A DNA stretch of 64,000 bases. Source: Neobacillus sp. SuZ13 (GTDB lineage: Bacteria; Bacillota; Bacilli; Bacillales; Cytobacillaceae). Positions 1 through 64,000 of this stretch are shown here, piece after piece. The translations under genes were made by a program, and so were the position numbers. The stretch spans positions 5,045,501 through 5,109,500 of the forward strand of contig NZ_CP126107.1 of assembly GCF_030123365.1 (NCBI RefSeq). The letters run 5' to 3'. Numbering within the stretch: the first letter of the stretch is position 1; every line of letters starts with the position of its first letter. The notes beneath the pieces were generated by a model that saw nothing but the letters and a program-made list of their open reading frames with translations, ran no database searches and had not been told where the DNA came from.

Positions 1-503
1 GATACTTGCTCGTGATAATTCGCTTTTGCCAGTAACACGTCCGAGTTTTCCGCATCTACATAATAGGAATGGACGAAATAAACGTAATCCTCTTCTAAGT
101 TTTTTAATAGAGGGGATTCTTGGACAAATTCAAGCTGATTCCAGCCCATATGCGGAACTTTATAGGTCTGTCCTTCTGGTGTTTTCCCCGGAAAACGATA
201 GACACTGCCTGGCAGCAATCCTAACCCTTCCGTCGGTCCATTTTCTTCACTTCGTTCAAACAGAAGCTGCATCCCTAGGCAAATGCCAAGAAGCGGTTTA
301 CCTGATGCTGCAAATTCCTTGATCGTCTCAACGGGCAAACGCTCCATCGCATCCCGAAAAGAGCCCACCCCTGGAAGAAGCAGGGCATCCGCAGCCAGCA
401 GCTTACCCTTATCAGCCGAAATAAAATACTCAGCACCGAGCCGCTCCAACGCCTTGCTAACACTAAACAGATTTCCCATTCCATAGTCAACAATGCCAAT
501 CAT
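1..503 (-). CDS. hisH: Imidazole glycerol phosphate synthase glutaminase subunit HisH (3' end cut by window)
   Basis: Glutamine amidotransferase subunit that delivers ammonia to HisF in histidine synthesis. Translating leftwards from the ATG at 503-501 gives a product beginning MIGIVDYGMGNL, with the class I amidotransferase nucleophile Cys at about residue 75 in GICLGMQ and a later HMGWNQ segment typical of HisH. About 167 residues lie in the window; the usual length is 200-215, so the C-terminal His/Glu part is outside. It follows hisB by about 100 bp that hold two copies of a GGTGCCTGACACC motif, an unusually long gap for this operon. Confidence 0.95.
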   Translation of the reverse strand, partial: MIGIVDYGMGNLFSVSKALERLGAEYFISADKGKLLAADALLLPGVGSFRDAMERLPVETIKEFAASGKPLLGICLGMQLLFERSEENGPTEGLGLLPGSVYRFPGKTPEGQTYKVPHMGWNQLEFVQESPLLKNLEEDYVYFVHSYYVDAENSDVLLAKANYHEQV

Positions 504-522
504 CTATAAAACATCCTTTCAC

Positions 523-579
523 GGTGCCTATCATGGTGCCTGACACCTTAGTTATGTTTTTCACATGGTGCCTGACACC
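523..579. repeat. Two GGTGCCTGACACC motifs between hisB and hisH
   Basis: The 13-mer lies at 535-547 and again at 567-579, with a partial GGTGCC at 523-528. It is an imperfect palindrome (GGTG...CACC). The same motif, in the other orientation, is found at 30271, 35969 and 60942 in this window. Confidence 0.85.
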
Positions 580-604
580 ATTACACTACTTTCATCTAGA
601 ACTA

Positions 605-1192
605 CTAGAGCATTCCTTTGGTCGATGGAACGCCTTTGATGCGCGGGTCGATGGTTGTTGCTTCGTCGAGGGCACGCCCGAGTGCTTTAAAGACGGCTTC
701 GATCATATGGTGTGTATTTTTTCCGTAATGGACGATGACATGAAGATTCATCCGGGCCTCGAGTGCTAGTTTCCATAAAAATTCATGAACTAGCTCGGTG
801 TCAAATGTGCCCACTTTTTGTCCTGGGAACTCGGCACGCATTTCTAGATGCGGACGATTACTAAGGTCAACCACAACCTGTGCTAACGCTTCATCCATCG
901 GAACAAAGGCATTTCCGTAACGCTTAATCCCGCGTTTGTCTCCCAATGCTTCGCGTAAGGCTTGTCCAAGACAAATACCGATGTCTTCTGTTGTATGATG
1001 GTCGTCAACTTCTGTATCCCCGTTGGCATTCACTGTCAGGTTGAATTGTCCATGCTTTGTGAATAAATCAAGCATATGGGTCATGAACGGTACACCCGTT
1101 TCTAAATTGGACAACCCTTCACCATCCACATCTAATGTTAATTGAATTTGTGTTTCATTCGTGTTCCGTTCAATACTTGCGATTCTTTCCAT
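605..1192 (-). CDS. hisB: Imidazoleglycerol-phosphate dehydratase
   Basis: Catalyses dehydration of imidazole glycerol phosphate, the sixth step of histidine synthesis. The 195-residue product has full family length and the two metal-binding repeats: DHHTTED at residues 64-70 and a THHMIEA segment near residue 160. It is the monofunctional Gram-positive form, without the phosphatase domain fused in E. coli. It lies in the leftward operon hisZ-G-D-B-H, about 38 bp after hisD. Confidence 0.97.
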
Positions 1193-1230
1193 GTAATGGG
1201 CCCCCCTATATATTGTGCAGTACGATATTT

Positions 1231-2511
1231 TTATAATTTTCCATCGTTTTTCAATCGGAATTCAACAGCCCGTGCGTGAGCCTCAAGCCCTTCCTTCCGG
1301 GCAAATTCAGCAATTTTAGCACCATTCTCTACCATCGCCTTTTGGCTGTAGATGATCACGCTGGACTTCTTCTGGAAATCATCGACATTCAACGGGCTAG
1401 AGAACCGTGCGGTCCCGTTTGTCGGAAGAACATGATTAGGACCAGCGAAATAGTCGCCAACCGGTTCCGAGCTATAACGGCCGATAAAAATGGCACCTGC
1501 GTGTCGGATTTTCCCAAGCAGTTCGATCGCATTTTCCGTGATAATTTCTAAATGTTCAGGTGCTAATTGATTAACAGTTTCGATGGCTTCTTCCATCGTA
1601 TCGGTTATGTAAATGGCACCATAATCCGCAATTGAGCGTGAGGCGATGTCTTTTCGTGGCAGCAGCTCGAGTTGCCTTTCCACTTCCATGCTGACTGCCT
1701 CTGCCAGGACACTTGAAGGTGTAACCAAAACACTGCAGGCCCGTGGGTCATGTTCTGCTTGTGATAGCAGGTCTGCCGCTACCTCGTCCGCTCTTGCTGT
1801 TTCATCTGCCAAAATGGCAATTTCACTTGGGCCGGCAATCATATCAATGTCAACATCCCCGAAAACCTCTCGTTTTGCCAACGCAACATATATATTTCCC
1901 GGACCGGTAATTTTATCGACGGAGTTAATTGATTCGGTTCCATAGGCAAGTGCCGCAATCGCTTGGGCACCACCCACCTTATAGATTTCCTCGACGCCTG
2001 CTTCCTTGGCAGCCACCAGGACCGCTGCTGGTAATTGGCCTTGATCGTCAGGCGGCGACACCATCACGATTCGCTTCACACCAGCAACTTTCGCTGGAAG
2101 GACGTTCATAAGAACGGAGGAAGGATAAGCTGCAGTTCCACCTGGCACATATACCCCGACGGAATCAAGCGGCGTGATTTTTTGACCTAGAACGGTTCCA
2201 TTTTCCTCAGTCGTCATCCATGAAGGCCGCAGCTGCTTTTCATGAAATGAGCGAATATTTTCCGCTGCTTCTCGGACGATCGAGAGAAAACGCTCATCTA
2301 CCTGCGCGTAGGCTTCCTCTATTTCTTTTTCAGTGACGGAAAAAGAAGATAAGTGTACACGGTCGAATTTCTCGGTATATTCCCGCAATGCTTCATCACC
2401 AAGTGTGCGAATCGCTGCGATAATTTCTTTGACCACGGTTACCTGCTCAGAGGTACCTGACTCGATCGATCTCTTTAACGAAACGAGGTCATTTACTTTT
2501 ATTATTTTCAT
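1231..2511 (-). CDS. hisD: Histidinol dehydrogenase
   Basis: Zinc enzyme that oxidises histidinol to histidine in two NAD-dependent steps. The 426-residue length is typical. Characteristic segments include [20 protein letters not shown], the metal-site region SQAEHDP, PEHLEI, and the C-terminal GPNHVLPT. The ATG lies one base after the hisG stop, so translation is probably coupled. Confidence 0.97.
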
Positions 2512-2512
2512 G

Positions 2513-3151
2513 TTAATTTCCCTCCAAAGAGACGACTTTACTAAGCCTTGTTACCAGTTCGTCAATCTTCGTATCCTTGATGCGGTAACTAACGGGATTA
2601 ACGATAAGGCGGGATGTGACATCAACGATTCTCTCATACTCAACAAGACCATTTTCCCTCATCGTCCGGCCCGTCGAAACAATATCGACAATCCGGTCCG
2701 ATAAACCAATGATTGGAGCCAGTTCGATGGAACCGTTTAATTTGATAATTTCCACCTGTTCTCCCTGCTCACGGAAATAGGCTTCAGCCACATTTGGATA
2801 TTTTGTTGCGACCCTAGGTGCCACATCATTCATTTTTGTTCCGGGAAGACCGGCCACTGCTAAGTAGCAAGCACTTATTCGTAAATCGAGGAGTTCATAA
2901 ACATCGCGCTCTTCCTCCAGCATGACATCCTTGCCGGCGATACCGATATCGGCGACCCCATGCTCTACATAGGTAGGAACATCGGTCGGTTTCGCCAAAA
3001 TAAAGCGCAGTCCCTCATTTTCAACCTCGATGATTAGTTTACGTGAATCATCAAATTCTGGCGGAAGCTGATAACCAGCTTTCCGAAGCAATTCGACCGC
3101 CTCTTCAAAAATCCGCCCTTTTGGCATCGCAATTGTAAGTATATTATTCAT
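2513..3151 (-). CDS. hisG: ATP phosphoribosyltransferase catalytic subunit, short form
   Basis: First enzyme of histidine synthesis, condensing ATP and PRPP. The start ATG at 3151-3149 ([14 protein letters not shown]) has a GGAGGG ribosome site 7 bases upstream; an upstream in-frame extension into hisZ is not credible. The 212-residue product is the short HisG form, which lacks the C-terminal regulatory domain and needs HisZ, encoded directly upstream with an 8-base overlap. A PRPP-binding loop is visible ([14 protein letters not shown]). Confidence 0.96.
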
Positions 3152-4316
3152 CGGCACGCCCTCCGAGTAAGTAGGTAGTATCCGCAAATTTCTTTGTATA
3201 GGCATCAAGGTTTTTGACGCCATTAATATCCTGGAGCACAGTCCTTTTTCCTTCCTCATGCATCTGTTCGGCTAATTGAAAGGCTTCCTTTCGGCGCTCC
3301 TGACTGAAAAAGATGCAGGTAACTGCGTTTTCGAGGTCGATATTGCCAAGTGCCTCGAGAAGCCGATCAAGATGTACCGCGAACCCGGTGGCACTTGCAT
3401 TTTTGCCAAACTTCTCGATTAAGCTGTATCGGCCGCCATTACCGATGGGAAAGCCAACATTCCCCGCGTAAACTTCAAACAATATCCCAGAATAGTAGCT
3501 CATATGGCTGACGTTGGTAAAATCAAATTTCACTTGATCCTCTACCCCATAGTCGTTCAGACAATCCCATAGTTCCTTTAACTGCAGGAGAGCAAGCTTG
3601 CCTTGTTCGTTTTCAATTAAATCAAACGCCTTACCGATTACTTCGATTCCTCCCCTTAAATCGAGGAATTGAAGAAGTCTTTGTTTATCAATTGATGATA
3701 GTGATAACGAGTTTACATGCTCGCGGTAACCGACATAATTTTTTTCATATAAAAATCTTCGTAGCGAATTTGCCCGTTCATCGGTCCCAAGGATTTGTAA
3801 AAACAGTTCCTGGGCAAAACCAATATGACCAATCGATACTTGGAACTGTGATAATCCGGCTTTTTTTAAAGAGGAAATAAGCAAGGCAATAACCTCACCA
3901 TCGCAAGAAACGGTTTCGTCATTTAGGAATTCCACACCGATTTGTTCAAATTCAGCGGGACGGCCGCCTTCGCGCTGCTGAGCGCGGAACACGTTAGCAG
4001 AGTAGGCTAACCTTAATGGCATATCGTCCTGTAAAAGTTTGGATGCTGCGACTCTGGCGATTGGTGCTGTCATATCAGGTCGTAAAACCAGTGTATGCCC
4101 TTGTTTGTCGAGCAATCGGAACAACTGAGCATCTTGAATGGCAGATGCCGATCCAACTGTTTCATAGTATTCCAGTGTTGGTGTTTCAATAAATTGGCAG
4201 CCCCAAAGTTTGATCGTGTCTTCCATTAAAGTGCGAACGCTGTGTTTTTTCTCATATAACTCTGGAAGCGTATCTCTCATGCCTAAAGGCTTTTCAAACA
4301 TAAACAAGCGACTCAT
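3144..4316 (-). CDS. hisZ: ATP phosphoribosyltransferase regulatory subunit HisZ
   Basis: Class II HisRS-like protein without aminoacylation activity that forms an octamer with short HisG and mediates histidine feedback. About 390 residues; motif 2-like [13 protein letters not shown] and [10 protein letters not shown] segments identify the family. An earlier ATG at 4325 abuts the AAAGG Shine-Dalgarno directly, whereas the ATG at 4316 is 9 bases from it and matches the B. subtilis N-terminus, so 4316 is preferred. It is the first gene of the his operon. Confidence 0.94.
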
Positions 4317-4462
4317 CCTGCTCATCCTTTATTTTAGATTACGTTATTTTAAAATTTTCAAAACGCTTTAGTCTGCTAATGTGATAATGAATTAAAGTAG
4401 TTTTAGTTTACCCCTAGAAAAACTATTCGTCAATGAAAAAATCTGAAACTTTTGAGAGTAGG

Positions 4463-4585
4463 ATTCCACCAATCTGTGGTAGGATTCCGCCGAACCTCGG
4501 CGTATATCCGCCAACCTAGTGAGGAATTCCGCCAAACCGAGAGGGAATTTCGCCAAGTTTCTGAATTTTTCCGCGAAACGACATT
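4463..4585. repeat. Six-unit 21-bp tandem array (array 1)
   Basis: The 334-bp gap between yvoF and hisZ holds six degenerate units starting at 4463, 4484, 4505, 4526, 4547 and 4568, exactly 21 bp apart. Each begins with a core close to ATTCCGCC or ATTTCGCC followed by 13 variable bases. The array lies between the yvoF terminator and the upstream region of hisZ. The rest of the gap (4317-4462) is AT-rich and should hold the his promoter, but no convincing -35/-10 pair could be chosen. Confidence 0.9.
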
Positions 4586-4604
4586 TTAATAGTTAGTTTA
4601 CTAC

Positions 4605-4631
4605 AAAAAAGCCTGGTTGCGAAAACCAGAC
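4605..4631 (-). terminator. Rho-independent terminator after yvoF
   Basis: On the minus strand GTCTGGTT pairs with AACCAGGC around a 5-base loop and is followed by six T. Confidence 0.85.
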
Positions 4632-4650
4632 TTAAAAAAATTGTACTATA

Positions 4651-5184
4651 TTATTTTTTCATCCCATAAATTGAATCATCGGCCCAGCGCTCGGCCAATT
4701 CTTCCTTTGTATAAATGACCCGCATAGGATTGCCGCCAACAAACGCCCCTGGAGGAACATCTTTATGGACAAGGGTCCCAGCTGAGACGATGGCCCCATC
4801 CCCGATCGTAATCCCTGGAAGGATGGTGGAGTTCGCACCAATCATCACTTCACTGCCAATCACCACAGGACCGAGCCGGTATTCTTTAATTAAATATTCA
4901 TGAGCAAGGATGGTCGTGTTGTATCCAATCACCGTATTTCGGCCGACACTGATTTTTTCGGGAAACATCACATCGAGCATGACCATTAATGCGAAGGATG
5001 TTTGCTCGCCCACCTTAAGCCCGAGGAACACCCGATACAGCCAATTTTTCATCCCTAAAAATGGCGTATAGCGGGCTAATTGAATCACAATAAAATTTTT
5101 GACAACCTTCCAAAAAGGCACTGTTTTGTAGACGTGCCATAAAGAGTTCGCCCCCTCAACCGGGTAGCGGGTGGTATTCCTCAT
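4651..5184 (-). CDS. yvoF: Hexapeptide-repeat O-acetyltransferase, YvoF-like
   Basis: Left-handed beta-helix acetyltransferase of unknown substrate. Hexapeptide repeats fill the second half (for example VIGSEVMIGANSTILPG and GDGAIVSAGTLV), and the VGGNPMRVI ending is typical. The ATG at 5184 is preferred because GGAG lies 10 bases upstream; a GTG at 5193 is only one base from that site. It sits between ppaX and the his operon as in B. subtilis, and its product (177 residues) is close to YvoF in length. Confidence 0.85.
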   Translation of the reverse strand: MRNTTRYPVEGANSLWHVYKTVPFWKVVKNFIVIQLARYTPFLGMKNWLYRVFLGLKVGEQTSFALMVMLDVMFPEKISVGRNTVIGYNTTILAHEYLIKEYRLGPVVIGSEVMIGANSTILPGITIGDGAIVSAGTLVHKDVPPGAFVGGNPMRVIYTKEELAERWADDSIYGMKK

Positions 5185-5189
5185 CTTTC

Positions 5190-5834
5190 TCACTCTCCGA
5201 GGATCGGTAATAGGTCAGCCATGTTCTCAAGAATATAGTCGGGTTCATATTTGGCAATATACTCTCTGCCTTTAATCGACCAGGCACAACCGGCCGTTAC
5301 GGTACCAGCATTTTTTCCTGCTAAAATATCGTGATAATTATCACCGACCATCATCGTCTCTTCCGGAGTAGAATCCAGTTGTTCCAGTGCCTTAAAAATA
5401 GGCTCAGGATCTGGCTTTGTCTTACTGACATGATCGTATGCAACAATGACTTCGAAAAAAGCATCCAGATTCATAAGGCGAAGTCCCTTCATCGTCACAT
5501 CATGACGTTTAGTTGTGACGATCCCCAATTTGTAGCCCTTTTCTTTTAAAGTCCGCACAGTTTCCAAGACCCCAGCAAATTCCCTCACCAAGTTATCATG
5601 GTTACTGATGTTAAAGTCACGATATTCTAAAATCATTTCTTCCACGCGATCTGGATCAATGGTGCCAAAAGCTTCATGGAGCGTCGGCCCCATAAACGGC
5701 AATACATCCTCACGCTTGTACTTGTTTGGATAATATTTATCCAATGTATGTAAGTAGGAAGTAATAATTAATTCATTTGTATCAATTAATGTCCCATCTA
5801 AATCAAAAAGAACGGTCGTTATTTTGTTAGTCAT
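5190..5834 (-). CDS. ppaX: Pyrophosphatase PpaX
   Basis: HAD-superfamily hydrolase of 214 residues. In B. subtilis PpaX removes the pyrophosphate released when HPrK/P dephosphorylates P-Ser-HPr. The nucleophile motif DLDGT lies at residues 11-15, a TTKR motif II region near residue 110 and a VGDNYHD motif later. It lies downstream of hprK and lgt, the arrangement in B. subtilis (there with yvoD in between; yvoD is absent here). Confidence 0.93.
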
Positions 5835-5858
5835 TGGTTGCTTCCTTTCTTCACACGA

Positions 5859-6677
5859 TTAACTATTTTCTTGATCTAAATATCGCTTATCTGTCAATTG
5901 TTTCGTGCGGCGATAGATAAGAATGGCCAGAGCACCCACCACTAATACAATCGAAATCGTTTGTGCCATTCGAAGGCTGCCAAGCATTAAACTATCGGTT
6001 CGCAGGCCCTCGATGAAAAAGCGGCCAACTGAATACCAAATCACATACGTAAGGAACATCTCCCCGCGGCGGAAATTGACGCGGCGAAGGAAGAGTAATA
6101 GGAAAAAGCCTGCAAAGTCCCAGAGCGATTCATAAAGGAACGTTGGGTGATAATAGGTTCCATTAATATACATTTGATTGATAATAAATTCCGGTAAATG
6201 CAAGTTTTCAAGAAATGCTCTGGTTACTTCCCCGCCATGCGCTTCCTGGTTCATGAAATTTCCCCAACGGCCAATCGCTTGTCCAAGAATAATACTTGGT
6301 GCGGCAATGTCGGCAATTTTCCAAAAGGAAATCCCGCGTTTTTTGGCAAATACATATGTGGTCAGTACCGAGCCAATCAGGGCACCATGGATCGCGATCC
6401 CGCCATTCCAAATTTGCGGGATATCCGCCGGATGATTGACATAATACTTCCATTCAAAAATAACATAATAGATACGTGCAGAAATGATTGCAATTGGGAT
6501 GGCCCATAACATTAAGTCTGCAAACGTGTCTTTCTCTAATCCTCTGCGATTTCCTTCCCTGATGGCAAGGTACAAAGCAAGAGCCAAACCTGAACCAATA
6601 ATAATTCCATACCAATGCACTGAAATCGGTCCAAGTGAAAAGGCAATCGGATTCAGCGGTTGAATAGTTTCGTTCAT
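5859..6677 (-). CDS. lgt: Prolipoprotein diacylglyceryl transferase
   Basis: Integral membrane enzyme that moves diacylglycerol from phosphatidylglycerol to the lipobox cysteine of prelipoproteins. The 272-residue product has about seven membrane segments and the signature [13 protein letters not shown] near residue 140, with His of HPTFLYES and the C-terminal RTDSLMLG arginine region. A GAGGAG ribosome site precedes the ATG. Lipoproteins in this window that would depend on it include the amino-acid binding protein and the cytochrome c-551. Confidence 0.96.
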
Positions 6678-6697
6678 CTCTCTATCTCCTCTTCCCC

Positions 6698-7633
6698 TTA
6701 AATCTCGTCATGGTCCCCGTCTTCAATCACATCGGACAGACGCTCAGTAAATTGCTGCGCCGCATTTACACCCATTCTTTTTAGCCGGAAATTCATTGCT
6801 GCCACTTCGATAATTACAGCCAGATTTCGTCCTGGACGAACAGGGATTGTCAGCTTTGGAACATCTGTATCAATGATTCTCATTTTTTCTTCATCTAACC
6901 CAAGGCGGTCATATTGCTTTTTTGAGTCCCAAGTTTCTAGATTCATAACAAGAGTGATACGTTTATTACTGCGGACGGCTCCCGCACCGAACAACGTCAT
7001 CACATTAATAATTCCTAAGCCGCGGATTTCTAGTAAATGTTCAATTAAATCAGGGGACGTTCCGACTAATGTATCCTGGTCTTCCTGGCGAATTTCAACA
7101 CAATCGTCCGCCACCAGCCTATGGCCGCGCTTAACCAACTCTAAGGCTGTTTCACTTTTACCGACGCCGCTTTTTCCGGTAATTAATACCCCAATCCCGT
7201 AAACATCCACCAATACGCCATGGACAGCAGTTGTAGGTGCGAGCTTGCTTTCTAGGTAATTCGTGAGGCGGCTGGAAAAACGTGTGGTTTTCATACCCAC
7301 TCGTAATACAGGAACGGATTCACGTTCGGACGCTTCAATCAGTTCTTTCGGTACCTCGATATCTCGCGTGACGATGATCGCCGGAGTAATATCGGTACAT
7401 AAACGATCCATTCTTGAAGCACGTTCAGCATCAGACAGCATTTCAAAAAAAGAAAGTTCCGTTTTACCTAATAACTGAATTCGTTCAGCTGGATAAAACT
7501 CAAAATATCCTGCCATTTCAATTCCAGGGCGTGAGATGTCACTCATGGTGATGGGGCGGTTAATTCCCTCTTCGCCGCTAATTAATTCAAGTTTAAACTT
7601 CTCGACTATATCTTTGGTACGTACTTTTGGCAA
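6698..7633 (-). CDS. hprK: HPr kinase/phosphorylase
   Basis: Bifunctional enzyme that phosphorylates HPr on Ser46 and removes the phosphate, controlling carbon catabolite repression through CcpA. The P-loop GKSGVGKS is at about residues 153-160, preceded by the conserved His near 139; the C-terminal [14 protein letters not shown] signature is intact. The start is the TTG at 7633-7631, 8 bases after a perfect GAGGAGG; the frame stays open for 48 more codons upstream, but that extension is encoded by repeat sequence. The 311-residue product matches the family. Confidence 0.95.
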
Positions 7634-7654
7634 GGAAACATCCTCCTCAACTAG

Positions 7655-7861
7655 AAAAGCGTAAGGCGCCTGCTTATCGGCGATATAGGGAGACTTTTCG
7701 ATGGCAAGCGTAGCGTTGCCAGAGACATAGTCTCCCTTAATGCGTACATAAAGCGTTAGCTTTATGTAGCCAAGCAAAAGACGAGCCGGCAGGAAGGTTG
7801 CTCTTTAACCTTCATGACGGATTGGCTTTTGACCTCGAGCCGATGGCGCCTGGAGCTAGAC
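7655..7861. repeat. Composite GC-rich repeat element upstream of hprK
   Basis: This stretch shares its ends (AAAAGCG..GGCGCC at the left, GAGCTAGAC at the right) and its central hairpin part (ACGAGCCGGC, GAAGGTTG, GACGGATTGGCTT) with the element at 37367-37484. It carries about 95 extra bases with two inverted repeats: AGGGAGACT...AGTCTCCCT and ATAAAGC-GTTA-GCTTTAT. It fills the hprK leader. The rest of the 395-bp gap (7862-8028) is AT-rich with nothing recognised. Confidence 0.8.
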
Positions 7862-8028
7862 AGTAATAAAATTTAAAAACATAGAAAAATTCCATTTCCA
7901 CTTATTTTAGCATTTTTTATTAAATTACCATACTTTCATGTCTAAAAAATTAGAATACAGCCACTTGGGTATTTCTACCATATAAATAGGATGCCCACTT
8001 TTTATAGCGAGCACCCTGGTATTTAATA

Positions 8029-8394
8029 TTAATCCTTGGATTTCCTTGCTGGCTGGAGCAGCGTTTTTTGAATAATCACGTTTACGAATGACATGAGTAC
8101 AGCGAAAAAGAGGGCCATCCCAAAACCAGAAATCTCAAAGGCTTCTCCCATCAAATAATCCGTCAGCTCTAGCGTAATCGCATTGATAACTAATAAGAAC
8201 AACCCCAACGTTACAATTGTTACTGGCAAAGTAAACAGAATCAGGATCGGTCGTACCAAAACATTTAAGATGGACAATAAAATGCTTGCCTGAAGTGCGG
8301 CCATAAATCCTGTTAATTGAAAGCTTTCGTGAAAATAACCTGCTAGTGCCATAAACAACACCGCGTTAATCAAACACCCAATCAGCCATCTCAT
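8029..8394 (-). CDS. yvlD: YvlD-like four-helix membrane protein
   Basis: Small membrane protein (121 residues) of the phage-holin-like/YvlD family, with four hydrophobic segments and a conserved NVLVRPILILFTLPVTIVTLGLF core that I recognise from B. subtilis YvlD. The function is not established; in B. subtilis the yvlABCD genes respond to cell-envelope stress. It lies 20 bp downstream of a yvlB homologue; yvlC (PspC-like) is missing from the block. Confidence 0.8.
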   Translation of the reverse strand: MRWLIGCLINAVLFMALAGYFHESFQLTGFMAALQASILLSILNVLVRPILILFTLPVTIVTLGLFLLVINAITLELTDYLMGEAFEISGFGMALFFAVLMSFVNVIIQKTLLQPARKSKD

Positions 8395-8414
8395 TTTTCG
8401 GCATCTCCTAATAA

Positions 8415-9521
8415 TTATTCTTGTGATTTGTGAATTGTGATTGATCCCGTTTTTGTATCTGCGTAGATTTTCATCATTTTATCAGGATGATTAATAGATT
8501 TAAAGCGAAGCGACTTTTGAATCATTTCGCTCTTCTCTTCAAGTACTTGAACACCAATGAGCTCCACATTAAATCCACCAAGATTCGTCTTCAATTCCCC
8601 ATTTACTGGCAGATTATCTGGGATGTAGAGATCGATTCCGCCAGTTGTCGCTTTTACCTGAATCAACTCGGTGCGATTTCCGCTGATATTGCAGCTGATA
8701 TTCCCATTAAAAGACTGCGTTCCCACCCTTTTAAAATCACCGTCGAGTTTGATTGCTCCGTTAATTGTCTCCGCTTCGAGGTCGTCGAACAAACTGTTGA
8801 TAATTTTGACTTTCCCGTTTGCCGTTTCAACCTCTGCCTTATTGCCCTGAACTCGGTCAAGGTTTATTTTTCCATTAGCGGTTTTGACTCTTAGGTCAGC
8901 TACATTGATGTCTTCTCCGCTGACAGCGCCATTAAAGATTCTGATGCGCATACGGTCATACTGAGCTTTTGGCACAAAAATGGTTGAGTCTACCTTCATC
9001 CATTTTTGTTGCGTCATAAAACGCAATTTTTGATTCTCTACTGAAAAAATAGTATCTCTTAAAAAGTTCTGCCTTGCTTGGTCTGAGTTTTCAACCCGAA
9101 ATACCTTTGCTTGACATTCAACTCTCACATCCGGTTGGTCCCAGGCCGCCAATTTAACCGAACCATTCGCCACGTCAATATCGACTTCTTTCAGGTCCGC
9201 ATCACCCTGGTGAAAAATATGGGAGATCTCAACGGATTGACCAAAGTTCAAATCAAAATCAAAATCTTTAATTTTTTTCAAGGCAGAATCGACAAAGTCA
9301 AAAATCTTCGCCTTGGTCGATTGGAATTTCGCCTGGAAAGGATCTTCCTTCTTTGCTTCCTCAAAATTTACAACTGTAGAAAGCTCATTCACGATTTCCT
9401 CTTGCCTCTGCTCCATCGTTTGTTGTGCTTTTTCTAATTCATCCAGCAAGGTGATTGCTTCGTCAACGGTCAATTTTCCTTCTTCCACCATTTTTAATAT
9501 CCGCTTTTTTTCCTCTTTCAT
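8415..9521 (-). CDS. yvlB: DUF4097-type adhesin-like protein, YvlB family
   Basis: The 368-residue product starts with a helical N-terminal segment (residues 1-45, KRILKMVEEGKLTVDEAI), followed by a charged linker. From about residue 120 it is a repetitive beta-rich region with many ANGxI, ETxNGxI and TTGGI repeats, the DUF4097 putative beta-helix. No signal peptide or membrane helix is visible. B. subtilis YvlB and the LiaX proteins of other Firmicutes share this architecture and are linked to envelope stress. The exact function is unknown. Confidence 0.8.
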   Translation of the reverse strand: MKEEKKRILKMVEEGKLTVDEAITLLDELEKAQQTMEQRQEEIVNELSTVVNFEEAKKEDPFQAKFQSTKAKIFDFVDSALKKIKDFDFDLNFGQSVEISHIFHQGDADLKEVDIDVANGSVKLAAWDQPDVRVECQAKVFRVENSDQARQNFLRDTIFSVENQKLRFMTQQKWMKVDSTIFVPKAQYDRMRIRIFNGAVSGEDINVADLRVKTANGKINLDRVQGNKAEVETANGKVKIINSLFDDLEAETINGAIKLDGDFKRVGTQSFNGNISCNISGNRTELIQVKATTGGIDLYIPDNLPVNGELKTNLGGFNVELIGVQVLEEKSEMIQKSLRFKSINHPDKMMKIYADTKTGSITIHKSQE

Positions 9522-9682
9522 TATTACCCACCCCAGCCTTAAAAATTTGTGTCACTTTATGCATATTCAGAAATGATTATCTTTATCCTTTATCTATTAT
9601 TTACGAAAAAGGAAGCTGATTAGTTTCGTAGTTTTTTAATTAGGAACAAAACAAGAATATTTTGAAAAAGGGTGTCGGGGGG

Positions 9683-9808
9683 ATTGCGCCGATTGAAGCT
9701 GGAATTTCGCCAACTTGAAGAGGAATTTCGCCAAACTTTCAATTTATTTCGCCAAACTCGGAGCGGATTTCGCCGATTGGCACCATAATTCCGCCAACTG
9801 CAAAATTC
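9683..9808. repeat. Six-unit 21-bp tandem array (array 2)
   Basis: The 346-bp gap between uvrA and yvlB holds six units starting at 9683 and every 21 bp to 9788, each beginning ATTTCGCC or a one-base variant (ATTGCGCC, ATTCCGCC). It has the same layout as array 1: just beyond the terminator of the upstream leftward gene. Bases 9522-9682 are AT-rich and presumably hold the yvlB promoter. Confidence 0.92.
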
Positions 9809-9835
9809 ACAGACTTTCCTTGACCGAAAAAGGCC

Positions 9836-9860
9836 ATAAAAAAAGAGCCTAAGGCTCTTT
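9836..9860 (-). terminator. Terminator after uvrA
   Basis: The palindrome AAAGAGCCTAAGGCTCTTT is followed on the minus strand by a run of T. Confidence 0.8.
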
Positions 9861-9867
9861 TCTCTAC

Positions 9868-12741
9868 TTATGCTTTTATGGCACTCTTATCTTCAATTTG
9901 CTGTTTCATTCGAAGGCGGTCACGCTCAAGGATTGGCTTTAAGTATTTACCAGTGTACGATTCAGGGACTTCTGCGACTTTTTCTGGTGTTCCAGTTGCG
10001 ACGATTGTTCCGCCTTTATCGCCGCCTTCAGGTCCTAGGTCAACAAGGTAATCGGCAGCCTTAATGACATCGAGGTTATGCTCAATCACAAGAACCGTGT
10101 CACCATTTTCAACTAAGCGCTGCAACACAACGAGCAAACGGGAAATATCATCCACATGAAGACCCGTTGTCGGTTCATCGAGAATATAGAAGGATTTGCC
10201 TGACGACCGGCGGTGCAGCTCTGAAGCTAATTTGACACGCTGGGCTTCCCCGCCGGATAGAGTTGTTGCAGGCTGGCCTAGTTTGATGTAACCAAGGCCG
10301 ACATCCAAGATAGTTTGCAGTTTACGGCTGATTTTTGGAATGTTTTCGAAAAATTCTACCGACGCTTCCACTGTCATATCAAGAATATCAGCAATGTTTT
10401 TCCCTTTGTACTTTACTTCGAGGGTTTCACGGTTGTACCGTTTGCCATGGCAGACTTCGCATGGTACATAGACATCCGGTAAGAAATGCATTTCAATTTT
10501 GATGATTCCATCGCCGCGGCATGCCTCACAGCGGCCGCCCTTCACATTAAAACTGAAGCGTCCCTTTTTATAACCGCGGACCTTCGCCTCGTTTGTGTTG
10601 GCAAACACATCACGAACATCATCAAAAACCCCAGTATAGGTAGCAGGATTCGAACGTGGTGTCCTGCCAATTGGCGACTGGTCGATATCGATAACTTTCT
10701 CTAAATAATCAATGCCTTTAATACTCTTATGTTCACCAGGCTTTGTTTTTGCATGATGCAGCTTTTGCGCCAATGATTTATGTAAGATCTCGTTAATGAG
10801 AGTACTCTTCCCAGAACCAGATACACCCGTAATCGCAATAAACATCCCTAACGGCAGCTTCACATTGACATTTTTTAAATTGTTTTCCGATGCGCCTTTG
10901 ATTTCAATAAAGCGGCCATCCGGCTTGCGGCGTTCTAAGGGCAGAGGGATAAACTTCTTCCCGGACAAGTATTGACCCGTCAATGAATTTGGATCTGCCA
11001 TGACTTCGGCTGGTGTTCCCGCAGAAACGATTTCCCCGCCATGAACCCCGGCACCCGGACCGATATCAATCAGGTAATCGGCCGCAATCATCGTGTCCTC
11101 ATCATGCTCAACCACAATCAAGGTGTTGCCGATATCGCGCATGTTTTGCAGCGTTCCAATTAAGCGGTCATTATCCCGTTGATGCAATCCAATTGACGGT
11201 TCATCCAAGATATATAAGACACCAGTTAAACGAGAACCGATTTGTGTGGCTAAGCGAATCCGCTGGGCCTCCCCGCCTGACAGCGTACCAGCAGTCCGGC
11301 TCAGTGTTAAATAATCGAGACCGACATTAATTAAGAAGCCAAGCCGCTCACTGATTTCATTGAAGATCAGTTTAGCAATTTGCATTTCTTTTTCAGAAAG
11401 CGTTAATTCTGCGAAAAATTGATTGGCCTCTTCAATGGAAAGGTCGGTGATTTGGGCAATATGGCGGCCATTAATAAGGACGGCCAACGTTTCTTTTTTC
11501 AGACGATAGCCCTTACAGGTTGGACATGGCTTTTGACCCATATATTTTTCCATTTGCTCCCGGATATAATCGGAGCTCGTCTCTTTGTACCGACGCTCCA
11601 CATTGCGGATGACACCCTCAAATTCAATATTCCCCTCACGAACTTGGCCAAAATCATTTTCATAGCGGAAATAGATTTTTTCTCGACCTCCTCCATAAAG
11701 GACTTTTTCCAAAAGGTGTTCCGGGATATCCTTCACTGGGATATTCATATCTACTCCGAAATGATCACATACTGCCTCAAGCAGCTGTGGATAGTACTGT
11801 GAACTAGTCGGTTCCCACGGCGCAATTGCATGCTCCTTCAGTGTCAAGTCGCGATTGGGGATGACAAGTTCGACATCGACTTCGAGCTTAGAACCAAGTC
11901 CGTCACATTCAGGGCAGGCACCAAATGGACTGTTAAAAGAAAACATCCGTGGTTCCAGTTCTCCAATCGAAAAGCCACAGTGCGGGCAGGCATGATTTTC
12001 ACTAAACAACAATTCTTCCTGACCGATCACATCGACGATGACTTTTCCTTCGCCTAGTTTTAGTGCTGTCTCGAGAGAATCAGCAATCCGCGCTGAGACC
12101 CCTTCCTTGACGACAATCCTATCAATAATGACTTCAATCGAATGCTTTTTATTTTTCTCTAACTCAATCTCATCACCAAGATCGAGCATTTCCCCATCGA
12201 CACGAACGCGGACAAATCCTTGCTTCTTAATATCCTCGAGCACCTTCACATGAGATCCTTTCCGGCCTGACACCACCGGGGCAAGAATTTGCATTTTGGT
12301 CCGCTCCGGGTATTCTAAAATCCGGTCGACCATCTGCTCAATCGTTTGTGAGGAGATTTCAATCCCATGGATTGGGCATGTTGGATGCCCTACCCTTGCA
12401 AATAATAACCGCAAATAATCATAGATTTCTGTCACCGTACCGACCGTCGAACGGGGGTTACGGCTTGTTGTTTTTTGATCAATGGAGATTGCCGGGGAGA
12501 GACCCTCAATTGCATCAACATCCGGTTTATCCATTTGGCCAAGAAATTGCCGTGCGTAGGCAGAAAGGGATTCGACATAGCGTCTTTGCCCCTCGGCATA
12601 AATCGTATCAAAGGCAAGTGAGGACTTTCCAGATCCAGAAAGTCCCGTTAAGACAACAAGCTTATCTCTCGGAATGGTGACATCGATATTTTTCAAATTG
12701 TGGGCTCTAGCGCCTTTCACAATCAGTTTTTCCATTGCCAT
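9868..12741 (-). CDS. uvrA: Excinuclease ABC subunit A
   Basis: DNA damage recognition ATPase of nucleotide excision repair, 957 residues (full length). It has two ABC modules: Walker [14 protein letters not shown] near residue 33 and [13 protein letters not shown] near residue 640, each with an LSGGEAQR signature. Zinc-binding Cys clusters are present (CPHCGF...[12 protein letters not shown]...CEVC). It follows uvrB by 7 bp, forming the uvrBA operon. Confidence 0.98.
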
Positions 12742-12748
12742 TTTTACG

Positions 12749-14728
12749 TCATCCTTCCGCTTTCAATTCCAAAATTAAATCACGAAGCTCAGCAGCACGT
12801 TCAAAGTTAAGCGCTTTGGCTTCGACCTTCATTTCTTTTTCCATTGTGGCAATTAATTTTTCTCTTTCTTTCTTGTTCATCTTACTAAATGAAGCTGCTG
12901 GTTTGTAATCTTCCTGCTCCTCAGCCGCATGTGTAGCACGGATGACGTCACGGATATCTTTTTGAATTGTCATTGGGACGATTCCGTGCTTTTGGTTGTA
13001 CTCCTCTTGGATGGAACGGCGGCGCCTTGTTTCAGTGATCGCTAATTCCATGGAATTCGTAATTTTGTCTGCATACATGATGACATGTCCCTGGGCATTC
13101 CGGGCGGCACGGCCGATTGTTTGGATTAACGAACGTTCCGAACGAAGGAAGCCTTCTTTGTCGGCATCCAGGATCGCGATCAGAGAAACCTCAGGAATGT
13201 CGAGACCTTCCCGAAGCAGGTTAATCCCAATGAGAACATCATATTTGCCGAGACGCAATTCTCGAATAATTTCAATCCGTTCGAGCGTCTTAACCTCAGA
13301 ATGCAGGTATTGAACTTTAATGCCGATTTCCTTCAGGTAATCCGTTAGATCTTCGGACATTTTTTTCGTCAAGGTGGTCACAAGGACACGTTCATTTCTC
13401 CGTACCCTTTCGTGAATTTCACCAATCAAGTCATCAATCTGCCCCTCAATTGGACGAACCTCAATCGTAGGGTCTAAGAGTCCTGTCGGACGGATAATTT
13501 GTGAAACCATTTTCGGTGTATGTTCCAGCTCGTACGGTCCAGGTGTGGCCGAAACATAAATGATATTGTGGATATGCTTTTCGAACTCATCGAACATTAA
13601 CGGCCGGTTATCAAGCGCTGATGGGAGACGAAAGCCGTGATCTACAAGGACTTGTTTCCGTGCTTTATCGCCATTAAACATACCCCTGACTTGCGGCAAA
13701 GTTACATGTGACTCGTCAATCACCATCAAAAAGTCTTTTGGAAAATAATCCAACAGGGTATATGGAGTGGAGCCCGCTTCTCTTAAGGTTAAATGGCGAG
13801 AGTAGTTTTCAATCCCTGAGCAAAAGCCCATTTCCCGCATCATTTCCAGGTCATAGCGTGTCCTTTGTTCGAGCCGTTGGGCTTCGAGTAATTTATTGTC
13901 CTCGCGCAGTTCTTCGAGGCGTACTTCTAGTTCTTTTTCAATATTTTCAATGGCTATTCTCAGCTTTTCTTCCCGTGTAACGAAGTGGGAGGCTGGGAAA
14001 ATGGCAACATGCTCCCGTTCACCCATAATCTCTCCTGTGAGCGCATCAACCTCGCGAATCCGATCGATCTCATCACCAAAAAACTCCACTCGAAGGCAAT
14101 GCTCGTCACGAGAAGCAGGAAAAATCTCGACAACATCGCCACGGACGCGGAAGGTTCCCCGCTTGAAATCGATATCATTCCTGTCATATTGGATATCGAC
14201 TAATCGACGTAACAGCTGATTTCGCTCAACTTCCATTCCTGTTCGGAGCGATAAAACCATTTCTCGATATTCTTCAGGAGAACCCAAACCATAAATACAG
14301 GAAACGGAGGCAATCACAATTACATCTTTTCGTTCAAAGAGAGAAGATGTCGCTGAGTGGCGTAATTTATCAATTTCATCATTGATACTTGCATCTTTTT
14401 CAATGAATGTATCCGTCTGTGGCACGTAAGCCTCTGGCTGAAAGTAGTCATAGTAACTGACAAAATATTCAACCGCATTATTTGGAAAAAATTCTTTAAA
14501 CTCACTGTAGAGCTGTCCAGCAAGGGTTTTGTTATGAGCAATAATAAGCGTTGGTTTATTTACCTCTTTAATTACATTTGAAATCGTAAATGTTTTACCC
14601 GTACCTGTGGCACCAAGCAATGTCTGTTCTTTTTTATTATTCTTGATCCCGTCAACTAATTGACTGATCGCCTCCGGCTGGTCACCTTGGGGCGAGTATT
14701 TTGACACTAATTCAAATTGATCCTTCAC
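12749..14728 (-). CDS. uvrB: Excinuclease ABC subunit B
   Basis: Helicase-like damage verification subunit, 659 residues. Walker A GATGTGKT is at residues 39-46; the beta-hairpin that clamps DNA is visible ([15 protein letters not shown]), as are helicase motif VI (QTIGRAARN) and the C-terminal UVR domain that contacts UvrC. It starts at GTG with GGGAGG upstream. A LexA-type box lies about 140 bp upstream. Confidence 0.98.
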
Positions 14729-14827
14729 GAAAAATTCCCTCCCGTAAAATCAATTACTTTTCAGCATATGTACCTAATAATGGACCGGGATGGTGCTGGA
14801 AAGTATATCCTCTAAATTCATATTAAC

Positions 14828-14833
14828 ATTCTA
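14828..14833 (-). promoter_or_regulatory. Extended -10 promoter element of uvrB
   Basis: On the minus strand TAGAAT is preceded by TGG, giving an extended -10 (TGn). It lies 33 bases downstream of the LexA-like box; no strong -35 is visible. Confidence 0.5.
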
Positions 14834-14865
14834 CCACATTCACCTAAAAACAAACCAATAATATG

Positions 14866-14879
14866 CGAACGAATATTCG
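14866..14879 (-). promoter_or_regulatory. LexA (SOS) box of uvrBA
   Basis: On the minus strand CGAAT-ATTC-GTTCG differs by one base from the Bacillus consensus CGAAC-N4-GTTCG. Its position upstream of uvrB agrees with the known SOS control of uvrBA. Confidence 0.75.
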
Positions 14880-14888
14880 ATTTCATTA

Positions 14889-14922
14889 AAAAAGCCTGCC
14901 ATTTTACTGACAGACTTTTAAT
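14889..14922 (-). terminator. Terminator after csbA
   Basis: On the minus strand GTCTGTCA pairs with TGGCAGGC (two G-U pairs) around GTAAAA, followed by TTTTTT. Confidence 0.75.
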
Positions 14923-14933
14923 AGTTTCAATTC

Positions 14934-15173
14934 TTAGGTCTTCTTCAATGCCTTCTGCTTCATTTTTTCAGCCATCCAAAAACCGGCAGTTAACGAGAAT
15001 GCATCCACTACGATCAACATAAACGTGTTGGTATACCCTTTATATACCGAAGTGGCAATTAGAGCCACGGTCAAGATGAGCCCAATCACTCGGTTGTAGG
15101 TGACCCGTGTAAAAAGCAAGACGAGCAGCCCTGGAAGAATAAGCGCTGAGAAATATCGAATAACCGTTTCCAA
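14934..15173 (-). CDS. csbA: Small membrane protein CsbA
   Basis: About 79 residues with three hydrophobic segments and the CsbA/DUF2198 core LILPGLLVLLFTRVTYNR. In B. subtilis csbA is a sigma-B-controlled gene of unknown function located just upstream of uvrB, as here. The TTG at 15173 is preferred because GAGGTG lies 6 bases upstream; a GTG at 15182 overlaps that site. Confidence 0.82.
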   Translation of the reverse strand: METVIRYFSALILPGLLVLLFTRVTYNRVIGLILTVALIATSVYKGYTNTFMLIVVDAFSLTAGFWMAEKMKQKALKKT

Positions 15174-15269
15174 TGAGTACACCTCATTTATTTCATACTA
15201 TTTATTTATTCTAGAAATTAATTCACAAAATTGCAACAAAAAGGATAGATGGAACTGCCATTCCAAAGC

Positions 15270-16721
15270 TTATTTTTGCATACTAACATGCATTTTCCCG
15301 TCTTTTGGCTGAGTAAATAGACTAGTTACTACAAATCCAAAAAGTGAAAGTAGGATCGGGAAGACAACCGTGTGAAAACCAAATGGATTTGGATAAAGTT
15401 GATCCAATAAAATGTATGATCCCATTCCTAAAATCATCGAAGAGATGGCTCCGTATTTATTGCCCCTGCTCCAATATAAGCCTAAAACCACCGGCCAAAT
15501 AAAGACAGACTCAAGCCCTCCAAAAGAAAACAGATTCAACCAAACAATCAAATCTGGCGGGCTTAAAGAGAACACTATGACAATTATTCCTATAATCGCC
15601 GTTACGCTAAAACTAACCTTTTTCACAAGATCGTTCCCTGCATCCGGCTTGATGTAATTTAAATAGACATCTTTTACTAAAGCAGAGCTAACCAGAATCA
15701 ATAAAGCGTCCACAGTCGACATAATGGCAGCCATTGGTGCAGCCAGAACGATGCCTGCAGCATATGGCGGCAGCACTTTCATTGATAACATCGGCATAAC
15801 CGTATCCCCAATTTTCACTCCTGGCAGAACGGGTCTGGCAAACACGCCAATAAGATGCATTCCAAGCATGATAAAACCGACCACAAAGGTTCCAATAATA
15901 ATTGCACTATGCATCGCCTTTGAATTTTTATAAGACATCGCTCGGACAGCAATTTGCGGCAAGCCGACGACACCAATCCCTACCAAAATCCAAAAAGAGG
16001 AAACGAAGGTTGGTGTCAAACTCCGCTCAGCCCCAAAGGGACTGATTAAATTAGGATTTTCTGCGGCCAAGTCGGAGATAATCTTTGGGATTCCGCCACC
16101 GGCCTTAATCGTTGCGATTAAAAGGATTAATGTTCCTCCAAACATAACAATACCTTGGATGGTATCTGTAATGGCAACCGCTCGAAAGCCCCCGACAATA
16201 ACAAAGACGAGAACCGAAAAGGCAAAGATTAGTAGAGCTGTGGTGTATGGTAAACCTGTTAAACTTTCTACCAAACGTGCTCCGCCAATCCATTGTGCGG
16301 TCATCGATGAAAATAGAAAGATGATGATACTAGCAGCTGACATCAACACAACTGCTTTACTTTTGTACCTCTCTTTTAAAAAGTCAATCAAGGTGATTGC
16401 TTTGTATTGACGAGAAATAATCGCAAACTTCTTGCCTAGGACCATTAATGTAAAATATCCAGTGGCTAATTGGGCCATGGCCAGGAGGACCCAGCCTAAT
16501 CCTTGCGTATAAGCGATACCTGGACCACCGATGAAACTGCTGGCACTGCCATAAGTCGCCACCATCGTCATCGCCAATATAAAACCGCCCATTTGACGTT
16601 CCCCTAAAAAGTACTCCTCTAAGAATGAGTGAGATCTAATAACAAATTTGTTTGCCCACATGCCAACTGCAAAGATAATGAATAAGAAAATAAGAAGCGG
16701 AGTAATGACGGCCCAATTCAT
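15270..16721 (-). CDS. panF: Sodium/pantothenate symporter
   Basis: Sodium:solute symporter family protein, 483 residues with about 13 membrane segments. It begins MNWAVITPLLIFL, has the FLEEYFLGERQMGGF loop and GSASSFIGGPGIAY, and is closest to PanF in my recognition. It takes up pantothenate, the precursor of coenzyme A. The start overlaps the stop of a YhdT-type small protein by 4 bases, a pairing also seen in other bacteria. Confidence 0.85.
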   Translation of the reverse strand: MNWAVITPLLIFLFIIFAVGMWANKFVIRSHSFLEEYFLGERQMGGFILAMTMVATYGSASSFIGGPGIAYTQGLGWVLLAMAQLATGYFTLMVLGKKFAIISRQYKAITLIDFLKERYKSKAVVLMSAASIIIFLFSSMTAQWIGGARLVESLTGLPYTTALLIFAFSVLVFVIVGGFRAVAITDTIQGIVMFGGTLILLIATIKAGGGIPKIISDLAAENPNLISPFGAERSLTPTFVSSFWILVGIGVVGLPQIAVRAMSYKNSKAMHSAIIIGTFVVGFIMLGMHLIGVFARPVLPGVKIGDTVMPMLSMKVLPPYAAGIVLAAPMAAIMSTVDALLILVSSALVKDVYLNYIKPDAGNDLVKKVSFSVTAIIGIIVIVFSLSPPDLIVWLNLFSFGGLESVFIWPVVLGLYWSRGNKYGAISSMILGMGSYILLDQLYPNPFGFHTVVFPILLSLFGFVVTSLFTQPKDGKMHVSMQK

Positions 16722-17002
16722 TTGATTTCCCCCTCTTCCTCTTCAAAGGGAACATCCTTGAATAATACCTTTACCGTAAAAATAACGAGAATCACCATAA
16801 CAATGAAACCTACAATACAACTATAAAAAAACCAAGCAGGCAACCCCCATATGTATGTGTAATTTTCTACTTTGGCTGAACCGAGCCCATAGGCAAAGCC
16901 GTACCACCAAAGAAAATTAATCAAAACAAGGATTATTCCAATCACAGCTTCCCTGTGAGCAATTTTGAAACGCTTGTCCCGCGGATAACCACTTTTCTTC
17001 AT
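16718..17002 (-). CDS. YhdT/DUF997 family small membrane protein
   Basis: A 94-residue protein with two hydrophobic segments and the pattern RFKIAHREAVIGI...WWYGFAYGLG, typical of the DUF997 (YhdT) family encoded next to panF. The ATG at 17002 is chosen because AGGAGG lies 6 bases upstream. Probable accessory to PanF, but no function is proven. Confidence 0.8.
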   Translation of the reverse strand: MKKSGYPRDKRFKIAHREAVIGIILVLINFLWWYGFAYGLGSAKVENYTYIWGLPAWFFYSCIVGFIVMVILVIFTVKVLFKDVPFEEEEGEIK

Positions 17003-17107
17003 TGTCTTCCTCCTAGCTAAAAACACTCTAACATATTCAGGTTATTTTTAACCAATAAAGAAAAAATAACCAACCTAATCCTAGCGGAAAAAGAAAAAAT
17101 GAGCAAA

Positions 17108-17134
17108 GAAAAAAACCTATCTGTTGCGGATAGG
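17108..17134 (-). terminator. Terminator after the CDF transporter gene
   Basis: Perfect stem CCTATC/GATAGG with a 7-base loop and a T-run on the minus strand. Confidence 0.85.
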
Positions 17135-17155
17135 CTTAATGGATGGATGTTTTAA

Positions 17156-18094
17156 TTAATTACATGTCCCATGCGGGCTAGGGCAGCCGTTTGCTTCTTT
17201 TTCTACTTGAATGGTGCTGTGTTCGATGTGAAACTGGTCGTGAAGGATCTTTTGGGATTGTGAGAGGATTTCATCATGAACACCGCTATCTAATATGGTA
17301 ATATGGCAGCTCAATACGGGATATCCAGAGGTAATTGTCCAAATGTGCAAATCATGGACTTCCTTCACCAATGGGATCTTTTTAAGTTCCTCTTTCACAA
17401 GACTGATATCAATCTGTGATGGCGCACCCTCCATTAAGATATGAAACGAGTCCTTCATAACCCTGTACCCACTTAGGAGAATCAAGACAGCTACAATGAC
17501 ACTCGCGATCGGATCTGCAATTCCCCACCCGAAAAACATAATCAATAATGCGGCAACAATCGCGCCCACCGATCCCAGCATATCTCCAAGAACATGCAAG
17601 AAAGCACTCCTGACATTCAAGTTTTCATCCTTGTCACCCTTCATTAATATCCATGCAGCAATAATATTAACGATCAGCCCCGTTACAGATATCATCAGCA
17701 TTCCAGTACTTTGCACCTCTGGAGGATTGAAGAAGCGTTGAAAAGCCTCAAAAAAGATATAGATGGAAATAACCACAAGAGTTAAGCCATTCAGGGCTGC
17801 AGCGATAATTTCAAATCGTTTGTAGCCATAGGTTTTTTCCGGCGATACCTGTTTCTCCCCGAGCTTGATGGCAAAAAAGCTTAACCCAAGTGCGGCAGCA
17901 TCACTCAGCATATGACCTGCATCTGACAAAAGCGCCAAGCTATTTGTTAACAGACCACCAATTACTTCAACTACCATAAAGGCAGCAATTAATAGGAAGG
18001 AACTCAACAAAGCTTTTTTATTACTCGTATGCGAATGTCCATGTGAATGCCCGTGTGAATGACCATGCGAATGGCCGTGATGGTGATGACCCAT
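17156..18094 (-). CDS. czcD: Cation diffusion facilitator (zinc/cobalt exporter, CzcD type)
   Basis: Divalent cation/proton antiporter of 312 residues. The first 22 residues are almost only His, Gly and Ser (HGHSHGHS repeats), a cytosolic metal-binding tail. Six membrane segments follow, with the metal site in helix 2 (LLSDAGHMLSDAA) and helix 5 (HVLGD). The C-terminal cytosolic domain contains the DLHIWTITSG pattern. Its roughly 170-base leader contains two hairpins. Confidence 0.88.
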   Translation of the reverse strand: MGHHHHGHSHGHSHGHSHGHSHTSNKKALLSSFLLIAAFMVVEVIGGLLTNSLALLSDAGHMLSDAAALGLSFFAIKLGEKQVSPEKTYGYKRFEIIAAALNGLTLVVISIYIFFEAFQRFFNPPEVQSTGMLMISVTGLIVNIIAAWILMKGDKDENLNVRSAFLHVLGDMLGSVGAIVAALLIMFFGWGIADPIASVIVAVLILLSGYRVMKDSFHILMEGAPSQIDISLVKEELKKIPLVKEVHDLHIWTITSGYPVLSCHITILDSGVHDEILSQSQKILHDQFHIEHSTIQVEKEANGCPSPHGTCN

Positions 18095-18114
18095 GTTAAT
18101 CCCCCCAGAGCTCT

Positions 18115-18264
18115 CTGGATAGAGCGGCTCAATTATTTATCTGTTTCTAAACCGAAAATATTACGATTAAGGCTAGTGTTTTCTAATCTTAATATTTCGA
18201 TACCCTGCCTCAAAACGGCAGGTATCGCAGCCCTAAGAGGCCGTCTTCATTCAAAGGTTCGTTT
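18115..18264 (-). promoter_or_regulatory. Structured 5' leader of the CDF exporter gene
   Basis: Between the predicted start of transcription (about 18264) and the gene, the minus strand has two hairpins in tandem: GATACCTGCC...GGCAGGGTATC (one bulge), then AATATTA-GATTA pairing with TAATC-TAATATT. A metal-sensing riboswitch is possible in this position, but I could not match it to the NiCo or yybP-ykoY consensus. No clear ORF is inside. Confidence 0.45.
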
Positions 18265-18270
18265 GATTAT

Positions 18271-18300
18271 ATGATATTCAAGTGATGGTTTGAGTGTCAA
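18271..18300 (-). promoter_or_regulatory. Sigma-A promoter of the CDF exporter gene
   Basis: Minus strand TTGACA (18300-18295), 18-base spacer, TATCAT (18276-18271). Confidence 0.65.
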
Positions 18301-18383
18301 TCTTTTTATACATTATTCTTTCAAAAAGAAAGCGTTCATTTATTTAATTAATATTTTTAATTTTCCCATTATTAATCAAACTA

Positions 18384-18415
18384 TTGTATTCCATAATATT
18401 ATAGCGTTATAATAT
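18384..18415 (+). promoter_or_regulatory. Promoter with overlapping perfect palindrome upstream of the amino-acid ABC operon
   Basis: TTGTAT (18384-18389), 18 bases, TATAAT (18408-18413). The -10 lies inside a perfect inverted repeat ATATTATA-GCGT-TATAATAT (18396-18415), a likely repressor operator. Confidence 0.55.
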
Positions 18416-18479
18416 GTTAGAGTAATAATACGGTAACGTACTAAAGTAAATTAATAATAGATAAGGTGGTAGTTTGAAT

Positions 18480-19256
18480 ATGAAACGTATATCAACGATT
18501 GTTCTAATAATAGCAGCACTATTCTCCATCCTTACGGGTTGTTCTTCTAAGACATCTGAAGCAAAGGACAACACGTTGGTCATTGGGATTGATGATAAAT
18601 TTGCTCCAATGGGGTTCCGAGATGAAGATAACAAGATTGTTGGTTTTGATATTGATTATGCCAACGCAGCAGCAGAAAAAATGGGGAAAAAGGTAAAGTT
18701 CCAACCGATCGATTGGAGTACAAAAGAAGCGGAACTTAGCAGTGGAAGAATTGACCTTATTTGGAACGGATACACTATTACAGATGAACGAAAAAAGAAA
18801 GTTCTTTTCACAAAGCCATATTTAAAAAATGCCCAAGTGGTTGTGACCATGGCTGATTCAAAGCTATCTAAATTAGACGATTTAGCGGGTAAAGTAGTCG
18901 GCTTGCAAACACTATCTTCAGCAGCTGATGCTTTAGATGCTTCACCAATCAAAGCAAAAATAAAGACAGTAACCGAGTTTGCGGATAATGTCCAGGCTTT
19001 AACCGATTTAAAGAGCGGCCGGTTGGATGCGGTAGTTATTGATGAAGTTGTCATTGATTATTACATGTCGAAAGAAAAAGAAGCCTTCAAGATTCTTGAT
19101 GAATCACTAGCTCCTGAAGAATACGGTATTGGTGTTAAAAAAGGAAACGATGACTTACTGAAAAACCTGCAAAAAGCTCTCGACGAGATGAATGAGGATG
19201 GCACAGCCTCCCAAATTTCGGAAAAGTGGTTTGGCGAAAATAAGGTTTTAAACTAA
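18480..19256 (+). CDS. Polar amino-acid ABC transporter, substrate-binding lipoprotein
   Basis: Extracellular solute-binding protein of family 3, 258 residues. It has a lipoprotein signal with lipobox LTGC near residue 22, then IDDKFAPMGFRDEDNKIVGFDIDYA, the typical ligand-cleft start, and NGYTITDERKKKVLFTKPY. The ATG at 18480 follows AAGGTGG by 10 bases. It is the first gene of a three-gene importer. Cystine or another polar amino acid is the likely substrate, but specificity cannot be read from the sequence. Confidence 0.88.
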   Translation: MKRISTIVLIIAALFSILTGCSSKTSEAKDNTLVIGIDDKFAPMGFRDEDNKIVGFDIDYANAAAEKMGKKVKFQPIDWSTKEAELSSGRIDLIWNGYTITDERKKKVLFTKPYLKNAQVVVTMADSKLSKLDDLAGKVVGLQTLSSAADALDASPIKAKIKTVTEFADNVQALTDLKSGRLDAVVIDEVVIDYYMSKEKEAFKILDESLAPEEYGIGVKKGNDDLLKNLQKALDEMNEDGTASQISEKWFGENKVLN

Positions 19257-19320
19257 TAATGAATATATAGCGAACAGGATTTCCATAGGGAAGCCTGTTT
19301 TGCTTTTGGAGGAACATCAA

Positions 19321-19980
19321 ATGTCTGTTGATTATCTAATTTCCATACTAAAACCTATGCTCGAAGGGGCACAGATGACCATCTTCTTGTTTTTGATTGC
19401 CATTGTCGTGTCCATCCCCCTCGGGTTTGTTTTAACTCTAGCTGTCGGCAGCCGTTTTAAACCACTCTCCTTGCTTGCAGAGGGCTATATTTATGTCATG
19501 CGTGGAACACCACTTCTACTCCAGTTGTTATTTATCTGTTTCGGGCTGCCGATGATTCCAGTAGTTGGTGAATATTTAGTTTTGGATCGCTTTGTGGCTG
19601 CCTGTATCGGTTTCATCTTGAACTATGCGGCTTATTTTGCTGAAATCTTCCGCGGTGGGCTGCTTGCGATTGATAAGGGGCAATATGAAGCCTCGCAAGT
19701 TCTCGGATTAAATAAATGGCAGACCTTAACGAGAGTTATCCTGCCGCAAATGTTCCGGATTGCCCTTCCATCTGTTGCGAACGAATCCGTGACATTAGTG
19801 AAAGATACCGCCCTCCTTTATGCCGTTGCTGTACCGGAATTGCTGCACTTTGCGCAAACAGCGGTCAATCGTGACTTCACCATTGTCCCTTTCTTTGTGG
19901 CAGGGGTTATTTATTTAATCATGACGCTCCTGTTAACTATGGTCTTTAAAGGGCTTGAAAAACGGTTCAAATTTGAATAA
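19321..19980 (+). CDS. Amino-acid ABC transporter permease
   Basis: HisMQ-type permease, 219 residues with about five membrane segments. The EAA loop that docks the ATPase is visible (QYEASQVLGLNKWQTLTRVILPQ). The preceding MRGTPLLLQLLF segment is typical of polar amino-acid permeases. The ATG at 19321 has GGAGGA 7 bases upstream. With only one permease gene it should act as a homodimer. Confidence 0.9.
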   Translation: MSVDYLISILKPMLEGAQMTIFLFLIAIVVSIPLGFVLTLAVGSRFKPLSLLAEGYIYVMRGTPLLLQLLFICFGLPMIPVVGEYLVLDRFVAACIGFILNYAAYFAEIFRGGLLAIDKGQYEASQVLGLNKWQTLTRVILPQMFRIALPSVANESVTLVKDTALLYAVAVPELLHFAQTAVNRDFTIVPFFVAGVIYLIMTLLLTMVFKGLEKRFKFE

Positions 19981-19995
19981 GAAGGAGTGGTGGAG

Positions 19996-20742
19996 ATGCC
20001 TGTTATTGAAATATCTAACCTGAAAAAATCATATGGCAACTTAGATGTCTTAAAAAATATTACATTTGATGTTCATAAAAATGATGTCGTTGCGGTAATC
20101 GGTCCATCTGGTTCAGGAAAAAGTACGATGCTCCGCAGTTTGGCCCAACTTGAAAAAATTGACGCCGGCAGTATTGTTGTTTCCGGAAAGCATTTAGCCA
20201 AAAATGGTATCTACGCAAATCCGCAAGAATTAAAAGAGATTAACGCAAAAATGGGGATGGTCTTTCAGCATTTCAACCTCTTTCCGCACCTTACCGTGAA
20301 AGAGAATCTGGAACTTGCCCCCAAAATGTTGAAGAAGGAATCGGCTGCTGCTATACAAAAGAGAAGCAGTGAGCTTCTTGAGAAAATTGGTCTTGCTGAC
20401 CGGGCCGCTGCCTATCCTGCAAAATTATCAGGCGGACAGAAACAACGAGTAGCCATCGCCCGAGCACTCATGTTAAATCCAGAAATTCTACTCTTTGATG
20501 AGCCGACTTCTGCCTTAGACCCAGAATTGACGGGTGAGGTGCTGAAAGTAATGAAGGATTTGGCGGAAGAACATATGACAATGATTGTCGTAACCCACGA
20601 GATGGGCTTTGCCAAGGAAGTAGCAAACAGAGTTGTTTTTATGGACAACGGGGAGATTGTTGAATCCGGTTCGCCGGTCGAATTGTTTACGAACCCTAAG
20701 AATGAACGAACGCAAGCCTTTTTAAAACGTAGTTTAAAGTGA
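19996..20742 (+). CDS. Amino-acid ABC transporter ATP-binding protein
   Basis: GlnQ/ArtP-type ATPase, 248 residues. Walker [10 protein letters not shown] near residue 36, Q-loop FQHFNLFPH, signature LSGGQKQR, Walker [13 protein letters not shown] and the H-loop THEMGFA are all intact. The ATG at 19996 has AAGGAG 8 bases upstream. It closes the operon; a terminator follows at once. Confidence 0.93.
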
Positions 20743-20754
20743 TTTTAGAGCGCA

Positions 20755-20781
20755 AAAAACGGCTGATTTCTCAGCCGTTTT
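20755..20781. terminator. Bidirectional terminator between ABC operon and cyd operon
   Basis: AAAACGGCTGA-TTTC-TCAGCCGTTTT, with T-rich tracts on both strands, separates convergent operons. Confidence 0.85.
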
Positions 20782-20782
20782 C

Positions 20783-20884
20783 TTATTTTCCCACTGAATC
20801 ATCCTTTAGTGCCACCCAAAACGCCACGCCAATCGATGCAAACATGACCAGAAATGGGGCATAAAATAGCAAAAAATCATCCAT
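20783..20884 (-). CDS. cydS: Cytochrome bd oxidase small subunit CydS
   Basis: A 33-residue single-helix protein starting MDDFLLFYAPF and containing VAFWVALKD. It lies 12 bp after cydB, with a GGGGGG ribosome site. Length, position and sequence (one N-terminal helix with FYAP, then a FWVGLKD-like end) agree with CydS of the Geobacillus bd oxidase, where it packs against CydA. It was found by reading the gap between cydB and the terminator. Confidence 0.85.
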   Translation of the reverse strand: MDDFLLFYAPFLVMFASIGVAFWVALKDDSVGK

Positions 20885-20896
20885 TACATTCCCCCC

Positions 20897-21925
20897 TTAA
20901 GCATGCTCATCATTCCGATTACCTTGGACATATTCTTTATTGAACAAAAACAATTTTAATAACAGGTACAAAGATGGGAGGAGTAATCCCAGCCCTGCAA
21001 TAAAGGCCACAATCAGGGCAATTGCCATTGATTGATTCGTAAAGCTGTCGTACAGGGTGAGATATGGATACAGTAAATATGGATAATGGGACGCGCCGTA
21101 GGCGAGGAAGGCAAGTGCAAATTGTCCTACCAATAGCCAGAATGCCAAACCATAGGAACGACGTTTCCAAATGAAAAAAACAGTTCCCGCAAAGAATACG
21201 ACCGACAACCCAAACAACCACCAGAGGTCGAGTAATCGCTGATAATGTTCAGGGTTGTGTGTCCTCATTTCAAAAATAATTCCTGCGGCAGTGATAATTG
21301 CTGGTCCGGCCCAGCTAAGCGCATATTTCCGCAATAGGTTCGTTGCTTCCTCATCCTTAGCATGATGGGCATACCAAGTCAAAAATACTGCGGATATATA
21401 TAACACAGCCGTCAGACTAAGGACCACAATGCTCCATGATAATGGGCTGGTAAACAATGCCCAATAATCAAGGACCGGTGCCGAGTTTTCAATTTTCACG
21501 AAGCCGCCTTCCGAAATGGACAATACACTCGACAACGACGCAGGAATGAATAATCCCGTTAACCCGTATAAAATGGTGTACCGCTTATGCTTGAGCCCTC
21601 CGTAAGTGGTAAACGCATAATACGCCCCTCGAATCGCCAGAAGAATAAGCGCGATACTAGCTGGTACAAGCAGGGTGGTCCCAAAGTAATAAGCTGTTTT
21701 TGGAAAGAAACCAACCATGCCGACGAAGAAAAATACTAAAAACACATTGGTGACTTCCCAGACAGGCGATAAATAGCGTTGAATAATCTTCGTCAAAATA
21801 TGCTGTTTCCCCGTTAAAGTACTAAATGCGTTAAAAAAGCCTGCCCCAAAGTCGATCGATGCGATGATGATATATCCAAAAAGAAACAGCCCTAATGCGC
21901 TGATGCCAATGATTTCAAGTGTCAA
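20897..21925 (-). CDS. cydB: Cytochrome bd ubiquinol/menaquinol oxidase subunit II
   Basis: Structural subunit of the high-affinity quinol oxidase, 342 residues with eight or nine membrane helices. It begins MTLEIIGISALGLFLFGYIIIASIDFGAG. The start is a TTG overlapping the cydA stop (TTGA), so translation is coupled. It belongs to the operon cydA-cydB-cydS. Confidence 0.95.
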   Translation of the reverse strand: MTLEIIGISALGLFLFGYIIIASIDFGAGFFNAFSTLTGKQHILTKIIQRYLSPVWEVTNVFLVFFFVGMVGFFPKTAYYFGTTLLVPASIALILLAIRGAYYAFTTYGGLKHKRYTILYGLTGLFIPASLSSVLSISEGGFVKIENSAPVLDYWALFTSPLSWSIVVLSLTAVLYISAVFLTWYAHHAKDEEATNLLRKYALSWAGPAIITAAGIIFEMRTHNPEHYQRLLDLWWLFGLSVVFFAGTVFFIWKRRSYGLAFWLLVGQFALAFLAYGASHYPYLLYPYLTLYDSFTNQSMAIALIVAFIAGLGLLLPSLYLLLKLFLFNKEYVQGNRNDEHA

Positions 21926-23268
21926 AATATATCACCTGCTTTCTCTGAAGCACGGTCGGCCAGTTCCTGTTCCACTGTATTTTTTCGGAACATCCGCCAT
22001 AGGACCACCACACTGCCCACACCGAGGACAAGATAAAGCCCAGCAAATAACACCAACATTAGATCGACTTGGCCGCTTGTCGTTGCGGCATGTTCTGTAC
22101 GTAAAATCCCTCGTAAAACCCACGGTTGACGCCCAACCTCGTCCAACCACCAGCCTGCTTCAATCGCAAGAATAGAAAGAGGACCTCCCAGTACAATCAG
22201 CCACCCAAACCATCTAGATAATACAAAACGCCAGTGACGCCATATACCTAGGATGTACACGAAGGAAAGCATGGTCATCCACATACCGATGGTAACCATC
22301 GTATCAAACAGATAGTGGATATAGAGCGGCGGCACTTCATCCTTCGGAAATTGATCAAGCCCAATCACTTCTGCACTTGGGACTTCATGCGCTAAAATGC
22401 TAAGTGCATAGGGAATTTTTAGAGCATATTTCACTTCTCCATTATCAAGTACACCATAAAGGACGAGAGGAGCCCCTTTCCCTGTTTCAAAATGCCATTC
22501 GGCCGCCGCTAATTTTTCCGGTTGGTACTCGGCTAAATACTTTCCAGAGAAATCTCCTAAAAGGGCGGTGGCTGCTGAAAAGATGAATCCTAGTTTCATG
22601 GTTAAAAACAACGCCTTTTTATGGTACGTAGAGTCGGAACCTCTCAGTAACCGGAAGGCTCCAATCGCAGCAAGAACAAAAGCGGATGTCATATAAGCGG
22701 TGACAACCACATGAGCAACTTTTGTTGGCATAGCCGGGTTAAACATTGCCAGAATGGGACTCACATCCACGAGCTGTCCATTAACTACATCAAAGCCCCG
22801 CGGAGCATTCATGAATGCATTCACAATCGTAATAAAGACAGCTGAAAATGAGGCTCCTAATGCCACCGGGATTAGCAGGAGCAAATGTTTTTTCTGATTT
22901 TCAAACCGATCCCATGTGTATATGTATATACCTAAAAAAATGGCTTCAAAAAAGAAGGCAAAGGTCTCCATAAATAACGGCAAGGCGATGACATTTCCAG
23001 CTAACTGCATAAAGTTGGGCCATAGGAGTGAAAGCTGTAAACCAATTGCAGTCCCAGTTACAACACCAACAGCTACGGTAATCACAAATCCCCTTGTCCA
23101 TCTTCGTGCTAATAAAATATAGTGTTCGTCTTGCTTCTTGATCCCGACCCATTGAGCAATCATAATCATCAGCGGAATGCCGACGCCGATGGTTGCGTAT
23201 ATGATGTGAAAGGACAAGGTTAATTCTGTCAGCACACGGCTAAAAAATACGGCCTCTTCATTTCCCAT
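21922..23268 (-). CDS. cydA: Cytochrome bd quinol oxidase subunit I
   Basis: Haem-bearing subunit, 448 residues. The haem b595 ligand region (FHIIYATIGVG, near His18), the GREP-like IGRQPWVLRGILRT motif and the haem b558 ligands (His and Met in later helices) are present. The quinol loop is the short form typical of Firmicutes. With CydB and CydS it gives oxygen respiration at low oxygen, which complements the multiheme electron-export genes elsewhere in the window. Confidence 0.96.
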   Translation of the reverse strand: MGNEEAVFFSRVLTELTLSFHIIYATIGVGIPLMIMIAQWVGIKKQDEHYILLARRWTRGFVITVAVGVVTGTAIGLQLSLLWPNFMQLAGNVIALPLFMETFAFFFEAIFLGIYIYTWDRFENQKKHLLLLIPVALGASFSAVFITIVNAFMNAPRGFDVVNGQLVDVSPILAMFNPAMPTKVAHVVVTAYMTSAFVLAAIGAFRLLRGSDSTYHKKALFLTMKLGFIFSAATALLGDFSGKYLAEYQPEKLAAAEWHFETGKGAPLVLYGVLDNGEVKYALKIPYALSILAHEVPSAEVIGLDQFPKDEVPPLYIHYLFDTMVTIGMWMTMLSFVYILGIWRHWRFVLSRWFGWLIVLGGPLSILAIEAGWWLDEVGRQPWVLRGILRTEHAATTSGQVDLMLVLFAGLYLVLGVGSVVVLWRMFRKNTVEQELADRASEKAGDIF

Positions 23269-23284
23269 TCACTTACCACCTTTC

Positions 23285-23377
23285 TTATCCTGAAAACAGC
23301 CGTCCAATGATCGATAGTCCCATAATGGAGGCCACAATAAAGGCCAGCCAAATGAGCTTCCTTTCTTGTTTTTTATA
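23285..23377 (-). other. Possible small single-helix ORF upstream of cydA
   Basis: An open frame of about 30 codons ends at the TAA 23287-23285, 16 bp before cydA. It reads KNKKGSSFGWPF then a hydrophobic stretch ending GRLFSG, as a membrane peptide would. There is no ATG, GTG or TTG; only ATA or ATT codons lie at a suitable distance from a GGGGGG site. It may be a gene with a rare start or a decayed frame. Confidence 0.3.
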
Positions 23378-23510
23378 AATATAAATCCCCCCTGCCGTCC
23401 TGTTAAATGAATTCTCTCTTTACATACCATTCCCAAAATTATCGCGGAATATATTGAACACTTTTGGAAAGTATCATCACTTTATCCACAGTAAATAGAG
23501 GCTATGGAGT

Positions 23511-24350
23511 TCAGTCCACAACCCCCACCACAGCCCCGCCTTTTGTTTTTTTGCCAAGACGAACGGTCAGGATTACTCCAAATTTATGCATTCCTAACAT
23601 TAGGACTCCCGCAAACATTTGATCAAGTCTTGTGTTAAATGAAGAAGGTAGAATATCAAGGGAACTTAATTGGCTTAGTTGGGAAGGTGAGATACAGAGA
23701 TTTGCGGTGAGTTCAGAAAGAAGAGGATTATTCATTCCACCTATGAATGCAGTGATAATAAATAGCAAACAGGCAGGCATAATGACTAAACCGCTAAGAA
23801 AAAGATAACGCTTTTTCTGTTCTTGTGAATGATCCCTCTTCGGGTCAGGGACCGTTATCGGCTGCCACATCCGAAAAGATAGGAGCAGTAGTACAAATAA
23901 ATATCCATTATGAACAAAGGCGGTTTGGGCTAGGGATGTTAACACGATTGGAAAATGGTACATCAAGAACATGGCCCCAAACGCATATAAGGCGGCTTTC
24001 GACGGTAAGATGTACATGCTGACTCGTTTTGTTAGAGAATGTTCTCGAATGGATTGGATTAAAACATCTGGGATACCTAATACAAATAAAGGTGAGATGA
24101 TAAAATATAAAATACTCATTTGAAGCATGTGCAAGCTAAATGACAGATGACTAATTGTTTCAAATGGACTGCCAAAGGTTAAGTACATGATGCCTAAACT
24201 GAGGAAATATAGCAGGGGCTGCTTTTGATAAAATTTGATATTTGTATAAGACGCTACTACATATACGTATATGGCGGCTAGGCAAATTAGGCAGGCTAAT
24301 AATGGCATATTCCACAACAATTGACCTTCCAGCCACATCGCATAGAACAT
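23511..24350 (-). CDS. ctaG: Cytochrome c oxidase assembly factor CtaG
   Basis: Membrane protein of the caa3_CtaG family, 279 residues with about seven helices. Recognisable segments include LTFGSPFETISHLSFSLHMLQM and MYHFPIV. In B. subtilis CtaG is needed for active caa3 oxidase. It is not next to ctaABCDEF here; it lies after the cyd genes as a separate leftward unit. Confidence 0.85.
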   Translation of the reverse strand: MFYAMWLEGQLLWNMPLLACLICLAAIYVYVVASYTNIKFYQKQPLLYFLSLGIMYLTFGSPFETISHLSFSLHMLQMSILYFIISPLFVLGIPDVLIQSIREHSLTKRVSMYILPSKAALYAFGAMFLMYHFPIVLTSLAQTAFVHNGYLFVLLLLSFRMWQPITVPDPKRDHSQEQKKRYLFLSGLVIMPACLLFIITAFIGGMNNPLLSELTANLCISPSQLSQLSSLDILPSSFNTRLDQMFAGVLMLGMHKFGVILTVRLGKKTKGGAVVGVVD

Positions 24351-24428
24351 GAAATCCCCTCCCTACACTATTTAAAGCGAACAGATAACTTTAGATTTTA
24401 TGATTTTTTTGCTGATATATGACAAAAA

Positions 24429-24452
24429 GAAGAACCATTTGGCTCTTCCTTT
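24429..24452 (-). terminator. Terminator after bcrC
   Basis: Minus-strand stem AAGAGCC/GGTTCTT with an AAAT loop region, followed by CTTTTTG. Confidence 0.65.
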
Positions 24453-25055
24453 CTATCGCTTTCTTGCAAGGTTTGTCTTTTCTAAAAAATTACTTTCAAT
24501 TTTCTCATAAAACTCAATTAACCAAATGATAACCTTGTTTAATTCCTTGAATCGAATTAGCATGAAATGGATGGCAAATGCCACGCCTGCACCTATCAAC
24601 ATTCCTGCTACCACATCTAAAGGATAATGTACTCCTGTCCAAACGCGTGACAAAGCAATTCCTGCAGCTAAAACTAACCAAATCCAGCCGTCACTTTTTT
24701 TCCAAATCCAAATCGCTGTTGCAATTACGAAGGCTGCTGTCGCGTGGTCACTCGGAAACGAGGCATTTTTTACATGAGGAATTAGCCAGTTTACATGATG
24801 GGTGACAAAAGGACGATTACGATAGAAGAAGTGACCGATTTCTCCATTTATACTTAGTGCAACACAAGCGGCCAAAATGGCTTCAACGACCATTTTTCGA
24901 TTTTGTGATTTACGATAAAACCAATAAAAAATGATTCCTGCGAAAAATAAATACTCTGCTTTTTCTGCTAAAAATATCATCAATGGATTTAAAAATCGCT
25001 CACTGATTGCAAGGTGATTGATGATTTGAAAGATTCCATAGTCTAAATTAGACAA
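24453..25055 (-). CDS. bcrC: Undecaprenyl-diphosphatase, BcrC type (PAP2 family)
   Basis: Releases undecaprenyl phosphate for cell-wall synthesis and gives basal bacitracin tolerance. The 200-residue product has the three PAP2 motifs: YRNRPFV, SFPSDHATAA and SRVWTGVHYPLD. It starts at TTG with AGGAGG 10 bases upstream. It lies downstream of a lipid glycosyltransferase gene. Confidence 0.88.
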   Translation of the reverse strand: MSNLDYGIFQIINHLAISERFLNPLMIFLAEKAEYLFFAGIIFYWFYRKSQNRKMVVEAILAACVALSINGEIGHFFYRNRPFVTHHVNWLIPHVKNASFPSDHATAAFVIATAIWIWKKSDGWIWLVLAAGIALSRVWTGVHYPLDVVAGMLIGAGVAFAIHFMLIRFKELNKVIIWLIEFYEKIESNFLEKTNLARKR

Positions 25056-25092
25056 TTTAACTTAACCTCCTGATTCATGTTTTCCAACAATC

Positions 25093-26262
25093 TTATATCC
25101 GTAACGGAGAAGAATAATTAACGAATCCCAACTGCCTGACACTCTTTTTTTGGTCTAGTAAGTTTTCTAACAATTCCACAATTTTTTCCGGCTTGTCTAG
25201 CTTTATTTCCTGCTGATAATAATCAATCGCATGCTCCCAATTATTCATTCTATTCTGATCCTTTAACACACTTAGCAATTGCTTTTCCAATGAAGATTGA
25301 TGGTCAAGCTCAAATACGAGCTTTTTACGTTTTAAATATTGGAGATTTATTTTCTCTTGTCCTGGAAGTGCGGAATGAACAAAGATCGGCAGCCTTTTTC
25401 TGATTGCTTCACTTATGGTGACCCCACCTGGTTTTGAGACAATCGCATCAACTTCTTCATAAAGTAAATTCATTTCTGATCTGGAAGTAAGATAGGTTAA
25501 GGGTTTAATATGATTTAAATCCCACGAAAGGATTTCATCATAAAGCTTCTTGTTTTTTCCACACAGAACCACGAAATCTAAGTTTGAAGAGCATTTTAAT
25601 TCCTCAGCTTGCTTTAACAGCCCACCTAAACCACTATTCCCTCCAGATAATAAGATTTTGGGACGACCATCCTTGTATTGTTTCCGCTTAACGGTTTTCG
25701 AAATTTCTTCATGGACAGGAATACCCGTGACAATCATCTGTTGGTCTGGGATTTGATATTTTGTGCTTAGTCTTTCTTTGATCTCTTGACTAGGGAGGAA
25801 ATGGAGGTCGATCCCCTCTTTTCCCCAAACACTATTAATAAAGAAATCTGTATAAACATTAATAATCGGTATGTCGCATTTCCCCTTCATTTTTAACTTA
25901 CTTAGAAGATAGGACGGGAACCCATGCGTACAAACAAGTAAATCTGGTTTTTCCTCTGCTATTAATTGCTCCATTTTCTTCAAAAAGAGCGGTTCATACC
26001 ATTTAAAGGAATGTTTTTTTGTTGGCGGTACGTAAAAAAAGCTCTTGTAAGCGAGATTATAGGTGTCTGGCGCGTATCGAATCCAATTAAGATAGCCCTT
26101 TGTAATCACTTTTTCTAACGATTTATTCGTATAACTTAATAAGTCAATTTTTTTCAAAGTTAGATCGTCTGTATGATTTTTTAAAAGGTCCATTAATGCC
26201 TCAGCGACTTGATGATGTCCTGACTGCATTTGTAAGAGTGGTAAAAACAAAATCTTCTTCAC
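25093..26262 (-). CDS. Diacylglycerol/lipid glycosyltransferase (MGDG synthase family, GT28-like)
   Basis: A 389-residue UgtP/YkoN-type enzyme. The N-terminal FLPLLQMQSGHHQVAEAL corresponds to the conserved GxGHxxAA region of MGDG synthases. A UDP-sugar binding GGVTISEA motif with KPGG before it is near residue 280. It probably transfers hexose from UDP-sugar to diacylglycerol. The start is GTG with AGGAGA upstream. Exact acceptor and sugar number are not determinable. Confidence 0.8.
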   Translation of the reverse strand: MKKILFLPLLQMQSGHHQVAEALMDLLKNHTDDLTLKKIDLLSYTNKSLEKVITKGYLNWIRYAPDTYNLAYKSFFYVPPTKKHSFKWYEPLFLKKMEQLIAEEKPDLLVCTHGFPSYLLSKLKMKGKCDIPIINVYTDFFINSVWGKEGIDLHFLPSQEIKERLSTKYQIPDQQMIVTGIPVHEEISKTVKRKQYKDGRPKILLSGGNSGLGGLLKQAEELKCSSNLDFVVLCGKNKKLYDEILSWDLNHIKPLTYLTSRSEMNLLYEEVDAIVSKPGGVTISEAIRKRLPIFVHSALPGQEKINLQYLKRKKLVFELDHQSSLEKQLLSVLKDQNRMNNWEHAIDYYQQEIKLDKPEKIVELLENLLDQKKSVRQLGFVNYSSPLRI

Positions 26263-26415
26263 TTATTCCATCTCCTGTTCTACTAGAAATCATTCCTTAA
26301 AAATAATAATTTCTAAACTACCCTTTCAATGTAACACTCATTTCTAGAAAAACTGGATTTTTAATGGATTTTTAATCTTCCCTTCAGCTTTTTTTTAATT
26401 TGATTGTTAAATCGA

Positions 26416-26595
26416 CTGTGTTAAAGGTTAATGTTTTTTTTGGCACTCTATTGATTGGAGTGGAAGGCACGAAGACTCCTGCGGGAGTACGGGGCAGGGG
26501 AGACCCCGCAGGAGCAAAGCGACGAGGAGGCTCCCCGGCACGCCCGCGGAAAGCGAAGTGCCTGGAACGGAAATCAACAGACAAGTTTAACACAG
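26416..26595. repeat. GC-rich repeat element bounded by a 10-bp inverted repeat
   Basis: In the 365-bp gap between the glycosyltransferase and dedA genes, perfect inverted repeats CTGTGTTAAA (26416-26425) and TTTAACACAG (26586-26595) enclose a very GC-rich core of about 130 bp. The core has internal complementary parts (CTCCTGCGGG / CCCGCAGGAG; GGCACGAAG / CTTCGC-like). I know near-identical sequences as multicopy intergenic elements in Bacillaceae. Bases 26263-26415 hold nothing recognisable. Confidence 0.8.
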
Positions 26596-26603
26596 CCAAA
26601 TAT

Positions 26604-26640
26604 TAAAAAACCCGAAAAGATATCTTTTCAGGTTTTTTTA
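26604..26640 (-). terminator. Terminator after dedA-like gene
   Basis: Hairpin CCTGAAAAGATATCTTTTCGGG with A/T runs on both sides. Confidence 0.75.
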
Positions 26641-27245
26641 GTGTGCCTATTTAAGTAATTCCTTCTTTTTCCTTTTATATACTTAAAGATAATATATAGC
26701 GAAAAAAGAAAGAAAAATGCAATTCCTACATATGGAACATAGTCTGGATTTATATGGAATACTTTCCCTGCAAAATAGCCTCCTACAATAAAAGGAATGG
26801 TCCAGAGGAAAGTGCCTATCATGGAAAAAACCAAAAACCTCCGAAGTGGAATGTTGTTGATCCCGGCAAAATATGGGCTTATTTGCCGGATACCTGGCAG
26901 ATAAAAACCTATCAGGATGGTTTTACGAACGTTTTTCGTATATTTGCCACTTATCTTTTCCCAGCGGTCATCAGTAATCCCGACATACTTGCCGAACTTT
27001 TTAATAAATGGGGCCCCTGCAAATTTTCCGACTGAATAAGCAGTCAGCATTCCAATAAACGCTCCAAGAATGGAACACAGCATGGATAGCCCCAATAAGA
27101 GCTGATGATGAAAACTCAGCACTCCGATTAAAAAGAGCAGCGATTCTTCCGGTGCAGGAATACCAACAATCCCAAAGAATAAAAAAAGAAAAATGACAAA
27201 GTAACCATATATATTAATATAATTTATTATTGTCTCTACATTCAT
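26628..27245 (-). CDS. DedA family membrane protein
   Basis: A 205-residue SNARE-associated/DedA superfamily protein with about five helices. The signature FFGIVGIPAPEESLLFLIG near residue 22 and the region around GRWEKISGKYTKN and GFYLPGIRQISPYFAG are typical. DedA proteins act as lipid (undecaprenyl phosphate or phosphatidylethanolamine) flippases in some bacteria. It lies 8 bp downstream of a polysaccharide deacetylase gene in the leftward two-component operon. Confidence 0.85.
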   Translation of the reverse strand: MNVETIINYINIYGYFVIFLFLFFGIVGIPAPEESLLFLIGVLSFHHQLLLGLSMLCSILGAFIGMLTAYSVGKFAGAPFIKKFGKYVGITDDRWEKISGKYTKNVRKTILIGFYLPGIRQISPYFAGINNIPLRRFLVFSMIGTFLWTIPFIVGGYFAGKVFHINPDYVPYVGIAFFFLFSLYIIFKYIKGKRRNYLNRHTKKT

Positions 27246-27253
27246 AGCAGCCT

Positions 27254-27958
27254 CTAAAAGTTAACTTTTTCTAATGCGATAAATTTTGTTCCCTTTTTAA
27301 CGTTTTCCTGTAAGTAAATATCTAAACACTTTAGCATATAATAGGGCGCTAGCTTATCTGCACCCCATGTTTCCCCACAGTCATGAAGCAACAACACGGA
27401 ACCTGCTTCCGTCGCTTGCAGCAATTGGCTAAGCAGACCACTTTTGCCTTTCGCTGCCTTCCAATCGCCGAAGATATGTGACCACATAATCACTTTAAAT
27501 CGCTTACTCAAAAATAAGCTGAAAAGATTAAAGCTCCCCCACGGTGGTCGATAGAAGGTTACTTTTTCATTTGTGAGTTGATGGATGGCCTGTTCCGTCA
27601 TTTGTAATTGTCTCTTTAAGTGAAAAGGCGAGAGAATCCAGCTTGAAATATGGTTATAATGATGAATGCCAATTGTATGTCCCTCCTGACTCATCCGCCT
27701 GATTATGTCAGGGTAGGCTTCCACTTTGCTGCCCACTACAAAAAAGGAGGCCTTTACATCATATTTTTTCAAAAGATCAAGCAATTGTGGCGTGTATTCG
27801 GGATTGGGACCATCATCAAACGTTAAGGCAATAGCATGGTCATTTATCCTTTTAACGATTTCCCGTCCGCTCATACGAATGAGTATGGTGGGTAATATCG
27901 CATAGATCAGGAACAAAATGAATAAAAGCATAAAACTCACAATCATTATTTTAATCAC
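27254..27958 (-). CDS. Polysaccharide deacetylase (NodB domain), membrane-anchored
   Basis: Carbohydrate esterase 4 protein of 234 residues. One N-terminal membrane helix (residues 3-25) is followed by the NodB domain: motif 1 TFDDGPNPE, motif 2 HTIGIHHYNH, motif 3 YRPPWGSF and motif 5 LLHDCG. It probably removes acetyl groups from cell-wall glycans on the outer face of the membrane. The GTG start overlaps the histidine kinase stop (GTGA). Confidence 0.88.
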   Translation of the reverse strand: MIKIMIVSFMLLFILFLIYAILPTILIRMSGREIVKRINDHAIALTFDDGPNPEYTPQLLDLLKKYDVKASFFVVGSKVEAYPDIIRRMSQEGHTIGIHHYNHISSWILSPFHLKRQLQMTEQAIHQLTNEKVTFYRPPWGSFNLFSLFLSKRFKVIMWSHIFGDWKAAKGKSGLLSQLLQATEAGSVLLLHDCGETWGADKLAPYYMLKCLDIYLQENVKKGTKFIALEKVNF

Positions 27959-29340
27959 TCAAAAACATTTCCTTTCCATCTTCCCTTAGGTAGGAACAAC
28001 TCCACTTCTGTCCCCACTCCCTCCGTACTTCTTACGATGATTTCGCCTTGGTGCTGTTTCATGATATTTTTTGCAATCGACAATCCTAGACCCGTCCCGC
28101 CTGTCTCTCGGCTTCTGGCCTTGTCCACCCGGTAAAAACGTTCAAAAACATTTTCTATTTCACACTCAGGTATGCCGATTCCGTAATCCTTTACGGAAAT
28201 GATTGTCCACTGTTCCTTTTCCTTTAAATACACATCGATTTTATCTTTACTGTATTTGATGGCATTATCAATCAAGATAATAATTGCTTGTTTTAATTTG
28301 ACTTCATCGGCTACAACGGAGATGTCAGGTTCTTGATAGTGGAGGCTGATTTCTCTTTTATAGGCACTCTTAAGCTGCTTAAAAATAAGCTCACACAAGG
28401 CTACTACGTTAATTGATTTTGCTTCTAAACGATTTCCTGATTCTGTATCAGCTAAATCCAGAAACCGTTCAGTCATCTTTTGAATTCTTGTTGCTTCTAA
28501 ATGAATCGATTCAATCGCATCATGGGCAACCTCTTCATTTTGTAACCCACGTCTTAGAAGGAGGTCTGCATAGCTTTTGATTACCGTGAGCGGGGTTTTT
28601 AATTCATGGGAGGCATCAGAGATAAATTGCCTCTGTTTTTCGAGATTTTCCTCTAATCTGCCTATCATCCGATTAAATGTTACCGCCAATTTTTGCAATT
28701 CATCCTTTGTCTCATGTTGGATGACGATTTTTTTCGGAATCCCACTTTTTTCAATATCCTCCATGGTGTTAATCATATTAGAAATAGGCCTCATAATTAG
28801 ATTGGATAACCATCTGCCGCCCAACAGCGATAATACCGCTCCGAGTATCGTACAAAAAGTAAGAATAGATAGTAATAAGTCTTTTCCAGTTTCCAATCCT
28901 ACTAATTTCTCCCCGAACTCCAGTGTTCCAACAACCTGTCCATGTGCTTGAATCGGCACTCTGACAATTGCAATTTGTTCTTCTTGATGATTAAGTCGAA
29001 TGGTACGCCTTTCTGTACCCTTTTCGCTCGTGAATTTAGGTTTTATTTTAGAAGCCAGCTGCTGGTCGTTTGTTACTTGATTAATAATTTTCGCATCCGG
29101 TTGAACGATCCTTATAAAAGATTGATTCGTTAGGTAGGGGGTTAATTTTTCTTTAATAACAGATTGGGAATCTTCCTTGTTTATTTCATTTATCAAGTAA
29201 TCAGCCTTTTGAAACAGTTCACTATCTTCCATATTGACAGTAATCTTCATAAATGAAAAAAAGACCACAGCATTCACAGCAAGTAACACACAAATTATCC
29301 AAGCCGTTGTAATTAGATTAATTTTTGTGGTAATCTTCAT
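27955..29340 (-). CDS. Sensor histidine kinase with HAMP domain
   Basis: Membrane histidine kinase of 461 residues. Helix 1 at about 10-32, an extracellular sensor of about 130 residues, helix 2 at about 165-188, then HAMP. The phospho-acceptor H-box is SDASHELKTPLTV, the N box LIDNAIKY, and G boxes DYGIGIPE and GTGLGLSIAK are intact. It is the partner of the response regulator 4 bp upstream and probably controls the envelope genes downstream in the same unit. Confidence 0.9.
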   Translation of the reverse strand: MKITTKINLITTAWIICVLLAVNAVVFFSFMKITVNMEDSELFQKADYLINEINKEDSQSVIKEKLTPYLTNQSFIRIVQPDAKIINQVTNDQQLASKIKPKFTSEKGTERRTIRLNHQEEQIAIVRVPIQAHGQVVGTLEFGEKLVGLETGKDLLLSILTFCTILGAVLSLLGGRWLSNLIMRPISNMINTMEDIEKSGIPKKIVIQHETKDELQKLAVTFNRMIGRLEENLEKQRQFISDASHELKTPLTVIKSYADLLLRRGLQNEEVAHDAIESIHLEATRIQKMTERFLDLADTESGNRLEAKSINVVALCELIFKQLKSAYKREISLHYQEPDISVVADEVKLKQAIIILIDNAIKYSKDKIDVYLKEKEQWTIISVKDYGIGIPECEIENVFERFYRVDKARSRETGGTGLGLSIAKNIMKQHQGEIIVRSTEGVGTEVELFLPKGRWKGNVFE

Positions 29341-29344
29341 TTCT

Positions 29345-30043
29345 TTAATTCTCCCTTACGGTATAACCGATTCCTCTCACCGTTTGAATAATCGTCGGGT
29401 CAGAAAAACCTTCTTCAATCTTCTTACGTAAATGTCTGATAAATACATCAATGACATTTGTTTCTCCTTCATATTCATAGCCCCATACATGTAGAAGGAT
29501 GCTTTCCCGCGTGACAATTCTATTTTTTTGCGATAGCAAATACACGAGTAAATCGAATTCCTTTGGAGTTAACGTGATCGAAGTCTCACCCCTTTTGACC
29601 TCTCTCGTATCAATATTCACGGTTAAATCCCTTATTTCTAAAAGGGAATCATCGGTATATGAAGCTTTTATTGCAATGGAACTTTGACGAAGACATGAGC
29701 GAATTCTTGCTAATAATTCCTCAATCTCAAATGGCTTTGTTATATAATCATTTGCCCCTTGATCGAGTCCTGCTACCTTATCGATTGTCATATTACGGGC
29801 GGTCAATAAAATAACAGGTATTAGGTTATTCTCTTTTCTTATTCTTCTTAATACCTCAATACCATTGATTTCGGGTAACATAACATCCAATAAAATTAAA
29901 TCCAATTTTTCACTTAGGGCTGCCTGCAAACCTGATTTTCCGTCATATGCCACCATTACTTCGTATCCCTCATAGTCGAGTTCAATCTTTAATATCTTGG
30001 CAATCTGTTTTTCATCCTCTACAACCAAAATCCGCTGTTTCAT
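29345..30043 (-). CDS. OmpR-family response regulator
   Basis: Response regulator of 232 residues with an N-terminal receiver (acidic VEDEKQ, phospho-Asp in LILLDVMLP, Lys in YITKPF) and a C-terminal winged helix (TPKEFDLLVYLL, VRGIGYTVREN). The ATG at 30043 is 6 bases after AAAGGAGGG. The pair with the downstream kinase is of the ArlRS/CssRS general type, but I cannot assign it to a named system. Confidence 0.9.
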   Translation of the reverse strand: MKQRILVVEDEKQIAKILKIELDYEGYEVMVAYDGKSGLQAALSEKLDLILLDVMLPEINGIEVLRRIRKENNLIPVILLTARNMTIDKVAGLDQGANDYITKPFEIEELLARIRSCLRQSSIAIKASYTDDSLLEIRDLTVNIDTREVKRGETSITLTPKEFDLLVYLLSQKNRIVTRESILLHVWGYEYEGETNVIDVFIRHLRKKIEEGFSDPTIIQTVRGIGYTVREN

Positions 30044-30225
30044 CGTCATCCCTCCTTTTTCACTCTTAGACTTAGCAGCAAACTGTAAGTTTTTATATAA
30101 CAATCTATATCTCTCTGTGAACCCATCTCATTCAATTTAGCATGTTTTTTGCTTAGTTTTCTTTTTTTCATTGAATTTTAATCTTTCGTTCATACACTAG
30201 GTTGTGTAATGTTACGAGTTTAACG

Positions 30226-30260
30226 ACAAAAACTCCTTCTTTTTGTGGAAGGAGTTTTTT
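30226..30260. terminator. Bidirectional terminator downstream of the CmpB-type gene
   Basis: AAAACTCCTTC-TTTTTGTG-GAAGGAGTTTT; a T-run lies on each strand. Confidence 0.8.
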
Positions 30261-30270
30261 ATAAAATTTT

Positions 30271-30283
30271 GGTGTCAGGCACC
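30271..30283. repeat. GGTGTCAGGCACC motif at a gene end
   Basis: The 13-mer sits between the stop codon of the CmpB-type gene and its terminator hairpin, and its last base overlaps the stop codon. Confidence 0.85.
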
Positions 30284-30876
30284 TATTGAATTTGATTATT
30301 TGCCTTTTCTGGCATTAGTTCTTGCAGCGTATGTTTGCGAATAGCTAAGACTAGGTCGGCAAGGAAATACAATCCTATCGCTGACCAGACCCAGGCCCAA
30401 AATGGTTCTACTGCTCCGTATGTTGAGACAATGACAGGATGGATCCATTTGATACATAGGAGCGACAGGACCATCCAGGATAAAGAAAAGGGCAGGCAAA
30501 TATGACCATGAAGCTGCAGGGGTGTATCGGTGTAATCCCACCATTTCCGGTTAAAAAGCTTTTGCAGAAGCGCTCCTGTTACATATTCGACCAAAGTTGG
30601 GATGAAGAAACAAAGAAAAATAACTACTCCCCCATTTGTTTCTGGTGAAATCAAATAGACCAAAAGTACAGGGGTAATGCCGTACATCGGTTTAAATGGC
30701 CCAAATAAAAAATTCGGCTTAAAGAATTCCCGTTTCGTCAAAAAGTTATAACTGTTTTCAAGGAGCCAGCCTAAAAACGAATAAACGGTGAAATAAAAAA
30801 TCAGCGCGGCAGCTTCTTCAAGATTAAAAAGATCAGGATTTTGAAACTCAATTCCATTCAGCAAATTAATAATCAT
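30283..30876 (-). CDS. CmpB-type putative ABC-transporter membrane protein (PF06541-like)
   Basis: About 197 residues with five or six membrane segments. The family hallmarks are visible: FGPFKPMYGITPVLLVYL, EYVTGALLQKLFNRKWWDYT and LQLHGHICLPFSLSWM. The function of the family is unknown. The ATG at 30876 (MIINLL) is chosen because AAAGGTGG lies 8 bases upstream; an earlier ATG overlaps that site. Confidence 0.78.
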   Translation of the reverse strand: MIINLLNGIEFQNPDLFNLEEAAALIFYFTVYSFLGWLLENSYNFLTKREFFKPNFLFGPFKPMYGITPVLLVYLISPETNGGVVIFLCFFIPTLVEYVTGALLQKLFNRKWWDYTDTPLQLHGHICLPFSLSWMVLSLLCIKWIHPVIVSTYGAVEPFWAWVWSAIGLYFLADLVLAIRKHTLQELMPEKANNQIQ

Positions 30877-30989
30877 GGCTGAACCACCTTTCATGGATAA
30901 GAATTTCCCACTTTAGGTTTAACAGCCATGCTTCCAAATATACAAAAAAATTCCTGTTTTGTGCTTTTCAAACTTGTGAAAGTGCTTAT

Positions 30990-32177
30990 TTACATTGCAG
31001 CGGATTTTTCCTCCTGTCTTGACCGGAATTTTACCACTGAAGCAAATATCAATACGATACTTCCGACTCCAATCCATGTTAAAACTGATGTCGGATGATT
31101 CCAGCTGAAATTCTTCCCAAAAAAGAACAAGTCTCTGAGTCCTTCGACTAAAAACCGAATCGGCAGCCAGGGATTGATCCAATCGCGGTAAAAGGGTGAC
31201 ATGAACTCTGGTGCCATCGCTAATAGGGGCGCTCCAAAGAATAGCATGATCACAAAAATGGGAACCCCCTTGATTCCGGTCCAGGAAAGTACTGCTGAAA
31301 TCATTAAGAAAAAACTGTAACACGCCAGGGATAAGAAAAGTGCCGTATCTCCAAATTGTGAAATATGAACTCCGATTGCATCGGCCATCCAGGTTAATCC
31401 AAATCCTGCTACAAGGGCGATTACTGCTCCCATCAATACTTGAGCGATTAGTGCACTAAACTTTTCCTTTCGAGTTGCAAACCTTACTTTAGACAGGGTT
31501 AAAAAAATGATCACCGCTCCAGCAATACTTGCCATCCAAAGCGGCTGGAATAAGGAAACAGGCGCATTTCCATTCATGCTATTTGTACCGGTTTCATTAA
31601 CATTAATTACTTTTTTCGTGATCGGTGACACAAGGGCCGCAGCCTGTTTGGTAGTCACTGTCCCCCCTTGTACTTCAAATGCTTTTAATAGTTGGGTTCG
31701 TACATTCGTATTGATTTGATCGACCATTCCATTTAGAACTGTACCCGCCATTGTCGAGCCAGCCGTATTTATCCCTTGATTCACCACTATTTCAATTTCA
31801 GGGGATATAGGTTTAGGACCGCGAAGCGAGGCTTGCTTACTAGAGAAATCCTTAGGAATGACTAATGCTGCATAATAATCACGATGATCTAACCCTTTCT
31901 TCGCTTCCTGATAACTTGAGACAGAGATAAATTTAACGGCAGGCTCTTCACCTGAAGTAGATTGGGATGTTTTCTGAATCATGTCTGCAATGGTTTTCCC
32001 CATATTCACTTTTCCCTGGTTAGGAATATCCACTCCTTGGTCTTCATTAACAAACACAATCGGTAAATTCTTTGGAGTAGGTTGGACGGATGGTATGAGC
32101 GTTAAGCCAAAAACAAGCACCACAACTAAGACAATGATCGGTGATAAAAAAGCCAATTTACTTTTAAATAATTTCAT
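30990..32177 (-). CDS. ABC-2 / YhgE-Pip type membrane exporter protein
   Basis: A 395-residue membrane protein: N-terminal helix (residues 10-30), a large extracytoplasmic domain with LPIVFVNEDQG, VIPKDFSS and VNQGINTAGSTM, then five or six C-terminal helices. This is the topology of YhgE/Pip and ABC-2 efflux permeases. It is transcribed divergently from a tetR gene and probably controlled by it. The substrate is unknown. Confidence 0.75.
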   Translation of the reverse strand: MKLFKSKLAFLSPIIVLVVVLVFGLTLIPSVQPTPKNLPIVFVNEDQGVDIPNQGKVNMGKTIADMIQKTSQSTSGEEPAVKFISVSSYQEAKKGLDHRDYYAALVIPKDFSSKQASLRGPKPISPEIEIVVNQGINTAGSTMAGTVLNGMVDQINTNVRTQLLKAFEVQGGTVTTKQAAALVSPITKKVINVNETGTNSMNGNAPVSLFQPLWMASIAGAVIIFLTLSKVRFATRKEKFSALIAQVLMGAVIALVAGFGLTWMADAIGVHISQFGDTALFLSLACYSFFLMISAVLSWTGIKGVPIFVIMLFFGAPLLAMAPEFMSPFYRDWINPWLPIRFLVEGLRDLFFFGKNFSWNHPTSVLTWIGVGSIVLIFASVVKFRSRQEEKSAAM

Positions 32178-32358
32178 GGAAATCCTCCTCTTATTTTCCT
32201 ATAATAATCGGACACAATGTTGATTAATGTTCATGGTGTATATTATAATTCGTTTATTAATAAAGGCAATCAACAATAAAAAGCTATCTGTCTATTACTT
32301 GACACAAATGAATGAAACGTTTATTTTTTCTAAAAAAAATTTATTCGGAGGAATAGGA

Positions 32359-32967
32359 ATGTCGGAAAAATCAACTGATAAACGAATTGTAAGGACAAAG
32401 CGATTGATTCGTGATGCTCTCACAGAGTTAATGGAGGAAAAAGGGTTTGAAGGTATTACCGTCCGAGATTTAACACAAAAGGCAGAGATTAATCGGGGAA
32501 CATTTTATCTACACTACCATGATAAATATGATTTATTGGAGCAGAGCGAAGCGGAGATCTTAATCGAAATTCAAAAAATCGCACAAGAAATAAACCCCCT
32601 TGATTTCATAAACTTTAATCGGGAAGATGAGCCCTTTCCTTTCATTATTACCTTATTTGAACTTTTCCAAGAAAATTCAAACTTCATGAAAGTAATACTG
32701 GGTCCGAAAGGAGACGCATCATTCCAAGGGAAATTGAAAGATTTCATTAAACAGACCTTTTATCAAAATATCATGTCAAAAATAAACAAAGATAATTTGC
32801 TTGTCCCGGTGGACTATCTGTTTGCTTATGTCAGTTCCGCCCACCTCGGGGTGATTCAACATTGGTTAGAAAGCGGGATGGAAAAATCTCCACGCGAAAT
32901 AGCAATGATCCTATCGCGAATCACATTTTTAGGACCCAGAAATGCTCTTGGTTTTAAACAAAATTAG
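32359..32967 (+). CDS. TetR/AcrR family transcriptional regulator
   Basis: A 202-residue repressor with an N-terminal HTH (ALTELMEEKGFEGITVRDL...AEINRGTFYLHYHDK) and a TetR_C-type C-terminal ligand domain. The ATG at 32359 follows GGAGG by 7 bases; the open frame extends further upstream without a ribosome site. It lies between a divergent exporter gene and a co-directional ABC exporter pair, which are its likely targets. Confidence 0.88.
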   Translation: MSEKSTDKRIVRTKRLIRDALTELMEEKGFEGITVRDLTQKAEINRGTFYLHYHDKYDLLEQSEAEILIEIQKIAQEINPLDFINFNREDEPFPFIITLFELFQENSNFMKVILGPKGDASFQGKLKDFIKQTFYQNIMSKINKDNLLVPVDYLFAYVSSAHLGVIQHWLESGMEKSPREIAMILSRITFLGPRNALGFKQN

Positions 32968-33093
32968 ATTGCCCTATTAACAGGCATCCTTTTTTTAAGA
33001 GTAAATCAACACATTGTTGCTTTTTGTTTATTGCTTAAATCCACCTGCGCTGTAAAATGAAATCATAACAGCCATCTTAGGAGGCATGATTGA

Positions 33094-33822
33094 TTGATGA
33101 ATTCAACCATTAATGTAGAAGACGTCAGTAAAAGTTTTGGAAAAAAAACCGTCTTAAATGAGGTCAACTTAACGATCGAGAAGGGGCAATTATTTGGATT
33201 GATTGGACCATCTGGTGCCGGAAAAACCACCCTTGTCAAAATGATTGTTGGTATGGAAAAGGCGGATAAAGGTTCCATTCATGTATTAAATAAAAAAATG
33301 CCGAACCTTTCCTTACTTCAAGACATTGGCTATATGGCCCAAGCAGATGCCTTGTATGGTGAGTTAACGGGAGAGGAGAATCTAAAGTTTTTTGCTTCTC
33401 TATTTGGGTTGAATAAAGAAGCACAGAAAAAACGGCTATTGTATGTAGCCAATTTAGTCAACCTCACCAATGACTTAAACAAAAGAGTAGCAGCTTATTC
33501 GGGAGGGATGAAACGACGTTTATCCTTGGCAATCGCATTAATTCAAGACCCGCAAATCTTAATCCTTGATGAGCCAACCGTCGGCATTGACCCCGAACTA
33601 AAATTGTCGATCTGGAAAGAATTCCTGCGCTTGAAAAATGAAGAGCAAAAAACCATCATCGTCACCACCCACGTCATGGATGAAGCAGTGAAATGCGATT
33701 ATGTCGCCATGGTTCGCGATGGTCGGATTTTAACAAGCGGCACGCCTAATCAATTAAAGGCGTTATACGGAACCGACGATTTCGATGAGGTATTCTTGAA
33801 AGCTGGGGTGAAACAATCATGA
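33094..33822 (+). CDS. ABC-2 type exporter, ATP-binding protein
   Basis: CcmA-type ATPase of 242 residues. Walker A GPSGAGKTT near residue 36, Q-loop YMAQADALY, signature YSGGMKRR, Walker B LILDEPTVGID and H-loop TTHVMDE are present. The start is TTG (33094), 9 bases after AGGAGG, or the ATG immediately after it. Its stop overlaps the permease start by 4 bases. Confidence 0.9.
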   Translation: MMNSTINVEDVSKSFGKKTVLNEVNLTIEKGQLFGLIGPSGAGKTTLVKMIVGMEKADKGSIHVLNKKMPNLSLLQDIGYMAQADALYGELTGEENLKFFASLFGLNKEAQKKRLLYVANLVNLTNDLNKRVAAYSGGMKRRLSLAIALIQDPQILILDEPTVGIDPELKLSIWKEFLRLKNEEQKTIIVTTHVMDEAVKCDYVAMVRDGRILTSGTPNQLKALYGTDDFDEVFLKAGVKQS

Positions 33823-34874
33823 GAGTGTTCGCGTTAGTTAAACGAATCTTCCGGCAGATGTTTCGGGATAAACGTACGTTGGCCTTGCTGTTTGTGGCAC
33901 CACTGCTCATTCTTACCCTGATGTATTTTTTATTCAACGGCAACACTGTCGATCCTAAATTAGGTGTCACTGGTGTGGATGATAATCTTGTCAGCGGATT
34001 GAAAAAGGCAGACATACAAGTGAAACAGTACGAAAAAGTCAATTCTCAAACGGTGGTAGATGACGACCTTGATGGATTGTTAGAACAAGAGAATGGACGT
34101 TTAAAATTAACATTACAAAATAACGACCCAGCAAAAGCGAAAGGCTTGCAAATGAAAGTCAGCCAAGCGGTCGCGGCCCAAAGTCAAGCTAAGTTAATTC
34201 AGCAAAATAAAGCAGCGGCAGGTCTGGCCCAGCAAAGCATCGATATTGATTATGTGTATGGAGATGCTGATACCGTCTTTTTTGATGTATTAAGCCCGAT
34301 ATTAGTTGGCTTCTTCGTTTTCTTTTTCGTCTTTATTATTTCAGGAATTGGATTATTACGTGAACGGACAACAGGAACACTAGAACGGTTGATGTCGACA
34401 CCGATACGGAGATGGGAAATCGTTACGGCGTACTTGGTGGGGTATGGTATTTTTGCAGTCATCCAAACTATGATCGTGGTATTCTACTCTATTAATGTAT
34501 TAGATATCGTTCTGGTCGGATCGATTGGGAATGTGCTTCTCATCAATTTAATTCTCGCGTTGGTAGCTCTCTCCCTTGGAATCCTTTTATCAACCTTCGC
34601 TGCTTCTGAGTTTCAGATGATTCAATTTATCCCAATTGCCGTTATCCCTCAAATATTTTTCGCAGGAATCTTTCCGCTGGAAGGGATGGCCGATTGGTTA
34701 CAGGCAGTTGCAAAGGTTATACCGATGTACTATGCAGGGGACGCTCTAAAAGGTGTGATGTATAAAGGGTTGGGTTTTAGTGAGATTAGCGGCGACCTCT
34801 TGGCCTTACTTATCTTCGCAGCGATTTTCATTGTGTTGAATATCTTCTCATTGAAAAAGTATCGAAAACTATAA
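33819..34874 (+). CDS. ABC-2 type exporter permease
   Basis: A 351-residue permease: N-terminal helix (about 25-41), a 130-residue extracytoplasmic domain, then five helices. The ABC-2 segment GIGLLRERTTGTLERLMSTPI is clear. It couples to the ATPase upstream (ATGA overlap). Likely drug, antibiotic or lipid export under TetR control. The stop codon is followed immediately by a repeat element. Confidence 0.88.
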   Translation: MRVFALVKRIFRQMFRDKRTLALLFVAPLLILTLMYFLFNGNTVDPKLGVTGVDDNLVSGLKKADIQVKQYEKVNSQTVVDDDLDGLLEQENGRLKLTLQNNDPAKAKGLQMKVSQAVAAQSQAKLIQQNKAAAGLAQQSIDIDYVYGDADTVFFDVLSPILVGFFVFFFVFIISGIGLLRERTTGTLERLMSTPIRRWEIVTAYLVGYGIFAVIQTMIVVFYSINVLDIVLVGSIGNVLLINLILALVALSLGILLSTFAASEFQMIQFIPIAVIPQIFFAGIFPLEGMADWLQAVAKVIPMYYAGDALKGVMYKGLGFSEISGDLLALLIFAAIFIVLNIFSLKKYRKL

Positions 34875-35017
34875 AGTGGAAGCGCCCGTTTAGCAGCGTA
34901 GGGACTGGAGCGCTTTGACTGAGATAAAGGAAACACGAAGAGCGTTAGCGCATTCGTGCTTGACTTATCGTAAGGAAAAGAGCGAAGTACACTAGCTGCT
35001 GGGTGTTGGAACTAGAC
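34875..35017. repeat. Type A GC-rich repeat element
   Basis: About 143 bp starting AGTGGAAGCGCCCG and ending GTTGGAACTAGAC, directly after the permease stop. The second copy (37301-37574) shares nearly all of it but is interrupted by another element. Confidence 0.85.
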
Positions 35018-35049
35018 TGTTTTCTAAGTTCAATCTTATTAAAAATAAA

Positions 35050-35080
35050 GGGAGAGATGATCAATGATTCATCTCTCCCT
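35050..35080 (-). terminator. Terminator after FMN reductase gene
   Basis: AGGGAGAGATGA pairs with TCATCTCTCCCT; the minus strand ends in a T-rich tract. Confidence 0.8.
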
Positions 35081-35088
35081 TGTTATTC

Positions 35089-35631
35089 TTATCGGATTGT
35101 TTTTAATGCTCCGCTCCATTGGTTAACTTCATCAAGCATAGCATTTACATTTGTAAGGTGTAATTCTGCTGGTTTGAAAACACTGCCGTTTTCAAAGTCT
35201 GTGAATAATGATAATGTTGGATGTGTACGAACATCCGCTACTTTTAACTCACCTAGGATTCCACGTAAATGTTCAGCAGCACGTGCTCCGCCTGTTGAAC
35301 CATAGCTTACGATCCCGGCAGCTTTGTTATTCCATGCTTCACGTGCAAAATCAAGCGCATTTTTTAAGGCACCTGTGATGCTGTGATTGTATTCTTGCAC
35401 GATGAAAACAAAGCCATCTAATTCCGCAAGTTTTGTATTCCATTGTGCAATTCCTGGTTCTGAACCGTCTGTTGTGCCTAAGAATGGTAAATTAAAGTCT
35501 GCGATATCAACGATTTCATAGTTTGCATCGCCGCGTTTGTCAGCAATTCCTTTCACCCATTCCCCAACTTGTGGGCTTACACGTCCTTGACGTGTGCTAC
35601 CTAAAATAATCCCAATGTTTAATTTTGTCAT
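35089..35631 (-). CDS. NADPH-dependent FMN reductase family protein
   Basis: Flavodoxin-fold reductase of 180 residues. The FMN phosphate loop is GSTRQGRVS near residue 11, followed by FVFIVQEYNHSITGALKNALD and YGSTGGARAAEHL. It resembles YhdA/azoreductase and chromate reductase proteins. The ATG at 35631 (MTKLNIGI) has GGAGG upstream. Single-gene unit with a terminator. Confidence 0.88.
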   Translation of the reverse strand: MTKLNIGIILGSTRQGRVSPQVGEWVKGIADKRGDANYEIVDIADFNLPFLGTTDGSEPGIAQWNTKLAELDGFVFIVQEYNHSITGALKNALDFAREAWNNKAAGIVSYGSTGGARAAEHLRGILGELKVADVRTHPTLSLFTDFENGSVFKPAELHLTNVNAMLDEVNQWSGALKTIR

Positions 35632-35937
35632 TGTTTTTTCCTCCTTCGTTGATTCACCAAATAGTCTACCTAGAAAACCCAACTTCAACACCACCTATAA
35701 AAATTTTTTATATAAAAATTACGTAGTGTTCATGAATAAACAAAACGTTTCTTTGCAGGATTTCTTCCTACAAACATACTCACCAAGATATTATCAATTA
35801 AAATATTAATAAATTAAATATTATTAATTAATATATCTTTAATTCAAAGTAATTTTATAATATTTATGTTTTCTTGTCAATCGATTTAACTTTAGATTTT
35901 GCAAAGATATTATTAATTATTCTAAAACACATAAAAA

Positions 35938-35966
35938 AACCACTTAGCACACTAGCTAAGTGGTTT
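35938..35966 (-). terminator. Terminator after minJ
   Basis: Stem CCACTTAGC/GCTAAGTGG, with TTTTTTT on the minus strand. The GGTGCCTGACACC motif lies between the stop codon and this hairpin. Confidence 0.85.
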
Positions 35967-35968
35967 TG

Positions 35969-35981
35969 GGTGTCAGGCACC
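35969..35981. repeat. GGTGTCAGGCACC motif providing the minJ stop codon
   Basis: Read on the minus strand the motif is GGTGCCTGACACC; GGT GCC encode the last two residues (Gly-Ala) of MinJ and TGA is its stop. Confidence 0.85.
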
Positions 35982-37160
35982 AACATCATATTTACGATCG
36001 TCCTGTACAAAGAGGATACCGAGTTCATGGTGGTCACCTTCGTATAGAGCGCGTTGGACGAAACGGATTTCTCCATTTGTATCGAGAACCTCTAGTTTGC
36101 AGTGGGCACGATTTTTTTGAAGTGCTTCGTAAAACACCTTTTCATCACGAACCAAGACACCATTCGCTTTCGTGATCACTTCCCCCACCTGCAAATCCAT
36201 TTTACTTGCGGGTGACTCGGGAATAACCCCGATAATCATCAGACCTTGATTCTTTTTGGAAAAATAAAACGGGAGATTATCATCCTTCATACCAGCGAGT
36301 AAAATAATAAACTCACGGCCGAGAACAGCCAGAGCACAGGTTACAATCGAACTGAGCGGGAACCAATAGCCTAGAACAGAAAGAAGTGTAACAAACACTC
36401 CAAGCAGGATTACCCGGCGGCCATGAAGCTCAATCGCAATCTTAGGCAGCATTCCTTTAACTTGCTGATGAAATCCAATCGCAAATGGAACAAAAATCAG
36501 CGAGTATTCCTTGGCACCCAAATGGAAAACGGGCCACCAGTCGAATGGAAGCTGTAACGCATTGCCTGGTATAAGTAAGAAAATCGGCAGCATCCAGAGA
36601 CGCTTTCCTTCGTGCAATCCTACATTTTGACCGCGTTTGCTTTTAGCTAGTTTAGGGGATGTCCCATAACTGCCATTTTTAAGGATTAGCATCCCTTCTG
36701 CGATTAGCATCAACCCCATCAAAACGACTATAGAAGGATAGATCTTGTCACTCAATGCCTGGAACGACTTCGAAAAGGGCGGGATTGTCCAATTATTTTC
36801 CGCTATCAATATGATAGAGAAAAAGGCTGCCCCCATCGTATAGGCAGGCGAGATCCAGCGAACATTTGTCGTTAGTGACCACAAAAAAGTAAATCCAGCA
36901 ATAAGCAGGATGCTTGCGAATGGAACCGTGATCCCTGCTGCAATAACAACTACCGAAAGTACAAGTCCGATCAAAATGCCGGGTGGAAATAACTGTCGAA
37001 GTTCAAAATAGGCATCATGTGCCCGAATATGAAAATTTTTCCTTTCACGTTTCACCCTCATTACACCTAAAATTCCAGCCAGGAAAACGAGATAGTATAA
37101 AACAGGATGAAGAAATAACTTGCCTGTCCCTTTAAGAAGTTCTACAAGCCATATTTGCAC
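35973..37160 (-). CDS. minJ: Cell division topological determinant MinJ (PDZ domain)
   Basis: Polytopic membrane protein of about 395 residues that in B. subtilis bridges DivIVA and MinD to place the division septum. It has about eight helices, then a C-terminal PDZ domain (GVIPESPASKMDLQVGEVITKANGV). It lies beside ctpB as in B. subtilis. GTG at 37160 or TTG at 37163 is the likely start (AGGTGG upstream). The final two codons and the stop lie inside a dispersed repeat motif. Confidence 0.87.
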   Translation of the reverse strand: MQIWLVELLKGTGKLFLHPVLYYLVFLAGILGVMRVKRERKNFHIRAHDAYFELRQLFPPGILIGLVLSVVVIAAGITVPFASILLIAGFTFLWSLTTNVRWISPAYTMGAAFFSIILIAENNWTIPPFSKSFQALSDKIYPSIVVLMGLMLIAEGMLILKNGSYGTSPKLAKSKRGQNVGLHEGKRLWMLPIFLLIPGNALQLPFDWWPVFHLGAKEYSLIFVPFAIGFHQQVKGMLPKIAIELHGRRVILLGVFVTLLSVLGYWFPLSSIVTCALAVLGREFIILLAGMKDDNLPFYFSKKNQGLMIIGVIPESPASKMDLQVGEVITKANGVLVRDEKVFYEALQKNRAHCKLEVLDTNGEIRFVQRALYEGDHHELGILFVQDDRKYDVGA

Positions 37161-37300
37161 CAATTCCTGCCACCTGCCTCTATTAAAAATTTCTAGTAGT
37201 CTATTAGGGAAAAGTCTCCTAAAGAGTATTTTACCAAATTGCCGCCATAAAACATATTGCTAGTTTTTAGAAAATGGTAAAAATATTGTATCACTACAAA

Positions 37301-37574
37301 AAGCGGAAGCGCCCGTTTAGCGGCGTATGGACTGGAGCGCTCCAACCGAGATAAAGGAAACACGAAAAGCGGAAGCGCCTTGCTCAGGGGCGACAGGCAT
37401 AAGACGAGCCGGCATGAAGGTTGCTTTTTGACCTTCAGGACGGATTGGCTTATGACCCCGAGCTCCTAGGCGCTGGAGCTAGACAACACGAAGAGCGTTA
37501 GCGATTCGATGTTGACTTATCGTAGGGCGGAGAGCGAAGTACACTAGCCGCTGGGCGCTGGAGCTGGATTCAGA
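37301..37574. repeat. Type A element interrupted by a type B element
   Basis: The 484-bp gap between minJ and ctpB holds a second type A copy. Its left part (37301-37366) and right part (37485-37574) align with 34875-35017. The left and right junctions both read AACACGAA. The rest of the gap (37164-37300, 37575-37620) is AT-rich with no gene. Confidence 0.85.
37367..37484. mobile_element. Type B small element inserted in type A, with 8-bp direct repeats
   Basis: 118 bp from AAGCGGAAGCGCC to GGCGCTGGAGCTAGAC, flanked by AACACGAA at 37359-37366 and 37485-37492; the uninterrupted type A copy has this octamer once. The ends form an imperfect inverted repeat, and a GAAGGT...ACCTTC hairpin lies inside. 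No coding capacity. A MITE-like element is the simplest reading. Confidence 0.7.
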
Positions 37575-37621
37575 GAACTATATCAATTTATCTACAATTA
37601 ATTATATAATTTGATATAAAA

Positions 37622-37647
37622 GAAAAACAGAGGCATAAGCCCCTGCT
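37622..37647 (-). terminator. Terminator after ctpB
   Basis: Minus-strand GCAGGGGCTTATGCCTCTG hairpin followed by TTTTTC. Confidence 0.7.
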
Positions 37648-39105
37648 TTACTCTTTGGTTATTAATCGCAATGCGGTTTGTAACTGAAGATCGTTTTTCT
37701 CTTTTTTCATTTCCGCGATGGCTGCTTCTTCAAGTTTAGCTGCAGTCTCTGGGCCAATTTTTCCAGTTGGCTCCAAGTTCGCTTGGAGTTGGAACCCTTT
37801 AACAGCCATGGCAGTTTCCTTACTAAAATAACCATCCGTCCGGCCTGGTGCAAATCCTAAGCCAGCTAACACCTCTTGGGCGTTTTTCACTTGCTCATTG
37901 TTCATATCCTCTTCCAATATCTCTTCGACTTGAATCGGATGGGTAGCGAAGATCGCTGGTTGTTTAATGGCCACATCTGGCTCGATTCCTTTTTTATGAA
38001 TCCAGTTGCCATCTGGGGTCAGCCATTTAAACAACGTCAGCTTGATGTTGCTTCCATCCCCCATCGGAACAGCCTGTTGAACGGTACCTTTTCCGAAGGT
38101 AGTTTCTCCAACAAGTTGGTAACCATCCGCTTCTTGAAGTGAACCGGCGAGAATTTCGGATGCAGAGGCACTACCTTTATTGACAAGGACAACCACGGGA
38201 TAATCCTTTTTCTCCGAAAGATTGGAGAAGTATCGTTTTTTCTCACCATTCCGCTGCTCGATTTGGACATATGGCTTATTTTCTGGGACAAATTCCTTTA
38301 AGATCTCACCAACACTGTCGAGCAGACCGCCAGGGTTTCCACGCACATCAATAATCAGCCCTTTAATATGATCGTTTTCTAAGGCAGATAATTCTTTTTC
38401 AAAATCAGCAGCTGTATCCTCTGAAAAAGAAGTTAGTTCGATATAGCCAATTTTTTTGCCGTCATGTTCCTTAATTGAAGCATGGACTGTTTCAAGAGGA
38501 ATTTCATCGCGGGTAACGTCAATCGCCAGCGGATCTTTTAACCCTTTTCTCGCAATTAATAATTGAACCTTCGTCCCTTTTTTACCACGAATCTTGAGTG
38601 TTGCCTTATTCAAGTCCAGCCCTTCTACACTTTTCCCATCCACCTTTAGAATTTGATCATTTGGCTTAATGCCTGCTTTTTCAGCAGGAGAACCTTTAAA
38701 AGGAGAGACGATTACAATTTTGCCATCAACCATGCCAACTTCTGCTCCAATCCCTTCGAATGAGGATTCCAAAGTTTGTGTAAATTGTTTGGCGGTTTCC
38801 TTGTCCATATAGACAGAGTACGGATCTTTTAGAACAGATAACATCCCTTGAATTGCGCCTTCTACCAACTTGTCCTGATCTACCTTTTCAACGTATCTGC
38901 TTAAAATAAGATCATAGGCATTCTCTACTTTTTCTAAATCTACAGCATTTTCCGCCGAACTGAATCCCTTATTATCTGAGGGTTTCACCAGTTCGAGTTT
39001 ATTACTGCCATTTTTATGATCTAATAGCTGCATGCCTGCATATGTGCCCCCCGCCCCAGTCAGGAGCGAACCCGTCATCAAAAGGGCAATCCATCTACGA
39101 TTCAT
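37648..39105 (-). CDS. ctpB: Carboxy-terminal processing protease CtpB (S41A)
   Basis: Membrane-anchored serine protease of 485 residues; in B. subtilis CtpB cleaves SpoIVFA during sigma-K activation. Order: N-terminal anchor (7-25), PDZ domain (GSPAEKAGIKPNDQILKVDGKSV), S41 catalytic domain with Ser in NKGSASASE and Lys in TTFGKGTVQ, and a C-terminal peptidoglycan-binding domain (residues about 395-470, LGFAPGRTDGYFS). AGGAGG precedes the ATG. Confidence 0.92.
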   Translation of the reverse strand: MNRRWIALLMTGSLLTGAGGTYAGMQLLDHKNGSNKLELVKPSDNKGFSSAENAVDLEKVENAYDLILSRYVEKVDQDKLVEGAIQGMLSVLKDPYSVYMDKETAKQFTQTLESSFEGIGAEVGMVDGKIVIVSPFKGSPAEKAGIKPNDQILKVDGKSVEGLDLNKATLKIRGKKGTKVQLLIARKGLKDPLAIDVTRDEIPLETVHASIKEHDGKKIGYIELTSFSEDTAADFEKELSALENDHIKGLIIDVRGNPGGLLDSVGEILKEFVPENKPYVQIEQRNGEKKRYFSNLSEKKDYPVVVLVNKGSASASEILAGSLQEADGYQLVGETTFGKGTVQQAVPMGDGSNIKLTLFKWLTPDGNWIHKKGIEPDVAIKQPAIFATHPIQVEEILEEDMNNEQVKNAQEVLAGLGFAPGRTDGYFSKETAMAVKGFQLQANLEPTGKIGPETAAKLEEAAIAEMKKEKNDLQLQTALRLITKE

Positions 39106-39235
39106 CTAAGGTCCTCCTTAAGTTAAAAATGCCTGTCCTTTCTATTTTTCTAAAAAGGCACCAAATTCCTGCCCGATTATTAAGATATATGTAAAGAGTG
39201 GACGAGTTATGATGATTGATAGGTATAAAAAAAGA

Positions 39236-39252
39236 AGAAGCAAAAAGCTTCT
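39236..39252 (-). terminator. Terminator after the M23 hydrolase gene
   Basis: Stem AGAAGC/GCTTCT with a 5-base loop, followed by TCTTTTTTT on the minus strand. Confidence 0.75.
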
Positions 39253-39259
39253 CCAATTA

Positions 39260-40537
39260 TTATGGTAATGGAACTATGCCGACAGGATTGATGGCATAAC
39301 GCTTATCCTGTGTCCATGGACCTTTATGAAGTTCAAAATGCAAATGCTGTCCTCTTGAGGCACCAGTATTCCCCATCAGACCAATCTTTTGACCTTTTTT
39401 CACTCTTGCCCCGCTGCCAACATAACGTTGGGTCATATGAGCATAAACAGTTGTATACACTTGTCCATTAATCGAGTGAGAAACAAAAATACAATTTCCA
39501 TACGTGCTAGAATAATAGGATCTGATTACCACTCCATTAGCTGCTGCAACGATTGGCACCTTCGTCCCGTTGGCAATATCGACACCATAGTGATTCCCAT
39601 CACCACGACCGCCAAAACCAGAACTACGATATCCCGTTGTTGGCTGGGTCCAAACACCACTCGAAACATTCGGTGTGGTATTGGATTGAGATCCACTATC
39701 ATTTCCATTGTTAGAGCTCGTGGTTCTTCTTTTCGCTTCTTCTGCTGCTTTAGCTTGAGCTTCTTTTTCCATTTGAATAGCTTGCTTTATCGCCGCCTCT
39801 TGAGCAGCAAGAATTTGCTCCTCTTCTTGTAACTCCATCATACCTTCATGGACTTCTTCTTCCTGGTCTTTAAGGCTAGCTAACATTTTATCTTTTTCTT
39901 TCTTTTGTACATTCAATTGCTGATTCATAGTTTTTAAGTCTGCTAACATCTTTTCGAGGCTAGCAAGATCTTTTTCTACTTTTGCCTGCTTCTGTGCCAG
40001 TTCCTGTTTATCAGCCTCATGCTGCTTAATAATATCTTGGTCAGCCTGTACGATCGTAGCAACTGCATTGGCCCGGTCAATGAAATCGCTAAAACTGGTT
40101 GATCCCATTAACACATCTAAATAATTGACCATGCCGCCATTTTCCTGGTAACTGCGTGCCCGGTCCTTCAAAAGCACATTTCGCTTATTAATTCGCTCTT
40201 TGATCACCTTTGTTTCAGCTTGAAGTTTCGTAACCTCTGCTTTGGTATCTTTTATCTTTTTGGATTTATCGTCTATTTTTGTGGTTGTATCTTCAATCGC
40301 AAAATCAAGGCGCTTCATTTCACTCTTTACATCAGCCTGCTGACTTTTTAAGGTATTGATCTTATCATTTGCTTGATTGATACCTGATTGTATATTAGTA
40401 CGTTTATCGTGGATTTTATTTTGTTCACCTTTTAGACTAGAGAGTGATGCAGCTTCTGTTTTAACAGAAACTCCACCAAATATTGTTCCTAGTCCGACCG
40501 CTAGTGCAACCGCACTGGTGATTACTGATTTCTTCAT
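39260..40537 (-). CDS. FtsEX-linked murein hydrolase, coiled coil plus M23 (LytM) domain
   Basis: Secreted protein of 425 residues: signal peptide (1-30), two long coiled-coil segments (about 35-115 and 165-270), a Ser/Asn/Thr linker, and a C-terminal M23 endopeptidase with zinc ligands in HYGVD and HLHFE. The arrangement is that of EnvC/PcsB-type partners of FtsEX, and ftsX and ftsE are directly upstream. B. subtilis uses the NlpC/P60 enzyme CwlO for this role, so the catalytic domain type differs. The zinc residues look intact, suggesting an active enzyme. Confidence 0.87.
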   Translation of the reverse strand: MKKSVITSAVALAVGLGTIFGGVSVKTEAASLSSLKGEQNKIHDKRTNIQSGINQANDKINTLKSQQADVKSEMKRLDFAIEDTTTKIDDKSKKIKDTKAEVTKLQAETKVIKERINKRNVLLKDRARSYQENGGMVNYLDVLMGSTSFSDFIDRANAVATIVQADQDIIKQHEADKQELAQKQAKVEKDLASLEKMLADLKTMNQQLNVQKKEKDKMLASLKDQEEEVHEGMMELQEEEQILAAQEAAIKQAIQMEKEAQAKAAEEAKRRTTSSNNGNDSGSQSNTTPNVSSGVWTQPTTGYRSSGFGGRGDGNHYGVDIANGTKVPIVAAANGVVIRSYYSSTYGNCIFVSHSINGQVYTTVYAHMTQRYVGSGARVKKGQKIGLMGNTGASRGQHLHFELHKGPWTQDKRYAINPVGIVPLP

Positions 40538-40662
40538 TTTCGAATTTTCCTCCTATCTCTCTATGTACAGGTACATCAATTCCTGTTTGTGACGAATGCT
40601 GGTGTACGTAACATTCTGAAGGACATATGCGTCCATCCTAGTTATAGGTCGGATAACAGTAA

Positions 40663-40695
40663 ATCAGGAAGGACACTGGTACCATCCTTCCTGAT
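40663..40695 (-). terminator. Hairpin after ftsX
   Basis: ATCAGGAAGGA pairs with TCCTTCCTGAT around an 11-base loop. The T-tract is weak. Confidence 0.6.
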
Positions 40696-40700
40696 CTGGA

Positions 40701-41594
40701 TTATACTTTTAAGAATTTTCGAACGGACATTAAGCTTCCCCAAATTCCTATCAGAGCACCCATTAGAATAAGAATTCCGGAAACCTGATACATAAACGGG
40801 TCAAATGGTAGTACCTTAATGAAAGTTCCTTCAAGCCGCGGACCAATATAATCATAAGCACGATAATAGGCAATGGAAATCAGGATAATTGGCAATATTG
40901 ATCCAATTACACCCAGCCATAGACCTTCTAAGAAAAACGGCCAACGGATAAACGTATTTGTGGCACCTACTAACCTCATAATCTTGATTTCTCTACGTCT
41001 AGCAATAATCGTAATTTTAATTGTATTAGAAATTAAGAAAATAGCTGTAAAGAATAAGCCAATAATTAATACAATACCGACGTTTCGGCTTGCTTTAATG
41101 AACTTAAATAATTTTTCCACCTTGCCCTGGCCATATTTGACCTTGGCAACATAAGTGGATTTTTCGATTTGTTTAGCTACTTGCATCGTATCTGTCGGTT
41201 TTTTCGTTTTGACAATATAGACATCGTTTAAAGGATTATCCTGTTCAAAAAGTTTAAAGGACTTTCCTTCTTCGCCAAGACTATTTACTAAATTGTCTAG
41301 TTCCTGCTGTTTGGAGGAAAATGTGACACTTTTTACCTCAGGAATACTTTCAATCTCAGTTTTAAGCTTTTGCTGATCTTGAGCGTTTGCAGCTACATCA
41401 ATATGAACGCGAATTGACACATCGTCTTCAATTGTTTCTGCTACTCTATTAAGATTCATCATAATAACGAAAAAGACACCAACTAAAATCAAGGTAACGG
41501 TAACAGCACTTACCGAAGCAAAAGTCATCCAGCCATTTCTGCTGATATTCTTTAAACTATCTCGTGAGTGACGGCCAATTGTTCTAATTTTCAT
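40701..41594 (-). CDS. ftsX: Cell division ABC-like permease FtsX
   Basis: Four-helix membrane partner of FtsE, 297 residues, with a large extracellular loop between helices 1 and 2 that contacts peptidoglycan hydrolases. The ATG at 41594 (MKIRTIGRH) has AGAGGTG upstream and overlaps the end of ftsE by 11 bases. Conserved features: RNGWMTFASVSAVTVTL, and RREIKIMRLVGATNTFIRWPFFLEG before helix 3. Confidence 0.95.
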   Translation of the reverse strand: MKIRTIGRHSRDSLKNISRNGWMTFASVSAVTVTLILVGVFFVIMMNLNRVAETIEDDVSIRVHIDVAANAQDQQKLKTEIESIPEVKSVTFSSKQQELDNLVNSLGEEGKSFKLFEQDNPLNDVYIVKTKKPTDTMQVAKQIEKSTYVAKVKYGQGKVEKLFKFIKASRNVGIVLIIGLFFTAIFLISNTIKITIIARRREIKIMRLVGATNTFIRWPFFLEGLWLGVIGSILPIILISIAYYRAYDYIGPRLEGTFIKVLPFDPFMYQVSGILILMGALIGIWGSLMSVRKFLKV

Positions 41595-42270
41595 AACCGT
41601 ATTCACCTCTTTCATCATCACGCACGATTTTACCGCCTTCAATGGCAATCACTCGATGCTGTAATGTATTAACAATCTCGCGGTTATGGGTTGCCATAAC
41701 GATCGTCGTACCTCTTGAATTAATCTCTTCAAATATTTTCATAATTTCCCAAGATGTTTCGGGATCAAGGTTTCCGGTAGGCTCATCCGCAATTACTACT
41801 TTCGGTGAATTGACAATCGAACGAGCTATCGAAACACGTTGCTGCTCCCCGCCTGATAGCTCAGACGGCAGCATTTTTATCTTATGCTTTAAGTTAACAA
41901 GATCAAGAACTTCCATCACTCGTTTTTTTATTACTTTCGGCTGAGCTTCGATAACCTCTAAGGCAAAAGCTACATTTTCATAAACAGTTAATCTCGGAAG
42001 CAGCTTAAAATCCTGAAAGACAACACCAAGATTCCGTCTGAAAATAGGAACCTTTTTCATTTTTAATTTTGCTAGGTTTACACCGTTCATAGTGATGGTC
42101 CCAGAAGTCGGAACCTCCTCACGATACATCATTTTTATAAATGTTGATTTTCCGGCACCGCTTGGTCCGACGACATAGACAAATTCGCCCTGGTTAATCC
42201 GGACGTCTATTCCATTAATGGCCGAAACTCCATTCGGGTACTTTTTATAAACATCTTGTAGTTCTATCAT
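41584..42270 (-). CDS. ftsE: Cell division ATP-binding protein FtsE
   Basis: ABC-type ATPase of 228 residues which, with FtsX, activates wall hydrolases. Walker A GPSGAGKST, signature LSGGEQQR, Walker B VVIADEPTGNLD and H-loop ATHNREI are intact. The upstream gap has an extended -10 promoter, so ftsE-ftsX, possibly reading into the M23 gene, forms the unit. Confidence 0.96.
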   Translation of the reverse strand: MIELQDVYKKYPNGVSAINGIDVRINQGEFVYVVGPSGAGKSTFIKMMYREEVPTSGTITMNGVNLAKLKMKKVPIFRRNLGVVFQDFKLLPRLTVYENVAFALEVIEAQPKVIKKRVMEVLDLVNLKHKIKMLPSELSGGEQQRVSIARSIVNSPKVVIADEPTGNLDPETSWEIMKIFEEINSRGTTIVMATHNREIVNTLQHRVIAIEGGKIVRDDERGEYGYEN

Positions 42271-42383
42271 TTTTTATCACCTTTATTTAAAGACATCTCG
42301 AATTTTTTCGACAATTATCTTTTTTTATTTGCAAAATGGACTAGGATAACAAAAAAAATATGTGCATAATTTCGCATAATCCT

Positions 42384-42389
42384 ATTATA
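42384..42389 (-). promoter_or_regulatory. Extended -10 element upstream of ftsE
   Basis: Minus strand TGT-TATAAT; the -35 region is only T-rich. Confidence 0.5.
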
Positions 42390-42487
42390 ACATCATAAAT
42401 TGTTAAAAAAAGCGGTAAAAATATTACAGTTTCTTTTCAAAGAATTACAAAACCCGACAAATTTCTCATTTTGGCGCAAATAAAAAA

Positions 42488-42512
42488 CGCTCTGTTTTTA
42501 CAAACAGAACGC
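42488..42512 (-). terminator. Terminator after cccB
   Basis: GCGTTCTGTTT pairs with AAACAGAGCG, followed by TTTTTTA on the minus strand. Confidence 0.8.
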
Positions 42513-42524
42513 TTCCGAGTATTT

Positions 42525-42869
42525 TTATTTTTTCGCTGCAAGCCACTCAGCAACTTGGTTTGCATCATCGCCAGTTATTACGTTTGCAGGCATTTGCCCT
42601 TTACCATTTTTAATGATATTCAATATTTCGTCCTTAGAGTACTTTGAGCCAACCTTGGTAAGATTTGGACCCATACCACCTGTCAAATCACCGCCATGAC
42701 AGCTGGAGCATTTTTGATCAAAAATCTTCGCCGCCGTATCACTGCTGGCTGTTTCCGTTCCTTTGTCAGTTCCTGTGTCTTTACTTGTGTCTTTATCCCC
42801 GCCTCCGCAGGCAGCAAGACCCATTACTAATGCAGTTCCCATCAACATTGTAAGCCACTTCTTTTTCAC
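42525..42869 (-). CDS. cccB: Membrane lipoprotein cytochrome c-551
   Basis: Small monoheme cytochrome c of 114 residues. Lipoprotein signal with lipobox LAAC, a charged Asp/Lys/Thr linker, then one haem site (CSSCH) and the Met ligand in GQMPANV. It carries electrons on the outer membrane face towards oxidases. GTG at 42869 has AAGGGGG upstream. The position between ftsE and the yitT-like gene matches B. subtilis cccB. Confidence 0.93.
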
Positions 42870-42920
42870 GTTGTTACCCCCTTCAGAAAATATTACCATC
42901 AATGCCCTATTATACCAATC

Positions 42921-43787
42921 CTATGCCCGTTTGAAACCCTCACCTAACACTTCAGCTGCATCCATGACAACGACAAATGCAGATGGGTCAAGGGCTTTAA
43001 CCAATTGTTTCAATTTTGTGAACTCCGATTGATCTACAACGCACATAAGAACTGGCCGTTCATGGTCAGTAAATCCACCATATGCTGATAGTTTTGTCAC
43101 ACCACGGTCTATTTTATTCAAAATTCCGGCACGAACTTCTTCTTGTTTACCAGTAATGATCATTGCCATTTTTGAACGGCCGAAACCAACCTGAATCAGG
43201 TCGATTGTTTTGCTTGTTACATAAAGAGCAATCAATGCATACAAACCTTTTTCGATATCAAATACAATCGCAGCAGCAAGCACGATTAAACCATCAATTA
43301 TGACGACGCATCGTCCCAGCGAAAACCCTGTATATTTATGAATAATTTGGGCTGCCAGGTCCGTTCCGCCCGTCGATGCTCTTCCCCTAAAGACTATGCC
43401 CAGTCCAAGTCCTACACCAATTCCCCCAAACAAAGCCCCAAGGAGGGCGTCATTGGTCCAAGGATCTAAATTCCTAGTAAAAAACACTACTAATGGTAAA
43501 AAAATCGTTCCCGCTAGGGTTTTCACACCAAACTGCTTTCCTAATAAAACTACACCAGCTACAAATAAAGGGATATTAAAAGCCCACTGAACATAGGCCG
43601 GTTCCCACCCAAGCACTGATTTTAGAATCGTACTAATACCACTTACTCCACCTGAAGCCACTTGGTTCGGAAGTAAGAAAACATTAAAGGTTAAAGCAAT
43701 GATTGCTGCACCAATTAATACAAAAAGATAATCGATTGCTATTCTCGTTTTAGGATAGGTTAGTGTTAAATTACTTAAGATATTCAT
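42921..43787 (-). CDS. yvjA: YitT family membrane protein (DUF161/DUF2179), YvjA-like
   Basis: 288 residues: five N-terminal membrane helices (including VFLLPNQVASGGVSGIS) and a C-terminal cytosolic DUF2179 domain (ending around VKALDPSAFVVVMDAAEVLGEGF). The function of the family is unknown. It lies between prfB and cccB as yvjA does in B. subtilis. Confidence 0.85.
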   Translation of the reverse strand: MNILSNLTLTYPKTRIAIDYLFVLIGAAIIALTFNVFLLPNQVASGGVSGISTILKSVLGWEPAYVQWAFNIPLFVAGVVLLGKQFGVKTLAGTIFLPLVVFFTRNLDPWTNDALLGALFGGIGVGLGLGIVFRGRASTGGTDLAAQIIHKYTGFSLGRCVVIIDGLIVLAAAIVFDIEKGLYALIALYVTSKTIDLIQVGFGRSKMAMIITGKQEEVRAGILNKIDRGVTKLSAYGGFTDHERPVLMCVVDQSEFTKLKQLVKALDPSAFVVVMDAAEVLGEGFKRA

Positions 43788-43990
43788 AAAGCTATTCTCC
43801 TCAAAATTTTAGATACTTTCTATTAGCTGAAAGTGAGTATAGCATGCGTAAATATTGGTGTAAATGGCAGTAAGTTGACGTGGTAAAGGATTAAAATTTT
43901 CCTTAGCATTTGCCAGTTAACTGGTTTTTATAAGACGTTAGAGAGGTTAGCGATGGTTTAGTATAGAAGGCGAAGGTTTTATAAAAAATA

Positions 43991-44019
43991 AGCCTGTGCC
44001 GAATTAGTCGGCACAGGCT
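43991..44019 (-). terminator. Terminator after prfB
   Basis: Perfect 12-bp stem AGCCTGTGCCGA/TCGGCACAGGCT with a 5-base loop and a T-rich minus-strand tail. Confidence 0.9.
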
Positions 44020-44030
44020 ATAAATACAAT

Positions 44031-45132
44031 TTATGAAATTCTCGATCTGAGATACGAATTAATAAACTGATCCAAATCCCCGTCCATCACAGCCTGAACG
44101 TTCCCGCTTTCTGTGCTAGTTCTGTGATCTTTCACCATCGAATAGGGATGGAAAACGTAAGAACGGATTTGACTTCCCCAGCCGATTTCCTTCTGCTCGC
44201 CGCGAATTTCTAGAAGTTCTTGTTCCTGACGCTCAATTTCAAGTTGATACAGTTTGGCTTTGAGCATTTTCAGCGCCGCCTCGCGGTTTTTAATTTGCGA
44301 ACGTTCTGCTTGACATGTAACAACTACACCAGTTGGCAGGTGGGTAATCCGGATGGCCGAATCGGTAGTGTTAATATGCTGTCCGCCCGCACCTGTCGCA
44401 CGGTAGGTATCAATTTTTAAATCCTCTGTCCGGACTTCTATTTGAATGTCATCGTTAAGTTCAGGCATGACTTCACAGGAAACGAAAGACGTATGACGAC
44501 GGCCTGAGGAATCGAATGGAGAAATCCTTACCAAACGGTGAACCCCTTTTTCCGCTTTTAAATAGCCATAGGCATTATGACCTTTAATCGCAAGTGTTAC
44601 ACTCTTAATCCCCGCTTCATCACCAGGTAAGTAATCGAGGGTCTCAACCTTAAAGCCCTTTTTTTCCGCCCAGCGGGTATACATCCGTAACAGCATCGAG
44701 CCCCAGTCCTGTGATTCTGTTCCGCCTGCACCTGGGTGTAGCTCCAGAATTGCATTATTTTTATCATACTCCTCACTAAGGAGAAGCTGAAGTTCAAATT
44801 GGCTCAAACGCGCTGTTAACTGCACGAGTTCATCTTCCAACTCAGCACGTAATTCTTCATCATTTTCTTCTTTAACAAGTTCGTAGGTTAATTCCAAATT
44901 TTCAAAGCTGCTATTCAAATCATAAAATTCATTGACCTGATCCTTCAATCCATTTGCTTCACTAATGACGGTCTGCGCTGCTTGCTGATCGTTCCAGAAA
45001 TCAGGATGAAGCATCTCATCGTCTAATTCAGCAATTCTTGCTTCCTTATTCTCAAGGTCAAAGAGACCCCCTAAAGTCCGCTAATTTCTTAGCTGTTTTT
45101 TCAAGTTCATTACGAATTTCTGCTAATTCCAT
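44031..45132 (-). CDS. prfB: Peptide chain release factor 2, with programmed +1 frameshift
   Basis: Releases peptides at UGA and UAA. Translation starts at the ATG 45132-45130 (AGAGGTG upstream) and runs 24 codons to AGG GGG TCT CTT TGA. The in-frame TGA (45060-45058), the AGGGGG stimulator and the slippery CTT-TGA-C form the autoregulatory +1 frameshift site. After the shift 342 more codons follow, giving 366 residues. The SPF motif (ISPFDSSG) and GGQ motif (GAGGQHIN) are present. In B. subtilis it follows secA in one operon; here the cytochrome island lies between. Confidence 0.97.
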
Positions 45133-45200
45133 TATTTTCACCTCTATAAAAATTACCTATATCGTATTTTATTCCGAAATCAACGTTCAGTACCTTAACC

Positions 45201-45230
45201 ATTATAGCGTGATAGCAGGGTAAATTTCAA
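45201..45230 (-). promoter_or_regulatory. Sigma-A promoter of prfB
   Basis: Minus strand TTGAAA (45230-45225), 18-base spacer, TATAAT (45206-45201). It gives prfB its own start, independent of secA. Confidence 0.7.
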
Positions 45231-45308
45231 AGTTTGGATTAAAAAAGGGCAACGGAAATATGAGATAGGTCCATGATAATAACGATATTTCCCTTAATCA
45301 TGTATTAG

Positions 45309-45348
45309 GGGGCACCAAAAAGTCGACTAAATGACTTATTGGTGCCCC
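45309..45348. terminator. Long hairpin downstream of the cytochrome pseudogene
   Basis: GGGGCACCAA/TTGGTGCCCC with an inner AAGTC/GACTT pair. There is no long T-run, so it may be a terminator for the island or the end of an inserted segment. Confidence 0.55.
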
Positions 45349-45378
45349 TTATGCTTAGGCTATTTCCCTGAATGTATA

Positions 45379-46219
45379 TTAATGTACAGTTCGTGACTCT
45401 TCATAACTACCTTTTGAGTGACAGTCCGCACACTTCGCATGCACCTCTTTATGGGCGGTATCCTTGGAGTGGCAGGTCGTGCAGGATGTATTTTTATCTT
45501 TTATCGGCTTGGACGACTACAGGATTAGTACTTTTGTGACAAGTATTACATGTGATCGGATTACCATCTGCATCAATTCTGCCGTCACGGGCATGTTCAT
45601 GGGTAAGTGATTTTGCATGGCATCCTGCACAGTCTGGTTCATTTGCTTTATGAAGCTCCGGTATGTCGTGGTGATTCAGAAGTCTCGTGGGTGTCGCTTG
45701 GTATCCTACATAACCTTTTACCTGGGATCCAGGCTGGTGGCAGAGAATACAATCATTCATTTCACGATTTTCCGTTATCCTGATTGGATTTTTGGATCAA
45801 CATTGGTTGGCTGATATTTAAATTGTAGGTGTAGATCCATGTGGTGCATAAGCGAACTGTCCATCCGGATCATCATGACACTGACTGCATCCCGCGGAAA
45901 CAGAAATATAATTATGACAATTATCACAACGACTGTTGGAATGTGTTCCGTGGAAATATAGTTTATTACTATGGACATTTTCCAAATCGCCGTTGCTGCC
46001 TGTAAAGCTATTTGATGGATGGCAGGCAGTACAGCTGGAAATATTTGAATCCCTCATGTCAGGGTAAGTATTGGTGTAAAATTTCCACTCTTCACTTATT
46101 GAAATACCTGAAATGTCGGAAGCAGCAATATAAACAGTATGGTAAGCCTCATTTTCCAATGACTCTGTTGGAGTATAACTTACTAAGCCTGAATTTGGAT
46201 CATACTTGAAGCTAACAGC
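45379..46219 (-). pseudogene. Broken secreted octaheme cytochrome gene
   Basis: No start codon: the frame opens right after a TAA (46222-46220) next to the terminator of the intact octaheme gene. It first encodes the end of an Ig-like domain (FKYDPNSGLVSYTPTES). Haem sites follow in order: CTACH, CDNCH, CSQCH; then stops TAA (45820-45818) and TGA (45799-45797); CILCH, CAGCH, CNTCH; a stop at 45496-45494; and, after a shift at an A-run, CTTCH and CADCH to the TAA at 45379. Eight haem sites in all. The 5' part and signal peptide are lost. Confidence 0.85.
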
Positions 46220-46228
46220 TTAGTCACA

Positions 46229-46267
46229 TAAAAAAGCAGTGAGATTTCACGATGATGAAATTCACTG
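46229..46267 (-). terminator. Terminator after the secreted octaheme gene
   Basis: GCAGTGA-ATTTCA pairs with TGAAAT-CTCACTGC, followed by TTTTTT on the minus strand. Confidence 0.85.
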
Positions 46268-46345
46268 CTGGAAATTTTAAATAGATCCTAACTTGGATGC
46301 CAGGCAACGAGGGATGTATAAATCATAAATATACACACCTCTCTT

Positions 46346-48379
46346 TTATGGAGTATCAACAATGTTATTTTTGTCGACATCAGTTCCAGTTTCATCTGAA
46401 GCAGTAGTACTAGAATCTGTAGTTGTTTGACTACTATCAGTAGCTGTTGAACTATTTTCTGTTGTAGTTGAACTATTTTCATTTGTAGTTGAACTATTTT
46501 CCTCCATGGTGGCATCAGATGGCTTTTCTGTTGGACTACTCGTATCTGTTGTTGTTTCGCTTGTATTTTCAGTCGAACTAGGTGCTGTTGGTAAACTTTC
46601 TGTTACAGGTTCTGGTTCAGAAATTGGAACGTATTTTGGTCCATGTGCAGCACTTAATATTCTGTCTCTAGCCAACCCACCTGTACCATGGCATAGGGAA
46701 CATGCCGCTGTTTGACTTGGATGATATTCTGGACTTAATGCCTTTGCCGTTACACCATAAAGCGAAGTAGAACCATTGTGGCACTGCAGACAAAAACGTC
46801 TCTCTGTACTAACATCCCAGCCTTTAATATCACCAGTAAACGAGAATGAAGTTGACGCTGGATTATCATGGCCAAACTGGCTTCTCAACAAGAAGGAATT
46901 GTTAGAACCATGGGTTTCGTGACATTCAGCACAAGGCATGAAGCCATTCAATTTCCTTCCGTCATCTGATGTAATCGAGTGTTGTGATGTTTCTTTAACT
47001 TTATAGAATTTTTTTATATTCGTATGACAGGACAGACATAATGAATAATCTTCCATGGCCCCACTAGATGTTAAAGATTTATTATATTTAAGATACTCAT
47101 AATATCCTTGTTTAAAGGTTTCACTATCGAAAATACTCTTATTTGTGTTTGAAACAGTATCCAATGCCGTATTATCTTCATGACAGGTAGCACAATCTGT
47201 TTCTAAGCTATCCACACTCAATGTTGTTAATCCTCTTTGATTTAAATCAGCAGTCTTATGATTATATACATAGTGGTCTTTTAATAAGTTAGGATTTTCC
47301 ACAGTCCAATCTAAATGTGGATTATGACATGTCGTACAGGACTCTTGTTGTTTTGCATCTAATCCAGCAGTGTGATGATTCTTACTATCACTATTATCAA
47401 TAAGTGGTGCATTCGTGGTTCCATCATGACAAGCCAAACAATAGTTTTTGGTTGAATCATCACCAGGTTCTAATTCGAGTTTATCAGTTGAACCTTTATG
47501 TGAGCTATGACATGTGGCGCACATATTAGTATTGTTTGAATAATGCCCATGTGGATTGCTACTTGTCTTATGGGTCTCATCATCATAGTCATCCCAATTT
47601 ACTGCACTTGTTCTTGTTGTAAACTTAAATGATTTTGCATTGACCTTGTTAAGAGTTACATCTCCTATAGCACTGGGAACTAGCTTAGCAGTAAAAGACT
47701 TATATAAAGAGAGTTTTTCGTCTGGTGTAAAAGTAATACTGTAAGCATGAATGCCTGGCACTTCAAGATCTTTCAGTGTTGAGGTTCCTTTAATTTCAGT
47801 GTCTCCTTGCATCACCTTGACTGCTTTGTCTTGATCAATTTGAGCAATAGGATACTCGTCCACAATAGTAAACTTTATTTTGGCGTTTTTAGGAGTACTT
47901 GTTAAATCATCCCCATAGAGGACTACATTATTTGGAAGAACAATCCCCGTACCGGAAATATAAAACTTTACTTTATCCGATTCTATAACATCAGCAGCTG
48001 TATCTTTAATTACCACTTTAATTTGATGCGCTCCGTCGCTTAGTCTTTTAGAGAATGTCCATGTTTTTTCTGTTGTATTGATAGTCCATTCGGCAGGATT
48101 GTCATCAGAGTTGGATATCTTTCTATCTGGGTCACCTACTTCGTACGCTGTTAATAGTAGATTTTTAGCCCGAACATTATCATAACTACCTTTAACAATA
48201 ACTTTCGTATCATTCAGTAATGCTTCAGAATCTGTTGTGCTATCTGGTTTGGTAATACTAATTAACGGTAGATCTGCAGCAAAAACTATCATACTTGTGC
48301 AGCTGAATAAGGTTAGCAATAAAAAAAGAAGTAACAGACCACTGAGAAATACCTTATTATGACTCAACATAGGATTCAT
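46346..48379 (-). CDS. Secreted octaheme c-type cytochrome with Ig-like N-terminus
   Basis: A 677-residue exported protein. Signal peptide 1-35 (hydrophobic 11-26; an LFSC could be an atypical lipobox). Residues about 36-255 are beta-rich, Ig/cadherin-like, without Cys. Eight CXXCH sites start at residues 287, 314, 348, 396, 448, 483, 530 and 560, with paired-CXXCH style text (HGHYSNNTNMCATCHSSH). Residues 590-665 are a Ser/Thr/Glu-rich tail like a wall-spanning linker, with no LPXTG or SLH motif. Own promoter. Probably an extracellular electron carrier; no enzymatic site is recognised. Confidence 0.88.
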   Translation of the reverse strand: MNPMLSHNKVFLSGLLLLFLLLTLFSCTSMIVFAADLPLISITKPDSTTDSEALLNDTKVIVKGSYDNVRAKNLLLTAYEVGDPDRKISNSDDNPAEWTINTTEKTWTFSKRLSDGAHQIKVVIKDTAADVIESDKVKFYISGTGIVLPNNVVLYGDDLTSTPKNAKIKFTIVDEYPIAQIDQDKAVKVMQGDTEIKGTSTLKDLEVPGIHAYSITFTPDEKLSLYKSFTAKLVPSAIGDVTLNKVNAKSFKFTTRTSAVNWDDYDDETHKTSSNPHGHYSNNTNMCATCHSSHKGSTDKLELEPGDDSTKNYCLACHDGTTNAPLIDNSDSKNHHTAGLDAKQQESCTTCHNPHLDWTVENPNLLKDHYVYNHKTADLNQRGLTTLSVDSLETDCATCHEDNTALDTVSNTNKSIFDSETFKQGYYEYLKYNKSLTSSGAMEDYSLCLSCHTNIKKFYKVKETSQHSITSDDGRKLNGFMPCAECHETHGSNNSFLLRSQFGHDNPASTSFSFTGDIKGWDVSTERRFCLQCHNGSTSLYGVTAKALSPEYHPSQTAACSLCHGTGGLARDRILSAAHGPKYVPISEPEPVTESLPTAPSSTENTSETTTDTSSPTEKPSDATMEENSSTTNENSSTTTENSSTATDSSQTTTDSSTTASDETGTDVDKNNIVDTP

Positions 48380-48452
48380 TCAATTCAACTCTTTTTCTGT
48401 AAATTTAATTATGTTTATTAAAGTTATTTTTTTATATAGGAGTTACAAATCA

Positions 48453-48458
48453 ATTATA
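48453..48458 (-). promoter_or_regulatory. Extended -10 promoter of the octaheme gene
   Basis: Minus strand TGC-TATAAT, with a poor -35 (TATTTT, 17 bases upstream). It suggests activator-dependent transcription. Confidence 0.55.
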
Positions 48459-48524
48459 GCAGTGATTTCGGAGGAAAATAGGGCGGAATTTGAGCAATTT
48501 ATTGTCTGTTTTGTGTCTTTAATA

Positions 48525-48542
48525 TTGACAATTTTGTGTCAA
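48525..48542. promoter_or_regulatory. Perfect dyad TTGACA-ATTTTG-TGTCAA upstream of the octaheme gene
   Basis: A 6-6-6 inverted repeat about 70-85 bases upstream of the -10, and a second TTTTGTGTC copy next to it (48509-48517 region). Possible activator site; regulator unknown. Confidence 0.4.
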
Positions 48543-48561
48543 ATAGTAGATAATAATAGGA

Positions 48562-48592
48562 AAGCAAGGTAACATCAATTGCTACCTTGCTC
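48562..48592 (-). terminator. Hairpin after the hexaheme gene
   Basis: AGCAAGGTA pairs with TACCTTGCT. The T-tract is weak. Confidence 0.6.
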
Positions 48593-48664
48593 TCTCTAAA
48601 AATGACATTTCAACTCTTCAAAGCTAACAAGTAGTGGCGCTATTTGTTGGCTTTTTTATTTGAA

Positions 48665-50536
48665 CTATTCTCTAGTTCCTGGTTGTCCTGGCTTTAATGG
48701 GGCTTCACCGTCATCTATGCCAACTCCAGCATCATTAACACCTGAATGACTGCCGTAAATAGCACTAGTAGGACCATCAAGACGGTCGTTGTTTACGTTA
48801 TTAATGAACTGACCGCCAGAACCGTGACAAGCGTAACATACTGACATACCAGTGTAACGTTTTAATGCAGAAGATGGGTTTGGATCAACATAATAACTTA
48901 AGTTTCCTGCGTGATCTCCTTCGTAATAAGACTCATCGTTAGAGTCCTTCATGATTGTAGCATCTGTACCGTGACCGTAGTGGCAACGTACGCAAGTAAG
49001 ATTGTCTTTTCCAGTTGTGTGGCGGTGTGCTTGAGTATAAGTACCAGTTTTAATAGTACGTGTATTAGACAAATAGTCAGTGTGACAAGCTGAACAATAT
49101 TTACTCATTTCTGTACCACTATCATAAACATAGTTTGCATAAGTACTATCAAATAAAGATCTAATATTAGTAGTAGTTTCAACATCAATACCTAAAGAGA
49201 TTGTTGCTTTAGTAACTGCATCAACATCTGCAGAAGTACCAACTGCAAAACCATCTCTCCAGACAATTTTTAGGGTTGTAGGAGCACCAGTTAAGACAGT
49301 ATTAGCTGCCTCACGGCTAGAACCTCTTAACCAAAGAGAGAAGTCTTTAGAATATGATTTTCCAGTCCATCTGTAGGTTTGGATGACCTTTTGACCTACT
49401 ACAACACCTTCGCGGCTATACATGTAACCTTCTTTTGTTTTATCTGTAGAAAGATCACCGGCTGCTACAGTTTTCTTAGCAACAATATACGGTGTAGTCA
49501 TTGATGATGGTAATGAAGCTGTATCTAAGTTAATGATAGTAAGATCTTTGAATAATTTACCATTTTTTCCGTCTGATGTAGATGTGTCATAAGCAACTCC
49601 ACCCCAGCCGAGTGGATCCATGTTCAAGTTGTTTTCCATTGTTGAACCAGATCCGTGTGGTGCGTGGCAGCTAGCACAGTTAAATTCGTTTCCCCAGATT
49701 GTGTTATTGCCTGCTGCTTTGGTGTTTCCTCCAGGAGCCGCACTTACATTAATGGAACCGTCAGATTGGTGAAGGGAACCATTGTGTGTAGTATCTTGTT
49801 TAACGTTAAATGTACCAGCGATTTCTTTTGTTGTTTCTTCAGTAGTTGATGCAAATGCGTTGTATGCACCAGTTGTACCATCATGACAAGCAGAACATGT
49901 GCTGTATACGCCGTCTTTGAATAATAATGCTTCACCTTCAGCAGCAGTGTGAGTTTGGTGACAAGCAGCACAAGAGTTTGTGTTGTTTTGATAGAAACCG
50001 TGTTTATTACCGCCTTTACTAGCAGCTCCAGGTACGCCAGTATGGTTGGCATTAACTAGACCTGAACCATCAACATCTAAAAGTCCTTCAGGGTCATTAG
50101 CAATTGAGGCTAAGCTTGGATTCTCATGAGTCCAATTTACTGCATATTTTGTCTCAGTCTCAGTTGTTCCATCCATAAGAACAAATTTGTAAATTACTTT
50201 CTGTTCAAAATTAACACCAGCAGAACCATCAGCTGAATAAGGAATATTGATCGTTTTGTACTCAGCAGCTGCACCTGTTGGTTCCGGGTATGCAGGTACA
50301 TCGCTTAGCATAGCAGATGTATATACTTCTGCATACTCCCCGTCTTGATTCTCATATACCTTTACGCTAAAGTCTTTCGAAGAATCATGACTAGTATTAA
50401 TAAACTTAAAATCATATCCTGTGCCGTTTGCAGTCAAACTGCCCCAGAAAGCTCCTCTTGCAAATACTGAGGTGCTAAGTATTCCCACTAGAATAATCGT
50501 TAAGACTAGTGAGAAGCTAAGTTTCATCTTACTCAT
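48665..50536 (-). CDS. Secreted hexaheme c-type cytochrome
   Basis: A 623-residue exported protein. Signal peptide 1-27 ending SVFA. Residues 28-180 are beta-rich and free of haem sites. Six CXXCH sites start at residues 189, 214, 287, 481, 515 and 567; there is a nearly 200-residue haem-free insert between the third and fourth. The paired-CXXCH pattern (HGFYQNNTNSCAACHQTH...CSACHDG) matches other Gram-positive surface cytochromes. No anchor is visible, so it should be free or assembled outside. GGGAGG lies 9 bases before the ATG; the leader carries an extra perfect Shine-Dalgarno and a purine tract. Confidence 0.9.
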   Translation of the reverse strand: MSKMKLSFSLVLTIILVGILSTSVFARGAFWGSLTANGTGYDFKFINTSHDSSKDFSVKVYENQDGEYAEVYTSAMLSDVPAYPEPTGAAAEYKTINIPYSADGSAGVNFEQKVIYKFVLMDGTTETETKYAVNWTHENPSLASIANDPEGLLDVDGSGLVNANHTGVPGAASKGGNKHGFYQNNTNSCAACHQTHTAAEGEALLFKDGVYSTCSACHDGTTGAYNAFASTTEETTKEIAGTFNVKQDTTHNGSLHQSDGSINVSAAPGGNTKAAGNNTIWGNEFNCASCHAPHGSGSTMENNLNMDPLGWGGVAYDTSTSDGKNGKLFKDLTIINLDTASLPSSMTTPYIVAKKTVAAGDLSTDKTKEGYMYSREGVVVGQKVIQTYRWTGKSYSKDFSLWLRGSSREAANTVLTGAPTTLKIVWRDGFAVGTSADVDAVTKATISLGIDVETTTNIRSLFDSTYANYVYDSGTEMSKYCSACHTDYLSNTRTIKTGTYTQAHRHTTGKDNLTCVRCHYGHGTDATIMKDSNDESYYEGDHAGNLSYYVDPNPSSALKRYTGMSVCYACHGSGGQFINNVNNDRLDGPTSAIYGSHSGVNDAGVGIDDGEAPLKPGQPGTRE

Positions 50537-50567
50537 TCCAAAAAACCTCCCAGTTTTTCTGTCTCTA

Positions 50568-50614
50568 TTTCTCTCTTTTTCTCTTTTTCTCTTTTTCTCT
50601 TTCTCTCTTTTTCT
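50568..50614 (-). repeat. Polypurine tract in the hexaheme leader
   Basis: 47 uninterrupted pyrimidines on the plus strand (purines in the mRNA), with TTTTTCTC repeats at 8-bp period, just before the ribosome site of the hexaheme gene. Confidence 0.8.
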
Positions 50615-50650
50615 AATTTGTAATACTAATCTCTCCCTCTATTAATGCAC

Positions 50651-50660
50651 CACCTCCTTT
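50651..50660 (-). promoter_or_regulatory. Perfect Shine-Dalgarno without a following start codon (STAB-SD-like)
   Basis: Minus strand AAAGGAGGTG, complementary to the 16S rRNA tail, lies 15 bases after the NHL gene stop, but no ATG, GTG or TTG start for a real ORF follows at proper distance. Similar sequences stabilise mRNAs such as cry3A in Bacillus. Confidence 0.5.
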
Positions 50661-50675
50661 AATGTTAAAAAGTTA

Positions 50676-51644
50676 TTAGTAATAAAGACCAACTCTTGCA
50701 TTAACGGTATCGGTGATAAACACCTCTCCCTTATCATCTACAAACAATCCGTTAGGAAGATAAAATTGCTCTTTTTCGCTGCCAATTCCACCAATTTGAA
50801 AAACTTGTTTTCCTTCCTTATCGTATCCATAGAGATAATGAGTCATATTATCGACCATTAATAAAGTTCCATTAGCCTGAACTCCAATTCCTCTTGGATT
50901 AACGAATTTAGAACTGCCTTTGCCATCTGCTGAACCGTTAATAATCCGCTTATACTTTCCGTTTTGATCATAAACTACTAGACGTTGATTACCTGTATCG
51001 GAAACATAGATATTATTATCATCGTCAACAGTAACTGCGTTTGGCGCATTGAGAGCATCTTTTTTCCCTGTTGCGGTATTAATTTCAAGTAATTTTTTCC
51101 CTGTAAGATCAAAGACATTTACTTTGTTTTTCGGAATATCTGTTACATATAGTTTGTTATTGTAAATTCGTAAACCGCCGGGACCTTTTAATGAGTCCTT
51201 TTTATTGGCAACTTCAAAGTATTTAATGAATTTTCCCTTTGAAGTAAAAATGGAGATTTTGCCATTGTATAGGTCAGCGACATAAACATTACCATCTTTA
51301 TCACCAGCAATACCGTATGGAAATTTAAATTGACCTTTATCGGATCCTTCCTTACCAAATTTGAAAATAGGCGTACCCGAAGTATCAAAAGCTTGAACTT
51401 GCTTGTGGTTTGTATCTGTTACATAGACATATTGTCCAACTTTCGTAACATCCATTGGTTTTTCAAGCGGGTCATTCATGTCCCCTTGAATGTAATAACT
51501 CAAGGTTGGAGGGCCACCTGCATCCACTTTACTAGCCACTTTTATAGCATTATCCTGAAGATTGAAAAAGTAAATCACGGCGAATAAAATGACACTAAGT
51601 GCGACAATGGTTCCCATCCATATATACGTTGTCTTTTTTTTCAC
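50676..51644 (-). CDS. Membrane-anchored NHL-repeat beta-propeller protein
   Basis: About 322 residues: one N-terminal membrane helix (about 10-28), then about six NHL blades with the recurring pattern F..P.GI..D..GN.YV.D (KFPYGIAGDKDGNVYVAD, NAPNAVTVDDDNNIYVSD, NPRGIGVQANGTLLMVD). The propeller should face outward. GTG at 51644 is preferred (AAGGAG 9 bases upstream). NHL proteins often accompany multiheme cytochrome genes in metal reducers; scaffold or maturation roles are inference. Confidence 0.85.
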   Translation of the reverse strand: MKKKTTYIWMGTIVALSVILFAVIYFFNLQDNAIKVASKVDAGGPPTLSYYIQGDMNDPLEKPMDVTKVGQYVYVTDTNHKQVQAFDTSGTPIFKFGKEGSDKGQFKFPYGIAGDKDGNVYVADLYNGKISIFTSKGKFIKYFEVANKKDSLKGPGGLRIYNNKLYVTDIPKNKVNVFDLTGKKLLEINTATGKKDALNAPNAVTVDDDNNIYVSDTGNQRLVVYDQNGKYKRIINGSADGKGSSKFVNPRGIGVQANGTLLMVDNMTHYLYGYDKEGKQVFQIGGIGSEKEQFYLPNGLFVDDKGEVFITDTVNARVGLYY

Positions 51645-51661
51645 GGATCCCATCTCCTTCC

Positions 51662-52354
51662 TTATTTCTTTTTAGTCTTTAGACGTTCTAATGCTTCTAG
51701 TGCTGGCTTAAATGTTGGATCATAAGAAAGAGATTCTTTATAAATATCTTCTGCATCTTTAAGTTTTCCTTGGTCCTCTGCCACTAAACCAGTTTCATAG
51801 ATTACATCTGTATTTCCTGGTTTATAACGATTGGCTGTTTCCAGTGCCTCAGTTGCTTTATCATACATTTTTAATTTACGGTGGCTTCTTGCTTTTAATA
51901 AAAGACTTTTATAATCTTGCGGAGCAAGTTTAGATGCCTTACTAGCCATTTGCAGTGCATCGTCAGTGCGTTTTTGCTTGTCATAAACAATAGCCAAATT
52001 CAAGTAGGCAGCATAATAATCTTTATCCAAGCTTTTCGCTGTCTGATATTCTTTTATAGCTTTGTCATCGTCACCCTTTAAAAAGTAACTATAACCTAAT
52101 TGCACTCTTAAACTTGCATCATTAGGTTTCTGTTCAACAAGTGCTTTGTTATATTCTATCTGCTTGACGATTTCATCATCATTTTTATTCCACAGGTATT
52201 TAGCACTTACATAATATCCTGCAGAGAGACAAATCGCTAAGGTCACAACAAGAATAATTAGCGATTGCCACCATGTAAAGCGGTCTTTCTTGACCTTTTT
52301 AATATTTTCTGTTCTGGATTGTTCCTGGGCATCAGGCTTAACTTGACTTTCCAT
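51662..52354 (-). CDS. Membrane-anchored TPR protein
   Basis: 230 residues: cytosolic N-terminus (1-27), a membrane helix (about 29-48), then four to five tetratricopeptide repeats (for example ASLRVQLGYSYFLKGDDDKA and YAAYLNLAIVYDKQKRTDDA). It has the topology of NrfG/CcmH-like helpers in c-type cytochrome maturation, so a chaperone role for the multiheme apoproteins is plausible but unproven. AGGAGGG precedes the ATG. Confidence 0.85.
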   Translation of the reverse strand: MESQVKPDAQEQSRTENIKKVKKDRFTWWQSLIILVVTLAICLSAGYYVSAKYLWNKNDDEIVKQIEYNKALVEQKPNDASLRVQLGYSYFLKGDDDKAIKEYQTAKSLDKDYYAAYLNLAIVYDKQKRTDDALQMASKASKLAPQDYKSLLLKARSHRKLKMYDKATEALETANRYKPGNTDVIYETGLVAEDQGKLKDAEDIYKESLSYDPTFKPALEALERLKTKKK

Positions 52355-52380
52355 ATTAGCCCTCCTAATCTAATAAATTA

Positions 52381-53544
52381 CTAATCTTCTTTATGGCATG
52401 ATGTACATTTAGGTTTATTATGACAGGTATAACAAAAATCAGTTGGTCTTGTTGCATCTTGAATATTAACTGGATGTCTTTCTTTAAAATTCTTGTCAGC
52501 ATGCATTGCTGGATGACAGCTATTACACGTAACATTATTCGTTTTATTAAATCCAGTCTTTTGTTTATCATGGCAGGCAAGACATGTTTCCGTACTCACC
52601 TTAGCTTTAGCACCATGAAGATTGACAAAACCTTTAACGTGATTTTTTGGTTTCGTCGTATGACAATCTTTACAAAACGTATTTTCCTTAGCATAATCTT
52701 GAGCTGAAATCTGGGTTGTTTTCGAGTCTGTATTACTTAAAAATTGTTGTGAAGCAGGGATTTCTACAAAACCCTTTATTTCAGTTTCGGACATATATGA
52801 ATGACATTTATTACAGCTTTTTAAATCTATCTTAGCTAACTCTCCGTGACTACCAGTTTTAAAATCCGACTCTTTGTGGGATTTCGGTAACACACCAGTG
52901 GTATGACAAGTTATACACTCGGTAGATACGTCACGTACTTCATGACATTCCACACAAGTTTCCATTTTAGTCTTAGTAAACTTCAAATCACTCATCATTG
53001 ATTTTCCCAGTGAGTCATCCCATTTTCCATAGTCTGTTTTGAAGGTTACTTGACGTTCTGCTATTTTCCCATGTGCAACGCCACTATGACACTGAGTACA
53101 TTTAACATCCTTGGCTAAGTGCTTATCATGTGGAATAATAATATCCCCAGAAGGTGTTACTTCTCGTTTTTCCATATTGTGACATGATTCACATGCTGAA
53201 TTTGGTATATTTTTTGGCATTTGAATTGGTGCTGAGTAGGTGTTCATCGTCTTTTTATATAACTCGACAACCCCGTTAGCTTTATTCTTTGCTAGATTCT
53301 TGGCCCCAGGCTGGATATGACAGCTAACACAATCCACTTCACTATGCGTGGAGGCTTTCCACGTATAGTACTCGGGTTTCATCTCATGACATGATGAGCA
53401 GTACCCTGAGCTAGAAGTAGCCTTTAGCCCAGAGAACCCAAGTGCAAGGAAGATTACTATAAAAAACAGTGCAAGAGTCATAAACTTAATTAATTTATAC
53501 CGATAACGAGGAGGGGCCGATCGCATTTCCTTTTCCTCTTCCAT
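52381..53544 (-). CDS. Membrane-anchored dodecaheme cytochrome, NapC/NirT-type N-terminus
   Basis: 387 residues: cytosolic tail, membrane helix (about 18-38), then twelve CXXCH sites starting at residues 49, 72, 118, 149, 197, 210, 244, 291, 321, 340, 371 and 380. The first four (CSSCHEMKPEYYTW, CVSCHIQPGAKN, CESCH, CTQCHSGVAH) follow the NapC/NrfH tetraheme quinol dehydrogenase pattern; the remaining eight form a C-terminal extension. Haem density is one per 32 residues. Likely accepts electrons from menaquinol or from the decaheme protein upstream and passes them outward. Confidence 0.9.
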   Translation of the reverse strand: MEEEKEMRSAPPRYRYKLIKFMTLALFFIVIFLALGFSGLKATSSSGYCSSCHEMKPEYYTWKASTHSEVDCVSCHIQPGAKNLAKNKANGVVELYKKTMNTYSAPIQMPKNIPNSACESCHNMEKREVTPSGDIIIPHDKHLAKDVKCTQCHSGVAHGKIAERQVTFKTDYGKWDDSLGKSMMSDLKFTKTKMETCVECHEVRDVSTECITCHTTGVLPKSHKESDFKTGSHGELAKIDLKSCNKCHSYMSETEIKGFVEIPASQQFLSNTDSKTTQISAQDYAKENTFCKDCHTTKPKNHVKGFVNLHGAKAKVSTETCLACHDKQKTGFNKTNNVTCNSCHPAMHADKNFKERHPVNIQDATRPTDFCYTCHNKPKCTSCHKED

Positions 53545-53572
53545 AAAAGCGTCCCTCCAGATTGTTAATTAA

Positions 53573-54952
53573 TTACTTTCCATCAGATTTAAAGCCAGTT
53601 CTATGGCAGTATTGGCAATAAACATCTGTAGGCGCTTTTGCATCAGTCGGGCCTGCTTTTGGTTTTTCACGATCATGACAGACCATACATTCAGATTTCT
53701 GGGTTGCTGTTTTTGCCTTATCAGCATGTGCTGTCAGCCATTGATCACTTTCACCATGTCCCGAAGGGCGATCAGCGTGACAGGCGCTACAGAATTTATT
53801 TGTTCGTGCTTGATCTTTTACAAGTGTTAAGTTTGGCGTGTATTTAACTTTTTGATTGCCCATTTTTAGAAGGGACATAATATCTTCTTTCGGAATTGCT
53901 CTAACCCATTTAGAATCTTGGTGACAGTTAACGCACTTATCTAGCAGTTGAACTGCGGTCCTGCCATGATTATTGCTCCAATTAACAGTTTGGTGTGTTT
54001 TTGGAATTTCCGTTTGCTTGTGGCAGGTTTTACATTCCATTGAAATCTTAACGTCTTTCTTTTGTTTACCAATCGCTTGTAAGATGATTTCTTGTGTTTT
54101 TACATCATGCTCTGCTGCAACTGCTTCCGGATTTTCTCCTTCAGTTGTGGCTTCAGTTGAGACTTTAGCTGTTGCTTCTTTTGATTTTTCTTCGAGTTTT
54201 TTCTCTAATTCTTCTGGATTTGGCGGAACGTTATATGCAGCTTCTTTCCAAGGCTTTTCGCCATTATTTACTTTGTCATGGCAGTCAATACAAGTGCCCA
54301 TATTAGGCCTCAAGTATTTTTTTTCCATTAACTTTTCAGCACTTTCCTTTGTCCATTCACCACGTACTTCTTCAACGTTGATTCCGCGGGTTGCCATTTT
54401 TGCGTGAACAACACCAGCATGACAAGTAATACAAGGGATATCTTTCTCGATATGGCCTTTGTGATTAACCTTTAAGTCACCAGACGCTGTAACTAGACGG
54501 TTCTTCGAGTGACATTGCAAACAGTTTTCGTTTGAAACTGCTTCTTCTTCAGTTTGAACGATTTGTTCAGGTACTCCAGTTACGTGATAATATACTTCTT
54601 TCACCGATTTCATCTTGTGTGTGATCATGTTCGTAAAGCCAGGCTTGATATGACACTGAACACATGAAATCTGATTGTGGGCACTTGCAGTAAACGTTGA
54701 ATATTCGGGTGCCATTTCATGACAACTCGCACAGAAAGTCGGGGAGTTTGTCATGGTTAAAACTCCATATCCTCCCCCAAAAACAACAATACAGCCAACA
54801 AGTGAAACAAACAGTAATTTCCACCTGTTCACTGGGTTCTTCCAGTCAATCCCTCGAAACTTTTGCCATAATCCTCGAATCAGGCCAGCCTTTTTTCTAT
54901 CTTCTCTACTTTCGGGATCTTTATCTTTATTTTTTTTCCCCCAAATGGCCAC
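53573..54952 (-). CDS. Membrane-anchored decaheme cytochrome, NapC/NirT-type N-terminus
   Basis: 459 residues, first gene of the island. A charged cytosolic tail (1-44) and one membrane helix (about 46-68) precede ten CXXCH sites starting at residues 74, 97, 144, 174, 221, 307, 340, 388, 422 and 446. The first four match NapC/NirT (CASCHEMAPEYSTF, CVQCHIKPGFTN, CLQCH, CITCHAGVVHAK). A Lys/Glu-rich linker of about 60 residues (about 245-303) splits haems 5 and 6. Start is GTG after GGGAAGGGTG. Predicted menaquinol oxidase and electron entry point. Confidence 0.9.
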   Translation of the reverse strand: MAIWGKKNKDKDPESREDRKKAGLIRGLWQKFRGIDWKNPVNRWKLLFVSLVGCIVVFGGGYGVLTMTNSPTFCASCHEMAPEYSTFTASAHNQISCVQCHIKPGFTNMITHKMKSVKEVYYHVTGVPEQIVQTEEEAVSNENCLQCHSKNRLVTASGDLKVNHKGHIEKDIPCITCHAGVVHAKMATRGINVEEVRGEWTKESAEKLMEKKYLRPNMGTCIDCHDKVNNGEKPWKEAAYNVPPNPEELEKKLEEKSKEATAKVSTEATTEGENPEAVAAEHDVKTQEIILQAIGKQKKDVKISMECKTCHKQTEIPKTHQTVNWSNNHGRTAVQLLDKCVNCHQDSKWVRAIPKEDIMSLLKMGNQKVKYTPNLTLVKDQARTNKFCSACHADRPSGHGESDQWLTAHADKAKTATQKSECMVCHDREKPKAGPTDAKAPTDVYCQYCHRTGFKSDGK

Positions 54953-55495
54953 TTAACTCACCCTTCCCATTTTGGATTCTTTCTCTCTCTATATTTTCCA
55001 TATCAACCTCTCTAAAGGTAGTATCTAACATTGTAAGAGTATATTCCAATGTACAATTTGTGAATAATATTTCAAAGAAACGAAATGAGTAATTTCTACT
55101 AAAAACAACACATAAATGTTGTTATCACAATGATATTTAATACTATGTTAATGTTGTTTATTTTGCATACAAATGAGTATTTATTCATTTTCGTAATTTT
55201 TTATACATTTTTCAAGCTTTTTTCGAGCTTTGAATTTCTAGTTGAAAATACATTCTCAAAATCACGTCATATTTCTGACATATATGACGAAAAATCGAAC
55301 TTATCGAAGTCCAAGCTGAAGTGATTGACTTGGAAGGAAATATAATAGATGATTGTACGAATCTTGTTTCCTTCTATGATTGTTGTCACTGTATTGTGGA
55401 AATGGTAAGATAAAAAAGGAAAATAGCGAATATTCTTGAATGGATTTTTTTTAAAATAGTGTATTAGTCTCGATAAAAAGGAGCGTTCATCAGAT
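54953..55495. promoter_or_regulatory. Divergent control region between the cytochrome island and secA
   Basis: 543 bp without a convincing gene, strongly AT-rich. For the leftward operon a weak TTGGAA-N16-TAGATA lies at about 55025-55052. A perfect dyad AACAACA-CATAAA-TGTTGTT is at 55104-55123 and a TTGTGAA half-site (Rex/Fnr-like) at 55058-55064. AAAAAGGAG before secA is its ribosome site; no clear secA promoter could be assigned. Confidence 0.45.
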
Positions 55496-58006
55496 ATGGG
55501 GATTTTAGATAAAGTGTTTGACTTGAACAAGCGTGAGCTGAAGCGCCTAGACAAGCTTGCGGTGAAAATTGACGCGCTGGCTGCGGAAACAGAAAGGTTG
55601 ACCGATGACCAGCTGCGCGAGAAAACGGAAGAGTTCAAGTCCCGCTATCAAAACGGGGAGTCTTTAGATGATCTCCTGGTTGAAGCATTTGCTGTTGTCC
55701 GTGAAGGTGCTAAGCGTGTACTCGGTTTATATCCGTACCATGTTCAGTTAATGGGGGGGATTTCTCTTCATGAAGGGAACATATCGGAGATGAAAACAGG
55801 GGAAGGTAAAACGTTAACTGCGACCATGCCGGTTTATTTGAACGCACTTTCTGGTCGAGGTGTTCACGTTGTTACTGTCAACGAATACTTAGCAAGTCGT
55901 GACGCCGCCGAAATGGGTGAATTGTATCAATTCCTTGGTTTAACGGTTGGCTTAAATTTAAATAGTATGGATAAGGAAGAAAAACAAGCAGCCTATGCTG
56001 CTGATATTACGTATGGAACGAATAACGAATTTGGTTTCGATTACTTGCGTGATAACATGGTCCTATATAAGGAACAAAAAGTGCAGCGACCACTTTTCTT
56101 CGGAGTGATTGACGAGGTTGACTCTATTTTAATTGATGAAGCACGTACACCGTTAATTATCTCAGGGTCAGCACAAAAATCGGCTGTCCTCTATATTCAG
56201 GCCAATGGCTTTGTTAAGATGCTTTCAAAAGAAACAGATTATACGTACGATGAAAAAACGAAGGGCGTAATGTTGACCGAAGAAGGAATTAGTAAAGCTG
56301 AGAAAGCTTTTGGCATTGATAACCTTTTCGATATGTCCCACGTAACCTTAAATCATCATATTAACCAAGCCTTAAAAGCAAATGTCAGCATGCATCTTGA
56401 CGTTGACTATGTGGTTCAAGACGGCGAAATTGTCATTGTTGACCAGTTTACCGGTCGTTTAATGAAAGGCCGCCGCTATAGCGAGGGCTTGCACCAAGCG
56501 ATTGAGGCGAAAGAAGGCCTCGAAGTTCAAAACGAAAGTATGACTATGGCAACGATTACGTTCCAAAACTACTTCCGGATGTACGAAAAATTAGCAGGGA
56601 TGACCGGTACTGCAAAAACGGAAGAAGAAGAATTCCGTAATATTTATAACATGAATGTTATTGTTATTCCTACGAATCGCCCTATTGCCCGTGATGACCG
56701 TCCAGATTTAATTTATTCTTCTATGAACGGTAAATTCCGTGCCGTTGTTGAGGATATCGCGGTCCGTCACCAGCAAGGACAGCCTGTACTTGTGGGTACG
56801 GTGGCAATCGAAACGTCTGAGCTTATCTCCAATTATTTAGTAAAAAAAGGGATTCGCCATAATGTGTTGAATGCGAAAAACCATGAACGTGAAGCTGAGA
56901 TTATTGCCGAAGCTGGACACAAAGGGGCCGTCACCATCGCAACGAACATGGCTGGACGTGGGACGGACATTAAGCTCGGTGAAGGGGTATTAGAATTAGG
57001 AGGACTTGCTGTCATTGGAACGGAGCGTCATGAAAGCCGACGGATTGATAATCAGCTGCGTGGCCGTTCTGGACGTCAAGGGGACCCAGGTATTACTCAG
57101 TTTTATTTATCCATGGAAGATGAACTGATGCGCCGCTTTGGGTCAGATAATATGAAAGCAATGATGGAACGACTTGGCATGGATGATACACAGCCAATCC
57201 AGAGTAAAATGGTATCAAGAGCGGTTGAATCGGCACAAAAACGTGTTGAGGGCAACAACTTTGATGCTCGTAAACAACTCTTACAATATGATGATGTTCT
57301 TCGTCAGCAGCGTGAAATTATCTACACCCAGCGTGATGAAGTACTAGAGTCTGAAAATCTCCGTGACATCGTTCAAAAGATGATTTTAAACTCCATCGAG
57401 CGAAATGTCGATGCTCATGCATCACGTCATGAGGATGAAGAAGAATGGAATCTTGAAGCTATCATCGATTTTGTGAATGCCTCCCTTCTCCAAGAGGGTG
57501 ACATTATAGTGGATGACTTGAAAGGAAAAGAACCTGACGAGATCCGCGATACGATTTTTGCAAAAGTGAAGGAACGTTACGATGAAAAAGAGGAGATTCT
57601 CTTCCCTGAGCAGATGCGCGAATTTGAAAAGGTTGTAACACTGCGTGCGGTAGATTCCAAATGGATTGATCACATTGACGCAATGGATCAGCTTCGTCAA
57701 GGGATTCATTTACGTGCCTATGGTCAAATCGATCCGCTCCGTGAGTACCAGCATGAAGGATTTGCGATGTTTGAAGCGATGGTTCAATCGATTGAGGATG
57801 AAGCGGCCATGTACATCATGAAGGCTGAAATCCGCAATAATCTTGAGCGTCAAGAAGTGGCAAAAGGTCAAGCGGTGAACCCAAAAGAAGACGGGGAAGC
57901 CGTTAAGAAAAAGCCAAAAGTTAAGCAACTTGATGTAGGCCGTAATGATCCATGTATTTGTGGCAGCGGCAAGAAATACAAGAACTGCTGCGGGGCAGGA
58001 AAATAA
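55496..58006 (+). CDS. secA: Preprotein translocase ATPase SecA
   Basis: Housekeeping SecA, 836 residues: Walker [12 protein letters not shown] near residue 100, [40 protein letters not shown], and the C-terminal zinc site [13 protein letters not shown], which identifies SecA1 rather than SecA2. It must export the island's cytochrome precursors. Its orientation is opposite to prfB on the left and hpf on the right, unlike B. subtilis where all three are co-directional. Confidence 0.97.
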
Positions 58007-58021
58007 AATTTTGTTTTGATA

Positions 58022-58051
58022 GGCCGGCGATCATGTATCGCTGGCTTTTTT
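58022..58051 (+). terminator. Terminator after secA
   Basis: GCCGGCGAT-CATGT-ATCGCTGGC then TTTTTT. Confidence 0.85.
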
Positions 58052-58061
58052 ATTATTAGGA

Positions 58062-58184
58062 ATTAGTGGCAACTGGTGGAATTGTAGATAAGTAGCCGGA
58101 ATTTGTAGATATCTTCTGAAAATTGTGGATATTATTCACGGAATTGTGCGTGAATTTCAGTAATTCTCGGTTATCCACATGGGG
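58062..58184. repeat. Six-unit ~20-21-bp array with a different core (array 3)
   Basis: In the 305-bp gap between the convergent secA and hpf, units start at 58062, 58081, 58101, 58122, 58143 and 58163 (steps 19, 20, 21, 21, 20). Cores are near ATTGTAGAT or ATTGTGGAT rather than ATTTCGCC. Bases 58185-58262 hold nothing recognised. Confidence 0.6.
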
Positions 58185-58264
58185 ATAACTTTCAATAGGA
58201 AATTTTATAAAGAAAAAACAAGTAAGTAGCTAGTAAATTAGAATAATGAAATTTATGCGCATAT

Positions 58265-58296
58265 AAAAAAACGCCGCTCCGTTTAAGAGCAGCGTT
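58265..58296 (-). terminator. Terminator after hpf
   Basis: Minus-strand AACGCTGCTC/GAGCGGCGTT hairpin followed by a T-run. Confidence 0.8.
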
Positions 58297-58311
58297 CTTC
58301 TTTATATATGT

Positions 58312-58860
58312 TTAGTGTGCCTCGATTAAACCATATCGGCCGTCACGGCGCTTATAAACAACGTTTGTTCTGTGTGTGTCTGCATTAGTAAATACGTAGA
58401 AACTATGGCCCAACATATTCATCTGTAAAATAGCTTCTTCACTATCCATTGGCTTAAGGTCGAAGCGCTTTGTACGAACTAATTCTAAATCATCCTCATC
58501 TAATTCATGCACTTCTGTGTTTTCAGTTGTTGCAAATGTAATTGGAAAGTCGCCTTTTTCGCGGAATTTGCGGTTTACCTTTGTTTTGTGCTTGCGAATT
58601 TGGCGCTCTAATTTGTCAGTTATCAAGTCAATCCCAGCATACATATCAACATTTGTTTCTTCTGCACGAAGAACAAGTTGTGGAAGCGGAATCGTTACCT
58701 CTACTTTAGAAGTTTTATCTTGATTGAATCTTAGATTCACATTTACCTTTGCATCAGGTGCTTCTGTAAAATAGCGTTCCAATTTTGCGATTTTCTTTTC
58801 TACATACTCTCTAATTGCTGGAGTTACCTCAATGTTTTCACCACGAACGTTATAATTCAT
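58312..58860 (-). CDS. hpf: Ribosome hibernation promoting factor, long form
   Basis: Dimerises 70S ribosomes into inactive 100S particles in stationary phase and stress. The 182-residue product has the N-terminal S30AE domain (MNYNVRGENIEVTPAIREYVEKK is cut here to its first part: MNYNVRGENIEVTP) and the C-terminal dimerisation domain (KRFDLKPMDSEEAILQM, GHSFYVFTNADT). This is the long Firmicutes form (YvyD). In B. subtilis it is next to secA, as here. Confidence 0.95.
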   Translation of the reverse strand: MNYNVRGENIEVTPAIREYVEKKIAKLERYFTEAPDAKVNVNLRFNQDKTSKVEVTIPLPQLVLRAEETNVDMYAGIDLITDKLERQIRKHKTKVNRKFREKGDFPITFATTENTEVHELDEDDLELVRTKRFDLKPMDSEEAILQMNMLGHSFYVFTNADTHRTNVVYKRRDGRYGLIEAH

Positions 58861-59138
58861 TTGTGGATTCCTCCTTTAGTTAAGGCTATGTATTAACATT
58901 TCTATTTTACCCTATGATTATCCTGCTAAATCAGAACAAAAATTTTGTCGATTTATTGACAAAAACAAAGGTAATATAGTGACAAGGTTTTACATGACCT
59001 TTGACATCAACAGGTGATTTTTACTAAAATGAATGGTTATTCACTATTATTGTAATCTTTCTTGGAACAACTATCCAGTCAGAAGCTCACAACAAAGTAA
59101 ATTGAACATTCAACCGAATTGGATGATTCACTATCTAA

Positions 59139-59855
59139 CTATCTAGCAATTGTCAGCGATTGAATGCTGGCTGCGCCTGCCTCCTTCAATCGTTTGGCAG
59201 CATGCCTTAGTGTGGAGCCGGTTGTGTAAATATCATCGATTAGGATCACTTTTTTTCCTATTACATTGACATCCGGATGAACCTGAAAGACTTGCGGGAG
59301 ATGGATTCGCTCCGTCCGGGATTTTTTCGATTGCTTTTCAGAGTGAACCCGGCTGAGGAAACGTGCAGGGGAAAAGCCTGCTTCGATGAGAAGTGACTCT
59401 GCTTGATTAAATCCCCGCTCATATTGCCGTTCGCCACTTAATGGGATAGGCACCAGCAGTTCGGGGGATAATTCGCCTATTTTACCCTTGAAAAGTTCCG
59501 AAAATATCTTTGCTAATACATAATCACCGCGAAATTTAAACGTTGCAATGACTTCTTTTAAAAAATCATTATAGAGGAAAAAGGAATGGTTTTTCTCAAG
59601 GCTTCCTTGCCATTTTGGGTCTTCCTCCCAGCGGAAGCAATCATGACACACATCCCCATTACGAAATTGATCATTTATTTGGGATAACGGCCGGCAGCAT
59701 ATTCGGCATTGGTCCCCTTGAATTGGTTCTAATTTTCCTTCACAGACAGGGCAAATATGATGGTCCCTATCAATGGAGAAAATAGCTTGCCATCCGATGC
59801 TTGGCACAATCAATTCATGGCAGATTAGACATCGATTTTGATGGAATAAATTCAT
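59139..59855 (-). CDS. comFC: Competence protein ComFC (phosphoribosyltransferase family)
   Basis: 238 residues: N-terminal zinc-finger region with four Cys pairs (CLICH, CPVC, CRICC, CHDC), then a PRTase-fold domain with the PRPP loop VILIDDIYTTGSTL. It works with ComFA in DNA uptake during competence. The CLICH here is a zinc-binding Cys pair, not a haem site: the protein has no export signal. It lies 15 bp after comFA; comFB is absent. Confidence 0.9.
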   Translation of the reverse strand: MNLFHQNRCLICHELIVPSIGWQAIFSIDRDHHICPVCEGKLEPIQGDQCRICCRPLSQINDQFRNGDVCHDCFRWEEDPKWQGSLEKNHSFFLYNDFLKEVIATFKFRGDYVLAKIFSELFKGKIGELSPELLVPIPLSGERQYERGFNQAESLLIEAGFSPARFLSRVHSEKQSKKSRTERIHLPQVFQVHPDVNVIGKKVILIDDIYTTGSTLRHAAKRLKEAGAASIQSLTIAR

Positions 59856-59870
59856 TATTAAAACTCCTTT

Positions 59871-61358
59871 TTACCTATCGAGTAATTCCCTTTTAATCCC
59901 TTCCCGGTTCATTCTGACGATTTGCTTTCTTGCCCTTACCATATCCTCGGTTTTTCCATAATGAAAATAAGTCACTACCCCCTCTGGATAATCCTTGCTC
60001 CTCCCCGCTCTTCCAGCAATTTGGACAAGGGCACTTTCTGAAAAAACAGCATCTTCTGCTCCTACCACGGCGACATCTATGTTGGGGAAAGTTACCCCTC
60101 TTTCAAGAATAGTCGTCGTCAAAAGCAATGGGATATCTTTGGAACGCATTCTTTGCACCTTCTCTTTGCGGTCAGGGTCTTCGGCATGGACTGCTTCTAT
60201 GGTTGTAGCCAATTGCCGTAAGATAGGGAGAGCTTTTTCCATTAAAGGGATATGTGGAAAAAACACTAAGGCTTGCTTGTTTGCATGAATCCGCTCAGTT
60301 ATCCAGCGGAGGACGTTGTTCGGAAGCTTATTCTTTTGCAGCTGCTTTTGCCAATTACCACACCATTCAAATTCAGGGACTGGGAGTGGATGGCGATGGA
60401 AACGTGCTGGAATCGTGGTAAATGTTCGTTTTCCTGTCCGGCATTCTCTTTGCCATTTTTGATTAGGTGTAGCAGTAAGGTAAATCATGGCGGAGGACGT
60501 CTTTCGAGCCTGGATAGCGGCATACTGAAGCGATTCCTCGACTGTAAACGGAAAAGCATCGACCTCATCTAATATAATAGCGTCAAAGGCCTCGTAAAAG
60601 CGGAGCAGCTGGTGTGTGGTTGCAATAGTGAGGGGAGCATAGACATGGCGGTCCTCACTTCCACCGTAAAGAGAGGCAACTTTTATTTCCGGGAAGGCGG
60701 CTTTCAATCTGGGTGTAAGTTCTAAGACGACATCAGTCCGTGGCGTGGCAATGCAGATTCTTTTTTTAGCAGCAAGTGCCGTTTCAATCCCAGCGAAAAG
60801 GACCTCAGTTTTCCCTGCCCCGCAAACGGCCCAGACTAAGTGTTCTTGATTTTGCTGAATAGCACTGGTTACATGGTCCGATGCCATCTGTTGCCCCTTA
60901 GAGAGCGTCCCCTGCCAGTGTTTGATGGTTGCTGGAAGTTTGGTGTCAGGCACCGGACCATTCCAGCCGATGAGCGTGGTGCAGGCACTGATCCTTCCCA
61001 TCATGATGCAATGACGGCAATAGAGGCAAGTTTCTCCACATCTTGAGCATGGGTAGGAGGCAAACCAGTGCGGCTCTTTGTTGCCGCATCGGGCACAAAC
61101 TGGCTTTTTCGCTACATAGTGAATTCCTTTCCGGTAGGTGATATAGCCATTTTCATAGTGGGTTTGGATTTCAGTGAAGGGTATGGGGATATCATCTGGG
61201 AGGAGCTGTTTGCCAGTGAGAAGCTGCTGCAGGTCAGGATTGTAAGAGAAGGATGGATTGAGCGGCGGCTGGGGGATGCTGGGCAGTTTTGAAATTGGAA
61301 ATGAGTCTTCTTGTGTGGCGGTTGGTATTAATAGGTTGTTTTTTATAATAAATCGCAC
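59871..61358 (-). CDS. comFA: Competence helicase ComFA
   Basis: DEAD-box-like ATPase that drives ssDNA import, 495 residues. A zinc-binding module (CARCG...CSRCGETCLYC) at about 90-130 precedes Walker A VCGAGKTEVLF, the DEVD box (ILDEVDAFPF), TATPNQ and QIAGRAGRS. The GTG start at 61358 uses AAGGTG inside the last codons of the upstream NERD gene, so translation is coupled. A GGTGTCAGGCACC motif lies in the coding sequence and encodes V-P-D-T. Confidence 0.93.
   Translation of the reverse strand: MRFIIKNNLLIPTATQEDSFPISKLPSIPQPPLNPSFSYNPDLQQLLTGKQLLPDDIPIPFTEIQTHYENGYITYRKGIHYVAKKPVCARCGNKEPHWFASYPCSRCGETCLYCRHCIMMGRISACTTLIGWNGPVPDTKLPATIKHWQGTLSKGQQMASDHVTSAIQQNQEHLVWAVCGAGKTEVLFAGIETALAAKKRICIATPRTDVVLELTPRLKAAFPEIKVASLYGGSEDRHVYAPLTIATTHQLLRFYEAFDAIILDEVDAFPFTVEESLQYAAIQARKTSSAMIYLTATPNQKWQRECRTGKRTFTTIPARFHRHPLPVPEFEWCGNWQKQLQKNKLPNNVLRWITERIHANKQALVFFPHIPLMEKALPILRQLATTIEAVHAEDPDRKEKVQRMRSKDIPLLLTTTILERGVTFPNIDVAVVGAEDAVFSESALVQIAGRAGRSKDYPEGVVTYFHYGKTEDMVRARKQIVRMNREGIKRELLDR
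60942..60954. repeat. GGTGTCAGGCACC motif inside comFA
   Basis: Identical 13-mer to the intergenic copies, here within codons for GPVPDTK between the zinc module and the helicase domain. Confidence 0.85.
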
Positions 61359-61362
61359 TGGG

Positions 61363-62340
61363 TCACCTTCTCTGGACGGAATAATATAGTCGATCTTTTG
61401 TTTTCCCTGTTGTTTTCAGTTCTAGTTTATGAAGTTGTTTTTGTGTGGTATGAATAGTTGGGAGATGAAGGAATACTCTTGCCTCTTGGTTAGTGATTGT
61501 TGGCTTGTAGAGGTAGAAATAGTGACTAAGGTTTTTTAGAATGACATCATTCGAGATAGTATGACAAGCGGGGCAGCTCCATCTCCCTCTTTTGTACTTC
61601 ATCGGAATATAGTTGCATTGTTCATTGGGACAGCAAACACCACTGCGTATATCCTTTTCTGTTAGATTGTATTCTTTTAAGATGTTAATAGGCTTTGGGC
61701 TGTGTTGATTTAAGAGTAAGTTTCCTATTTTAGTCATTGTCTCAGGATCAATCCTTTCGTGATTATATCGTTGTTCCATGCCATCAATCTTATTAAAGAG
61801 GTCTCTTCCTTTGCATATTTTGGAAAAATCTAATTTGTCTCCGGAATTAGCTTTTAAGATTGTACTAGTGCTTTTGAAAAAAATTAGAGTATCAACCGGG
61901 AGTAGATTGCACTGGTTTTTGATCAACCAATTGCGCAGGAGGGATTGAAGTCGTTGACATTGAACGCGCGGGTCCTCGAAGGATTCCTCTGTTCCATCTT
62001 CATGTGTTCGGATCAGTTGTTTGAAGGTATTATCAAATGTTAACGTACCCAGGATGTTTTTGGCTTCGATGATAAGGATGTACCTTTGAGAAAGTAGAAG
62101 GGTGTCTATTTGGAAGTGGATACTATTGTATTGAAGTTGAAGGTCGTGGAAGATGTGGTATTTATCTTGTGGAAGTTCTTTAACGTAGTTTGCTAAGGCA
62201 ACTTCTCCCCAGTATCCAGCCCATCGTTTCGCTAGGTCTTTTTCAATTTCTTGATATTTTCTGTGGCCGATGATGAGACGTAATTTTAAGATTTCTGTTA
62301 AAAATAGTCTTTGGGGTGGGATTAGCTTTTTCATGATCAA
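61363..62340 (-). CDS. NERD (nuclease-related) domain protein
   Basis: About 325 residues. The NERD domain lies near the N-terminus (GYWGEVALANYV..., FQIDTLLLSQRYILIIEAKN with the D...E-x-K nuclease-type residues). The C-terminus has a zinc ribbon-like CCPNEQCNY...CPAC. The start is taken as TTG 62340 (GGAG 12 bases upstream) or ATG 62334; a longer frame to 62568 is open only because it reads through 21-bp repeats. It is translationally coupled to comFA, so may act on DNA during uptake; that is inference. Confidence 0.75.
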   Translation of the reverse strand: MIMKKLIPPQRLFLTEILKLRLIIGHRKYQEIEKDLAKRWAGYWGEVALANYVKELPQDKYHIFHDLQLQYNSIHFQIDTLLLSQRYILIIEAKNILGTLTFDNTFKQLIRTHEDGTEESFEDPRVQCQRLQSLLRNWLIKNQCNLLPVDTLIFFKSTSTILKANSGDKLDFSKICKGRDLFNKIDGMEQRYNHERIDPETMTKIGNLLLNQHSPKPINILKEYNLTEKDIRSGVCCPNEQCNYIPMKYKRGRWSCPACHTISNDVILKNLSHYFYLYKPTITNQEARVFLHLPTIHTTQKQLHKLELKTTGKTKDRLYYSVQRR

Positions 62341-62466
62341 AGTATCGATCAGCTCCTTTATCGTTTTTGAGAAATTTCTACAAATTTTGAATGATTTCCT
62401 GCTTATTTGTGGAAGTTTTTTTTGGATATGTGTCAGTTTGATGTCTTTGCTCATGTGGTTGGGCGG

Positions 62467-62592
62467 ATTTCGCCAACTTGGCCCAGGATTTCGCCAACTA
62501 TCGGGGTTATTTCGCCAAACAGGGGAGGGATTTCGCCGATCTCGGAACTTATTTCGCCGAATTCCCAAATGATTTCGCCAATCCCCTTTTTG
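62467..62592. repeat. Six-unit 21-bp tandem array (array 4)
   Basis: Units start at 62467 and every 21 bp to 62572, all with the exact core ATTTCGCC. It fills the left part of the 526-bp gap between the NERD gene and degV. Confidence 0.95.
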
Positions 62593-62659
62593 ATTACCTA
62601 TTTTAGAGACTTCGAGTCATATACCCGGGCTGATTTTCAGCTTGCTCTAGCTGGAGTGG

Positions 62660-62784
62660 ATTTCGCCAACTTAGCCCTGGATTTCGCCACCTATGAAGTT
62701 ATTTCGCCAAACCGGGAAGGGATTTCGCCGATCTCAGAACTTATTTCGCCGAATACCAAAATGATTTCGCCAATCCCCATTATA
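62660..62784. repeat. Six-unit 21-bp tandem array (array 5), duplicate of array 4
   Basis: Six ATTTCGCC units starting at 62660 at 21-bp steps (one of 20). Each unit matches the unit of the same rank in array 4 (for example unit 4: GATCTCGGAACTT versus GATCTCAGAACTT), so the whole array was duplicated with an offset of 193 bp. Confidence 0.93.
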
Positions 62785-62866
62785 AAGGATCACAACAACA
62801 CCAATCCTTCCACCCCCAAAAATAAAAACCATTCCGGCCCAAAAGACGGAATGGCAACTCACTTAT

Positions 62867-63715
62867 TTACTTATCTAATTTTTTCATCCAGCCCAGGCCC
62901 ATGGCTCCTTCGCCGAGATGGGTACCGATGACGGCGCCGAAGTAACTGATTGTAAATTCGACGTTAGGATACTTGGCTGCCAGCTCGTCTCTCCACTCCT
63001 TGGCTTCTTCCTCACGATTGGCATGGATAATGACAGCTTGATAGCTGTTGCCGCTAGAGGCATCCTCATCAAGAAGGTCAACGATTCGCTTCATCGCTTT
63101 CTTACGCGTGCGGATTTTTTCAAATGGGACAATGACTTTGTTTTCGAAATGGAGCAGTGGTTTCACCTGAAGGAGGCTGCCGATAAAGGCTTGAGCACTT
63201 GAGAGGCGTCCCCCTCGTTGCAGGTGAGCTAAATCGTCCACCATGAAATAGGCCCGTGCCGTCATTTTTAATGCTTCTAAATGAGCCATAATCGTTTCAG
63301 GATCCTCACCCTTAGATGCCAATTTTGCTGCCTCAATAGCATAAAAACCTTGCACCATGCAGCTGATTTCCGAATCAAAAGGGTGCACCTCAATGCCCTC
63401 AACCATCGAACTAGAAGTGACCGCCCCCTGAAATGTACCGCTGATTCCACTGGAAAGATGGATGCTAATGACTGCATCATGCTCCTTCGCAAGGCTCTCA
63501 AAAAGCTCAACAAACTGGCCAATGGGTGGCTGGGAAGTGGTTGGCAGCTCTTTTGTCTTAACCTCTTCATAAAACTGACTCCAAGTAATATCCACTTCTT
63601 CGTGGTAAACCTCGTTTCCAAAGATGACATGTAACGGGATCATATGTATATTCCATTTATCACGTAAATCCTTTGGGATGTACGCAGTACTATCTGTGAC
63701 GACAGCTGTCTTCAT
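62867..63715 (-). CDS. degV: DegV family fatty-acid-binding protein
   Basis: 282 residues. In Firmicutes DegV/FakB proteins bind a fatty acid for phosphorylation by FakA. It begins VVTDSTAYIPKDL, then TTSQPPIGQF, ISIHLSSGISGTFQGA and RGGRLSSAQAFIG, all lipid-pocket signatures. It lies between degU and the comF operon as in B. subtilis (yviA). Confidence 0.93.
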   Translation of the reverse strand: MKTAVVTDSTAYIPKDLRDKWNIHMIPLHVIFGNEVYHEEVDITWSQFYEEVKTKELPTTSQPPIGQFVELFESLAKEHDAVISIHLSSGISGTFQGAVTSSSMVEGIEVHPFDSEISCMVQGFYAIEAAKLASKGEDPETIMAHLEALKMTARAYFMVDDLAHLQRGGRLSSAQAFIGSLLQVKPLLHFENKVIVPFEKIRTRKKAMKRIVDLLDEDASSGNSYQAVIIHANREEEAKEWRDELAAKYPNVEFTISYFGAVIGTHLGEGAMGLGWMKKLDK

Positions 63716-63796
63716 AACAAAATACCATCCTTATCTTTTTACCTACTATATGGTATTTTATCTGAAACACAGCTAAATTGCATTAATTGGTCAAAC

Positions 63797-63829
63797 AAAA
63801 AGAGCATACTTTTAAAAAGCATGCTCTTA
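63797..63829 (-). terminator. Terminator after degU
   Basis: Minus-strand AGAGCATGC/GTATGCTCT hairpin followed by TTTTTG. Confidence 0.8.
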
Positions 63830-63838
63830 AAAACCCGA

Positions 63839-64000
63839 TTACTTTACCTCGACCCAGCCATTTTTAATGGCGACAACCACGGCTTGGGTGCGGTCATTGA
63901 CGTTCATTTTTTGTAAGATGTTGGAGACGTGATTTTTAACTGTTTTTTCGCTGATGAATAAAGCTTCGCCAATACCACGGTTGCTTTTTCCATCGGCAAG
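63839..64000 (-). CDS. degU: Response regulator DegU, C-terminal fragment (cut by window)
   Basis: Only the last 53 residues are in the window: LuxR-type HTH ([20 protein letters not shown]) and ending NGWVEVK, almost identical to B. subtilis DegU. DegU controls competence, exoenzymes and motility; the comF and degV genes downstream are consistent with the conserved block. Confidence 0.95.

Follow-up and report, generated by a model that had tools for sequence, protein, structure and literature searches.

The closest described parallel to the locus reported here is the Thermincola pathway of ImdcA, PdcA, CwcA and OcwA. By its published description, this pathway also joins an anchored multihaem quinol oxidase to an OmcS-like hexaheme protein, proposed to lie across the peptidoglycan, and to a surface multihaem protein, and CwcA has already been modelled as a wall nanowire (PMC7911101). 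In the OmcS filaments of Geobacter, one axial histidine, 1 of 12 ligands, is described as coming from the neighbouring subunit (PMC6584659, PMC12307469), and one study has doubted the need for such filaments in Geobacter Fe(III) reduction (PMC11077965). Multihaem genes of Dethiobacter alkaliphilus are likewise described as grouped with those for NHL- and TPR-repeat proteins, and most of the cytochromes that increase during growth by ferrihydrite or thiosulfate reduction sit in such clusters, although this natronophile belongs to another class and its clusters are larger (PMC10376724). For Neobacillus, our literature search found no account of multiheme cytochromes; a search on multiheme cytochromes and extracellular electron transfer in Bacillaceae gave nothing relevant, only an unrelated review. 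A paddy-soil study, where it deals with the genus, treats Neobacillus as hydrolytic rather than iron-reducing (PMC13150079).

The window, a stretch of 64,000 nucleotides from Neobacillus sp. SuZ13, carries six intact same-strand genes (g1 to g6) between secA and prfB, with 10, 12, 0, 0, 6 and 8 CXXCH motifs; all the features described below lie on the minus strand. At the island's end, a broken extra octaheme gene (about 45382-46225) holds 8 CXXCH over two frames. Two pieces of it, one at 77% and the other at 73%, match a 322-aa 8-haem ORF of N. rhizophilus (L079), and its front part is missing, because the match to a 650-aa ORF in locus L116 spans residues 382-619. The first-pass annotation had claimed six intact co-directional genes with 36 haem sites and a broken 8-CXXCH gene, and coordinates and motif counts bear this out, with 36 CXXCH in the intact genes. 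The whole window contains 52 such motifs, of which the 8 outside the island are scattered through six frames, and neither Rfam families nor tRNAs were found within the window. A "second SecA" adjoining the island was rejected, since the resemblance comes from a SEC-C motif of just 20-33 residues carried by an unrelated protein. Where the Neobacillus island pairs its decaheme (g1) with a membrane-anchored dodecaheme (g2), Thermincola has a soluble decaheme in the dodecaheme's place, and the octaheme (g6) stands where Thermincola has OcwA, which we take to be nonahaem. Unlike the Thermincola system, the Neobacillus operon also has TPR (g3) and NHL (g4) genes, comes in allele types and resides in a spore-forming Bacillaceae host.

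Such sets had been supposed to be rare in aerobic Bacillaceae, but g1 is present (E<=1e-40) in 53 of 61 Neobacillus genomes and in 82 of 193 from the family. Near secA, 58 of the 60 named loci have an ORF for each of the six genes, arranged in the same order; a few of these ORFs are short or carry fewer motifs. Across the 60 named loci, 10 motifs were counted in 61 of 65 g1-labelled ORFs, 12 in 59 of 60 for g2 and six in 80 of 82 for g5, while g6-labelled ORFs have 8 motifs in 31/60 and 7 in 25/60. A core beginning with g2 recurs across Bacillota: the order dodecaheme-type, TPR, NHL, hexaheme-type was found in 16 of 19 distant loci, with exactly six haems in 15. A plasmid search with g5 as query gave no match. 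It is most improbable that the island is a decaying relic, as the octaheme remnant, the 8 of 61 genus genomes without g1 at the above threshold and the shortened g1 or g6 ORFs of a few relatives might suggest, since all six frames are intact in the window, their order is kept in the named loci and the haem ligands are invariant in the g5 and g6 alignments.

The two membrane-anchored cytochromes, g1 (53573-54952; 459 aa, 10 CXXCH) and g2 (52381-53544; 387 aa, 12 CXXCH), score 91 and 59.6 bits against the NapC/NirT family (Pfam PF03264); both exceed its curated cut-off of 24.1, which argues against chance resemblance. Residues 44-187 of g1 align with NrfH (2j7a) at E=1e-10 and keep the CXXCHxM haem-1 motif, and the N-terminus of g2 also aligns with NrfH. 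The likeness to NrfH/NapC quinol dehydrogenases thus concerns an anchored, tetrahaem-like N-terminal part, in g1 with CXXCHxM, whereas g1 and g2 carry six to eight further haems. Neither reaches the NrfH equivalog cut-off (TIGR03153; 74.8 and 68.9 bits versus 134.2), nor does the genome's own NrfH-like protein (119.2 bits). Planctomycete 11-haem proteins share 24-31% identity with g2. In known cases, proteins of the NapC/NrfH type act as quinol oxidases, and we propose this role for g1, which as an anchored decaheme with a NapC/NirT N-terminal part has the features of the putative quinol oxidase in Thermincola-type pathways.

The putatively secreted hexaheme g5 (48665-50536; 623 aa) is a homologue of OmcS. 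Searched against PDB chains, the profile of its family (A5) found OmcS at E=2.4e-18, with the next chain at E=1.4e-6; profile positions 94-416 align with OmcS 8-405, and all six haem sites are collinear. OmcS scores 69 bits, and among 100 shuffles that kept each CXXCH and His the maximum was 32. With six CXXCH, as in Geobacter OmcS (PDB 6EF8/6NEF), and full-length collinear homology, g5 resembles the OmcS-type filament cytochromes and, judged against OmcS, corresponds to the wall hexaheme CwcA. Identity between OmcS and g5 amounts to 57 of 246 aligned columns (23%). Counting against this reading, OmcS reaches only 25 bits when the profile is restricted to hexahemes of Neobacillus and Mesobacillus. 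Moreover, g6 octahemes score up to 76.5 bits under the hexaheme profile, as high as OmcS, so that the likeness is at the superfamily level and by itself no proof of polymerisation. An hhalign comparison of the Neobacillus/Mesobacillus profile with OmcS (29 columns, E=1.6e-11) was set aside because an octaheme control aligned over 30 columns at the same OmcS spot (E=7e-7).

Six non-motif histidines are invariant among 68 aligned hexahemes, and four of these coincide with His16, 110, 147 and 335 of OmcS. Invariant H196 of g5 aligns with His16, which is presumably the inter-subunit haem ligand; the likewise invariant H506 is not paired with a histidine when g5 is aligned to OmcS, and haem 6 of the window protein is unplaced in that alignment. 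Unlike OmcS, g5, a candidate filament former, has added beta domains, one N-terminal (about 27-135) and one inserted between haems 3 and 4 (about 310-450), and belongs to a host without an outer membrane. Its AlphaFold model is poor in the haem regions (pLDDT <50 at 135-258 and 551-623), and a Foldseek search with this model gave no match at E<=0.001.

The putatively secreted octaheme g6 (46346-48379; 677 aa, 8 CXXCH) carries beta domains at its N-terminus, has a tail rich in Ser/Thr and is paralogous to the hexaheme family. A profile search with g6 (E 0.01) returned no entry named OcwA, and the island encodes no nonahaem terminal reductase of the OcwA type, g6 having eight motifs; we regard it as a candidate terminal carrier at the surface. 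Its AlphaFold model is also weak in the haem regions. Foldseek found 233 matches at E<=0.001; TM-scores are low among the best 50, most of which are L,D-transpeptidases or antibody chains, and this suggests that they reflect the beta domains. Alternatively, the island could feed a soluble or wall-bound reductase of the nitrite, tetrathionate, selenate or TMAO type, g6 being the enzyme or a carrier to one elsewhere. Octahaem enzymes that reduce nitrogen and sulfur compounds are known, TIGR04315 matches a relative's hexaheme, weakly (15.6 bits versus a cut-off of 375), and the genome has another multihaem respiratory pair. We nevertheless consider such a role unlikely: the six genes are consecutive in 58 of 60 named loci (a count of island genes only), and the non-motif histidines of g6, seven invariant and one conserved at >=90% in 53 rows, leave no obvious open haem among the eight. 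Nitrite ammonification in particular is disfavoured as the island's purpose and does not require it, since the genome encodes an NrfHA-like pair at another site, in which an NrfH-like protein accompanies an NrfA-like one that scores 328.7 bits, below the cut-off of 595, with the nitrite reductase model.

We hypothesize that the island forms a conduit for electron export of the type described in the Gram-positive Thermincola, a reading that we hold to be likely. Menaquinol would be oxidised by g1 and g2, as their homology to NrfH suggests; electrons would then pass to g5, probably stacked end to end across the thick wall, and from there to g6 at the surface, which may pass them on outside the cell, for instance to Fe(III), Mn(IV), humics or an electrode. 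The genome also encodes ResB, a cytochrome c maturation protein. The order from menaquinol through NapC-like membrane proteins to secreted cytochromes had already been put forward in the first-pass annotation, and the homologies of g1 and g2 to NrfH and of g5 to OmcS support it; the parallel drawn with Thermincola was also right, the nearest published piece being CwcA/ImdcA as described in PMC7911101. What had been missed were the relation to OmcS, the TPR-NHL core and the allele types. Electrons might instead flow inward, with Fe(II), reduced humics or a cathode oxidised and menaquinone fed. Multihaem chains are reversible in principle, but menaquinone is a low-potential quinone and the known activity of NapC/NrfH-type proteins runs the other way, which makes this direction highly improbable, even though the NHL/TPR clusters of D. 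alkaliphilus are described as also holding MtoA-type relatives (PMC10376724).

A conserved promoter/leader block upstream of g1 (55005-55065) shows >=80% identity in 47 of 60 regions, window included. Its TTTGTGAAT box (55057-55065) occurs exactly in 52/60 upstream regions, again including the window, whereas first-order Markov shuffles give 1.7 in 60. We take this box to be ResD-like, ResD being an anaerobic regulator; a literature search linking ResD with TTTGTGAAT found nothing. FNR patterns with up to one mismatch (10/60 versus 1.0) and Rex patterns with up to two (19/60 versus 2.0) also exceed shuffles, perhaps because of a shared half-site, so that ResD, FNR and Rex are all candidate regulators; the CcpA pattern occurred in the 60 regions as often as in shuffles. 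The resemblance to the box of an anaerobic regulator bears on another reading, in which the island, instead of serving respiration, assimilates iron reductively or provides redox defence at the wall. The island is kept in mostly aerobic soil spore formers, and the literature found on the genus describes no respiratory Fe(III) reduction by Neobacillus; given the leader box, and because 36 haems would be a costly route to iron, we judge this function very unlikely.

Between the cytochromes lie the TPR protein g3 (51662-52354; 230 aa, Pfam TPR matches) and the NHL beta-propeller g4 (50676-51653; 325 aa, Pfam NHL 73.9 bits), each with an N-terminal hydrophobic segment. Their genes adjoin each other in 60/60 named and 18/19 distant loci, and g3 identity tracks g4 identity (Spearman 0.87). 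The g4 sequence defines three types (A, B and C) of g2-g6, each with its own hexaheme form: one long copy, one medium copy, or short copies in tandem, one to four in number. From the strict adjacency, the co-inheritance and the match between NHL type and hexaheme form, we propose that g3 and g4, both putatively membrane-anchored, are dedicated to assembling or docking the hexaheme. They would thereby become genetic candidates, in a one-membrane cell, for the question of how cytochrome wires are assembled, whose machinery is also still open in Geobacter. OmcS-like cytochromes would now reach beyond strict anaerobes to common, culturable soil spore formers, in which extracellular electron transfer is not assumed.

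The allele types further suggest, tentatively and with somewhat less than even confidence, that the wires are interchangeable. Three co-adapted cassettes (most of g2, TPR, NHL and hexaheme, with g6 partly independent) would be swapped among species, always at the same site, and joined to a decaheme and promoter that stay constant and are inherited vertically; NHL and TPR would act as type-specific assembly machinery of Gram-positive OmcS-like nanowires. Such natural types offer a ready-made set for testing which wire parts must match. Identity of g1 tracks that of secA (Spearman 0.80) and so follows the species tree, which g2-g6 hardly follow. The three types have apparently been replaced among species at one address, and recombination may be invoked because the history of g2-g6 differs from that of g1, secA and the leader. 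Continuous DNA similarity between the window and loci L102, L103 and L089 stops inside g2, at 52856-52942.

The island comprises six genes on the minus strand, encoding a membrane decaheme (g1, 53573-54952), a membrane dodecaheme (g2, 52381-53544), a TPR protein (g3, 51662-52354), an NHL propeller (g4, 50676-51653), a secreted hexaheme (g5, 48665-50536) and a secreted octaheme (g6, 46346-48379); the coordinates, order, strand and motif counts that the first-pass annotation gave for them were all borne out on recount. Intact CXXCH motifs number 36 (10+12+6+8 in g1, g2, g5 and g6), with none in the TPR and NHL proteins. Judged by eye and not by a predictor, g1-g4 open with a hydrophobic N-terminal segment and the starts of g5 and g6 resemble signal peptides. 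A remnant at about 45382-46225, with eight further CXXCH motifs spread over two frames, matches an ORF of N. rhizophilus in two pieces (77% and 73% identity) and ORFs of L116 and L127, two other named relatives, at 62%, and represents the later part of an additional octaheme gene. The window covers 5045501-5109500 of a single-contig genome of 6.09 Mb. The island is flanked by secA and prfB, ResB is encoded in the genome, and an NrfHA-like pair sits about 320 kb away. Beyond prfB, at 42525-42902, lies a mono-haem lipoprotein-like cytochrome c, similar to CccB of B. subtilis, and the gap between the NHL gene and g5 (50560-50650) holds a purine-rich AGAGAAAAAG repeat.

The same annotation regarded the multiheme set as rare among aerobic Bacillaceae and as a candidate route for electron export; the observation holds up and points the right way, yet the set is a system found across the genus, not an oddity. 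At E<=1e-40, g1 was found in 53 of 61 Neobacillus genomes (in one of these as a partial match); for the family as a whole the figure is 82 of 193, spread over 11 of 25 genera. Relatives of g2 were recovered from named genomes in 108 stretches, of which the best 80 were kept, giving 77 loci; our census covers the first 60 (L078-L137), from Neobacillus, Mesobacillus, Pseudoneobacillus, records labelled Bacillus or Paenibacillus, and two Bacillota MAGs, with the remote L138-L154 set aside. The order g1-g2-g3-g4-g5-g6 is present in 58 of the 60, with one to four copies of g5 and, in a few, ORFs that are cut short or carry fewer motifs. The two exceptions are L082, which runs into the end of its contig, and L086, where g2 is still matched by tblastn and ORF selection took an antisense frame. 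All 60 loci include a secA ORF of >800 aa. No report of the island in Neobacillus was met in the literature searched on multiheme cytochromes and extracellular electron transfer in Neobacillus and Bacillaceae.

Several species carry extra g1-like decahemes (~43-62% identical to g1) beside the island or across secA (L099, L100, L105, L120, L122, L123, L124 and L129, and genomes G028, G036, G037, G043, G052 and G055). Near the island, 23 of the 60 loci encode a protein, mostly of ~640 aa, with a SEC-C zinc motif at its start; no ORF of this type occurs between the island and prfB in the window.

More widely, the g2 alignment matched 4 of 398 genomes at class level (E<=1e-30) and 48 of 398 at phylum level (E<=1e-20), our own included in both; among the phylum matches listed, 29 of 398 reached E<=1e-40, some over part of the length, and the remainder match mainly the NrfH-like front part. 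We examined 19 loci around such matches outside the family, a non-random sample of three from the class and 16 chosen from the better phylum matches. In 16 of them a cytochrome of at least 11 haems is followed by TPR, NHL and a 6- or 7-haem cytochrome, the last having exactly six haems in 15, and TPR adjoins NHL in 18. In L196, a Bacilli genome of another family, the island again adjoins secA and prfB. At the heart of the system is a hexaheme of the OmcS type, together with a constant TPR-NHL pair. Among the remote loci, L140-L154 hold Planctomycete (mostly Brocadia) 11-haem proteins of ~405 aa that share 24-31% with g2; upstream of some of them lie two TPR-like ORFs and one 7-haem ORF.

The likeness to OmcS, the Geobacter filament cytochrome (6ef8), comes from a broad hexaheme profile of 23 sequences (17 from outside the family, five named family members and g5). 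It aligns with OmcS once (E=2.4e-18; profile 94-416, OmcS 8-405), with the six haem motifs collinear, and the next-best PDB chain has E=1.4e-6. OmcS scored 69.3 bits; among 100 shuffles each, the maximum was 31.9 bits when all CXXCH and His were kept and 16.9 bits when CXXCH alone was kept. By profile comparison, we identify g5 as an OmcS homologue. Two results count against this: a profile from Neobacillus and Mesobacillus only (68 rows: g5 and 67 of 80 listed hexaheme ORFs) gives OmcS only 25 bits, and the broad profile scores g6 octahemes at up to 76.5 bits, so that OmcS, g5 and g6 form one superfamily. PDB 6r2q chain A carries the molecule name cystathionine beta-synthase, although what was matched in it is the sequence of a multihaem cytochrome.

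Six non-motif histidines are invariant in the 68 rows, of which H196, H256, H294 and H522 align with OmcS His16, 110, 147 and 335, respectively; H506 has no aligned OmcS His, H179 falls ahead of the stretch compared, and haem 6 of g5 received no place in the mapping. We take OmcS His16 to be the ligand given by the neighbouring subunit. An account of OmcS describes 11 of 12 axial His as coming from its own subunit and one from a neighbour (PMC6584659). The Thermincola hexaheme CwcA, at 18% identity to OmcS, has been modelled as a polymer within peptidoglycan and proposed to take electrons from PdcA and hand them on to OcwA or to external acceptors, CwcA, PdcA and OcwA all being Thermincola cytochromes (PMC7911101).

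At the base of the chain, the NapC/NirT domains of g1 and g2 score over the curated cut-off and both yield an NrfH alignment; against the NrfH equivalog model both fall under the cut-off, and so does the NrfH-like protein encoded elsewhere in the genome. At the other end, g6 has seven invariant non-motif His and one more at >=90% in 53 rows (the window and 52 of 56 listed), and its putative secretion signal, Ser/Thr-rich tail and operon position suggest a terminal role. Bacillus subterraneus was reportedly described by Kanso in 2002 as iron- and manganese-reducing, and the island is present in the genome titled Mesobacillus subterraneus MER TA 170 (L118). In a study of paddy soil, the abundance of Neobacillus is associated with Fe(II), but the authors regard the genus as hydrolytic (PMC13150079). 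Fe clusters of D. alkaliphilus include NHL and TPR proteins, which the authors suggest may aid complex assembly (PMC10376724); a review describes relatively little as known of cytochrome nanowire assembly (PMC12307469).

The most surprising part is the discordant history of the outer genes. Across pairwise identities of the window and the 60 named loci, g1 tracks secA (Spearman 0.80), as do hpf (0.89), yitT (0.82) and prfB (0.65), and g2-g6 hardly do (0.21, 0.05, 0.05, 0.02 and 0.03). Of 500 label permutations, the secA correlation was reached in 0 for g1, 2 for g2, 109 for g3, 93 for g4, 203 for g5 and 131 for g6. Mutual correlations (g3-g4 0.87, g2-g4 0.67, g4-g5 0.60, g5-g6 0.45) were attained in none of 500. 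The closest named relative by secA, Bacillus sp. AFS073361 (L103), is 99% identical in secA and hpf, 86% in g1 and 56, 46, 57, 47 and 29% in g2-g6; several others have 92-94% secA identity (N. drentensis 93%), and on this basis we assign the window to Neobacillus, placed by NCBI in the family Bacillaceae. Against L102 and L103 the continuous DNA alignment stops within g2 at 52856, and against L089 at 52942; past these points the similarity is weaker and in pieces, at 67-71% within g3 and g4 and at 78-81% over ~80 bases where g5 begins. With N. cucumis (L126) the alignment extends to 48384, just short of the g6 start. Beyond about residue 230 g2 is more divergent, and its front part also correlates weakly with secA (0.11-0.29), so the similarity edge differs between pairs. 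Compared with the 60 loci, 46346-53544 reads as a mosaic, N. cucumis/N. rhizophilus-like as far as g5. For g6, unlike the genes through g5, the nearest of the loci tabulated is that of Bacillus sp. USDA818B3 (L080, 69%), so this gene is able to change apart from the rest.

Single linkage of NHL proteins at 65% identity gives three types (ten clusters at 70%). Type B (27 loci) has one to four hexahemes of 339-474 aa, type A (24, including the window) one of 544-727 aa, and type C (10) one of 507-573 aa. The TPR protein alone sets C apart and leaves A and B unseparated; in the tree of NHL proteins, type B (97) and type C (100) each form one side of a branch and A does not quite do so. Mapped onto the secA tree, the types require 23 changes; shuffled labels average 26.1, with equally low values in 22 of 200, which amounts to little clustering with species. 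Type A taken by itself clusters somewhat (15 versus 19.3; as low in 12 of 500). In two-tree AU tests on a quick tree, secA data reject a single clade for type C (p 1.7e-48) and type B (p 2.6e-5), and four close relatives around N. drentensis comprise one B (L089), one A (L099) and two C (L122, L123). None of the 60 named loci has two NHL genes, which makes replacement through flanking recombination a more economical account than loss from an ancestor with tandem copies. Linkage alone could account for the pairing of NHL type with hexaheme form, so co-adaptation of the two is putative.

All three types have a similar block upstream of g1 (its identity to that of the window averages 84, 85 and 92%, over 60 sequences including the window), so that the promoter appears to stay with g1; at least 20 of the block's 61 bases differ in 10 of the 60, five being Mesobacillus or close to it. 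The motif TTTGTGAAT, which we take to be the ResD box of B. subtilis, is exact in 52 of 60 upstream regions, compared to 1.7 per 60 in shuffles; a literature search for ResD with this motif found no citable paper. FNR- and Rex-like patterns upstream are likewise commoner than in shuffles.
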